Source of the DNA: a virus
DNA: 40,288 bases
IMG/VR virus record: IMGVR_UViG_3300042898_001809
Span: 1-40,288 of that record
Direction: 5' to 3' (one strand)
This document shows, piece by piece, positions 1 to 40,288 of this stretch; positions within the stretch are counted from its first letter, which is position 1; each line of letters starts with the position of its first letter. The translations under genes and the position numbers were made by a program. The notes beneath the pieces were generated by a model, which saw only the letters and a program-made list of their open reading frames with translations, searched no databases and was not told the DNA's origin.

Positions 1-123
1 GTTATTTATTAATCTAGTTTATTATTTTCTAGTTTATTATTTTCTAGTTTATTATTAATCTAGTTTATTATTTTCTAGTTATTTATTAATCTAGATTATT
101 AATTTCTAGTAATCCAGTGCTAG
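1..123. repeat. CTAG-periodic AT-rich tandem repeat
   Basis: Eight CTAG tetranucleotides occur at 14, 29, 44, 60, 75, 91, 106 and 120, so they are 14-16 bp apart. Between them lie variants of a unit resembling GTTTATTATTTTCTA or GTTATTTATTAATCTA. The last two units are degenerate. The alternating 15/16-bp spacing and frequent stop codons exclude a coding repeat. It could be an iteron-like protein-binding array, a recombination or replication site, or drifted AT-rich spacer. The left edge may continue outside the window. Confidence 0.7.
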
Positions 124-198
124 TATAGAGAAAAAATACGAAAAATAATTGATAAAATCAAGTATTTCTAATAAATAAAAATATTTTTTAAATAAGAG

Positions 199-208
199 TA
201 TATTTATA
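199..208 (+). promoter_or_regulatory. TATATTTATA box, candidate late promoter
   Basis: TATATTTATA lies 37 nt upstream of the tail tube ATG. The same T(A/C)TATTTAT(A/T) word recurs before several other tail genes in this window. The placement suits a single-box phage late promoter giving a leader of about 30 nt. No convincing upstream TTTG (-33) box is seen. The role is inferred from recurrence only. Confidence 0.4.
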
Positions 209-245
209 AGAAAGTAAATAAAAAAATTAAAACCAAAAAATACAC

Positions 246-734
246 ATGGCAGATTTATTAATGAAAATGCCGGTTCCATACGAACCGAAAAGAGTTAACC
301 GATTCATCTTGAGATTCCCTTCTTCATTAGGTATCAACGAATGGTATGTATCGGCAACGTCCAGACCAAAAGCAAAAATTACTTCAGTAGCAATACCGTT
401 CATCAATACATCAACTTATGTTGCCGGTAGATTTGAGTGGGAAGAAATGTCAGTAACGTTTAAAGACCCTATTGGTCCTTCAGCGTCACAAGCGTTAATG
501 GAATGGTTTCGTTTACATGCGGAGTCAGTAACAGGTCGTATGGGATATGCTGCTGGTTATAAAAAAGATATTGAATTAGAAATGTTGGACCCAACGGGTG
601 TTGTAGTTGAAAAATGGATTCTTCAAGGAACATTCTTAACAAACTTAAACTTTGGGGATTTAGATTACTCAAGAGATGACATTGCAACTATCCAAGCTGG
701 TTTAAGAATGGATAGATGTATCCAAGTTTACTAG
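246..734 (+). CDS. gp19: Tail tube protein, T4 gp19-like
   Basis: This 162-residue protein is almost the length of T4 gp19 (163 aa), the subunit that stacks in hexameric rings to form the inner tail tube. The sequence has the family layout: a basic N-terminal stretch ending KRVNRFILRFP, a central segment with WEEMSVTFKDPIGPSASQALMEWF, and a C-terminal half with LQGTFLTNLNFGDLDYS. The ATG at 246 follows an A-rich leader with no Shine-Dalgarno. A terminator-like hairpin about 65 nt after the stop suggests strong separate expression, as expected for a protein needed in many copies. The sheath gene would be expected just to the left, outside the window. The call rests on recognised sequence pattern, length and position. 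Confidence 0.9.
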   Translation: MADLLMKMPVPYEPKRVNRFILRFPSSLGINEWYVSATSRPKAKITSVAIPFINTSTYVAGRFEWEEMSVTFKDPIGPSASQALMEWFRLHAESVTGRMGYAAGYKKDIELEMLDPTGVVVEKWILQGTFLTNLNFGDLDYSRDDIATIQAGLRMDRCIQVY

Positions 735-800
735 TTTTATTGTTGGTATTTTATTGTATTTTACATTAAAATACACCTATCCATTTACAATATTGATAAG

Positions 801-830
801 TTCCCGTATATTTATTTATATGGGAATTTT
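801..830 (+). terminator. Rho-independent terminator-like hairpin after the tail tube gene
   Basis: The arm TTCCCGTATA (801-810) pairs with TATATGGGAA (817-826), ten pairs including one G-U, around a 6-nt loop. A T-rich tract (TTTTTATTTG) follows. It lies about 65 nt after the tail tube stop. The 3' arm also contains the ATG (820) of the zinc-finger microprotein, so the same structure could occlude that start. Confidence 0.7.
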
Positions 831-924
831 TATTTGTAAAATATGTAAAAAAGAATGTGATGGAATAAATTCATTAAGAGGTCACTCAATTCAAAAACAT
901 AATATAACCTTTACTTTTTTATAA
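820..924 (+). CDS. 34-aa C2H2 zinc-finger microprotein
   Basis: A short ORF from ATG 820 to TAA 922-924 encodes 34 residues that are nearly all one zinc finger: Cys6-x2-Cys9-x12-His22-x4-His27, with Leu19 at the usual hydrophobic position. The classical C2H2 pattern is C-x2-4-C-x12-H-x3-5-H, so the fit is exact. Such fingers bind DNA, RNA or protein, and in phages they often occur as modules in homing or HNH endonucleases. This copy stands alone and could be a remnant or a free-standing regulator. Its ATG lies in the 3' arm of the hairpin after the tail tube gene, with a TATTTAT word just upstream. It sits between the tail tube and gp26-like genes. The motif is seen directly; expression and function are not known. 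Confidence 0.6.
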   Translation: MGIFICKICKKECDGINSLRGHSIQKHNITFTFL

Positions 925-955
925 AAATTTAGTACATTAATAATAAAACAAATTT

Positions 956-1705
956 ATGGAAGAATATAGAATTGACCCCACAATCTCATATGATGTTGTG
1001 GAACTACCCTCAAGAGGTATTTTTTACCCAAATAATAAAAAATCACTCAAGGTTGCTTACTTAACCGCAGCGGATGAAAACATATTAGCAGCACCAAATC
1101 TAATTCAAACAAATTCAATTGTAACTGAATTATTGAAAAGAAAAATCTTAGATAAAGATTTTCCAATTGAAGATATGGTTGAGGAGGATAGACAAACTGT
1201 TTTAATTTTTCTTAGAAATACTGCATTTGGTTCGGAATATAGTGTTACTTTAACTGACCCAAAAACCGATTTAGATTTTAAAGCTAATGTTGATTTAAGT
1301 AGTTTAAATTTTAAACCTTTTGATTTAGTTGCAGATAGTAATGGTGAATATTCATATTTTATGGAGAAATCCAAAATTGGAATAACTTTTAAATTTTTAA
1401 CACCAAAACAAGAAACTGAAATATCGGAAATGCAAAAAAGTTGGAATGGTAATGGGTATGCACCTGTTATAACCAAACAGCTTGAAATGATGATTAAATC
1501 TGTTGAGGGTAACAAAGACTTAATGAACATTAGAAATTTTGTTGATAGATTACCGATAAAAGACGGACAAGACTTCAGAAAATACGTTACAGAACAAAGA
1601 CCAGGTATAGACCTTAAACAAACAACAAAAACCCCATCAGGAGAAGATATCCAATTTTATATTGGGTTTGGGGTTGAGTTTTTTCGCCCTTTCTACGGAC
1701 TATAA
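956..1705 (+). CDS. gp26: gp26-like baseplate hub / tail assembly protein
   Basis: This 249-residue protein matches the T4 gp26 base plate family (Pfam 'T4 bacteriophage base plate protein'). Marks are the N-terminal ELPSRGIFYPN, the LTAADENIL motif near residues 42-50, an acidic middle, and a C-terminus ending FFRPFYGL. T4 gp26 (208 aa) acts in baseplate hub assembly. By position, between tail tube and tape measure genes, it also matches the G tail-assembly chaperone of other phages. The ATG follows an A-rich leader. Codons 242-244 read TTT TTT CGC, and an alternative frame stays open for 49 more codons past this stop, so a longer frameshifted form is likely (next entry). Family call fairly sure; the chaperone role is inferred. 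Confidence 0.8.
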   Translation: MEEYRIDPTISYDVVELPSRGIFYPNNKKSLKVAYLTAADENILAAPNLIQTNSIVTELLKRKILDKDFPIEDMVEEDRQTVLIFLRNTAFGSEYSVTLTDPKTDLDFKANVDLSSLNFKPFDLVADSNGEYSYFMEKSKIGITFKFLTPKQETEISEMQKSWNGNGYAPVITKQLEMMIKSVEGNKDLMNIRNFVDRLPIKDGQDFRKYVTEQRPGIDLKQTTKTPSGEDIQFYIGFGVEFFRPFYGL

Positions 1706-1835
1706 GAAAAATCAACTTTCGGAAATTTTATTTCTTGTTAAACGAGGATTCTCTTACGGGGATATAAATTCTATGCCAATTTTTATAAGAAGGTACTATA
1801 TCGATTATATTTTGGAAATGGAAAATCAACAGTAA
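1674..1835 (+). CDS. Overlapping-frame extension of the gp26-like gene (GT/gp51-like tail piece)
   Basis: In the +1 frame relative to the gp26-like gene, reading is open from the TTTTTTCGC site (1679-1687) to TAA 1833-1835. Beyond the shift it encodes 49 residues starting ALSTDYKKNQLSEILFL and containing GFSYGDINSMPIFIRRYYID. A P-site tRNA-Phe moving from TTT (1682-1684) to TTC (1683-1685), with CGC waiting in the A site, would give a 292-aa fusion. A -2 slip gives the same frame with one extra residue. Alternatively, translation could start at TTG 1674 and give a separate 53-aa protein. The segment ends 13 nt before the tape measure ATG, like the T part of G/GT chaperones. In T4, gene 51 follows gene 26. 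The open frame and slippery site are seen; frameshifting is inferred. Confidence 0.6.
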   Translation: MSFFALSTDYKKNQLSEILFLVKRGFSYGDINSMPIFIRRYYIDYILEMENQQ

Positions 1836-1845
1836 TCTATTTATA
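1836..1845 (+). promoter_or_regulatory. TCTATTTATA box directly before the tape measure start
   Basis: TCTATTTATA ends 3 nt before ATG 1849 (ATAGGTATG). A TTTG lies at 1811-1814, 21 nt upstream of the box. As a -10-like element it would give a nearly leaderless transcript, so it may instead be a translation-initiation or processing element. It shares its core with the boxes at 199, 3772, 15087 and 25944. Confidence 0.3.
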
Positions 1846-1848
1846 GGT

Positions 1849-3756
1849 ATGGCGGATGATAAAAAATTACAACAATTAGCTAGAACCGACCCTAATGGGT
1901 TTGAAAAATATTATAGAAATAATGTTGACCGAAATGCCGATGGAGCAACCATAGCCAGTAAACAATCGTATTATAGAAATGTTGATTTATCATCAATCTC
2001 AAATACCACTAACCCTAAAGGAGGTGATGATGAGCCCTCAAAATCATTTTGGGACCAATTTAATCCTATTAAAAAAGTTGGTGAAATAGGTCAGGCCGCC
2101 TTAGAAACTCAAGAACAAAAGGGTTATATGCCAAGTTTAGAAACTGAATCCATAAAAGCGTCATCATCTTTTAAAGAGTTAATGGATAATATAGGTAATT
2201 TAAAAAATCCATTAAAAGTTGTTGAAAGTATATTAGGAGGACTTGCTGACCAAGCTGAATTATTTTTTACACAACAAACAGAATTACTCGGTGTTATTAA
2301 TAAAAATGCTGGTATAACAGGTGAATTTGCAAAAGATATCAGGGAAGAATTAACTGAAGCAAATCCCGCATTATTAAGAATAGGTATTGGTTTTGATGAT
2401 TTAGCAAAAAGTTCAGAAAATTTAGTATCAAATAGTGGTAGATTTTTAACATTAAATAGGGATTCATGGTTGGAGGCTGGAAAAGCGGCAACAGCATATG
2501 TTGGAACTTTAGGTGATTTGGTTGCGATGATGCCCCAATTTGAAAAAGTTGGTATAGGGGCCGGTAATGTTGCTGAAAACATAGATGCTGTTGGTAAAAG
2601 GTCATTAACATTAGGTTTACAATCTAAAAAAACAATAGCGGATTTAAACTCTAATTTAAGTAAATTAAATGAATATGGGTTTAAAACCGGTATTAATGGA
2701 TTATCTGAAATGGCTAGAAAGGCAACAGAATTTAGATTAACAATGGAATCGACATTTACAATTGCGGAAAAAGTTATGAACCCGGAGGGAGCAATTGACA
2801 TGGCGGCAAATTTAATGGCTATAGGTGGTGCGATTGGAGATTTAGGTGACCCATTAAAAATGATGTATATGGCGACAAACAATGTTGAGGGACTACAGGA
2901 TGCATTAATAGGAGTTGCGGGGTCATTAGCAACATACAATAAAGAACAGAGTAGATTTGAAATTACAGGTATTAACCTAAGAAAAGCGAGAGCCTTAGCA
3001 ACTGAACTTGGAGTTAGTTACGGTGAATTAGCTAATGGTGCAATTGCCGCCGCTGAAAGGTCAAGTTCCGCAAGTGCATTATTGGCTCGAGGTCTTGATA
3101 TGGATGAGGACACTAAAAGATTTATTACAAATATTGCAACAATGAAAGACGGTAAAATGTCTATTGCGTTGAATAGTGATGAATTACAAAAAATATTTGG
3201 GACTAATCAAATTGATTTAGAAAATTTAAGTCAATCAAATGTGGAACAATTAAAAAAATACCAAGATGAATTTAAAAAATTAACATCTGATGAAATTATA
3301 CAAAAACAAGCCACAAGTGTTGAAAATATAATGAGGGATGTAAACTTCTTAGCGGCTACCGCAAGATTAAAAGTTGCAAAGGAGGGTGGTGGAGCTATTG
3401 AAGCAGTAAAAAAATTCATGGGTTATAATGAAGGGGATTTGGAGAAATTATCAAAGAATCTTGCCGACGGTATAGCTGGTAATAAAGATAGTAAAGATAA
3501 TAAATCTAGTAGGAGAAAAACACCAGAACAACAAGCTTATCTTGATAGGATGAAAACAGGTGGTGCAGATAATTCAGATAAACAAAGACAATTAGAATCA
3601 AACTATGAAAATCAGAATAAAACTACCAAAGTAGAAATGACGATTATAAATAATGTCAATAAAGATAAAATGGCGACTGAACTAGAAAATTCACCGGTGT
3701 TTGTAAAAAATATTATGGACACTCTTAGTAAAGGAGAATATACAAATGTTGGATAA
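1849..3756 (+). CDS. Probable tail tape measure protein
   Basis: The 635-residue product is mostly predicted helix. It has a polar N-terminal 80 residues, a long Ala/Gly/Leu-rich middle (about 140-440) with amphipathic and hydrophobic stretches such as NLMAIGGAIGDLGDP near 318-335, and a charged Lys/Glu/Asn-rich C-terminal 130 residues. Size is close to T4 gp29 (590 aa). At roughly 1.5 angstrom per residue it would measure a tail of about 95 nm, as in T4. It lies directly downstream of the gp26/chaperone-like gene and upstream of baseplate genes, the normal place for a tape measure. No lysozyme or peptidase motif was seen. A structural hub protein is the alternative. Confidence 0.65.
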   Translation: MADDKKLQQLARTDPNGFEKYYRNNVDRNADGATIASKQSYYRNVDLSSISNTTNPKGGDDEPSKSFWDQFNPIKKVGEIGQAALETQEQKGYMPSLETESIKASSSFKELMDNIGNLKNPLKVVESILGGLADQAELFFTQQTELLGVINKNAGITGEFAKDIREELTEANPALLRIGIGFDDLAKSSENLVSNSGRFLTLNRDSWLEAGKAATAYVGTLGDLVAMMPQFEKVGIGAGNVAENIDAVGKRSLTLGLQSKKTIADLNSNLSKLNEYGFKTGINGLSEMARKATEFRLTMESTFTIAEKVMNPEGAIDMAANLMAIGGAIGDLGDPLKMMYMATNNVEGLQDALIGVAGSLATYNKEQSRFEITGINLRKARALATELGVSYGELANGAIAAAERSSSASALLARGLDMDEDTKRFITNIATMKDGKMSIALNSDELQKIFGTNQIDLENLSQSNVEQLKKYQDEFKKLTSDEIIQKQATSVENIMRDVNFLAATARLKVAKEGGGAIEAVKKFMGYNEGDLEKLSKNLADGIAGNKDSKDNKSSRRKTPEQQAYLDRMKTGGADNSDKQRQLESNYENQNKTTKVEMTIINNVNKDKMATELENSPVFVKNIMDTLSKGEYTNVG

Positions 3757-3771
3757 TAAAATTAAAAAACA

Positions 3772-3781
3772 TCTATTTATA
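3772..3781 (+). promoter_or_regulatory. TCTATTTATA box, candidate late promoter
   Basis: TCTATTTATA followed by GAGT lies 13 nt upstream of ATG 3795, in a 38-nt gap between two tail genes. It is one of the recurring T(A/C)TATTTATA words in this window. There is no obvious -33 TTTG. Confidence 0.35.
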
Positions 3782-3794
3782 GAGTAAAAGATAA

Positions 3795-6700
3795 ATGCCA
3801 ACTTATTTAGATTTTAATACCAGTAGGAATAAATCAGGAATACCTGATTCTAAGGACGGTTTTAGGGATTACTTAATCGCTAGAACTCTTAATGTACCTA
3901 ATGGTCCTCAAACCTTTACAAGTACAAATTATTCAGTTCAAACACTAAGGGAAATGCCGAACATTGACCCGGGTGATGTTGTGGTTAACAACACAATAAA
4001 TCCAGGTGAAGGAACTAGTAGAGCTTTACAATTAACATCTTTTTCAAACAGTAATATTTTTAAACCTTCACAGTATTTCATTGAAGAAAATTTAAATGTT
4101 TTACCAAGAAGAGCAAACTTAGGATTATATCCTTATTTCTTAAAGTCAGATTATAGTTTAATTGGTATTATGTCAAATTCAGATTATAATAATGAATCTG
4201 AATTAATGAAATTTGCCGCGAGTAATATTAGAGATAATAAACAAGGACCCGTTTTAGCAAGAATCACACAAAATTTAGAATCTTCTACAGTTGGTAGAGT
4301 TAGAGTTATTGATGCGTTACAAGGTAACACCGCAACTGCGTTAAATTTAATAACAGGTAGAGAACCTTTAGTAGAATATAATAACAGAATAACAGTATCT
4401 TCAAATTTATTAGGTAAAGGTATTGATTTTTTACAAACAGTAGCAGGAACTCAATTACCATTTAGTGAGATACCGGGAGATTATTTATCAAATCCAAGAA
4501 ATCCGATTACAAATAGACCTGAATCTAAAACTCAATCCGGTGCAATTTTACAAGACGTAACTGGTGCTATAGGTTCATTAGTCGGTATACAAAGAAGACC
4601 AAAAATCACAAGAAAACCTTCAGATTTATTTATTGAATATATGGGTCAAGGACCAAAACAGGTTCTATTTAACCAATTAACATATTCAAAATATGCTCCA
4701 AATTATACAACAACCGCAAGGTCACAACAATCATCAAAATCATTTCAATTTGTAGACAATATAGGACAAGGTATTAAATCTTTAGTAGGATTAGAAGCGC
4801 CCGCCGGTAAATCGTATATGGGTGATGATAGAAGTAACGATGTTAAAAATACAATGTCCGACTTTAATGACAATGTCGTTAAAAGTAGTTACTATCTAAG
4901 TTTAATGTTTGACCCAATTGCGGCTTCTTTATTTGAAAGAAAAAGAAACATATCTGAAAATGGTAGTATTGGAAGTAATTTAACATGGATTAGTAAGAAC
5001 TCTAAAAGTAAATTAGGTCAATCTACAATAAAAATTCCAGTTGAAGGTGGTGTTAAAAACCCAATGGGATTTTATGAAAAAGAAACTAACACATACAAAA
5101 GAAATGAAGATATGGGTTCTCTTCAAGAATCCTTATCCACAAAATACGGATTTAGACCCGATTCAATCTTAGATAAAACACAACAACTTTTGGATTCAAT
5201 GCCAAAGGATGGAGCCGCATCACGTACGCATGTAGGTAATGTTATTGACCAAACAAGTAGAATATTTAGGGAAGGAGATACGGTGATGTCAAGAGGTTCT
5301 AATATCAAGTATACCGATAAATTTTCGGGAGAAGAGACGGGAGTTGAATACTGTAGAGTATGGACAAAAGATAGAGCATATATGAACCTTTCGGACACCA
5401 TGAAAAGAACGGGAGTTATCCGTAAATTTGATGATAGTGTCATGGGTGGTGGAAGTAAACCGTGGAATTTGAATATTGCTCCAATGTCGGACGGAAATAA
5501 AAATTTTGAAGGAACTTCAACAAATATAATTAAACAAGGAGATGGATTCTACGCTAAAAAATATATGTTCTCAATTGAGAATTTAGCTTGGAAAACATCA
5601 AATACACCAGGATTCACCTACAACGACTTACCATATTGTGAAAGAGGTAACAACGGTGGTAGGGTTATGTGGTTTCCTCCATATGATTTAAAAATTAGTG
5701 AGAACAATAGTGCAAGATGGGCAGATAATACTTTTTTAGGTAGACCCGAACCAATTTATACATATCAAGATACAAGTAGAACAGGACAGTTGTCTTTTAA
5801 AGTTGTTGTTGACCATCCTAGTATTTTAAACTTATTGGTTAGAGAGCACTTTGAAAATATGAGTGATGATGAAGCTGAAAATTATATTAATGCTTTTTTT
5901 GCTGGATGTCAAGAACTTGATTTTTATGCATTAATTAGAAAATACGCACATTTGGATGCTGATGATATATCGTTAATTAGGGCGTTTTTAAATAACAATA
6001 AAGAGCCTGACATGATATTAGAATATATGCCAGCGGTCGAAAGTCCTGTTAATGTAGACCCAAATAACGGTAGTGGTAGTGGTTCGGGAGATAATGGTGG
6101 AGAGGGCGGTACGGAAAACATTGTATTAAAATTTGCAAATGATATACCAGGTTCAAAACTTAAATTGGAATCATCTGGTAAGTATTCTGATTTATACCAA
6201 TCATATATCCCTTTAGGTTCGACTAATTATCAAAATACACTTGTTACCCTTCTACATTCAATGACGGGTAAAACCGATACTCAAATTATTAAAGAAACAG
6301 AATATATTTTTGGTTCAAAAAAAACAAATGGAGCAACACCACCTGTGGTATCATTTACCGATGATGATGTAACCACCCAAAAAGATAAATTGGCAAAAGG
6401 GTTCACGGACGCTCAAACAGATTACGAAAAATTTATTAAAACATTAAATGAAATAAAAACTAATTTAAGTGGTAAGACCGCTCAAGACATAACAATTAAA
6501 ATTGAATCATCATGTTCATCGGCCGATACTGATGATTATAATGCAAAACTTTCACTAAGAAGAAGTCATAGTATAATACAAGATGTATTTGATAAAATCA
6601 AAGCTCCAGGTTCTAATCCCACTATACAATGGATTAATGATATTAAACCAACTGATAAAGATAATTCAGATAATGATAAAGTTATAATACCCGAATTGAG

Positions 6701-8834
6701 GGAAATTATACTCGGTACATCAATCCAAGTTAAAAAAGAATATACATTTAAATCTTTAGGTTATGATTATGAAGGTAAAATAATAATTGATACTTACAAT
6801 TATGGTGAAAGTTTTAACGGAAAAGGACCCAATGAACAATGTAGAGGAAAAGAATTTATAAAAATAACAGGATTAAAAGAATATTCGCCTAATGCGTTTT
6901 ATTGTAGACAATCTAAATTTAGTGCCAATTATAAAATAACACCATTACCCAAACAACCAACACCAACATCAATACCGACACCAGAACCCGTTAAACCCGT
7001 AACTGTAAATGTACCGGGTAAACCATCAAGAAAACCTGCAATTGACCCAATGAAGAGAATCATTATGAAAACTCTTTCCGAGTGTCATTACTTTAAAAAA
7101 CTTGAGGAAGATTCACCATTACAATTTAAATCGTTAAAAGAAAAATTAAAATATTTTCATCCGGGTTTCCACTCAACAACACCTGAAGGATTAAATGCTA
7201 GATTAACATTTATGCTTCAATGTATAAGACCGGGAGATACAATTCCTGTTAAAGGAATTTCTGATGAAAATGATATTGATGCGAGAAATTCATCTTTTGG
7301 ACCTCCACCAGTTTGTGTTTTAAGAATTGGGGATTTTTATCACTCTAAAATTATTATTAGGGATGTTAACATATCATATGAGGAAGGTGTTTGGGATTTA
7401 AATCCTGAAGGTATCGGTGTTCAACCAATGATTGCGAATGTAACGTGTACGATTGCATTTATTGGTGGACAAGGTTTATCAAAACCAGTTGAAAGATTAC
7501 AAAATGCATTATCTTCTAATTTCTTTGCAAATACCGAAATGTACGATGAAAGGTCAATATCATCTTTGGAGGATGACACAAAAAAGAATTATGAGACATT
7601 CCAAAAAAGTTTTTTACAAGAAATTAATGATAAATCAAGAGAACAAAAACCTACAGCTGACTCAAATACGAATAAAAATAATATTAACGAAAGTTATCTT
7701 GCTAAAAGTCAAAACGGAAAAGATTTAATTTATTCAAAAAATATTGATGAAGTTTTTACAAATACCAAAAATTATTTTGATAAGTACGTAAGTACATATA
7801 ATAATATTGTTACAAAATATGGTACTGAGATTGGTACTTTATTGTTACATCCTAATTATAGAACAATTAACAAGTACGATGTTTATACACTAACAAGCCC
7901 CACACCAGGAAAAACATTACAGTTATTCGGATTAACGGCAAAAGGTAAAGAAACTGAAAATTTAATACTTGGACTTAAAACCGGAATAAACACATTTGTT
8001 TTAAGTTCCTCAAGTACTTATTTGTGTGAAATGTTAGGATTTGATAAAGAAATATCAGGTTCAAAATTAATTGATTTAAATGAGAAAATATTAAAACCAT
8101 TCTTTACTAAGTTTACCGAAACAGTATTAGATGAAATTGGTAATGGTAATGTATTAGGTGAATTAGAATTGCCAAGAAATAATTTATTAACTTCTTTAGA
8201 TAGTGTTAATTTCATTGTAAAATTTGCAAAAGATAGTTTTGTGGAAGGTACAAAAGTAACGTCATCTACATTATCGGGATTCACCGCCGATTTACTTTAT
8301 AATGAGTATAACACATGTATTGATTATATTGATTCAAATACACCAAGAACGTACGAAGATTTAACCTCTAATATAAATTTTAATAATCCTAATATAATTC
8401 AATCTGATTTTGAAAAAATAATGAAACAATTATTATATAGTTATTTCACAATATTTTCAAATTATTTAAGTAATAAACCTTCTTCACCGTATGATACCCT
8501 ACTTAAAATTGACACGACATTATATCCAGAAAAGACAATAGAAAAATTTTTAAAAAGAGTAGAGAAATTTAATGAACAAACGGACGTTAAGAAATTTAAA
8601 TTTACCAATTTTAAAAATAGAAAAAGTGATAAAGAAATTAAATTCACAACAAATGTAACGGCAGAAGAAACCGATGCAACAATTATAGAAGAGAGTAAAA
8701 AAGTACATTCCGATAATTTACCCGCACAAAATGATAAACTTAACTATTATCGAATAACAACAAAAAAAGAACCACAACCTTCCGGTTTATTGGTTGGTGA
8801 ACCAAATAGTCTAACCGCGAGTAATGTAGCTTAA
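3795..8834 (+). CDS. Giant baseplate structural protein with OmpA-like insert (1679 aa)
   Basis: This very long protein sits between the tape measure and gp53-like genes. Residues about 500-700 hold a baseplate-type segment (GRVMWFPPYDLKISE, then LSFKVVVDHPSI). A Gly/Ser/Asn-rich linker follows near 757-772. Residues about 775-1040 resemble an OmpA C-terminal domain, with LKFANDIPG at its start and YNAKLSLRRSHSI near 914-926. A Pro-rich linker lies near 1050-1080. Residues about 1080-1260 form a second baseplate-like domain with FHPGFHSTTPEGL, PPVCVLRIGDFY and WDLNPEGIGVQPMIANV. The rest is Asn/Lys-rich. In the OmpA-like part the arginine after LS is kept, but the Asp that usually contacts peptidoglycan appears replaced by Ser. 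It may fill a tube-cap or hub role like gp48/gp54, which is inference. Baseplate role fairly sure; exact position in the structure unknown. Confidence 0.7.
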   Translation: MPTYLDFNTSRNKSGIPDSKDGFRDYLIARTLNVPNGPQTFTSTNYSVQTLREMPNIDPGDVVVNNTINPGEGTSRALQLTSFSNSNIFKPSQYFIEENLNVLPRRANLGLYPYFLKSDYSLIGIMSNSDYNNESELMKFAASNIRDNKQGPVLARITQNLESSTVGRVRVIDALQGNTATALNLITGREPLVEYNNRITVSSNLLGKGIDFLQTVAGTQLPFSEIPGDYLSNPRNPITNRPESKTQSGAILQDVTGAIGSLVGIQRRPKITRKPSDLFIEYMGQGPKQVLFNQLTYSKYAPNYTTTARSQQSSKSFQFVDNIGQGIKSLVGLEAPAGKSYMGDDRSNDVKNTMSDFNDNVVKSSYYLSLMFDPIAASLFERKRNISENGSIGSNLTWISKNSKSKLGQSTIKIPVEGGVKNPMGFYEKETNTYKRNEDMGSLQESLSTKYGFRPDSILDKTQQLLDSMPKDGAASRTHVGNVIDQTSRIFREGDTVMSRGSNIKYTDKFSGEETGVEYCRVWTKDRAYMNLSDTMKRTGVIRKFDDSVMGGGSKPWNLNIAPMSDGNKNFEGTSTNIIKQGDGFYAKKYMFSIENLAWKTSNTPGFTYNDLPYCERGNNGGRVMWFPPYDLKISENNSARWADNTFLGRPEPIYTYQDTSRTGQLSFKVVVDHPSILNLLVREHFENMSDDEAENYINAFFAGCQELDFYALIRKYAHLDADDISLIRAFLNNNKEPDMILEYMPAVESPVNVDPNNGSGSGSGDNGGEGGTENIVLKFANDIPGSKLKLESSGKYSDLYQSYIPLGSTNYQNTLVTLLHSMTGKTDTQIIKETEYIFGSKKTNGATPPVVSFTDDDVTTQKDKLAKGFTDAQTDYEKFIKTLNEIKTNLSGKTAQDITIKIESSCSSADTDDYNAKLSLRRSHSIIQDVFDKIKAPGSNPTIQWINDIKPTDKDNSDNDKVIIPELREIILGTSIQVKKEYTFKSLGYDYEGKIIIDTYNYGESFNGKGPNEQCRGKEFIKITGLKEYSPNAFYCRQSKFSANYKITPLPKQPTPTSIPTPEPVKPVTVNVPGKPSRKPAIDPMKRIIMKTLSECHYFKKLEEDSPLQFKSLKEKLKYFHPGFHSTTPEGLNARLTFMLQCIRPGDTIPVKGISDENDIDARNSSFGPPPVCVLRIGDFYHSKIIIRDVNISYEEGVWDLNPEGIGVQPMIANVTCTIAFIGGQGLSKPVERLQNALSSNFFANTEMYDERSISSLEDDTKKNYETFQKSFLQEINDKSREQKPTADSNTNKNNINESYLAKSQNGKDLIYSKNIDEVFTNTKNYFDKYVSTYNNIVTKYGTEIGTLLLHPNYRTINKYDVYTLTSPTPGKTLQLFGLTAKGKETENLILGLKTGINTFVLSSSSTYLCEMLGFDKEISGSKLIDLNEKILKPFFTKFTETVLDEIGNGNVLGELELPRNNLLTSLDSVNFIVKFAKDSFVEGTKVTSSTLSGFTADLLYNEYNTCIDYIDSNTPRTYEDLTSNINFNNPNIIQSDFEKIMKQLLYSYFTIFSNYLSNKPSSPYDTLLKIDTTLYPEKTIEKFLKRVEKFNEQTDVKKFKFTNFKNRKSDKEIKFTTNVTAEETDATIIEESKKVHSDNLPAQNDKLNYYRITTKKEPQPSGLLVGEPNSLTASNVA

Positions 8835-8845
8835 ATAAATTTAAA

Positions 8846-9172
8846 ATGAGTAGAGAATATTTTGACAGATACCAATTTTTCATCGATGATGGTAAATTTA
8901 GGATTGTTCCTGGATTAGAATTACCCATTAAAACAACAGATAGGTATGTTTTTTATAAAAGAGGTAAAGATAGGTTAGATAAACTTTCACAAGATTATTA
9001 TAACACACCAATTTTTGGGTGGTTAATTTTATTGGCTAACCCAACTGCGGGTAGTGTTGAGTTTACGATACCTGATAATTTTTTATTAAGAGTACCTTTT
9101 CCACTAATCGTGTCTTTACAAGATTACAAAAGAAGTGTAGAATTGTATAACTTATATTATGGAGAACAATAA
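8846..9172 (+). CDS. gp53: gp53-like baseplate wedge protein, LysM-like
   Basis: This 108-residue protein has the compact pattern of T4 gp53 and related LysM-like tail proteins (P2 gpX type): RYVFYKRGKDRLDKLSQDYY, then IFGWLILLANP, a basic-hydrophobic turn LLRVPFPL, and a C-terminal SLQDYKRSVELYN helix. gp53 in T4 (196 aa) joins wedges around the hub; this form is shorter and covers mainly the LysM-like core. It starts 11 nt after the upstream baseplate gene and its last 14 nt overlap the next gene, implying translational coupling of three baseplate proteins. The family call is by pattern and context. A generic LysM tail protein is the nearest alternative. Confidence 0.75.
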   Translation: MSREYFDRYQFFIDDGKFRIVPGLELPIKTTDRYVFYKRGKDRLDKLSQDYYNTPIFGWLILLANPTAGSVEFTIPDNFLLRVPFPLIVSLQDYKRSVELYNLYYGEQ

Positions 9173-12100
9173 AGATTTATCAAAAAGTGAAAATATACAC
9201 GTAAAGGTTGACCACAATAACCTAATATTTGTAGACCCAAATAGTGTTGTAGATAATGATGGTACAATACAACCAAGAGGTCTAAAACAAGAAAATTTAG
9301 TAATGTATGTTAACTTGGAAGCAGATTTAATTCCAAGAACGACCCTTATCTCAGATAGTGGTCAGGGAAATACTCTTCTTAGTATCGCAAAAGGAAATTT
9401 AAATTTTTTAAAAAACCAATCCGGAGATGGTAACTTTAACACTTCATGGAGTGAACCATATAATCCATCTCAACCAAAAGATGCAAACGGAAATACCAAA
9501 CAATTTGACCCAAACCAATTTGTGGATGACTCCGGACAAAGTTTTGGTATTAGCTCAATTAATATTGAAATAAAAGGTGCAAATTTTGTACCCCAAGTGA
9601 ATATAAGTTTTATAGACGTAAGAGGTAAGACATTATTTGAATCTTCCGAAAATTCACCTTACAAAGCGTTTTTTCATCTTCCTTGGCCAATATTTTATTT
9701 AACAGTAAAAGGATATTACGGTAAAGCAATTAGATATCGTTTACATTTGACAAAATTTTCATCTAAATTTAATGAATCTAATGGTAATTTTGAGGTATCA
9801 ACCACATTTGTAGGTTCAACCTTTGCTTTTTTAAATGATATATTATTATCTGAAATTGTTAACTGTCCTTATATGTTTTTAGTTGAAAAAAACGAACAAA
9901 AAACATTTAACGAATCGAAAGGAAGGTACACAAAAAACATAAGTAGAAGTTCAAGAGGATATTCCATATTAAAATCAATATATGAAAAATATGAACAAAA
10001 AGGATTAGTTAAAAAGGGAACGTTTATAAGGGGTAACGAACCTGTTAAAACATTAAAAGATATTGGATATATTGCGGAATCTTTAGATAAGATTTTGGAA
10101 AAACAAATCTTTAATGAGGTTGTAGATATGAGAGTATTCCAAGGAATAAAAGAAATTGGAGACGGTCTTACGGATTTTGAAAAATCCGTTAGAGCATGGT
10201 CGGCAAATAATTTATCGAAAACAGATTATGTTCCTTACACCTCGACAACGGTAAATGGCCCTATTGAAGAATATTGGTACCAATATTCCGGTAATAAAAA
10301 AGATGATACAAAAATATTATTAGGAAAAGATATTAATGGCACTTTAGAGCATTTACTTGATTTATATACAAAATCAATTGAGAATTCGGTATCACTTATA
10401 AATAATCTTAAAAAGGACACCAATAGACCAGCAATAGATAAAAGTAAAATAAAGTCAGATTTTTCAAAAGTATCATTAAAAAAGGTTAAGGGAATAAAAT
10501 CATATTATTATACTGTAGGTAACGGTGTCATATTAGTTGGTATAGATAATTTAATTAATGATATACATGAGGTAATAAAAACATTCCAAGAAGAAAGAAA
10601 GATTCTTGAGGATGGCGTTGAAGAACAAATGAATACCATAATTAAAGACCCAACAAAAGGTTTTGGTTTTGAACCCACAGTAAGAAATATTTTTGCAATT
10701 TTATTAGCTAATGCTGAGGTATTCATTAGATTAATGAAAGAAACGCATAATAAATCATTTGAATCTTCAAAAGAAAGGGCAAAAATTATTGGTAATTTAA
10801 GTAAAGAAAATAAAGGTGACGCAATATATCCATGGCCTCAAATAAGAAAACCAGTGGCTATGGGTAAAGAAAATGTTATTGCATATCCTGGAGACCCACA
10901 ACTTGTTAGTAATTTACAATCAAATAATTCAGTGCTATGGCCTGAAATTGATTTTGTTGAAAATTATTTAGCAATTGCGACAGGTAAATTAGATACCAAT
11001 GTAAAAAATGAACCGAATGTTAATGATATTCAATATTTGTTTGAATCCGATATTGATTATTCTAAAATTAACGATATAGGTGGTCTTGATGTTGTTACGG
11101 ACGTTGTTCCATATACCGATAAATCAAACGTTTCTTTCGTGTATGAGTTATATGAAAGAGCAAAGTATTTAACATTATTTGATTCTTTTGATAATAAATT
11201 TTTAGAATTATTATCGAAGGAAGAGTTTAATAATATTAACAAAATGATTGATGGTGATGATGATTTAATTGATTTTGTTAAAAAACTTACAAATCAATCA
11301 AGTTTAATTAATGGTACTGAAACAACAACCATACCAAACGGGACAACGACACCTCAAAAACAAATAATATTTAATGGTTACTTGGCATCATTATCACCAT
11401 ATGAGAGATTTAATTATTTCAGGGACCACATACCAACGACAAATTATATTAGTGACGTAATTGACGAACCTTTTAAATTTGAAATCAAAAAAAGTTTAGA
11501 TTTTAATAGAACGTTAGGTTCAGAAAGTGAAATGAATGACATTCTTAAAAACTATGAACCTGAAAAATATAGACCTTTCATCTACCCTTTTAATTCAGAT
11601 ACCTATTTAAGTTATCTAAAAAAGAATACTGGAATAGTTAAAACAAAATTCACAGTTGATGATTTAAAATATAAAGGAACGTCAAATGAGGGTATATTCC
11701 ATATAGATTCAAAAATAGGGTTTATTGTAACACCGAATAATCCAGAATCGTGGGTTAAAAAAGATGTTGATAATATATTTACACAAGAAATGGTTAATAA
11801 AAATTCAACAACTAAAGTTAATATTCTTAACACACCATATTTTCATAAACAACTTTATTCAGATTTTAATAAAACGGAACAATACGGTAAGTATGTGGGT
11901 TCTTCTTATTTACTTTTAAATTCATTACCATTTTTAAATTTAGATGATGAAATTACATTTAACAATAAAACAATATTGATGTCATCTCTTTTTAGAGAAA
12001 TGTCAGCAACACATTTTGTCCCATATCATTTATTGTTAAAATGGGGTTCAATCTATCATAGGTATAAGAAAAAAATATTAGATGGCGTTGACATTCTTGA

Positions 12101-15062
12101 TGGATTTTTAAATAGTAGTAACATAACCCAACCAATAAATGGTAATTTATTTTTTGATTTATCTTTGAATCAAACATTCAACATTACACCAAGAGAGAAC
12201 ACAACAACTGGAACAACTGTTAATGTTACTTATTCCGGTAACACAAATGCCGGTATTAATCCTGTGTATCAAGCAATATATAATCAAATTGTTAAAGGGT
12301 ATACAACATACGATATTATATCAGGTAACACATCTTATAGTCAAAGAACTAATTCAGGTCGACTTTTACATACAAAGAATACCCCATCAAATAATATTAA
12401 TTATTGGTCGGTTATTGTTGATAATACAAAATATAGTTCAAACGATTTAACATATACATTATTACCTTCTAATGGTAGTTTAAGTGGAAGTTACATAGGA
12501 AAGTATTATAGTTCCGGCACATCAGAGAATTTTGTTGATGCAGCACAAAATAACTTTAGAACAATTTGGTTTAAAAATGATGAGATAAGTGATTCGTTTT
12601 CTGGTAAAACATTTGCATCACCTTCCCAATATCCAAGAAGTATAGATGTAACAAATAATGGGTACGATGATTATTTTTCAGTTGATTTAAATTTTAGAAA
12701 GGTTATTGATTTAATTGGTACATTTAGTCCAAAAATTTTAGATGCTTTTGAGGAAATGTTTTTAGATTTTGCGTCCGAAAAATCAAACGATGAAAAACCA
12801 TATCAAATTTTCAATAACGTCACTTACGATAAGTTCCAATATATTTTAAAAGATTTATCGGTTATAAAAAAAGAATCAGGTGACGAGTCAATTGGTGTTG
12901 AGCAATTAATTACAAGTTTAAAAACAAGACAGGAAGAAAACGCTAAAAAAATAACTAAATCAATTTTATCAGACCCTAATATAATTAGATTTACATCATC
13001 TAATCCAAAAGAAATTGATTCATATACATTTTATGGTATGGCAAATTTTGATTTGTTGACAAGATACACGGTTCAACCATATCTCACTTCAGATAATACT
13101 TTTACAAATCAAAATTTAATTAAACTATATATCGGTGAAGATATTGATAGTTACTATTTTAGTTTTTTTCCAACGAATGATGTAAGGTTAACCGAAGAAA
13201 ACATTTTAAGATATAGACCACTAATATTAATTTATGCTGGTTATGTAAAAGATGGGGGATTAAACACTAAAGTTGGATTTAGCACATATATTAAAGATAA
13301 AATTTTAACGGTAACCGCAACAAATGGAGCATCTGGTGCGGATATGAGATTAAAAGATTATTTAACCTCGTTATTAAATGAAATAAGTAAAAGAAACGGA
13401 ATAACAAAAAAAGGAAAAAATAATAGAATAAAAATAGAACAAGGATATAATACCACTGACACAAAGTTAGAAATGTATAACACATTTAAATCATTCAATG
13501 ACAAGTGGACCGCAGGTAATTCTATTGGACAGAGACTTTTATTAGAAGAATTTTTATTTTTAGATAAAGCAAATAGAGATATCGGTGATAAATTTTATTT
13601 AAATATTAGTAAAATTTCATCACTTTTAGCACCAGAAAATCAAAAAGTGAATCTATATAGTGCCATCTCAATATTGATTCAAAACACGGGATTAGATATG
13701 AGAGCACTACCAGCTTATGTTAATTTTTATGGAACAAATGTTAATGGTAAAGGTAAATCTATACCTTCTAAAAATGTTGCAAAAAATTTATTCGGTACGT
13801 TCTTGGAAGTTGATTACCAAGAGTCGTCACCTAAAGTCATAATACAATTTGCCGCTCAATCGTCAAAATATCTTGCGGATATGGAAGGTAAAAATTATAA
13901 ATTTTCAGACGATAGTTTTTATATTGGAGCAACAAATAATAATCCACTAATTACCACAACATTAGGAGATTATGGTAAGGGCGATTTTAGTAAAATTAAT
14001 AAAGTTGTGGCATTTGAAGTTAGTTTTGGTGACCAAAACCAAGGAATTTTTAAAGGGTTTGGTGTAGACCAATCAACATTAAAAAATACGTCAGAAACGT
14101 TTGTTGTGGTGGAAAATATAGGAAGAGCAGCATCGGGAGCGGGAGCACTTAATGTTGATGTTGGATTATTCGATTATTATAAACAAGCATCCTATCAGTG
14201 TACGGTTACATGTATGGGTAATGTTATGATACAACCAACAATGTTTTTTTATTTAAAAAACATCCCTATGTTTAGAGGGTCATATTGGATTACCCAAGTT
14301 AGTCACGATATAAACAGTAATAATATTACAACTAAATTTGTTGGAACTAGAATGCCATATAATTCGTTACCCGACCCAACTGATTCATTTGTTTCAAGTT
14401 ATAGGGTTTTATTTGATAAAATAATGTCAAGAGCATTATCTATTCTTAAACAGGACGCTAAAACAAACACCACAAATGATGAACCAGTTAATGGTGAGAA
14501 TGGTGTACCATATATGACAAATAGGGGAGGAATAAAAATTCCTAACGAAACCATAACTAAAGGTAGTAATACAAATACCGTAGTTGGTATAACACCGTAT
14601 GGTGTACCATATAATGGATATGACGATGAAAAATTAATTCAAAAAATAGATAATCCATCATTTGTACATGAAGGTAGTGGTACGTGGTTAAGAACAGTAG
14701 TTACTAAAGCGGGTGGTGAAACTGGAAACACTTTAAACCCTGATGTAACAATGAATATTGCAAATGGAATAAAATGGTCGGATATTAATCAAAACGATAA
14801 ATTTTATAGTACCCATTTTGATTTAAAATCTGTAAGTGTGGATAAAATTAGAGAAGGGGTAACTGAATTTGTGAATCCAAATGTTAAAAATTGGAAAGTT
14901 TATACTTTAAACCCGAGTTATTCATTTACAGGGACGATACGTACTCAAGGTCCAATAAGTAGTGGACCTAATTCATCTATATATGGAATGTCGATGTCCG
15001 CACCTTTAATGACAGAGTTAGGTTTATACCCTAATCAGGTTGTTTATTTTAGAATTAAGTAA
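9159..15062 (+). CDS. Giant baseplate/hub protein (1967 aa)
   Basis: The longest gene in the window starts inside the gp53-like gene (ATG 9159). Residues about 130-250 contain a tail-type beta segment (VPQVNISFIDVRGKTLFE, LTVKGYYGKAIRYRLHLTKF, STTFVGSTFAFLND). The middle 1200 residues are Asn/Ser/Asp/Lys-rich with no motif I know. Near 1675-1730 it reads CTVTCMGNVMIQPTMFFYL, then PMFRGSYWITQVSHDI and TTKFVGTRMPYNS, resembling the end of gpD/gp27/VgrG-like hub domains. A tail with TPYGVPYNGYDDE and WLRTVVTKAGGE follows. It may merge hub functions that are separate in T4. Baseplate membership is supported by position and these segments; the hub role is inferred, and I saw no lysozyme active-site motif. 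Confidence 0.65.
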   Translation: MENNKDLSKSENIHVKVDHNNLIFVDPNSVVDNDGTIQPRGLKQENLVMYVNLEADLIPRTTLISDSGQGNTLLSIAKGNLNFLKNQSGDGNFNTSWSEPYNPSQPKDANGNTKQFDPNQFVDDSGQSFGISSINIEIKGANFVPQVNISFIDVRGKTLFESSENSPYKAFFHLPWPIFYLTVKGYYGKAIRYRLHLTKFSSKFNESNGNFEVSTTFVGSTFAFLNDILLSEIVNCPYMFLVEKNEQKTFNESKGRYTKNISRSSRGYSILKSIYEKYEQKGLVKKGTFIRGNEPVKTLKDIGYIAESLDKILEKQIFNEVVDMRVFQGIKEIGDGLTDFEKSVRAWSANNLSKTDYVPYTSTTVNGPIEEYWYQYSGNKKDDTKILLGKDINGTLEHLLDLYTKSIENSVSLINNLKKDTNRPAIDKSKIKSDFSKVSLKKVKGIKSYYYTVGNGVILVGIDNLINDIHEVIKTFQEERKILEDGVEEQMNTIIKDPTKGFGFEPTVRNIFAILLANAEVFIRLMKETHNKSFESSKERAKIIGNLSKENKGDAIYPWPQIRKPVAMGKENVIAYPGDPQLVSNLQSNNSVLWPEIDFVENYLAIATGKLDTNVKNEPNVNDIQYLFESDIDYSKINDIGGLDVVTDVVPYTDKSNVSFVYELYERAKYLTLFDSFDNKFLELLSKEEFNNINKMIDGDDDLIDFVKKLTNQSSLINGTETTTIPNGTTTPQKQIIFNGYLASLSPYERFNYFRDHIPTTNYISDVIDEPFKFEIKKSLDFNRTLGSESEMNDILKNYEPEKYRPFIYPFNSDTYLSYLKKNTGIVKTKFTVDDLKYKGTSNEGIFHIDSKIGFIVTPNNPESWVKKDVDNIFTQEMVNKNSTTKVNILNTPYFHKQLYSDFNKTEQYGKYVGSSYLLLNSLPFLNLDDEITFNNKTILMSSLFREMSATHFVPYHLLLKWGSIYHRYKKKILDGVDILDGFLNSSNITQPINGNLFFDLSLNQTFNITPRENTTTGTTVNVTYSGNTNAGINPVYQAIYNQIVKGYTTYDIISGNTSYSQRTNSGRLLHTKNTPSNNINYWSVIVDNTKYSSNDLTYTLLPSNGSLSGSYIGKYYSSGTSENFVDAAQNNFRTIWFKNDEISDSFSGKTFASPSQYPRSIDVTNNGYDDYFSVDLNFRKVIDLIGTFSPKILDAFEEMFLDFASEKSNDEKPYQIFNNVTYDKFQYILKDLSVIKKESGDESIGVEQLITSLKTRQEENAKKITKSILSDPNIIRFTSSNPKEIDSYTFYGMANFDLLTRYTVQPYLTSDNTFTNQNLIKLYIGEDIDSYYFSFFPTNDVRLTEENILRYRPLILIYAGYVKDGGLNTKVGFSTYIKDKILTVTATNGASGADMRLKDYLTSLLNEISKRNGITKKGKNNRIKIEQGYNTTDTKLEMYNTFKSFNDKWTAGNSIGQRLLLEEFLFLDKANRDIGDKFYLNISKISSLLAPENQKVNLYSAISILIQNTGLDMRALPAYVNFYGTNVNGKGKSIPSKNVAKNLFGTFLEVDYQESSPKVIIQFAAQSSKYLADMEGKNYKFSDDSFYIGATNNNPLITTTLGDYGKGDFSKINKVVAFEVSFGDQNQGIFKGFGVDQSTLKNTSETFVVVENIGRAASGAGALNVDVGLFDYYKQASYQCTVTCMGNVMIQPTMFFYLKNIPMFRGSYWITQVSHDINSNNITTKFVGTRMPYNSLPDPTDSFVSSYRVLFDKIMSRALSILKQDAKTNTTNDEPVNGENGVPYMTNRGGIKIPNETITKGSNTNTVVGITPYGVPYNGYDDEKLIQKIDNPSFVHEGSGTWLRTVVTKAGGETGNTLNPDVTMNIANGIKWSDINQNDKFYSTHFDLKSVSVDKIREGVTEFVNPNVKNWKVYTLNPSYSFTGTIRTQGPISSGPNSSIYGMSMSAPLMTELGLYPNQVVYFRIK

Positions 15063-15063
15063 A

Positions 15064-15096
15064 TTTGAAAGTTTTTCACTTTACTATATATTTATA
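15064..15096 (+). promoter_or_regulatory. Candidate promoter: TTTG then TATATTTATA
   Basis: TTTG at 15064-15067 is followed after 19 nt by TATATTTA (15087-15094), continuing to TATA. This matches the Bacteroidetes arrangement TTTG (-33) and TAnnTTTG (-7), with the final G missing. The start codon of the next gene is at 15109, giving a very short leader. The box also fits the recurring TATTTATA word. Confidence 0.4.
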
Positions 15097-15108
15097 GAAT
15101 AAAATACT

Positions 15109-15315
15109 ATGAATAATGACAAAATTAATAATAGTTTAAATGACTATTATTCAAAACCAAAAAACGTACAAACTATTTCAAACGATGGAATGGAAAGACA
15201 AGAATGTGACATCCAAACGGGAGAATGTTATGTTATTAGGTCGAAAGACGGTATTGTAGAAAGAATAAATAAAAAAGTAATAACCGAAGACGGAAGACAA
15301 CTCTTACAAGATTAA
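15109..15315 (+). CDS. Small hypothetical protein (68 aa)
   Basis: I do not recognise this 68-residue protein. It is hydrophilic, with a central pair of cysteines (ECDIQTGECYVIRS, about residues 32-45) spaced seven apart and a charged C-terminal half rich in Arg, Lys, Glu and Asp. No signal peptide or membrane segment is seen. It follows a promoter-like gap after the giant hub gene and ends 4 nt before the proline-rich coiled-coil gene, so the two are probably co-transcribed. The ATG is preceded by AATAAAATACT, typical of this window's A/T-rich starts. Confidence 0.65.
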   Translation: MNNDKINNSLNDYYSKPKNVQTISNDGMERQECDIQTGECYVIRSKDGIVERINKKVITEDGRQLLQD

Positions 15316-15319
15316 TATC

Positions 15320-15967
15320 ATGAACCAAATAGAAAAAAAATTATTAGAAGAAGTTTCAAGATTTAGGGCAATAAATAAATACGCTAATAATCTTTTAAAC
15401 GAACAAGATGCACCACCAACCGATTTACCACCGGCAGACGCTGGTGTGCCACCAATGGATATGGAAACACCACCGACAGACGCTGGTGTACCACCAATGG
15501 ATATGGAAACACCACCGGCAGATATGGGAGCACCTGTAGAAGATAACACCGAAGAAATCGATATCACAGATTTAGTTAATATGACTAAATCAATTAAAAA
15601 AGATGTTGACGATAGTAAATCTGAACATTCAGGTGTTAATCAAAAAATGGATGATATCTTTACTAAATTAGGTGATTTAGAATCAAAATTATCTGAAATG
15701 GGTTCAATTATAGATAAAATAGACCAACTTGGTTCTAAAGTTGATTCTATGAAAGAAAAAACACCTGAAGAAAAATTGGAATTACGTTCTTTAGATTCGT
15801 ATCCATTTAATCAAAATCCACAGGAATTCTTTAATCAAAAACAAGGTGAGATGAGAGTATCGGGAAAAAATGATTACGTTCTAACAAAACAGGATGTTGA
15901 TGATTATTCAAAAGATATGATAAAAAATAGTTTTAACGACGAAGAAGAAAATGAATTTAAATACTAA
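15320..15967 (+). CDS. Proline-rich, coiled-coil protein (215 aa)
   Basis: The product begins with a charged helix (about 1-27). A Pro-rich linker (29-75) follows, made of two perfect 14-residue units that start PP(A/T)DAGVPPMDMET plus part of a third. Next comes a long helical region (about 80-150) with heptad-like Leu/Ile/Met spacing (KLGDLESKLSEMGSIIDKIDQLG). The C-terminus is acidic and polar. This is a spacer-plus-oligomerisation architecture suited to a structural or scaffold-type protein. I know no exact family. The last 17 nt overlap the DUF5856-like gene, so the two are probably coupled. Function unknown. Confidence 0.75.
   Translation: MNQIEKKLLEEVSRFRAINKYANNLLNEQDAPPTDLPPADAGVPPMDMETPPTDAGVPPMDMETPPADMGAPVEDNTEEIDITDLVNMTKSIKKDVDDSKSEHSGVNQKMDDIFTKLGDLESKLSEMGSIIDKIDQLGSKVDSMKEKTPEEKLELRSLDSYPFNQNPQEFFNQKQGEMRVSGKNDYVLTKQDVDDYSKDMIKNSFNDEEENEFKY
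15428..15529 (+). repeat. 42-bp in-frame tandem repeat
   Basis: Two adjacent 42-bp units (15428-15469, 15470-15511) encode PP(A/T)DAGVPPMDMET, and a shortened third unit follows. The units differ at only a few bases, so this looks like a recent slippage duplication that lengthens a proline-rich linker. Confidence 0.85.
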
Positions 15968-16322
15968 AGTAAACCTATTTTTAGGTATTCACGCCCAATT
16001 AAAGATATTTCATTGGCAGACAAAAGGATATGCTAGACATAAGGCTTTTGCTAAAACTAGAGACGAATTGGAAGATTTGATGGATAGTTTTATTGAAGAA
16101 GCGATGGGTAAATATGGTAGATTCTCATTAGATGAAGAAACCAAAACCATTGAATTATTTAACTTATCCGAATTGAAACCAATTGAAATGGTTGAAACGA
16201 TATGTCAATCTTTTATTGGTTTTACTGAAGAATTAGACCCCGTTGATACGAATTTACTAAACATTCGAGATGAAATGTTAGGTTTATTCCAAAAATTAAA
16301 ATATCTTTTAACATTAGAATAA
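15951..16322 (+). CDS. DUF5856-like helical (ferritin-fold type) protein
   Basis: This 123-residue, largely helical protein carries HAQLKIFHWQTKGYARHKAF near residues 14-33 and a second helix with DSFIEEAMGKYGRFS (about 46-60). This is the pattern I associate with the phage family DUF5856, which resembles Dps/ferritin four-helix bundles (the HWQT-type motif). In Dps the His and acidic residues help form a metal site; here His14, His21, His30 and Glu/Asp residues in helix 2 are candidates. The ATG lies inside the upstream coiled-coil gene (17-nt overlap). The role in phages is unknown, and iron handling is only a possibility. Confidence 0.65.
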   Translation: MNLNTKVNLFLGIHAQLKIFHWQTKGYARHKAFAKTRDELEDLMDSFIEEAMGKYGRFSLDEETKTIELFNLSELKPIEMVETICQSFIGFTEELDPVDTNLLNIRDEMLGLFQKLKYLLTLE

Positions 16323-16339
16323 AAAAATAGATAATAGAA

Positions 16340-16570
16340 ATGATAACAAGAAACCAAGCACTTAGTGGAACAACTTCAACTAGAAATACATTAACATATA
16401 TTGACCAGTTAATTACTGGGGCAACCCAACAGGGATTATATTACATCATAGTTTCGGAATCAAATATAGACGATTCTATGGCGACAGTAATAAGAACAAA
16501 CGGATATAGAGTAGATAAGAGAAACAATTTCTTAGGTACTAATTACGATTATATAATTAATTGGGGGTAA
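16340..16570 (+). CDS. Small hypothetical protein (76 aa)
   Basis: Not recognised. The protein has a Ser/Thr-rich N-terminus (ITRNQALSGTTSTRNTL), a helix (YIDQLITGATQQG), then an alternating strand-helix-strand pattern (LYYIIVSES, DSMATVIRTNGYRVD, YDYIINWG). This suggests a small alpha/beta domain. The final NWG ends directly at the stop. It closes the small-gene block; a strong terminator follows 25 nt later. The ATG has an AATAGAA leader. Confidence 0.6.
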   Translation: MITRNQALSGTTSTRNTLTYIDQLITGATQQGLYYIIVSESNIDDSMATVIRTNGYRVDKRNNFLGTNYDYIINWG

Positions 16571-16594
16571 TAAAAATATTTTTTAAAAAAAATG

Positions 16595-16623
16595 AAGTCA
16601 GGTTTTGTAATCTGACTTTTTTT
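16595..16623 (+). terminator. Rho-independent terminator
   Basis: AAGTCAGG (16595-16602) pairs with TCTGACTT (16611-16618), eight pairs with one G-U, around an 8-nt loop. A run of seven T (16617-16623) follows. It separates the small-gene block from the replication block. Confidence 0.85.
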
Positions 16624-16649
16624 GTTTATACTTTACATAGATATATTTC
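16621..16649 (+). promoter_or_regulatory. Candidate Bacteroidetes-type promoter for the gp32-like gene
   Basis: TTTG (16621-16624) and TATATTTC (16642-16649) are 17 nt apart. The second box matches TAnnTTTG at seven of eight positions, counting the two n positions as matches. Spacing is slightly shorter than the usual 19-21. A start site near 16655 would leave an A-rich leader of about 18 nt before ATG 16673. Confidence 0.4.
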
Positions 16650-16672
16650 TAAACAATTAAATTTTAAAAAAA

Positions 16673-17527
16673 ATGAGTACATTCGAATCAGTACTAGCAC
16701 AGTACGAAAAAAACAAACAAGTCGCAGGCGGCAACAGTAACAAGGTATCCCAAGAGGATAGAATGAAAAAGTATTTTACTACACTTTTACCAAAAGGTTC
16801 AAGAAGTGGTGAAAAACGTATCCGCATCCTTCCAACGGAAGATGGTAGTACACCATTTAAAGAAGCTTACTACCACGAGTTACAAGTGGATGGTCAATGG
16901 GTAAAACTTTATGACCCAAAACAAGAAGGTAAGCGTTCTCCACTAAACGAAGTTTATGAAGGTCTAATCATGACTGGAGTTGAAGCTGACAAGGTTTTGG
17001 CTCGCCAATATAGAGCTCGTAAATTTTATATTGTCAAAGTTATTGATAGAGAAAACGAACAGGACGGTGTTAAGTTTTGGCGTTTTAAACACAACAGTAA
17101 AGGTGAAGGTATTTTAGATAAAATCTTCCCATTGTTCAAAAATAAAGGTGATATCACCGACACTCAAAAAGGTCGTGATTTAATCATCACCCTTGGTTTA
17201 ACCAAAGCGGGTAATGGTAAAGAATACACCGCAATTACATCAATTATTCCTGAAGATATTACTCCATTATCAAACGATAATGATACAGTAAATTCATGGA
17301 TTAATGATGAATTAACATGGGCGGATGTGTATTCTAAAAAACCAGAAGAGTATCTTGAGATGATTGCTAAAGGTGAAGTTCCAAAATGGGATGTTGAAAC
17401 TAAGAAATATGTTTCAAATCTTTCAGAAGAAACAACTTTAATGTCACCATCAAATTCTAAATTAGAACCTATCGTTGACATTGACCCACAGGACGATGCT
17501 GAGGTTGACGACGAATTGCCATTTTAA
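16673..17527 (+). CDS. gp32: Single-stranded DNA-binding protein, T4 gp32-like
   Basis: The 284-residue protein is close to T4 gp32 (301 aa), which coats ssDNA in replication, recombination and repair. It has a short basic N-terminal region, an OB-fold-type core with KRIRILPTEDG (near 49-59), FKEAYYHELQVDGQWVKLY and KFYIVKVIDRENEQDGVKFWRF, and a strongly acidic C-terminus ending DDAEVDDELPF. Such tails recruit partner proteins, and the DELPF end recalls the bacterial SSB tip. No cysteine is present, so the zinc site of T4 gp32 is missing. Arg codons include CGT and CGC, unlike the AGA-dominated tail genes, consistent with high expression. It heads the replication block behind a promoter-like gap and ends at its own strong terminator. 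Confidence 0.88.
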   Translation: MSTFESVLAQYEKNKQVAGGNSNKVSQEDRMKKYFTTLLPKGSRSGEKRIRILPTEDGSTPFKEAYYHELQVDGQWVKLYDPKQEGKRSPLNEVYEGLIMTGVEADKVLARQYRARKFYIVKVIDRENEQDGVKFWRFKHNSKGEGILDKIFPLFKNKGDITDTQKGRDLIITLGLTKAGNGKEYTAITSIIPEDITPLSNDNDTVNSWINDELTWADVYSKKPEEYLEMIAKGEVPKWDVETKKYVSNLSEETTLMSPSNSKLEPIVDIDPQDDAEVDDELPF

Positions 17528-17534
17528 TTTAATT

Positions 17535-17580
17535 GAGATTGGACACTTAACATAGACAAAGTGTCCAATCTCTTATTTCT
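17535..17580 (+). terminator. Strong terminator after the gp32-like gene
   Basis: A perfect 14-bp stem, GAGATTGGACACTT (17535-17548) with AAGTGTCCAATCTC (17559-17572), encloses a 10-nt loop and is followed by TTATTTCTTATT. It begins 8 nt after the stop. It would isolate the abundant ssDNA-binding protein message or stabilise its 3' end. Confidence 0.85.
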
Positions 17581-17619
17581 TATTTACAAATTATTTACAA
17601 AATATATACAACATAGACA

Positions 17620-18603
17620 ATGGCAAAAATAGTAAAGAAAGAGTTTAACTTCAAAGAGAAGTTCTCTACTAAAACAAAATACAAAGAAACTAACTTTTAT
17701 TTTGCTGGTGACGCATTTTTAAACGCTTGTGGATTACCGGGTCCTGTTATGGGTGGTATTAATATGTTCTTAGGACATAGTAATTCATCTAAAACAACAG
17801 CAATGATATTAGCTGCTGCAGACGCACAAAAAAGAGGTGATTTACCTGTTTTTATTATTACAGAAAAAAAATGGAGTTGGGAACATGCGGTTGAATTAGG
17901 ATTACAAGCAACTAAGAATTCAGACGGAGAATGGGAAGGTGATTTCATTTTTAACGATAGTTTTGATTATATTGAACAGGCAACTGATTTTATTAATAGT
18001 ATATTAGATGCACAAGAAAAAGGTGAAATTCCTCACTCAGTTTTATTCTGTTGGGATTCAGTCGGTTCAGTACCGTGTAAAATGACATTTGAAGGTAAAG
18101 GTGGTAAAATGCATAACGCATCCGCATTATCTGACAAAATTGGAATGGGAATTCACTCAAGAATTTCAAAATCAAAAAAAGAAGATTATCCATATTATAA
18201 CACAATGATTGTTATTAACCAACCATGGGTAGATTTACCGGATAATCCATTTGGACAACCCGAAATCAAAGCAAAAGGTGGTGAAGCATTATGGTTAGCG
18301 TCTTCATTAGTATTCTTGTTTGGAAACCAAAAGAAAGCGGGTATTAATCACATTACGGCAACTAAAGGTGGAAGAACAGTATCTTACGCAATTAGAACCA
18401 AAATTTCTATTTTGAAAAACCACGTAAACGGTATTCAATTTAAAGATGGTAAAATCATTGCTGTTCCTCAAGGATACATTGATGACACAAAAGAGGCTTT
18501 AGAAGACTACAAAAAACAGTATTCACAATATTGGAACGCAATTCTTTCAGGAACAGGTGAAATCGTTTTAGAAGAAGAAACAGAAGATTCAATTGGAGAG
18601 TAA
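17620..18603 (+). CDS. uvsX: UvsX/RecA-like recombinase
   Basis: This 327-residue ATPase has the RecA/UvsX fold motifs: Walker A GHSNSSKTT at residues 52-60, with Ser rather than Gly before the Lys (T4 UvsX is also atypical there), and Walker B VLFCWDSVG with Asp146. The segment HNASALSDKIGMGI, then TMIVINQPW and an ALWLASSLVFLF strand, is typical of the recombinase core. The C-terminus is acidic (VLEEETEDSIGE). Length is somewhat under T4 UvsX (391 aa). It would form filaments on ssDNA coated by the upstream gp32-like protein and drive strand exchange and recombination-dependent replication. The ATG follows an A/T-rich leader containing ACATAGACA. Confidence 0.88.
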   Translation: MAKIVKKEFNFKEKFSTKTKYKETNFYFAGDAFLNACGLPGPVMGGINMFLGHSNSSKTTAMILAAADAQKRGDLPVFIITEKKWSWEHAVELGLQATKNSDGEWEGDFIFNDSFDYIEQATDFINSILDAQEKGEIPHSVLFCWDSVGSVPCKMTFEGKGGKMHNASALSDKIGMGIHSRISKSKKEDYPYYNTMIVINQPWVDLPDNPFGQPEIKAKGGEALWLASSLVFLFGNQKKAGINHITATKGGRTVSYAIRTKISILKNHVNGIQFKDGKIIAVPQGYIDDTKEALEDYKKQYSQYWNAILSGTGEIVLEEETEDSIGE

Positions 18604-18631
18604 TTTTTCAACCTATAAACAAAAAAATTAA

Positions 18632-19648
18632 ATGTCCGTACTACTTGTTGACGGTGACAACTTATTAACTATTGGATTCTTTGGATTAAAGAATCATTTT
18701 TACAAAGGGAACCATATTGGGGCTCAGTATCATTTCATCAACACATTAAGAAGATTAATTGACATTCATCGATTAGATAAGGTCGTTGTCTTTTGGGACG
18801 GAGAAGAGGGTTCATCATCTAGAAAAAAGTTCTATAGTCATTATAAAGAAAATAGAAAAAGTAGGATTAGAACTGAAGAGGAAATGGGTGCTTACTCCAA
18901 CCAAAGAAATAGGGTTAAACAATATTTGGAAGAATTATTTGTCAGACAAGGTGAATATGATTTTTGTGAAAGTGATGACTGTATAGCACATTATACCCAA
19001 AAATCGAATGAAAATATAATAATTTATTCATCCGACGGAGACCTAACCCAACTTGTTTCTGAACGAACACAATTACTAAACCCTTCACATAATAGAATAT
19101 ATAATTTAAATGATATGTTTGTTTATGACCACGAAGAAATTCTCATACAAAACATTAAACTTGTTAAGATGATGTGTGGAGACCCATCAGATAATATTGC
19201 CGGCATTAAAAGTTTAGGTGTTAGGAGATTAATTGCACTTGTACCTGAAATAAAAACACAACCATTAACACTTGAAAATCTTAAAGATAAATTCAATATC
19301 TTGTTTGAACAAGATAGAGATAACAATCTAATAAAAAACTTAATAACAGGTGTCACTAAACACGGAGTATTGGGAGAGGAGTTTTACAACGTAAATAAAC
19401 GTATAGTAAGTCTTGATGAACCTTTTCTTACTGAAGAGTCAATAGTCTCAATAAATTCGCTTATGACTGATATAATGGACCCGGAAGGACGTTCTTATAA
19501 GAATACAATGAAGATGATGATGGAGGATGGGATATTCCTTTTATTACCAAAATCTGATGATTCTTGGATTAATTTCCTAAACCCATTTTTAAGATTAACA
19601 AGAAAAGAAAAAAATAAAAAATTAATAAAAATAAAAAACAATGACTAA
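18632..19648 (+). CDS. rnh: T4 RNase H-like 5'-3' exonuclease (FEN family)
   Basis: The 338-residue protein shows the acidic residues of the FEN-1/T4 RNase H family: Asp7 and Asp9 in LLVDGDN, Asp56 in VVFWDGEEG followed by a basic RKKFYSHYKENRK stretch, Glu113/Asp115/Asp116 in ESDDC, Asp135/Asp137 in SSDGDLTQL, and Asp184/Asp187 in GDPSDNIAGIKSLG (helix-hairpin-helix region). T4 RNase H (305 aa) removes RNA primers and flaps on the lagging strand. The extra C-terminal residues are Lys-rich. It lies between recombinase and helicase genes, and its end overlaps the next start by 8 nt. All catalytic positions look intact. Confidence 0.88.
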   Translation: MSVLLVDGDNLLTIGFFGLKNHFYKGNHIGAQYHFINTLRRLIDIHRLDKVVVFWDGEEGSSSRKKFYSHYKENRKSRIRTEEEMGAYSNQRNRVKQYLEELFVRQGEYDFCESDDCIAHYTQKSNENIIIYSSDGDLTQLVSERTQLLNPSHNRIYNLNDMFVYDHEEILIQNIKLVKMMCGDPSDNIAGIKSLGVRRLIALVPEIKTQPLTLENLKDKFNILFEQDRDNNLIKNLITGVTKHGVLGEEFYNVNKRIVSLDEPFLTEESIVSINSLMTDIMDPEGRSYKNTMKMMMEDGIFLLLPKSDDSWINFLNPFLRLTRKEKNKKLIKIKNND

Positions 19649-20084
19649 TCAAGAAGTAACCAAATTCGAATTTATATTAACTTTGGGCAAAAATATAGTT
19701 TGCCAAAGATTCTTTAATGTAAGAGACCATAATCCTAAATCTAGAAGGTCGATGGATTTACATGAATATATAAAAGATATTTGTGAAGAAATCTCATATG
19801 ATTTGAAAACAAAAACTATGGATTATTTAACTGAAAATCAAGATTATTTTTACGGTTTGAGGGGTGCAGAATCCATTGAAGTAGATGAGAAAGAATTTTT
19901 TTTATTGGTGATAAAAATAGAAGATAATGTATTTATTCAAAGGATGTTTTCCTCGAGTATCTTTCACCCAAAAGTTAGATACACGGTAGACATTCGCCCA
20001 AGCCTGAGGAGATATCTATCGGACTTAACTTATATTTTATCATCGGAGGAACTAGAAACAACATATTTAAATTACAAATTATAA
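19641..20084 (+). CDS. Hypothetical protein with internal duplication (147 aa)
   Basis: No family recognised. Residues about 8-57 and 85-135 look like two diverged copies of one unit. Each has a hydrophobic strand, then N(I/V)xxQRxF, a Pro-Lys-x-Arg step and (M/V)D(L/I), then a helix. The first copy reads NIVCQRFF and the second NVFIQRMF. A Glu/Asp/Tyr-rich linker joins them. The ATG overlaps the 5' exonuclease gene by 8 nt, and the helicase gene follows after 12 nt, so it is probably a replication accessory (loader or adaptor) by context. That role is inference. No catalytic motif is visible. Confidence 0.7.
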   Translation: MTNQEVTKFEFILTLGKNIVCQRFFNVRDHNPKSRRSMDLHEYIKDICEEISYDLKTKTMDYLTENQDYFYGLRGAESIEVDEKEFFLLVIKIEDNVFIQRMFSSSIFHPKVRYTVDIRPSLRRYLSDLTYILSSEELETTYLNYKL

Positions 20085-20096
20085 AAAAAACTAATT

Positions 20097-21476
20097 ATGA
20101 CAGAAAAGAACTTTGGATTTCTCGGAGCATCATTCCAACAGGCACTGATAAGAGCGATTATTGAAGACAAAAAATATGGGGAACAGATAATTGATGTAAT
20201 CGATAGTAAGTACTTTGATAACAATTCCTTTAGATTTATTATTCAAAATATTAAGGAACATTTTACCAAATATAGTAAAATACCTAACTATGACACTCTG
20301 TCACAACAAATTGTGTTAGAGTTAAAAAGTCAAGAAAATGCTAGAATACATTTAGACACAATCTTGGGTATTAAGGAAAACACCCAAGATTTCTCATTAG
20401 TAAAAGATGAGGCGTTAAATTTTTGTAAACAACAAAATTTAAAAAAGGAGTTAAAAAGGGTAAATCAGATTATTGACAACGGCTCATTTCAAGAATATAG
20501 TACCATTGAAGGTATCATTCAGAAAGCAATGCAAGTTGGATTACCACCCGAAGAATCTATGGATGTATTTCATAATATTGATGAGGCATTAGAGAAGGAT
20601 AATAGACACCCAATCCCAACCGGAATTGATGGGTTGGACGCTATGTTAAAAGGAGGATTAGGTAGAGGTGAATTAGGAGTGGTTTTAGCACCAACAGGTA
20701 CAGGTAAAACAACACTATTAACACTTTTTTCAAACACCGCCTATAACTACGATTTCAATGTAGTTCAAATATTTTTTGAAGACAATCCATCAAACATTAA
20801 AAGGAAACACTTTACAATTTGGACAGGTATTGAACCAGATGAACAACCAAACAACAAAGATGAGGTAAAACAAAAAGTTGAAGAGGTTAGAGCGAGGTGT
20901 ACCGGTTCATTAAGTATTGTTAAATTACCAAGTGATTCCGTTACTATTTCGGAAATTAAAACAAGAATCAGAAAACACATTTCTGATGGTAAAAAGATTG
21001 ACCTTTTAGTTATTGACTATGTTGATTGTATAACACCAGAAAGGTCAGTAAACGGTGAAGAGTGGAAAGGTGAAGGTTCAATTATGAGAAGTCTTGAATC
21101 GATGACAAGTGAATTCGACATCGCAATATGGACAGCAACCCAAGGTAACAGAGATTCGATATCATCGGAAGTTGTTACCACCGACCAAATGGGTGGTTCA
21201 ATCAAGAAGGCTCAAATTGGTCACGTTGTTTTATCAGTTGGTAAAACATTAGAACAAAAAGAACATAATTTGGCAACTATGACTTTATTAAAGTCTAGAA
21301 TTGGTCAAGATGGTGTGATTTGGCAAAACTGTACATTTGATAATAGATATTTAATTATTAATACCGAATCTCAAAGTACATTATTAGGACATAAAGAAGA
21401 TGTTCAAAAAGACAACGCTACACGAGCTAAAGATGCATTTATGAAAAGACAAAAGGTCTTGAATCGTGAAAATTAA
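20097..21476 (+). CDS. gp41: Replicative DNA helicase, DnaB/T4 gp41-like
   Basis: The 459-residue protein has a helical N-terminal domain (about 1-165) and a RecA-like C-terminal domain. The latter starts at PIPTGIDGLDAMLKGGLGRGELGVVL, then Walker A APTGTGKTT at 198-206, Walker B LLVIDYVD with Asp307, and SEVVTTDQMGGSIKKAQIGHVVLSV as sensor region. This matches DnaB-family helicases such as T4 gp41 (475 aa), which forms a hexamer on the lagging strand and unwinds 5' to 3'. A primase gene was not seen here and must lie elsewhere or be fused in another protein. It lies directly after the duplication protein and before the ribonucleotide reductase. Confidence 0.9.
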   Translation: MTEKNFGFLGASFQQALIRAIIEDKKYGEQIIDVIDSKYFDNNSFRFIIQNIKEHFTKYSKIPNYDTLSQQIVLELKSQENARIHLDTILGIKENTQDFSLVKDEALNFCKQQNLKKELKRVNQIIDNGSFQEYSTIEGIIQKAMQVGLPPEESMDVFHNIDEALEKDNRHPIPTGIDGLDAMLKGGLGRGELGVVLAPTGTGKTTLLTLFSNTAYNYDFNVVQIFFEDNPSNIKRKHFTIWTGIEPDEQPNNKDEVKQKVEEVRARCTGSLSIVKLPSDSVTISEIKTRIRKHISDGKKIDLLVIDYVDCITPERSVNGEEWKGEGSIMRSLESMTSEFDIAIWTATQGNRDSISSEVVTTDQMGGSIKKAQIGHVVLSVGKTLEQKEHNLATMTLLKSRIGQDGVIWQNCTFDNRYLIINTESQSTLLGHKEDVQKDNATRAKDAFMKRQKVLNREN

Positions 21477-21522
21477 TAACAAAGTAAAATAAAAAAACAA
21501 AACAAGAATATAATTAATTAGT

Positions 21523-23382
21523 ATGGACGAATCACAAAAAATATTATCGGATTTAACAGTATACATGAAGTACGCTAAATACGTTCCCGAATTACAGAGA
21601 AGAGAAACATGGGATGAATTGGTAACAAGAAACATGAATATGCACATTAAAAAATTCCCTAAATTAAAAAAGGAAATTAAAGATGTTTATCAATATGTTT
21701 ATAACAAAAAAGTTTTACCATCAATGAGGTCGATGCAATTTGGAGGTAAACCAATTGAGATTTCACCAAATAGAATTTATAACTGTGCCTACACACCAAT
21801 AGACCATTTAGATGCGTTTTCTGAAGCAATGTTTTTATTGTTAGGTGGAACGGGTGTTGGGTATTCGGTACAAAAACACCACGTTGAAAAATTACCCGAG
21901 ATTAGAAAACCAAATCCAAACAGAACCAGAAGATTTTTAATTGGAGATTCAATCGAAGGATGGGCGGATGCAATTAAAGTATTATTTAAATCATACTTTG
22001 GAGAACAAGTATCAACTCCTGAATTTGATTTTTCGGATATTAGACCAAAAGGTGCTCAACTTGTAACATCAGGTGGTAAAGCACCAGGACCTCAACCATT
22101 AAAAGATTGTCTTCACAAACTACAAGGTATGTTAAGTGCAAAAGAAGATGGTGACAGATTAACCCCAATTGAAGTTCATGATATGGTTTGTCATATTGCA
22201 GACGCTGTGTTAGCTGGTGGTATCCGTAGAGCAGCACTTATCTCATTATTTAGTGCTGATGACAACGAAATGATTTCTTGTAAATCAGGTTCATGGTGGG
22301 AACAAAATCCACAAAGAGGTAGAGCGAACAACTCAGCGGCACTTGTTAGACATAAGATTACGAAAGAATTTTTCTTAGATTTATGGAAACGTGTTGAAGC
22401 TTCAGGAGCAGGTGAGCCTGGTATCTACTTTACAAACGATAAAGATTGGGGAACAAATCCATGTTGTGAAATTGCATTAAGACCAAATCAATTCTGTAAT
22501 TTATGTGAGGTTAACGTATCTGACATTGAATCACAAGAAGACCTAAATGCTCGTGTTAAAGCTGCGGCGTTCATTGGAACATTACAGGCGGGTTATACAG
22601 ATTTCCATTATTTAAGAGATGTTTGGAAAAGAACAACTGAAAAAGATGCGTTAATTGGTGTATCTATGACAGGTATTGGTTCAGGTGTGGTTTTAGGTTA
22701 TAACATGAAAGAAGCTGCAAAGGCGGTAAAAGAAGAAAATACAAGAGTTGCGGAACTTATTGGTATCAATAAATCAGCTCGAATGACAACCGTTAAACCA
22801 GCGGGAACAACTTCATTAACGTTAGGAACATCATCAGGAATTCACGCTTGGCACAATGATTATTACATTCGTAGAATTCGTGTTGGAAAGAATGAGTCGA
22901 TATATGGTTTCTTTTTAAATAACCACCCTGAATTGGTTGAAGATGAATTCTTCCGACCACACGATACTGCGGTTATTTCTGTTCCACAAAAGGCACCGGA
23001 AGGTTCAATATTAAGAACAGAAAGTCCATTCCAACTATTAGAAAGAGTTAAGAGAATTACTCAAGAATGGATTAAACCCGGTCACAGAACTGGTTCAAAT
23101 ATGCACAATGTGTCTGCCACAATTAGTTTGAAACCTGAAGATTGGGAATTAGCTGGTGAGTGGATGTGGGATAATAGAGATTTCTATAATGGACTATCGG
23201 TACTTCCGTATGATAATGGAAGTTACATTCAAGCACCTTTTACTGATTGTACTAAAGAAGAATATGATAATTTGTATTCAAAACTTCATTCAATTGATTT
23301 AAGTAAAGTTATTGAACATCAAGACAACACAGATTTAAGTGGTGAGTTGGCTTGTTCATCTGGCGGATGTGAAATTAAATAA
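21523..23382 (+). CDS. nrdJ: Adenosylcobalamin-dependent ribonucleoside-triphosphate reductase (class II)
   Basis: This 619-residue enzyme would reduce ribonucleoside triphosphates to dNTPs for phage replication. Motifs include VLPSMRSMQFGG, RIYNCAY with Cys88 (candidate first redox Cys), GGTGVGYSVQ, GGIRRAALISLFS, TNPCCEIAL (Asn312, Cys314 and Glu316, the probable radical site), QFCNLCEVN (Cys325/Cys328, candidate second redox Cys), KPAGTTSLTLGTSSGIHAW, and a C-terminal Cys611-x4-Cys616 pair for re-reduction by a thiol carrier. The pattern fits monomeric class II RTPR. No small-subunit gene is adjacent, which agrees with cobalamin use. It is shorter than the Lactobacillus enzyme (739 aa). 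The leader is A-rich. The class is assigned by overall resemblance. Confidence 0.88.
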   Translation: MDESQKILSDLTVYMKYAKYVPELQRRETWDELVTRNMNMHIKKFPKLKKEIKDVYQYVYNKKVLPSMRSMQFGGKPIEISPNRIYNCAYTPIDHLDAFSEAMFLLLGGTGVGYSVQKHHVEKLPEIRKPNPNRTRRFLIGDSIEGWADAIKVLFKSYFGEQVSTPEFDFSDIRPKGAQLVTSGGKAPGPQPLKDCLHKLQGMLSAKEDGDRLTPIEVHDMVCHIADAVLAGGIRRAALISLFSADDNEMISCKSGSWWEQNPQRGRANNSAALVRHKITKEFFLDLWKRVEASGAGEPGIYFTNDKDWGTNPCCEIALRPNQFCNLCEVNVSDIESQEDLNARVKAAAFIGTLQAGYTDFHYLRDVWKRTTEKDALIGVSMTGIGSGVVLGYNMKEAAKAVKEENTRVAELIGINKSARMTTVKPAGTTSLTLGTSSGIHAWHNDYYIRRIRVGKNESIYGFFLNNHPELVEDEFFRPHDTAVISVPQKAPEGSILRTESPFQLLERVKRITQEWIKPGHRTGSNMHNVSATISLKPEDWELAGEWMWDNRDFYNGLSVLPYDNGSYIQAPFTDCTKEEYDNLYSKLHSIDLSKVIEHQDNTDLSGELACSSGGCEIK

Positions 23383-23638
23383 CGAAAAAAATAAAAATAA
23401 TTATGAAGGGGATGGTCGAAAACTTTCCCCTTCTGATTTTTATATAGAGGACGGTAAATATGTTTTTACTGAGGAGTTTCACTTAAAACGAGGGTTTTGT
23501 TGTAATTCGGGATGTAGACATTGTCCTTATAAAAAGAAATTGGGTGGCTCCCTTAATGGTTCGCGGCCGACCGCTTTTTCTTATTTATTACTATTTTATC
23601 TTTGTTTATATTTATTGGTATGGCATCATACGGTATAG
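23369..23638 (+). CDS. DUF5522-like cysteine-rich small protein
   Basis: An open frame overlapping the nrdJ end encodes the segment LSPSDFYIEDGKYVFTEEFH followed by LKRGFCCNSGCRHCPYKKK. This is the signature of the small Bacteroidetes-associated family DUF5522, which has four clustered Cys and an invariant-looking CRHCPY and whose function is unknown; metal binding is plausible. No in-frame ATG exists. GTG 23369 (14-nt overlap with nrdJ) is the best start; GTG 23339 is another. After CPYKKK the frame runs through a GC-rich terminator-like hairpin into a hydrophobic stretch (FSYLLLFYLCLYLLVW) and ends inside the gp25-like gene, so the natural stop may have been lost or the tail may be an extension. 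The domain is clear; the ends are uncertain. Confidence 0.6.
   Translation: MKLNNEKNKNNYEGDGRKLSPSDFYIEDGKYVFTEEFHLKRGFCCNSGCRHCPYKKKLGGSLNGSRPTAFSYLLLFYLCLYLLVWHHTV
23405..23441 (+). terminator. GC-rich hairpin just after nrdJ
   Basis: GAAGGGGA (23405-23412) pairs perfectly with TCCCCTTC (23426-23433) around a 13-nt loop, followed by TGATTTTTATA. Runs of four G and four C are rare in this AT-rich window. It lies 23 nt after the nrdJ stop but within the DUF5522-like frame, so it may be a terminator or attenuator, or a chance effect of the codons. Confidence 0.45.
23563..23579 (+). terminator. Compact terminator GCGG-CCGA-CCGC-TTTTT
   Basis: A short all-GC stem (23563-23566 with 23571-23574), 4-nt loop and five T form a minimal intrinsic-terminator pattern between the replication block and the second tail block. 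It falls within the open DUF5522-like frame. Confidence 0.5.
23607..23616 (+). promoter_or_regulatory. TATATTTATT box before the gp25-like start
   Basis: TATATTTATT is followed by GGT and then ATG 23620, almost the same arrangement as TCTATTTATAGGTATG at the tape measure gene. It could be a late promoter producing a near-leaderless message, or a translation element. Confidence 0.3.
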
Positions 23639-24069
23639 ATTTTCCATTCAGACAAAGCCCCAAGGGAGATTTTTTTAATATGACGGAAATACCCGAAAGG
23701 GAGATTAGGGCTAATTTAATACATCTCATTCTAACTAGAAAGGGTAGTAGATATTATTTACCCGATTTTGGTACGAGATTATATGAATTTATATTTGAAC
23801 CAAATGACCAAATTACGTTTAACCAAATAGAAGACGAAATAAGAACATCGGTTAGAAAGTTTATTCCAAATTTAGAAATTAAATCAATCACTGTTACTGC
23901 GGCTGACCAAGACCCAGACGAGTCTGTTAGTGTGAGTGAAGATGAGGACTCAAGATTATTTAGAGTTTCAAGTTATTCCACAAAACCTTATACCGCTAAA
24001 GTAAGAATAGATTACGATATAAATAACGAACCATTCACTTCGTCTGATTTTATAATTATTAATATATAA
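23620..24069 (+). CDS. gp25: gp25-like baseplate wedge protein (GPW/gp25 family)
   Basis: The 149-residue product belongs to the GPW_gp25 family of sheath-initiator/wedge proteins. Key marks are REIRANLIHLILTRKGSRYY, the hallmark LPDFGTRLYEFIFEPND, and a C-terminal strand pattern ending DYDINNEPFTSSDF. T4 gp25 (132 aa) links the wedge core bundle to the first sheath ring. I chose ATG 23620 (MASYGIDFPF) over an in-frame upstream TTG at 23602, because the TTG version adds only a hydrophobic MFIFIG inside the leader. The next gene starts 2 nt after the stop, so it is coupled with gp6, its partner in the wedge core. Confidence 0.9.
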   Translation: MASYGIDFPFRQSPKGDFFNMTEIPEREIRANLIHLILTRKGSRYYLPDFGTRLYEFIFEPNDQITFNQIEDEIRTSVRKFIPNLEIKSITVTAADQDPDESVSVSEDEDSRLFRVSSYSTKPYTAKVRIDYDINNEPFTSSDFIIINI

Positions 24070-24070
24070 C

Positions 24071-25906
24071 ATGAGTAAGAAAATATCATATGCGACTAGA
24101 GACTTCGCGGGGCTAAGACAAGAGTTGGTAAATTTAACTAAACAATATTATCCGGATTTAGTTAAAAATACGAATGACGCATCAATCTATTCAGTTCTTT
24201 TAGATTTAAACGCAGCGGTTGCTGATAACTTACATTTTCATATTGATAGGGTTTGGCAAGAAACAATGTTAGATTTTGCTCAACAAAGACAATCTCTTTT
24301 TCACATTGCAAAAACATACGGTATTAGATTACCCGGAAACAGACCGTCAGTTGCATTATGTGATTTCACAATTAATGTACCCGTTAGAGGAGATAAAGAA
24401 GATGAGAGATATTTGGGAGTAATAAAATCTGGAGCACAAGTATCGGGAGGTGGACAAGCTTTTGAAACAATTGATGATATTGATTTTTCAAACCCATTTA
24501 ACAAAAGAGGAGAACCAAATAGATTAAAAATTCCAAATTTTGATGGTAACAATAGGTTAATTTCATATTCAATAGTTAAAAGAGAAGCGGTTGTAAATGG
24601 TGTTGCAAGGATTTTTAGAAAAGTAATAACCGAAGTAGACCAAAAACCATTTTTAAAAATTTTTTTACCTGAACAAAATGTATTAGGAATTACTGGGGTA
24701 ATACACAAAGACGGAACTAGTTTTTTAAATAACCCAAGCGAATCTGAATTTTTAAGCTCAACAACAAATAAATGGTACGAAGTAAAATCTTTAATACAAG
24801 ATAAAATATTTGTACCCGACCCAACATCATCATCAGATAAGGACAATCTTAAATCAGGAACATATATTAATGTTACAAATAAATTTGTAACTGAATATAC
24901 GCCCGAAAATTATTTCTCATTGACATTTGGTTCGGGTAATGTAAATCCATTAGATAATATGGATAATTACATTACTGGAAATATGAAAGTAAGCCTTGGT
25001 AGTTATCTGAACAATCTTTCATTAGGTGGATTACCAAAACCAAATACAACATTGTTTATAAAATATAGAGTGGGTGGCGGAAAAGATACCAATTTAGGTG
25101 TAGATGTTATCACTAGTGTCGATAATGTTGATTTTAATATTTTAGGACCAAATTCATCAATAAATTCCCAAGTTTCACAATCATTAATTGTGACAAATGT
25201 GACACCGGCAATTGGTGGGGCCGACCAACCTTCTATTGAAGAAATACGAAATATGGTGGCTTATAACTTTGCAGCACAAAATAGAGCGGTTACATTAAAT
25301 GATTATAAATCATTAATAGAAACGATGCCGTCAACGTTTGGAGCACCGGCAAAGGTTAATGTTATGGAAGAAGATAATAAGATAAAAATAAAACTATTAT
25401 CTTATGACCAAAATGGTAATTTAACCGACTCAGTGTCCACAACTTTAAAAAATAATATTTTAGATTATCTTTCAGAATATAGAATGGTAAATGATTTCCT
25501 TGAAATTCAAAGCGGTGAAGTTATTGATATGGGAATGGAAGTCGACTTGGTAATTGACAAAAACGGTAACCAAACCGAGATTGTTAAAACTTCGGTTGAG
25601 GATATTATAAGTTATTTTTCAATTGATAAGAGAAAGATGGGTGACCCATTACTTATCGGTGATTTATATAGAATCATTGGTGGGGTAACGGGAGTAGTCA
25701 ACGTAATCGACATTAGAGTATTTAACAAAATAGGTGGAGAATATTCGTCCGCTGAAGTTGCTCAATCTTATTCTGATTCCGTAACAAAAGAAATCCAACA
25801 ATACGATAGTACTATTTATATGAAATCAAATCAAATATTTCAAATCAGATTCCCTAATATAGATGTAAAAATTAGGGTAAAAACTTTAGGAACAACTACA
25901 TTCTAA
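24071..25906 (+). CDS. gp6: gp6-like baseplate wedge protein (gpJ-type)
   Basis: The 611-residue protein matches T4 gp6 (660 aa), which dimerises to form the inner baseplate ring. Its N-terminus has SYATRDFAGLRQELVNLTKQYYPDL, then DASIYSVLLDLNAAVADNLHFHIDR and GIRLPGNRPS, typical of gp6/gpJ proteins. The centre has the usual beta-rich insert, and residues near 400-430 hold the conserved IEEIRNMVAYNFAAQNRAVTLNDY segment. The C-terminal part (VEDIISYFSIDKRKMGDPLLIGDLYRIIGGVTGVVNV) is also typical. The gene is tightly coupled to gp25. Confidence 0.92.
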   Translation: MSKKISYATRDFAGLRQELVNLTKQYYPDLVKNTNDASIYSVLLDLNAAVADNLHFHIDRVWQETMLDFAQQRQSLFHIAKTYGIRLPGNRPSVALCDFTINVPVRGDKEDERYLGVIKSGAQVSGGGQAFETIDDIDFSNPFNKRGEPNRLKIPNFDGNNRLISYSIVKREAVVNGVARIFRKVITEVDQKPFLKIFLPEQNVLGITGVIHKDGTSFLNNPSESEFLSSTTNKWYEVKSLIQDKIFVPDPTSSSDKDNLKSGTYINVTNKFVTEYTPENYFSLTFGSGNVNPLDNMDNYITGNMKVSLGSYLNNLSLGGLPKPNTTLFIKYRVGGGKDTNLGVDVITSVDNVDFNILGPNSSINSQVSQSLIVTNVTPAIGGADQPSIEEIRNMVAYNFAAQNRAVTLNDYKSLIETMPSTFGAPAKVNVMEEDNKIKIKLLSYDQNGNLTDSVSTTLKNNILDYLSEYRMVNDFLEIQSGEVIDMGMEVDLVIDKNGNQTEIVKTSVEDIISYFSIDKRKMGDPLLIGDLYRIIGGVTGVVNVIDIRVFNKIGGEYSSAEVAQSYSDSVTKEIQQYDSTIYMKSNQIFQIRFPNIDVKIRVKTLGTTTF

Positions 25907-25925
25907 TTTATTTTTTACTTATTAT

Positions 25926-25948
25926 ATAGAAAACAGATAATTTTCTAT
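25926..25948. repeat. Inverted repeat ATAGAAAA/TTTTCTAT
   Basis: A perfect 8-bp inverted repeat with a 7-nt spacer lies in the 65-nt gap between gp6 and the next gene. Its right arm overlaps the TCTATTTATA box. It could be a weak terminator or an operator for that box. There is no long T run after it. Confidence 0.5.
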
Positions 25949-25953
25949 TTATA
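25944..25953 (+). promoter_or_regulatory. TCTATTTATA box, candidate late promoter
   Basis: TCTATTTATA is followed by TAGAGAC and lies 18 nt before ATG 25972, in one of the few real gaps of the second tail block. It belongs to the recurring T(A/C)TATTTAT(A/T) set. Confidence 0.4.
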
Positions 25954-25971
25954 TAGAGACAATAATAAAGA

Positions 25972-28900
25972 ATGCAAAAACATAGAATTTCTACAGATAT
26001 AGGTAAAGACCAAAAAGTCGTTGTTGAGATAAAACAAGATTACGACCTTTTAGAAATCCTATCATTAAAATTCACACAAACCGACTTATACACATCTATG
26101 TGTTCTGATTATGGTGTTGTTTGTGGTAGAATCTCGGTAAATAACGGATTTGGTGTTCCGAATGCTAAAGTATCTATTTTTATACCAGTATCGGAAGAAG
26201 ACTTAAATGACCCAGTTATATCAACATTTTATCCATTTTCTCAGGTTGGCGATAAAGACGAGGCGGGATACAGATATAATCTACTACCAAGTAGACAACA
26301 ACATGGTGGACACACTCCAACAGGAACATTTCCTGACCAAATAGATATATTAACAAGAGAAGAAGTTCTTGAGGTTTATGAGAAATATTTTAAATTTACA
26401 GTAAAAACAAACGATGCTGGAGACTTCATGATTTGGGGAGTACCAATTGGACAACAAACAATACACGTTGATGTGGATTTATCAGATATTGGATGTTTTT
26501 CATTAAGACCTGATGATTTTATTAGACAAGGTAAAGGTGTAGATAATTTTAAAAATTCATATACATACAAATCATCGAATGATATTGATACATTACCTCA
26601 GATAATTTCATTTGATAAGAACATTGAGGTTTATCCTTTTTGGGGTAATGAAGATTTATGTGAGATTGGTATAACAAGAACAGATTTTGACCTTTCAAGT
26701 AAAGGTGTAAAAGTGGAACCTAAAGCATATTTCTTAGGCTCAATATATTCTGACCAAGGTAAAAATACAGTTAATAAAGTATGTAGACCTAGAGGAGACA
26801 TGGGTAGAAAATGCGACCTAACAACATACCCTGCGGTTATTGAAATTATTAGGTTTACAACAAATAAAGATGAAAATCATAGACCTATATTAGAAAATTT
26901 TGAAATTCAGGAAGATGTCGATGAATCTGGTTCGTTTGTGTTACCATTACCGATGAATATGGATTATGTGTTTACAAATGAATTTGGGGAAAATGAAATC
27001 ACAAACGACCCAAATAAAGGTATCCCTACGTCATCTTGTTATAGATTTAGAATATCAGGTAAAAATGAAACATTGAGTAGGGTAAGAACCGTTGCCAGTT
27101 ACTTAGTACCAAACATTAGAGAGTACACTAATGATATCGATAAATCATACGCATTCTCAACAGATTGGACTGACTATCCATCAAGTGCAATAAGTACAAC
27201 ATCAAGTCCTGTTATTTTTAATAATGTTTTTGGTAGTTATTATCCGGAAGATTATTTTTTTAGATTTACATACAATAAAGTATATGGTGTATCGTCATAT
27301 ATGGGTGGACAATATGGTGGAGGTTCATCTATTGGTAGGGATAATTTTTTAGGGATAAAAGAAATTTCACCTAAAGAAGATGAAGATTGTGAAAGTAGCG
27401 TATTAACACCACCAACAAATTTTGCATTTAGAAAATTCTCATTTGCAATTTTATTGGCAATTATAATAAATGCTTTTGAAAGAGTGATATATACTGCATT
27501 TATTGCCGCAATACAAATTATAATATATCCGTTTAATTGGTTATATAAAAATTTTAAAATTCATATTAAATTTCTTGGTCTTAGATGGGATTGGGAACCA
27601 TTTGACTTTTTGGATAGGTCGGTAATCGAACCTTTACAAAGAATGGGTAGGGTTCAGCTAAGTATTGTAACATATCCGGAATGTGAATCATGTGACGAAG
27701 TTTTAGATACGTCACCAATACCCGAAATTATTAGTGACCCAGCTTTATTATATAACAGAGTTGGTGGAGGTATTGCCGTTAGAGATAAATTAACATTAAC
27801 ATTACAATGTAGTTATTATGTTTTAATTCCACCAACAATTGGTACTACTCAGTTTGATTATTATAATTGTAGCACAAATGTCTTAACAACGGTAACGCTT
27901 AATATTGCTGACCTCATGACATATGTTTGTGTTAGACAAGGAACGGGTGGGGTAGGAACAACGGGTGGAAATGGTATCGCAAGTAATATTGGAGTTTGTA
28001 CCTCAACTAACGCTACGGTCTATCCAAATACATGTGATAATGACAGTGGAGAAAGAGAAATATATCTTGATGGTGGTTTAGCATCATATACACCAGGAGG
28101 GGCATATCCACAAAGTTTATCGACTATTCTTGATAATTTTTCATACCAATCACCACAGGTTTATTATATTAAATTAACGGGATATCTTCCATATAGTTTT
28201 GCATCATCATCAGATATTGCACTTTTATCTGGACTTTCCATTAATAATAGTAGACAATTAATCATTTCTACTTATACCTGTGGACCAAGTGGTTATACAC
28301 ATATAGACACCAATAGTCCAAATTTAGTAGAATATTGGTATAGTGGGGGTACAAGCCCTGTAGATTATGTTTGGTCAGGAATAACGTATGATATTTATAG
28401 TTATAATTTACCATTAACAGGGTCAACCACAGGAACGGGTTTAGACACAAGTGGGTTACCTGAAGGATGTAAAGGATATAACACAGTTTATAATGAAGAT
28501 ATTGTTAAACAAACATATTGTGCAACAGGTACTACCGTACCATATAGTGGATTAATTGCACATGTAGGAACAGATTGTATGTCATATGCTGGAACATTTC
28601 CAGTTGGTCAAGTTATTGTCAACGATATGTCCAATTCAAATCCATGTAATACTTGTCAATCAACTCTTAACACAAAAAGTGGTTTTTCGGAATTTAGATT
28701 TGGTATTTACACAATTATACCCGCGGCCGACTCCAAAAATTGGGGTAGTAATATAGATGCAATTAAAGAATATTGTAGAAGAAAATTAGTAGGTAAACTA
28801 TTCTGTGAGGGAATAAGTAATTATTCATTTGCCGATAATTGGTTAACGGGTTCATTATATATGTTTCCATTTAAATCAAAAGTTAGATGGAATAATGAGA

Positions 28901-30162
28901 AGTCATTAGTTTTAAATTATAGAGGTACTAGATATTGTGAAAATCTTTTACATTTTAAAGTACAAGAAGAAACAACAAAAACCGCCGTAAAACGATTTTA
29001 TTATAGGTCAACACCGTTTGACGGTAGTAATTTTTTATTAACTGAATTATCAAGTAATGAAATTACAACACTAAATCATCCAACTACTGTTGTTGATTTA
29101 GGTCCGAGAGATGAATTTATTAAAGAAATTTGTGTTGACCCATCATTAGACCCTAATTGTTCCGTTGTTAGAAGTGTTGGGTCAACGTCTTTTCAAAGCT
29201 TTAAAGAGATATTGGGTCTTTATATTAACTACAGAATGGATACAAACCTTAGTTATGGTTATAAAGATTTCTTTAAAAATCAAACAACAGGAACTATTAT
29301 TACTCTACCCACAAATACTAGTAATAGTTTAATTTTAAATGGTGATATTCTTCAATTAGTTTCTATTAATAATGAATCAGGAATTCAAGAATTTAGTTTA
29401 CAGGATAGACATTATGGTGCTTATTCTCCATTAATCGTTGACCCCGATAATTATCCTGACCTTTTTAAATCTGATGATTTATCGGAAAATTTTGGACCGT
29501 TACCAATTAATTTTGCATTGGGTCAAGATGGATTTAGAATTAGAGTTTGTTTAAATGAACCCGGTAGATTAACAGAATCATCTCAACCAATACCTTTTTT
29601 CTATTGGGAAAAAGGAGGAACTGGATTTGGTAATAGTGTAAATCAATTTTGGGATTTTAGTACTGTCATTAAAAATAATTTACAAGGAATGACACACAAT
29701 TATAAGTTTAGTGGATTTACAGACACCACATATAATTATGTCCTTTTCCCAATGACAAAAAGTTATACGGGACGAACATTTGATGGACCCGATTTAAATG
29801 AAGGTAGTTTTGATGAGGAAGATTTTTTTGTTGATAACCATACAAGTTACAATAATGAATACGAAGGATTTACATATCTTTACGCAACATCAACAGGAGC
29901 AACGACAAACCCACCATTTTATCAACCAACATCTGGTACTCTTTGGACTAGAGTAGGAAATGCTGGTGGATGGAGTTCGACCCCATGGACGTTATCGGGG
30001 GTTACATACATTATTAAACCAACCGAAAATAACTACACTGGTAATAAACAAATATTATCTACACCATTCTTATTTTATTTTGGATTGAGACCGGGAAAAA
30101 CTGCGGTTGATAAATTTATTGAAAGATTCGGACCAAAAGGTGCGTTCCCATCTGCTGAATAA
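25972..30162 (+). CDS. Large baseplate wedge-region protein with carboxypeptidase-regulatory-like domain (1396 aa)
   Basis: Following gp25 and gp6, this occupies the place of T4 gene 7 (1032 aa), the large peripheral wedge protein; equivalence is positional only. Residues about 45-165 resemble a carboxypeptidase-regulatory/transthyretin-like beta-sandwich (GVVCGRISVNNGFGVPNAKVSIFIP, then VKTNDAGDFMIWGVPIGQQTIHVDV). Residues about 487-530 form a very hydrophobic stretch (FAILLAIIINAFERVIYTAF then IAAIQIIIYPFNWLY), which is unusual in a soluble baseplate protein. The rest is Gly/Thr/Ser/Cys-rich, with many isolated Cys (CESCDE, NPCNTCQ). The stop overlaps the next ATG (TAATG). Tail-structural role likely; detailed role unknown. 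Confidence 0.65.
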   Translation: MQKHRISTDIGKDQKVVVEIKQDYDLLEILSLKFTQTDLYTSMCSDYGVVCGRISVNNGFGVPNAKVSIFIPVSEEDLNDPVISTFYPFSQVGDKDEAGYRYNLLPSRQQHGGHTPTGTFPDQIDILTREEVLEVYEKYFKFTVKTNDAGDFMIWGVPIGQQTIHVDVDLSDIGCFSLRPDDFIRQGKGVDNFKNSYTYKSSNDIDTLPQIISFDKNIEVYPFWGNEDLCEIGITRTDFDLSSKGVKVEPKAYFLGSIYSDQGKNTVNKVCRPRGDMGRKCDLTTYPAVIEIIRFTTNKDENHRPILENFEIQEDVDESGSFVLPLPMNMDYVFTNEFGENEITNDPNKGIPTSSCYRFRISGKNETLSRVRTVASYLVPNIREYTNDIDKSYAFSTDWTDYPSSAISTTSSPVIFNNVFGSYYPEDYFFRFTYNKVYGVSSYMGGQYGGGSSIGRDNFLGIKEISPKEDEDCESSVLTPPTNFAFRKFSFAILLAIIINAFERVIYTAFIAAIQIIIYPFNWLYKNFKIHIKFLGLRWDWEPFDFLDRSVIEPLQRMGRVQLSIVTYPECESCDEVLDTSPIPEIISDPALLYNRVGGGIAVRDKLTLTLQCSYYVLIPPTIGTTQFDYYNCSTNVLTTVTLNIADLMTYVCVRQGTGGVGTTGGNGIASNIGVCTSTNATVYPNTCDNDSGEREIYLDGGLASYTPGGAYPQSLSTILDNFSYQSPQVYYIKLTGYLPYSFASSSDIALLSGLSINNSRQLIISTYTCGPSGYTHIDTNSPNLVEYWYSGGTSPVDYVWSGITYDIYSYNLPLTGSTTGTGLDTSGLPEGCKGYNTVYNEDIVKQTYCATGTTVPYSGLIAHVGTDCMSYAGTFPVGQVIVNDMSNSNPCNTCQSTLNTKSGFSEFRFGIYTIIPAADSKNWGSNIDAIKEYCRRKLVGKLFCEGISNYSFADNWLTGSLYMFPFKSKVRWNNEKSLVLNYRGTRYCENLLHFKVQEETTKTAVKRFYYRSTPFDGSNFLLTELSSNEITTLNHPTTVVDLGPRDEFIKEICVDPSLDPNCSVVRSVGSTSFQSFKEILGLYINYRMDTNLSYGYKDFFKNQTTGTIITLPTNTSNSLILNGDILQLVSINNESGIQEFSLQDRHYGAYSPLIVDPDNYPDLFKSDDLSENFGPLPINFALGQDGFRIRVCLNEPGRLTESSQPIPFFYWEKGGTGFGNSVNQFWDFSTVIKNNLQGMTHNYKFSGFTDTTYNYVLFPMTKSYTGRTFDGPDLNEGSFDEEDFFVDNHTSYNNEYEGFTYLYATSTGATTNPPFYQPTSGTLWTRVGNAGGWSSTPWTLSGVTYIIKPTENNYTGNKQILSTPFLFYFGLRPGKTAVDKFIERFGPKGAFPSAE

Positions 30163-31943
30163 TGGAAAAGAAAAGAATCATATTACCACCTAAAAAATTC
30201 TTCGGTTCACCTGATGAAGATTTAAACATTCGTTTAGGATTAGACGAAAGTCAAAACCTTTTAAGGGAGGGAGACAGAACAATTATATTAGATAATAGTA
30301 TCCTTTTTGCAAAAGAAAGAAACGAAAGTCCTAATTATAAAATCCATGGTAAATTAAAAATGGTTTTTAGAAATATGTATAGTGGTGAAACAAATTACGA
30401 TACCCTAAGAGAAAGACTTTATTTGGTTGGTGATGGAACAGAGGCACCGCCTGGATACTCAGGTAGTTTTTTTGTTGGGTTCTTACCATATGATGAATTT
30501 GCATTTTTAAGAAAAGATGTTTATAGAGAAGTTAACTTAATCACAAGTGGAACATCAGAACTTGATTTTTATACACCTAATATACAATTAACAGGAACAA
30601 ATCCACACCAATCAATATCTTCTATTGAGGCGCCATATCATAATTGGAACATTTATTTAAGTTACATTTACTCAGGAGACACACAATTTCCAATAAAATA
30701 TACATTAAGTGGTAATACTGTTTATAGTTTTTTATCTGGTGACGGGATTCCTTTTAGAGTTACGGATAACGGTTCAACATACACACTTATCTGTCCTGTT
30801 GAACATGGGATAAGTGACGGTGAATATATTACAATATCCGGTGGCACATTAGATAATACGGTTCCCGTTTCAGGTAGGACGTTTTTAGTTGTTAGTGTTG
30901 GTGACTCAACATATAATTCAGAAAAATATGTTTTAGATATTAATAAATCTGAAATACCTTCAGGAACAACTTTATCTACGGTTATTTTAGGTAAAAGATG
31001 TATTAATAAAAATAGTATTACAGCAACAACATCAACGTACTATGTTCATAAACATAAAACATTAACCCAAGAAAAGGATTATATACTGGATAAAGTTGGT
31101 TTTGAATCTCCAATATGGGAAAATGAAAAAAAACTTTTATTGGAAAATAGTGCGGGTGTTAACGATTATTTAGTTGAGAGAAATAGAATGGAGTCATTAA
31201 TATATGACTTTAAAAACGCATTTGCATTAAGTGGACTAACAAATAATTTAGGTTATTTACCAACTGAAGTTTATGTTACGGTTGTTTTTATAAATGGAAA
31301 TGGTTATTTTGATTATCCTCCAAAAGTTGGATTTAAATTTAATTTTCACAATTCATGGATTGATGAACAATTTGATGGGTCGTCTTCAATTGAGACAACA
31401 ATTCCAACAACAACATTTACAAGGACGGTAAGTGGTGGTACTTTTACTTTTACGGGAGGAACTGAATTACCTTTAGGTACAATATTAAATGGTGCTTTTA
31501 TTGAATATAATAAATCAGAATTAAAAGAAAGAGTTATTAGTGAAACTTTCCATAAGTTCTCAAATCCAACAAATGTTTTTGATTACCACCAAACTGATAG
31601 TAATTATTATTCGGGAGCAACTTCCACAAATAAAACTGGATTATTTTACCAACCGCATTATAGAATAAAACTTAGACAACTTTCACCTTATGTTGAAACA
31701 TCAAACACAAGTGAAGTTTATGGTTTACCGCAAAACGCAAAATATTTTGAAGATGAAAAATTGTGGAAATGGCATGATTTATACGACCATGGATTTATTG
31801 ACCCAGATGGTTTTGGGACTAATTTTCCATTTATGAATAATATTCATTATGTAAAAAATGATATAAATTTTTATTTGCGTAATGAGAGAATGTACGAAAA
31901 TAAAAATAATGGTATTAAAAAAATTAATAAATTTAATTGTTAA
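30162..31943 (+). CDS. Baseplate wedge-region structural protein (593 aa)
   Basis: I cannot name the family. The protein starts MEKKRIILPPKKFFGSP and is beta-rich with Gly/Thr/Ser turns. It has a possible small domain at about 185-280 (FRVTDNGSTYTLICPVEHGI, YITISGGTL) and a distinctive C-terminus rich in aromatic residues (KLWKWHDLYDHGFIDPDGFG, PFMNNIHYVKNDINFYLR). Position after the gp7-like gene matches T4 gene 8, but length (334 aa in T4) and sequence do not prove it. ATG 30162 shares its A with the preceding stop codon, and the same TAATG coupling joins it to the next gene. Confidence 0.6.
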   Translation: MEKKRIILPPKKFFGSPDEDLNIRLGLDESQNLLREGDRTIILDNSILFAKERNESPNYKIHGKLKMVFRNMYSGETNYDTLRERLYLVGDGTEAPPGYSGSFFVGFLPYDEFAFLRKDVYREVNLITSGTSELDFYTPNIQLTGTNPHQSISSIEAPYHNWNIYLSYIYSGDTQFPIKYTLSGNTVYSFLSGDGIPFRVTDNGSTYTLICPVEHGISDGEYITISGGTLDNTVPVSGRTFLVVSVGDSTYNSEKYVLDINKSEIPSGTTLSTVILGKRCINKNSITATTSTYYVHKHKTLTQEKDYILDKVGFESPIWENEKKLLLENSAGVNDYLVERNRMESLIYDFKNAFALSGLTNNLGYLPTEVYVTVVFINGNGYFDYPPKVGFKFNFHNSWIDEQFDGSSSIETTIPTTTFTRTVSGGTFTFTGGTELPLGTILNGAFIEYNKSELKERVISETFHKFSNPTNVFDYHQTDSNYYSGATSTNKTGLFYQPHYRIKLRQLSPYVETSNTSEVYGLPQNAKYFEDEKLWKWHDLYDHGFIDPDGFGTNFPFMNNIHYVKNDINFYLRNERMYENKNNGIKKINKFNC

Positions 31944-32749
31944 TGGAAATTTTAAGAAATAAAAATAATAATCAAAGTATATTATTAACACAAACTCAGG
32001 ATTTTAAAACTGATTTGGGGTGGAGCGATGATGCAGAAAAAATGGATAATGAAATACTTTATAATATTCTTAATGGGGCGCAAAACTATGAAACCGTTAG
32101 ATATGTTCACGAACCATATACAAGTACAACAAGTAATATTTACCAAACAGATATATGGTTTTATTTTTATTTTTTGAATAGCGGAGGAACGTACACTCAA
32201 AATTATGAGGCAACTGGATTAACATTAATAGAAAACTATAAAATGTTAAAACAATCTACCGAAAGTTTTTTTAGATTAGAGTTTTATAAAACACCAAACG
32301 GGGATGCTCCAAACCAAACAAATAGAAGAATGGTGTTTGCAAAAAATTTATCATTACCATTAGGTGAAAAAATATTTTATACGGGAGGAACATCACCATT
32401 AAATGAATTTATACATTTTCCCGTTTTTACAGGTTCAAACTATAGAAATACAGAAAATATGTATTTTTTTTGGTTTGAAGATGATTCCCCATTTGAAGGG
32501 ACAAATATTACGGGTAATACATTTTATATGACAGCAAAATTTTATAATGCGAAAGATGGTTCTGTTATTGATTTTGTAAATCAAAGTCTTCCACCGTCAA
32601 CTTCAATAATTGAAGAAAATCATTTATATTATAAAGTAATAATTAACCGAACCGATTATTCATATCAAGTTTTTAATTTTTATGGCTCACAAGGTGCTAT
32701 AATTGGAAAGACAGGTTCACCAATAAGATTTTACCAAAGAATAAAATAA
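31943..32749 (+). CDS. Hypothetical tail/baseplate protein (268 aa)
   Basis: Not recognised. I take ATG 31943 (MEILRNKNNN), which overlaps the upstream stop as TAATG, rather than a TTG six bases earlier. The protein is rich in Tyr, Phe, Asn and Thr, beta-strand-like throughout (DIWFYFYFLNSGGTY, KLEF-type strands, MYFFWFEDDSPF, TFYMTAKFYNAKDG) and ends IRFYQRIK. The composition suits a peripheral baseplate or fibre-attachment sandwich domain. Its stop is directly followed by the next ATG, so it is made in the same transcript as its neighbours. Confidence 0.6.
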   Translation: MEILRNKNNNQSILLTQTQDFKTDLGWSDDAEKMDNEILYNILNGAQNYETVRYVHEPYTSTTSNIYQTDIWFYFYFLNSGGTYTQNYEATGLTLIENYKMLKQSTESFFRLEFYKTPNGDAPNQTNRRMVFAKNLSLPLGEKIFYTGGTSPLNEFIHFPVFTGSNYRNTENMYFFWFEDDSPFEGTNITGNTFYMTAKFYNAKDGSVIDFVNQSLPPSTSIIEENHLYYKVIINRTDYSYQVFNFYGSQGAIIGKTGSPIRFYQRIK

Positions 32750-33913
32750 ATGAACCCAAAGGGAGATAACATATATCAAATTTTAAGAAGAAGTATTCCG
32801 AATATAAAATTATATTCGTTAACAAGTCCGTATTGGTATGATTCTTTTGGTAATTTAATCCCATGGTCAGATTCGGAAACTTTACCACCACCTGATGGTG
32901 AAGTAATCTATAATGTATCAAGTAGTGTACCTATTGGATACTATATTTGGACAGGGTCAACAATATCAACGTCATCGTATGGAGATACAGGATGTGACAT
33001 AACTATAGAATTATTTAGTTGGGAATTAATAACCCAACCAGAGGCGTATGGTGACCATTATTTACCAATATTCTTAGAATCTAAAGTTGATGAAATGGGA
33101 GTTATGGTTGGATTTAGTGGTGAACTTGAACAAGTTGAACAAATCTGTAACTTCTCATATACCCAATCAGGAAATACGGTAACTGTTTATAATACAATTG
33201 ATACAAGTAAAGTATCTGAAATACATGATATTGACTTTACTGTAGATTGGGGTGATAACACCACCAGTATTTTAACCACAGACATACTTTCGGCTAATAA
33301 AGTATACTCAACATCTTCAGGATATACGTTATCAATTTCAATTGACACTCCATGGACTAAATTTGCAACTAAAAAATTAATTAAAGTACCTTCAAATACT
33401 ACCGTAACAAATCCACTCGGAACATTTTCAGGATTTACAATACCGTATACAACAATAACAGGTATGAGTGTTAATTATTTAAATAATTTAGAATATACTA
33501 ACAACACAGGATATACAACATTCAGTTATGCTGCAATTTCAAAAAGTAGAATTGACGAGAAAAAACTATACGGTTCAAATACATATAGTGGAGTGACATC
33601 GGGAGTAACAATTGATGGTTCTTCATACAGTGGGTATACTATTGATGGATTATACTATCAAGATTTTGAAGATGGAATCACAACAATTACAGGAACAACT
33701 TCAGGTTATACTAAAGAGGAGGTGTTTAATACCATGATAACAAGAAATGAACATTTTCTTGGATTTATTGACGAACCTGTAATCTATTCTGACATTTTTG
33801 TTGATAGAGGAAAACAAGGAGTTTTAGAAAAAAGTTTACGATTATCCGAATTGGATAATACAGGTGAACTTAATATTTACGGAAATGGATATTTTAATGT
33901 CCGAAAACAATAA
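32750..33913 (+). CDS. Structural protein with PKD-like domain (387 aa)
   Basis: Near residues 140-220 the sequence resembles a PKD-type immunoglobulin-like domain: a strand NTVTVYNT, the hallmark-like DFTVDWGDNTTS, then KVYSTSSGYTLSISID. The N-terminal 120 residues are beta-rich with aromatic residues (SPYWYDSFGNLIPWSD). The C-terminal part contains repeated SGYT/SGVT turns and ends LNIYGNGYFNVRKQ. PKD-like domains in phage tails commonly mediate contacts with surface carbohydrate or protein. The start immediately follows the previous stop (TAAATG). An accessory baseplate or fibre-connector role is inferred. Confidence 0.65.
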   Translation: MNPKGDNIYQILRRSIPNIKLYSLTSPYWYDSFGNLIPWSDSETLPPPDGEVIYNVSSSVPIGYYIWTGSTISTSSYGDTGCDITIELFSWELITQPEAYGDHYLPIFLESKVDEMGVMVGFSGELEQVEQICNFSYTQSGNTVTVYNTIDTSKVSEIHDIDFTVDWGDNTTSILTTDILSANKVYSTSSGYTLSISIDTPWTKFATKKLIKVPSNTTVTNPLGTFSGFTIPYTTITGMSVNYLNNLEYTNNTGYTTFSYAAISKSRIDEKKLYGSNTYSGVTSGVTIDGSSYSGYTIDGLYYQDFEDGITTITGTTSGYTKEEVFNTMITRNEHFLGFIDEPVIYSDIFVDRGKQGVLEKSLRLSELDNTGELNIYGNGYFNVRKQ

Positions 33914-33943
33914 AAATTATATTTATTAAAAAAGAAAAAAAAT

Positions 33944-34861
33944 ATGTCCATTTCATCATACGGAATAATAAGACCAGCGGATGTGTCACCAGATGACGTT
34001 GAGATTTACTATCACTACGTTCTTAACAGGAACAGTACATCTCAAGCTACATTGAAGAGATTGTCATCTCCCGATGTACTAACACCCGTTTTTCACAATT
34101 CGGACACAACTAATGACACCTCAGCACCAAATAATGAAATTTTAGGTGGATTATATAATTTAAAATTATCTTCGACAGATTTTTCAAATTTAGGTATATA
34201 TACACTTCATGTTAGACCAAAACAAATAAGAACAACAATAACAGATTGTGGTATTTTAGCGTCTTTACCATCAGTTAGAGGTTTAATTATTGACCTTAGT
34301 AATGTTCCATCAACAGATAGAAATAAATTTACTACGCAAGGATTGGTTGGGTATAGAATTGAATATATAAATTCATCCGATAATAAGAAAATTTCAAATT
34401 TTTATAGAATTGTAACATCATCTTTTTACTGTTCTCCGATTGTTTCAAATTTAACAAGCACATCACAAAAATCAATAAGATATCAATATAGTGAACAGGT
34501 AACAAATTTAATGTTCTTGACCGTTACACCATCTTCCGCCCCAACAAATAAACCAAATACAATTCCTTTTATCGGAACACCATCACAAAAGATTATTTTA
34601 ACCAATACATACTTCAATCCAACAACAGTTGAGATTGAAATGGTTGAACATGATGCTTCAACACTTGCTCACGCATTGTATGGTAATCAAAGTAAGGCAG
34701 TTTCTAAGGGTGTTTACACTATATACGATAATAATAATAACATCTATAGACAATATAATCTTTATGAAGTTAAGGACGAATTTAACGAAACGTTATATGA
34801 AGTTCGTGAAGAGAGAACAAATATTGATGAGACCTTAAACTTTGACACTATCACACAATAA
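33944..34861 (+). CDS. Hypothetical structural protein (305 aa)
   Basis: I do not recognise this family. It begins MSISSYGIIRPADVSPDDVEIYYHYVLNR and is followed by alternating beta strands, a LGIYTLHVRPKQIR segment, a Ser/Thr-rich middle and a helical acidic C-terminus (YEVKDEFNETLYEVREERTN). Composition and position inside the run of baseplate genes point to a virion part. Its leader has an A-rich stretch and a TATTTATT word at 33920-33927, so a separate start of transcription here is possible. The final A of its stop is also the first base of the next ATG. Confidence 0.6.
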   Translation: MSISSYGIIRPADVSPDDVEIYYHYVLNRNSTSQATLKRLSSPDVLTPVFHNSDTTNDTSAPNNEILGGLYNLKLSSTDFSNLGIYTLHVRPKQIRTTITDCGILASLPSVRGLIIDLSNVPSTDRNKFTTQGLVGYRIEYINSSDNKKISNFYRIVTSSFYCSPIVSNLTSTSQKSIRYQYSEQVTNLMFLTVTPSSAPTNKPNTIPFIGTPSQKIILTNTYFNPTTVEIEMVEHDASTLAHALYGNQSKAVSKGVYTIYDNNNNIYRQYNLYEVKDEFNETLYEVREERTNIDETLNFDTITQ

Positions 34862-37800
34862 TGGCAGTTAGAAAGAAAGTACCTAGTCAAGCGGCTAGCG
34901 GAGCGGAAACCTTTAATGATTTTTTAGTCGGTAGGCAAATTACCGATGGAACATCTGCATTAACAAATACTGTCTTTGAGCTCGATAAAGTAATTCCAGA
35001 AAAAGATGCTAAAACTTTCAAAACAAATCCGTTTTCAGAATTTTTAACATTAGACACGATAAAAGAAGAAAAAAACGCACCGACCACCACAAAATCAACA
35101 TCCGTTGGAACAAAAAGAAGTGACACAATTAAATTCAAAACAAATAAAAGAAACGCCGATAAATCATTATTTGGTTCTTTAAAAAGTAGAATTTTAGTTT
35201 CTATAACTGAAATAATAAATAAATTTCCGGCTGGTTTTTATGTTGATGTAAATAGACCAATTGGTGATAGTATATATAGTGCGTTAAATGTATCATATAA
35301 TATAAGTCTTAATAAAACTACATTTTATGTAGAAAGAAGTAAGATATTTAATCCATTTGAAATTGTTTTTAATGAACCAAATAGCGTTATTAAACCGGCA
35401 ACGGAAAATAAAATAAGAAATTTTTACAATTCATATACAAATTATGTTGTGATTGTTGACGGAGAATCCTATCCTATTTTAGAATATGTGGTGCCCGATT
35501 CAAACAATCAAATTAAATTAGTTGTTTCAGGAAAACTATTTAATGTTCAACCGTATACTTCAAATCTTTTATTTAGACCAAATGATAGTATAGTTGAGGA
35601 ATTTTTTGTTGGTTTGGATGATTTGGAAGTATCATTAATGAATAGGGATACTAATCCGATATACTCATCAAACTTCCAAGTACCAAGAGATAATGATAGC
35701 AATTCTAAAACAACCTTAGTAAATGTACAATATAATTGGCCGGTAACAAGTGATGGATGGAATATACAAATTTCAGGTATCGATTATGAAAGTTATATTC
35801 GTAATTTAAGTGATATTTCAGATGAAATTGATGATTATAAATCTAATTTAATGGTTAGGTTTTTGGCTGCACCTCAATTATTTGATTTTGATACGGATGA
35901 TAAAAAAGCAGAAAGCGTTTTCCAATTGTACGGTCAAAGTTTTGATAGTGTAAAAAAATTCATAGATAATATTGCTTACATGAGAAATGTAAGTTATGAT
36001 GGTATAAATAATTTACCCGATATTTTATTAAAAAATTTAGCGGAAAATTTAGGACTTTCCGGTGTACCACTATTTGATGAAAAATCATTAGATGAAATAT
36101 TATATTCAAGACTCAACTCAAGTTATGGTGGTATATCAAACGGGTATAACCTAATTGAGGCGGAATATGAGTTTTATAGAAGACTTCTTGTGAATTTGGC
36201 TTATATTTTTAAATCAAAAGGTACAAAGTCATCTATCAATTTCTTTTTAAAATTCTTAGGAGCACCCGAACCTTTAGTTAAAATTGAAGAATACGTTTAT
36301 AAGGTAACCTCTATTCCTGCTAGTTTTGATTTACAAAAAGACATTTATGATGTAATAATTGGAGAAAAAAAATACACATATGGTGTGCTCGATACCTCGG
36401 GGTACACTTACAATAAGGTTACATACAGTGCAGTTACAACCTTCAATAGGGAAGGATACCCCGTTGACGAAATAACAGGGTTACCGAGAAGAGCTGTTAA
36501 TACAACTGAAAATATTTTTTTTGGTTCCGGTGCTGGTTGGTATGATAATACATTATCCCATCGTTCAACGACCACACTTGATGTTGAAAATTCAATATTA
36601 ACAGGTAGAACCAAAACTATTAAAACAAAAAATAAACCATACACCTATGGTGAGAATTATTTTGATGTTTTTAGAACTTTACCTGGATTAGATACAGGTT
36701 ATGGTCTAACACCAACAATTGATAATAATAAAGGTAACCATACGGAGGACGATTCCTCACTTATTTTACAAAGAAAAAATATTGGGGTTTACATTTCCCC
36801 ATCAAGAGCGGTAGATTATGACATTTTTAGGAAAGGTAGAGAATTAGAACTTTCATTTGGTTCGAGTACTTTACATCCACAAACAGGTATAACGTTTGCT
36901 CAGTTTTTAGACAGTGCCATAAATAAACTCGTATTTAATTCACATAAAATTAAATATAAAAAGAATTATATACAACTTGAGGACGTTTATAACGATTATT
37001 TTAACCAAACCGGATTTACCTCATATCATTTTATAGATTCATACGAATTTGTGGATAGAATATCACCTTATTGGGTTCAATTGCTTGAACAGATAATACC
37101 ATCAACCACACTTTGGATGGGAGGTAATCTAATTGAAAATAATGTTTTAGGTAGGCCAAAATATCAATATAGATTAGATTGCCAACCATTAGAATTTATT
37201 GAAGAACTTTACCCTAATTTTGAAACAATAATTAATCAAGATTTAGAAACATTACTTGGTGAAAAAAATAATTTTAGAGATTTACTTTCAGTTACGGGAG
37301 TTAGTTTTTTTCCGATTATAGAAATAGATGGAACTATTTTTACGGGTAATACAATAACAGTTAGTGGGTCAACATCATATTCTGGTGTTAGTGCTCAATT
37401 ATTTAATTACCCATCATTTCCACAGACAGGTTGTACCGATTTAAGTGGAAGTACCACCACACTTCCACTTATTTGTGATTATAAAGATTATTTAGACCCC
37501 GATGTTAATACGATTGAAGATTTATGGGTTGAATCTCTTATTGATTTAATTGATAATGTTGTAAATAAATCTGTTACAGGTTATACTGCCGGTTATGAAG
37601 ATTATGCCCCATACACCGCAGCAACAAGCGGGTCAACTTATGAATGGGAATACAAACCATTAATTACATATGAATTTTTTACAGATGTTAATGGAAAGAA
37701 AAAAATAAAATTTTCATCAATAAAATATGGTGTAAGAGATTGTTCAGTAAAAGATTATTTTGACTATAGATTTGAAAGTCAATATAATATAACAAAAAAT

Positions 37801-39162
37801 AGTGATAAAATTAGTGTTGAAGTCACTACAAATGGTAATTATTATTGTGTTAATCCTGAGTACTGTCAATTAGGTACCGATTTAAATATTGAAATAATCG
37901 GTACAACAAAAGTCGGAGTACAGGACGGAACGGATTGGTCGTTTTATATTTATGCAAACTGCGTTAATGGATACAACCAAAATGCCGACATTTACATTGA
38001 AAAAGTTAGTGATTGTAATTTTAAAATAACAGGAGTGACCGATACTGATATTATCGATTTTAATATTGTTGACGGAGCTAACAAAGAAGTTAAATTTAGA
38101 ATTGAAGGATTAACCGCAAAAGTTGAGCAAGACCCATGTGGTAAAAGTCACAATGAAATTTTTCAAATTTCAGGATATCAAGGAACCAGCGGAGACACTA
38201 TATCAACGTTAACTGGAATAACATACTGTGACAATTACACGGGATATACCATCCAACCTAAAGTGGAATATAAATCTAATTTTGATTATGGATTAAAATG
38301 TGATTCTATCGTTTTAACGATGCCATCGGGAACAACCATTAATAATACAACAACTAGATATAACATCGAATCGTATATAACTGGAGGAACAATTGTTGAA
38401 AAAAGTGTTTGTGATTTATTGGTTGGTGAATATATTTTATCAGCGGATTATACACCATGTAGTGGATTTACAAATCAAAATTTACAAAACGCAATTGTTA
38501 GTGGATATTCATCTACATTTACTTATACCAAATTGGAGGTTACAGATAAAGAATGTTTATTTTCAATAAAAAGAAGTTTAATAACCGGATTAACGTCTAA
38601 CGGTGATTATGAAATATTTGAAGTTCTTCCAAATACCGAATTAAGAGTTTACACAAATAGATTAATTGAAGATTATGGTCAAATAACAAATAGTATTTAT
38701 CATTTTGATGACAGATTCCCCGAAGAATTACAAATAAAACCAAAAAATTTTATTGAACCATGTTGTAAACACGGAAAGGAATTGTATAATCATGGGGATT
38801 ATCTAATAAATCAATATGGTGAATTAATAGAAGTTATAAGTGTTGATTTAAATTATTGTGACTCTGATTTATATTTTAATTTAAATTTCAAAAAAAATAA
38901 TGTTGATTTAAATGTTGAAAATGTGGTTGTATTTGATGGAAATTCAAACCAACAAATATTAATGAGACATACATATAATGTTCATCCAAATATTAATTTT
39001 AATTTAGGTCAATATTATACCGACCCAACATGGTGTCCAAGTGTACCAAGTGATTCATCGTTAGAGGATTTTCCATTTGAATGTATAACACCTAGCCCAA
39101 CACCAACGCCAACTAATACATTAACTCCTACTCCAACTCCAACCCCAACAACTACTCCGTAA
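34861..39162 (+). CDS. Large baseplate protein with gpI-like region and Thr-Pro tail (1433 aa)
   Basis: Residues about 305-480 resemble the P2 gpI-type tail protein that attaches fibres to the baseplate. They include YKSNLMVRFLAAPQLFDFD, VFQLYGQSFDSVKKFIDNIA, LAENLGLSG and FYRRLLVNLAYIFKSKGTKS, followed by INFFLKFLGAPEPLVKIEEY. The N-terminal 300 residues are Lys/Thr-rich then beta-like. The C-terminal 900 residues contain many Thr/Gly/Asn-rich beta segments with scattered Cys. The last 27 residues, after ECITPSP, are a Thr-Pro low-complexity tail ending at a real stop. That tail closely resembles the repeat of the next gene. A role linking baseplate and fibres is inferred. Confidence 0.65.
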   Translation: MAVRKKVPSQAASGAETFNDFLVGRQITDGTSALTNTVFELDKVIPEKDAKTFKTNPFSEFLTLDTIKEEKNAPTTTKSTSVGTKRSDTIKFKTNKRNADKSLFGSLKSRILVSITEIINKFPAGFYVDVNRPIGDSIYSALNVSYNISLNKTTFYVERSKIFNPFEIVFNEPNSVIKPATENKIRNFYNSYTNYVVIVDGESYPILEYVVPDSNNQIKLVVSGKLFNVQPYTSNLLFRPNDSIVEEFFVGLDDLEVSLMNRDTNPIYSSNFQVPRDNDSNSKTTLVNVQYNWPVTSDGWNIQISGIDYESYIRNLSDISDEIDDYKSNLMVRFLAAPQLFDFDTDDKKAESVFQLYGQSFDSVKKFIDNIAYMRNVSYDGINNLPDILLKNLAENLGLSGVPLFDEKSLDEILYSRLNSSYGGISNGYNLIEAEYEFYRRLLVNLAYIFKSKGTKSSINFFLKFLGAPEPLVKIEEYVYKVTSIPASFDLQKDIYDVIIGEKKYTYGVLDTSGYTYNKVTYSAVTTFNREGYPVDEITGLPRRAVNTTENIFFGSGAGWYDNTLSHRSTTTLDVENSILTGRTKTIKTKNKPYTYGENYFDVFRTLPGLDTGYGLTPTIDNNKGNHTEDDSSLILQRKNIGVYISPSRAVDYDIFRKGRELELSFGSSTLHPQTGITFAQFLDSAINKLVFNSHKIKYKKNYIQLEDVYNDYFNQTGFTSYHFIDSYEFVDRISPYWVQLLEQIIPSTTLWMGGNLIENNVLGRPKYQYRLDCQPLEFIEELYPNFETIINQDLETLLGEKNNFRDLLSVTGVSFFPIIEIDGTIFTGNTITVSGSTSYSGVSAQLFNYPSFPQTGCTDLSGSTTTLPLICDYKDYLDPDVNTIEDLWVESLIDLIDNVVNKSVTGYTAGYEDYAPYTAATSGSTYEWEYKPLITYEFFTDVNGKKKIKFSSIKYGVRDCSVKDYFDYRFESQYNITKNSDKISVEVTTNGNYYCVNPEYCQLGTDLNIEIIGTTKVGVQDGTDWSFYIYANCVNGYNQNADIYIEKVSDCNFKITGVTDTDIIDFNIVDGANKEVKFRIEGLTAKVEQDPCGKSHNEIFQISGYQGTSGDTISTLTGITYCDNYTGYTIQPKVEYKSNFDYGLKCDSIVLTMPSGTTINNTTTRYNIESYITGGTIVEKSVCDLLVGEYILSADYTPCSGFTNQNLQNAIVSGYSSTFTYTKLEVTDKECLFSIKRSLITGLTSNGDYEIFEVLPNTELRVYTNRLIEDYGQITNSIYHFDDRFPEELQIKPKNFIEPCCKHGKELYNHGDYLINQYGELIEVISVDLNYCDSDLYFNLNFKKNNVDLNVENVVVFDGNSNQQILMRHTYNVHPNINFNLGQYYTDPTWCPSVPSDSSLEDFPFECITPSPTPTPTNTLTPTPTPTPTTTP

Positions 39163-39190
39163 TATTTTTTTAAAAAAATATATTTTTATT
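39162..39190 (+). terminator. AT-only palindrome after the large gpI-like gene
   Basis: ATATTTTTTTAAAAAAATAT (39162-39181) is a perfect 20-bp palindrome with no loop, overlapping the stop codon and followed by ATTTTTATT. It could be a weak terminator, since it ends a gene and precedes a gap of about 120 nt. AT-only pairing makes it uncertain. Confidence 0.35.
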
Positions 39191-39281
39191 AATCTTTAAA
39201 TGAATTACAAATTTGTTTATAATTTCATATTAAGTTCTTAGATTATGGATATTTAAGAAAAAGAAGTTTTTTTAAAATTAA

Positions 39282-40288
39282 ATGGCAATAATAAAGATTA
39301 ATACTGGAAATTATGGTGGAGAAACAGCAATAATCACCTTCTATCCTTGTTCAGGCGGAACCATTAATATTGGTACGGTTGTGATGCCATATTATTATGA
39401 AACCGATTATTATCTGGGAACATATTCAGTTTATTTTACAAATTTAGATAAAACTTGTTATTCTGAGGTTGCATGTATAGGACCATCACCAACCCCTACA
39501 ACTACACCAACCGTTACACCTACACACACGGTGACCCCATCTTTTACTCCAACTGTTACACCAACAAATACTTTAACACCCACTCTTACGCCAACTAGCA
39601 CCTTAACGCCAACTAATACGTTAACGCCAACTGTAACGCCAACCAATACCATTACACCGGGAGTATCCTCATCATCAACTCCAACTATTACTCCAACAAA
39701 TACAATTACTCCAACCAATACATTAACACCTACTAACACTATAACACCAACGGTAACCCCCACCAACACGTTGACACCAACTAATACCTTAACTCCCACG
39801 AATACAATTACACCTACTAATACTTTAACTCCAACCAATACTGTTACACCGACAAACACTCTAACTCCAACTCAAACTATTACACCAACAAATACATTAA
39901 CACCAACTGTCACAGAAACACCCACATTGACACCGACTGTCACACTATCACCTACTGTTACCCCAACCAGTGCCCTTACACCAACCAATACTGTTACCCC
40001 AACCAATACCGTTACACCTACCATCACACCAACAAATACAGTAACACCTACAAATACCGTTACTCCAACTAACACGATAACCCCAACAAATACTTTAACG
40101 CCAACTAACACCCTTACACCAACAAATACTATTACACCAACACTAACTCCAACTAATACCGTAACTCCAACAAATACTTTAACCCCCACTAATACTATTA
40201 CTCCAACCAACACTCTTACTCCCACATTAACTCCAACTAACACCCTAACCCCAACAAACACGGTAACTCCAACAAATACCGTAACACC
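39282..40288 (+). CDS. Thr-Pro repeat fibre/adhesin-like protein, partial (right end missing)
   Basis: ATG 39282 (leader TTAAAATTAA) opens a frame that stays open to the window edge, 335 codons. The first 66 residues form a small beta-like head with three Cys ([17 protein letters not shown]), starting [20 protein letters not shown]. From about residue 67 the rest is a Thr-Pro repeat of six-residue units TPTNT(L/I/V), with variants TPTVTP, TPTLTP and one interruption (PGVSSSSTP). Synonymous codons vary strongly between units, so the repeat is kept at protein level. Such Thr/Pro sequences form extended, stiff stalks. By position after baseplate genes it is likely a fibre, whisker or decoration protein. 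The end is not visible, and there is no signal peptide. Confidence 0.8.
39483..40288 (+). repeat. 18-bp protein-coding tandem repeat (TPTNTx)
   Basis: About 45 six-codon units of ACN CCN ACN AAY ACN (CTN/ATN/GTN) type and variants run in frame to the window edge. Thr and Pro third positions change freely while the amino acids stay. The opposite strand is accidentally open over most of this stretch. Confidence 0.9.

Follow-up and report, generated by a model that had tools for sequence, protein, structure and literature searches.

Among the described homing endonucleases, I-Bth0305I is intron-borne and SegF of phage T4 is a GIY-YIG enzyme. Excerpts of PMC2988022 describe T4 mobE and segF as free-standing genes whose coding regions contain, at the 5′ end, an intrinsic terminator that limits read-through, and a title cited there presents mobE as an HNH endonuclease; the same excerpts report that in I-TevI, segB and Aeh1 mobE the region where translation starts is masked by a stable stem. 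In the excerpted text of PMC3943268, the EDxHD enzymes are one of at least six homing endonuclease families described, with members that are extended, multi-domain proteins. Among the titles listed in literature searches, none concerned a nuclease of the present family behind a tail tube gene or an EDxHD nuclease with its start codon inside a terminator stem, which is no proof of absence.

The DNA analysed here, hereafter the window, comprises 40,288 bases of an IMG/VR virus record with T4-like tail genes. A gene for a T4 gp19-like tail tube protein (246–734, + strand; PHROG 4542 tail tube, E = 1.6e-23; Pfam Phage_T4_gp19, E = 1.5e-5, below cut-off) is followed on the same strand by a T4_baseplate-like gene encoding a baseplate hub-like protein (956–1705; Pfam PF12322, E = 3.4e-7; PHROG 150), and between the two lies a C2H2 micro-ORF of 34 codons (820–924, + strand), which starts at ATG 820, stops at TAA 922–924 and encodes MGIFICKICKKECDGINSLRGHSIQKHNITFTFL. 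We consider it highly probable that this micro-ORF is what remains, as a decaying 5′ stub, of a free-standing homing endonuclease gene that stands between the tail tube and baseplate genes of these T4-like phages, because its homology covers codons 1–30 of such a gene, intact copies occupy the same site elsewhere, all the rest of the gene is lost, and the junction falls inside the native terminator. Elsewhere in the window, AT-rich direct repeats of the TCTAGTTTATTATT type lie 5′ of the tail tube gene (1–120), and a long ORF of TPTNTLTPT-type repeats (39282–40286) runs off the window end.

Residues C6, C9, H22 and H27 of the micro-ORF form an exact C-x2-C-x12-H-x4-H finger, in keeping with the C2H2 form C-x2-C-x12-H-x3-5-H, so the 34-aa ORF and finger of the preliminary description are reproduced at 820–924. 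A six-frame search of the window turned up this pattern a single time, whereas dinucleotide-Markov random sequence is expected to give 0.07 occurrences, which argues that the finger did not arise by chance. The match to Pfam zf-C2H2_4 (E = 0.006, 17.6 bits) is below the curated cut-off of 27 and thus unconvincing by itself, so that proof of the identity of the micro-ORF rests on homologous loci; searches of Pfam, PHROG, NCBIfam and PDB sequences with the 34-aa ORF by itself gave weak matches or none. Matches of the ORF to T-even ‘endonuclease’ sequences by tblastn, at E = 0.7, were discarded as evidence. Two TTG codons of this frame, one at 793 and one at 754 that opens a longer frame, are alternative candidates, making ATG 820 the best but not the sole possible start.

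A scan of viral contigs with the frame around the ORF yielded 37 loci, in 33 of which the frame continues into a nuclease ORF, the other 4 being remnants like the window. Full length (295–302 aa) is reached by 28 of these 33 ORFs, while the remaining five are broken or stop at a contig end. The tail tube gene lies upstream of the nuclease in all 33 loci, and the same holds for all 48 additional loci that were examined after a second scan (best 80 of 94), placing a homing endonuclease of ~300 aa between the tail tube and baseplate genes of many uncultured phages. Because the same contigs recur across scans as different loci (e.g. L118/L121 and L083/L073/L206), locus counts exceed the number of independent phages. 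When the window was compared by tblastn with five intact nucleases, alignments covered codons 1 to 29 or 30 only, at 62–90% identity and E values down to 1.5e-13 (codons 1–29 correspond to window 820–906, + strand), and a search for the rest of the nuclease, including the nuclease domain, found no other match better than E = 0.097. The suggestion in the preliminary description of a trimmed homing-endonuclease finger is thereby borne out, as the ORF corresponds to the opening ~30 codons of a full nuclease that related phages carry at this position. A chance ORF with a coincidental finger pattern, which the weak Pfam score might have allowed, is already refuted by this identity at the same locus and by the low expected number of finger patterns, and its probability is negligible.

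The intact proteins consist of an N-terminal C2H2 finger, a CxCxC cluster, a basic helical part or linker, and a C-terminal nuclease domain. All 34 distinct intact fingers have the four zinc ligands C6, C9, H22 and H27, and E190, D216, H234 and D255, which may be the catalytic residues of the EDxHD motif, are invariant in all 16 proteins of alignment A1, drawn from the 28 full-length copies. The proteins match the homing endonuclease family PHROG 9084 (E down to 3.8e-9) as well as phrog_559 and phrog_3339 (phage HNH/homing endonucleases), mostly in the C-terminal half, with phrog_559 spanning more; Pfam DUF559 matches weakly, above cut-off in one of four proteins scanned. The predicted structure of an intact protein has a mean pLDDT of 65, with values by blocks of ten of 76–94 for residues 161–230, 48 for 231–240 and 64–91 for 241–295. 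For the predicted nuclease domain, the best Foldseek match was the catalytic domain of I-Bth0305I (3r3p_B; E = 1.5e-4, Z = 12.3, rmsd 3.4 over 95 residues), followed by 3hrl and Vsr (1cw0_A, Z = 11.3), which suggests that the intact relatives adopt a Vsr-like nuclease fold of the I-Bth0305I/EDxHD type. PDB sequence searches with the intact nuclease found no nuclease. A search with the intact nuclease of L118 returned only two Bacillus phages and one Microcystis phage, with ~30% identity over 60% and 33% of the length; the tube-hub stretch matched no cultured phage in a search at the DNA level, and no confirmed relative was found among the genome contigs searched.

Several loci carry further variations around the nuclease. 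L160 (3470), L170 (3404) and L176 (3441) have a second gene of ~530 aa after the nuclease, which presumably resembles another nuclease, as though homing genes accumulated behind the tail tube gene. In L195 (2501–3343), the nuclease finger and middle part are fused to a different C-terminus without a nuclease domain, carrying two repeats that we take to resemble NUMOD1. In L196 (2501–2872) and L197, the nuclease is independently cut short after codon 123, near the baseplate gene; L196 retains the hairpin described below, and L197 begins downstream of the hairpin position. Between the intact nuclease and the baseplate gene, L090 (4633–4749) and L113 (4446–4571) contain an ORF of 39–42 aa with a C-x2-C-x13-H pattern and a Lys-rich tail, the two being 67% identical to each other, and we regard this ORF as a better candidate than the window ORF for a genuine free finger-like microprotein.

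The break itself can be read by comparison with L118, where the native terminator AAAAGGTCTCTCAAAAGGAGACCTTTACTTTTTT directly follows the intact gene and is in turn followed by the baseplate gene. In the window, nuclease codon ~30 joins straight onto ACCTTTACTTTTTT, the last part of that terminator. The nuclease body has therefore been lost along with the native terminator's 5′ arm, and it is terminator sequence that encodes TFTFL, the final residues of the micro-ORF. The native sequence past the break (907–955, + strand) consists of the terminator's 3′ remainder ACCTTTACTTTTTT and a promoter-like leader of the baseplate gene, and the same block is found in element-free relatives and 3′ of the intact gene in L118. 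When the junction was searched for as a 21-base pattern, 8 stretches matched, 4 of them the known remnants and 4 unrelated. In the aligned relatives as in the window, the leader has CTTTACTTT (or CTTGACTTT), a motif that is possibly a promoter; CTTTACTTT occurs once in the window.

The closest relatives of the baseplate gene were fetched as the best 80 of 210 loci, 77 of which also have the tail tube gene. In 76 of these 77 loci the gap between the tube and hub genes is 97–135 bp, versus 221 bp in the window; only L073, which shares the finger ORF, departs from this range, at 220 bp. No finger was found in the 18 shorter intergenic regions that were aligned. These element-free regions hold other terminator-like hairpins (e.g. 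AAAGGTCTCTC..GGAGACCTTTACTTTTTT), then the baseplate-gene leader, and four such sites folded at −15.0 to −21.9 kcal/mol over stretches of 76–95 nt. For site-specific cleavage of element-free alleles, a putative activity of the intact enzyme, what is shown is this occupied/empty pattern at one site. Relative to the window, L073 has a tail tube protein and a stub that are identical (100% for the tail tube protein) and a baseplate protein that is only 71% identical; the comparison of window 1–955 with L073/L206 suggests that a recombination boundary coincides with the stub's 3′ edge.

We infer that either an internal deletion or incomplete copying during homing left the hairpin and the finger in place, without the native terminator's 5′ arm. 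In the second case, the stub would be an incomplete insertion, through abortive homing or partial gene conversion of the 5′ end, rather than a deletion product, a variant of the stub reading to which we assign a minor share of the probability. The final sequence would be identical for both histories, and the window-like loci L002–L009, with ~91–92% baseplate-protein identity, are without the element; the absence of the native terminator's 5′ arm, however, fits a simple deletion out of a complete gene such as that of L118, while still being compatible with partial copying.

Whichever history applies to the nuclease stub, its subsequent fate can be followed in the four other remnants of the collection, namely L082, L083 (the contig of L073 and L206), L084 (L203) and L085. 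The first three are nearly identical to the window across the stub, with the four zinc ligands intact. The intact finger ORF of the window, L082, L083/L206 and L084/L203 speaks against decay of the stub, but the near identity of their DNA implies roughly one lineage of intact-finger remnants. L085 shares the junction of the window, but its ATG is changed to ACG and its Cys9 to Tyr, its C-terminus is different and its stop is not at the same place; it keeps the hairpin, the tail tube gene and the baseplate gene, and 1,825 bases surrounding the site resemble those of the window. The functional finger of the preliminary description, for which loss of Cys or His residues beside retained flanking genes is the refuting observation named there, is thus contradicted by L085, and a stand-alone microprotein serving as a regulator or chaperone partner is at odds with the junction in the native terminator and with C-terminal residues that are junction sequence.

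The nuclease stub might instead have been kept as a small DNA-binding protein that guards the homing site against intact relatives or acts as an I-TevI-like repressor. The intact ligands of the window, L082, L083 and L084 speak for such a role, as does the role in autorepression that excerpts of PMC2988022 ascribe to the finger of I-TevI. Against it stand the L085 changes in the start codon and Cys9, the Gly at residue 21 in the remnants where the intact rows of A1 have S or V, the C-terminal residues, which derive from the junction and differ in L085, and the start codon buried in a stem, and we consider retention of this kind very improbable. Both the window and L085 retain, 5′ of the hairpin, an in-frame TTG from which translation could in principle start. 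Outside the hairpin, the window and L085 differ by 3 nonsynonymous changes and 1 synonymous change, too few for a selection test, and intact pairs with 3–9 differences give a pN/pS of 0.32 over 20 pairs, a comparison too small to decide. Most likely, the finger peptide does nothing.

The start codon of the stub lies within a terminator-like hairpin that was brought by the element (798–829, + strand) and contains ATG 820–822 in its 3′ arm, as the preliminary description had placed it. The stem has 13 pairs, 3 of them G-C, with a loop of 6, a TTT at the stem end and a T-rich tail, TTATTTGTAA; having G-C pairs and a U run, although G-C-poor, it qualifies as a candidate intrinsic terminator. The minimum-energy fold of a 52-nt piece has −15.7 kcal/mol and pairs all three ATG bases. 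Across relatives, folding of 37 distinct 5′ regions representing 78 loci predicted full pairing of the start codon in 36 (the ACG of L085 counted as paired), the exception being the intact relative L176, in which the hairpin is absent and the leader is A-rich and unstructured. This count left out eight divergent relatives, L186–L192 and L199, which were folded separately and have the hairpin just 5′ of the ATG, not over it. By comparison, of the start codons of 21 other genes in the window, only 2 show full pairing. Covariation in 28 of the 37 regions shows pairing in 99.4% of cells, with 4 of 11 pairs changed on both sides, and sliding the partners destroys the signal. The overlap of hairpin and start codon thus appears from sequence comparison to be a conserved property of the intact nuclease gene.

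In an intact gene, most tail tube transcripts would stop at the hairpin, and on transcripts that read through, the same stem would hide the AUG. We propose that stopping at the hairpin together with the hidden AUG results in little nuclease being made. In the window, the hairpin is the only terminator-like site found on the + strand of positions 1–4000, with apparently no other terminator remaining behind the tail tube gene, and it probably now ends the tail tube transcript, which we propose is why it persists. In L085, the ATG-to-ACG change converts a G-U pair of the stem to G-C, so the hairpin outlives the start codon. Taken together, one hairpin may serve both as the terminator of the upstream structural gene and as a lock on the nuclease start, ribosome start and polymerase termination being mutually exclusive, and the window lineage may have lost the nuclease and kept the hairpin as its own tail-tube terminator. 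The L085 change fits this arrangement, since it destroys the start but gives the stem a G-C pair, and we put the arrangement forward tentatively, at somewhat less than even probability. If true, a control part of a selfish element has been taken over by its host phage.

A convincing phage ‘microprotein’ can thus be the stub of a selfish gene, and comparative loci settle such cases fast. The intact family amounts to a naturally replicated test, with dozens of phages bearing occupied, empty or decayed alleles at one site, and could show how homing endonucleases spare essential neighbours and whether a selfish terminator becomes the host's own; what most deserves following is the conserved terminator-like hairpin enclosing a start codon, which apparently outlasts the loss of the gene.

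Among known systems, I-Bth0305I and the EDxHD family are the best match for the predicted nuclease domain, and both I-Bth0305I and the intact gene are phage elements with a modular DNA-binding part. Unlike I-Bth0305I, however, the intact gene is free-standing behind the tail tube gene, and the window copy is without any nuclease domain. T4 mobE/segF and I-TevI are close precedents for the control region. As in T4 mobE and segF, a terminator or terminator-like hairpin lies at the 5′ end of the nuclease coding region, but the nuclease family is another one, the site is between tail tube and baseplate genes, and the start codon itself is inside the stem. As in I-TevI, segB and Aeh1 mobE, a predicted stem sequesters the translation start of a homing endonuclease; in the T4 case, according to excerpts of PMC2988022, a late promoter gives stem-free transcripts, whereas here the stem is also terminator-like. 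The family's own feature is therefore the start codon itself lying within a terminator-like stem.

Follow-up and report, generated by a model that had tools for sequence, protein, structure and literature searches.

Programmed frameshifting that yields a short (G) and a long (GT) tail assembly chaperone has been described as widespread in tailed phages 'except T4', with -1, -2 or +1 shifts being used (PMC5009743, review). Does a phage carrying a gene of the T4 gp26/gp51 family obtain both forms from it, and, if so, in which direction does the ribosome shift? We address this question with a 40,288-nucleotide stretch of virus DNA (IMG/VR record IMGVR_UViG_3300042898_001809, positions 1 to 40,288; hereafter the window), in which a first-pass annotation had proposed a +1 (or -2) frameshift in the gp26-like gene preceding the tape measure gene, together with a unification of the T4 gp26/gp51 pair with the G/GT chaperones. 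The unification holds but is not new, as judged from PMC12846349 and PMC10885494, and T4 itself has two genes. Those papers credit Vladimirov, Gautam and Davidson (Virology 2022) with identifying the chaperone genes of T4-like phages; they also describe a short gene accompanied by a fused long gene in some T4-like phages (PMC10885494) and poly-T -1 signals in the TAC-N genes of T4-like phages (PMC12846349). A +1 form at UUU-Y in T4-like chaperones, with a shared core read in opposite directions, was not found described in these sources. Three things may be new, although part of them may already be in Vladimirov 2022: that the shift is by +1, the site at which it would take place, and a conserved RNA element on its 5' side in the clade of the window. 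They matter because they would add a +1 mechanism to the recoding known for tail chaperones, within a very large set of T4-like phages from the environment.

Organization of the locus and its overlapping frames

The chaperone gene lies between a tail tube gene, recognized by phrog_4542, and a tape measure candidate, recognized by position, length and the annotation of the immuto phage. Its upstream neighbor, a T4 gp19-like tail tube protein (246..734, plus strand), matches the phrog_4542 tail tube profile with E 1.6e-23, and PF06841 with E 1.5e-5, which is under the cut-off of that family. The tape measure candidate (1849..3756, plus strand; 635 aa) is named on position and length only, and no confident family match was found for it with Pfam-type and phrog profiles; its counterparts in relatives have 607-656 aa and start a median of 13 nt past the extension. 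This order of tail tube, chaperone with overlapping frame and tape measure candidate upholds the G/GT layout proposed at the outset. No second gp26-family gene was found in the window.

The short chaperone isoform (TAC-N, gpG-like; 956..1705, plus strand; 249 aa) belongs to the T4 gp26 family by PF12322 and phrog_150 and ends in GVEFFRPFYGL*, its codons from 1676 to 1705 being GAG TTT TTT CGC CCT TTC TAC GGA CTA TAA (stop TAA at 1703-1705). The +1 frame, which reads TTC GCC CTT TCT ACG GAC and onward, is open from a stop at 1608 to the TAA at 1833-1835, and its reading up to that stop is ...SFFALSTDYKKNQLSEILFLVKRGFSYGDINSMPIFIRRYYIDYILEMENQQ*. The candidate slippery site is TTT TTT CGC (1679..1687, plus strand), at which the P-site TTT (1682-1684) would re-pair with TTC (1683-1685), making GCC (1686-1688) the next codon. 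Base 1685 is thereby taken by the re-paired P-site codon and one base is skipped. The shift would add 49 residues (1686-1832); this T-like extension (1686..1835 with its stop, plus strand) is supported by dN/dS and conserved residues. Conceptual +1 translation yields a long isoform (TAC-NC, gpGT-like; 956..1835, plus strand) of 292 aa, and a 13-nt spacer (1836-1848) separates the +1-frame stop from the ATG at 1849. Direct reading of the sequence thus bears out the coordinates and counts of the first-pass annotation. Taken alone, the open +1 frame is unremarkable and could arise by chance: about 2.7% of in-gene +1-frame positions precede at least 43 open codons. It is because the extension is conserved across relatives that we dismiss such an origin.

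Several other features of the window deserve mention in their own right. A mini-ORF (approx. 820-924) with a C2H2 zinc-finger-like pattern (CKICKKECDGINSLRGHSIQKH) lies between the tail tube and chaperone genes and is present in only one other locus (L072) among the 29 window-type loci checked. An AT-rich tandem array with units of 15/31/46 nt (TCTAGTTTATTATTT) occupies 6-110, 5' of the tail tube gene, and a long repeat array of period 18/36, ACACCAACAAAT-like, spans the terminal ORFs of the window (39458-40288). The element TATTTAT(A), the reverse complement of the T4 late -10 motif TATAAATA, occurs at 1838-1845 and also at 201, 3774, 25946 and 33920. It stands at most 50 nt upstream of 5/21 window genes against 0.4 expected, and, among the matches listed, follows the chaperone extension within 25-60 nt in 26/28 loci of the window type and in 121/121 of the immuto and Mel-JY01 types; it is possibly a late-promoter or processing element. 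A search of genome contigs for host assignment found no relative.

The extension is under selection in the +1 frame

For comparison, we used 80 IMG/VR loci of the window's clade, whose gp26-like proteins are 69-92% identical, and the best 80 of at least 600 candidate stretches from each of the clades of Flavobacterium phage immuto (MW353176) and Microcystis phage Mel-JY01 (PP395634). Removal of duplicates left 157 distinct sequences across the three clades; these are mutually related, and therefore the counts given here are not independent trials. Among the matches listed, relatives keep the overlapping frame: the +1 extension is free of stops throughout the 157 distinct sequences, the one exception being a contig-edge member (L063) with a stop 13 nt from the contig end. 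The 80 loci of the window's clade retain FFRPFYG(L/I/V)* where the zero frame ends, and they also retain the continuation in the +1 frame.

The extension of the window's clade shows a dN/dS of 0.09 in the +1 frame versus 1.8 and 1.5 in the other two, and no stops in the +1 frame versus 74 and 85 in the others; the gp26 body has a dN/dS of 0.20. In the two other clades, where synonymous change is near-saturated, the values for the extension are 0.32 and 0.65, again with the +1 frame lacking stops. Across 49 extensions F, L, Y, P and R residues are invariant, including the conserved P and R of an MPxxxRxxY motif, and the conservation of residues starts at the slip site. In the window's clade, then, the extension evolves as a protein, and does so in the +1 frame only.

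The layout with the +1 extension is present in hundreds of environmental phage contigs and in finished isolate genomes. This recurrence in independent contigs, along with the purifying selection on the extension, leaves hardly any probability for a sequencing error that has split a single true frame or for a pseudogene with a dead remnant extension, even if only a single base is involved and the contig-edge member L063 does have a stop. Public annotation tends to split the frameshifted chaperone (4854-4964 in MW353176 / L081; 4776-5012 in L082; 'gene 51' in cyanophages): that of immuto places a 36-aa fragment inside the extension and that of the Microcystis phage an overlapping 'hypothetical protein', and the +1 shift is not shown.

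The candidate slippery site and the probable direction of the shift

Among the matches listed, 157/157 distinct sequences of the three clades have TTT as the zero-frame P-site codon, with C or T as the next base. The sites of the window's clade are TTTTTTCGC or TTTTTTCGT, with a single TTCTTTCGC (L014), whereas those of the immuto and Mel-JY01 clades (best 80 of at least 600 each) are TTTCTTTGGC, TTTCTATGGC, TTTTTTTGGC and TTTTTTTACC. Hence, of the TTTTTTC site first noted, it is the P-site TTT with its following pyrimidine that is always kept, and the T run is not. Among the matches listed, 32/61 immuto-type sequences have TTTCTTTGG and TTTCTATGG, in which the longest T run at the site is TTT. 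Relatives L346-L357, with TTCTTTTGG, keep the +1-frame extension without a T run. The T-run-free sites of the family are TTC TTT CGC, TTT CTT TGG, TTT CTA TGG and, in L346-L357, TTC TTT TGG. Such T-run-free sites permit +1 re-pairing of tRNA-Phe and no good -2 re-pairing. A +1 slip of the P-site tRNA-Phe from UUU to UUY would thus be a common mechanism that fits all members.

These observations bear directly on the alternative of a Mu-like -2 ribosomal frameshift on the T run, which would add one extra residue. The T6 run of the window permits it and such shifts are known from phage Mu (PMC5009743); nonetheless, we consider it very unlikely, because relatives with TTCTTTCGC, TTTCTTTGG, TTTCTATGG or TTCTTTTGG keep the extension without offering a good -2 re-pairing. 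For the family as a whole a Mu-type -2 shift was rejected, given that the re-pairing is not possible throughout its sites. A -1 shift of the X XXY YYZ type, as used by cyanophage-type relatives, was likewise rejected for the window, where the extension lies in the +1 frame. Loss of a U by RNA polymerase within the T run would also give the +1 frame, and many members do have runs of 6-7 T; this is short for transcriptional slippage, and the 32/61 immuto-type members with no run longer than TTT (among the matches listed) make it highly improbable.

The role assigned at the outset to a rare CGC codon in the A site stands in part. CGC is indeed rare in the window's main genes, accounting for 4/421 Arg codons versus 315 for AGA, and the slip site is the single in-frame occurrence of TTT-CGC in them; however, the A-site codon varies across relatives (CGC, CGT, TGG, TAC, CTT and CTA).

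Could the extension instead be a separate small gene, with a non-ATG start or coupled to the upstream stop, that yields a free protein? The window has TTG codons in the +1 frame before the site (1662, 1668 and 1674), and an ATG-started form of the extension is seen in certain distant relatives (L345, L348, Cygsa01). On the other hand, 49/157 distinct sequences among the matches listed have no ATG, GTG or TTG in the interval from the preceding +1-frame stop to the site. In many relatives this stop is one or two codons upstream (TAG AGT TTT TTC; TAG GGT TTT TTT), and at several loci of the window's clade a TAG in the +1 frame directly precedes the site (GGGGTAGAGTTTTTTCGC), leaving no start codon, so that the extension must be entered from the zero frame. 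The conservation of residues from the slip site onward and the fusion of the corresponding domain to a gp26-like part in T4 gp51 also speak against a free protein, which we regard as improbable. The +1 shift at TTT/CGC, in turn, is supported by both the conserved site and the coding selection on the +1 frame.

A predicted RNA element 5' of the site

A stretch about 9-23 codons 5' of the site shows strong suppression of synonymous change among members of the window's clade, with an observed/expected ratio of 0.17-0.4 against a median of 1.06, and codon 239 is GGG in 30/30 sequences even as GGG makes up 10% of Gly codons. The suppressed stretch holds CCCC(N)TCAGGAGA ... GGGGT, and a hairpin predicted here ends 7-8 nt before the P-site codon, with a mean MFE of -15.2 kcal/mol versus -6.2 elsewhere and a mean z of -1.96. 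In the window, this predicted element (1630..1675, plus strand) comprises an outer stem, ACCCC/GGGGT (1630-1636 with 1669-1675), and an inner stem (1649-1655 with 1661-1667), with TCAGGAGA (1637..1644, plus strand), which includes the Shine-Dalgarno-like AGGAG, lying in the 5' bulge. TCAGGAGA is invariant in 18/18 distinct sequences of this stretch. Covariation in the hairpin was not above that of shuffles and is uninformative because the outer stem is nearly invariant; therefore, the predicted hairpin rests on energy and synonymous constraint.

Matching upstream constraint was not found in the immuto and Mel-JY01 clades, save for a preference for GGG in the former (40/58 Gly at alignment codon -4 against a background of 6.5%, among the matches listed). 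A search for a downstream stimulatory structure found none (mean z near 0), and an Rfam search returned no match. A stimulatory role of the predicted 5' hairpin in the +1 shift is plausible because a hairpin upstream of the site raises +1 shifting and lowers -1 shifting by 70S ribosomes (PMC6321510).

Taking these elements together, we advance the following mechanism. Most ribosomes would stop at 1705, producing the 249-aa short form. When TTT (1682-1684) occupies the P site with the rare CGC waiting in the A site, some peptidyl-tRNA-Phe would slip by +1 onto TTC, and translation would resume at GCC in the +1 frame to give a long form of 292 aa whose C-terminus carries an additional helical unit. 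The slippage at the ribosome, its efficiency and the help from the upstream hairpin are what we infer from the sequence, and the two forms would, by analogy with lambda G/GT, coat the tape measure protein and recruit tube subunits.

Relationship to T4 gp26 and gp51

The short form scores 30.6 bits against PF12322 (curated cut-off 24.5). Its match to phrog_150 (E 3.6e-9) stops at profile position 232 of 282, whereas that of the fused long form (E 1.7e-10) extends through position 266. The AF2 model of the short form (pLDDT 87) resembles predicted viral baseplate-hub/gp26 models (best E 6.9e-27) and the hub subunit of SP-15 (E 5.2e-15); a Foldseek search of the PDB with it found no credible match. 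For the extension, a single-sequence AF2 model of low confidence has two helices, suggesting that it may be a short helix-helix unit. T4 gp26 (208 aa, ending in GLKEFFELL) and gp51 (249 aa) are both full-length PF12322 members, with gp51 having a further C-terminal stretch beyond its gp26-like part.

Profile comparison relates the +1 extensions to the -1 extensions of other phages (95.5%, E 1.6e-8) and the latter to the C-terminus of T4 gp51 (96.7%, E 3.8e-10). When the +1 extension is compared directly with T4 gp51 alone, the match is not significant (8% probability; the single gp51 sequence was equalled or beaten by 111/300 decoys), and the link therefore runs via the -1 phages, a two-step chain of which each step is significant. 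With the short form above the PF12322 cut-off, the tie of the gene to gp26/gp51 holds; the extension may correspond to the C-terminal domain of gp51.

DUF6760 (PF20546), presumably a small family located in contractile injection system loci, weakly resembles 6/49 of the +1 extensions (best E 0.003), and no match to it was found for the -1 extensions. Such injection system loci may thus carry the same kind of chaperone unit.

Probable alternative routes to the long form in distant relatives

The layout is kept and a +1 shift needed in SP-15 (TTTTTTCAC), Xanthomonas phage phiXF1 and Pseudomonas phage QdP_Psa3 (TTCTTTCCCTAA). A -1 shift is needed in RAS14 and the huge-phage record LR756511, with the site T TTT TTC/TTT, and, at T TTT TTC, in cyanophages, Aeh1, phiAS5, KVP40-like and rhizobial phages; TTTTTTCG is present in 80/80 cyanophage-type contigs. 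GenBank often labels the extension of the -1 phages 'baseplate hub assembly catalyst' (gp51). Cygsa01, K469, L345 and L348 possess an ATG that could start the extension separately. L345 and L348 carry the extension as a separate reading frame that has an ATG of its own and codes for about 20 or more additional residues at the N-terminus; this arrangement has apparently replaced the frameshift. A separate ATG-started gene, which the first-pass annotation had named as evidence against its proposal, is thus found only in the distant L345, L348 and Cygsa01 and, by duplication, in T4; such relatives are best read as a swap of mechanism rather than as absence of the shift in the window.

The -1 and +1 members share a U6C core, and even the 12-mer GAGTTTTTTCGC. 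We tentatively propose, as a reading that falls somewhat short of likely, that one chaperone family has switched among -1, +1, overlapping-ATG and gene-duplication routes, the direction of the frameshift being set by context. That context might comprise the register in which the run is met, slow decoding of the A-site codon and, for the clade of the window, the upstream hairpin with AGGAG, which would block back-slippage and favor +1. Homologous proteins with nearly identical slippery cores and opposite shift directions offer a natural comparison, and the control of direction is therefore testable with short reporters.

Comparison with known systems

Based on the proposed single-gene frameshift, the homologous -1 extensions and the correspondence to T4 gp26 (short) and gp51 (long), it is very probable that the product of this locus is a tail assembly chaperone of G/GT type that belongs to the T4 gp26/gp51 family, with the long form arising by a +1 frameshift. 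Compared by layout, it resembles lambda G/GT in having a short form, a frameshifted long form and a location before the tape measure gene, while differing in that the lambda shift is -1 (PMC5009743). A +1 frameshift in a tail chaperone is known from the haloarchaeal myovirus HSTV-2 (PMC5009743), and prfB (CUU UGA) and SPP1 gp17.1 (CCC UAA; PMC6316719) also shift by +1 with P-site re-pairing on an overlapping codon; an SPP1-like CCC TAA stands at this very place in the phiXF1 and QdP_Psa3 relatives. A site of the prfB type pairs a P-site slip onto an overlapping cognate codon with slow decoding in the A site and a Shine-Dalgarno helix about 3 nt upstream; the window has the candidate slip and the rare CGC, while its GGGG ends 8 nt from the P-site codon on the 5' side and its AGGAG stands 38 nt from that codon. 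These three systems concern other proteins; in the present case UUU is the common P-site codon, and the A-site codon of the window is a rare sense codon rather than a stop.

The closest comparisons come from the T4-like phages themselves. Cyanophages (S-SM2, Sf-FS3), Aeh1, phiAS5 and KVP40-like phages share the gene order in most cases and have a homologous extension whose frame overlaps at the TTTTTTC core, but reach it by -1 on T TTT TTC, some of them having GAGTTTTTTCGC with the roles of the frames swapped; annotations frequently list this extension as a gene 51 of its own. T4 shares the family with the window (PF12322, phrog_150): gp26 ends at the point where the others shift, and gp51, which is reported to be absent from the particle (PMC3004832), bears the extra C-terminal domain. 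The short and long forms are thus two genes in T4 and, in the window, would come from one gene and a +1 shift. An earlier case of duplication replacing a G/GT frameshift is the two-gene chaperone of phage 0305phi8-36 (PMC2147016), which differs in not being annotated as T4-type gp26. Our analysis likewise supports the view that in T4 a duplication, giving gp26 and gp51, took the place of an ancestral frameshift.
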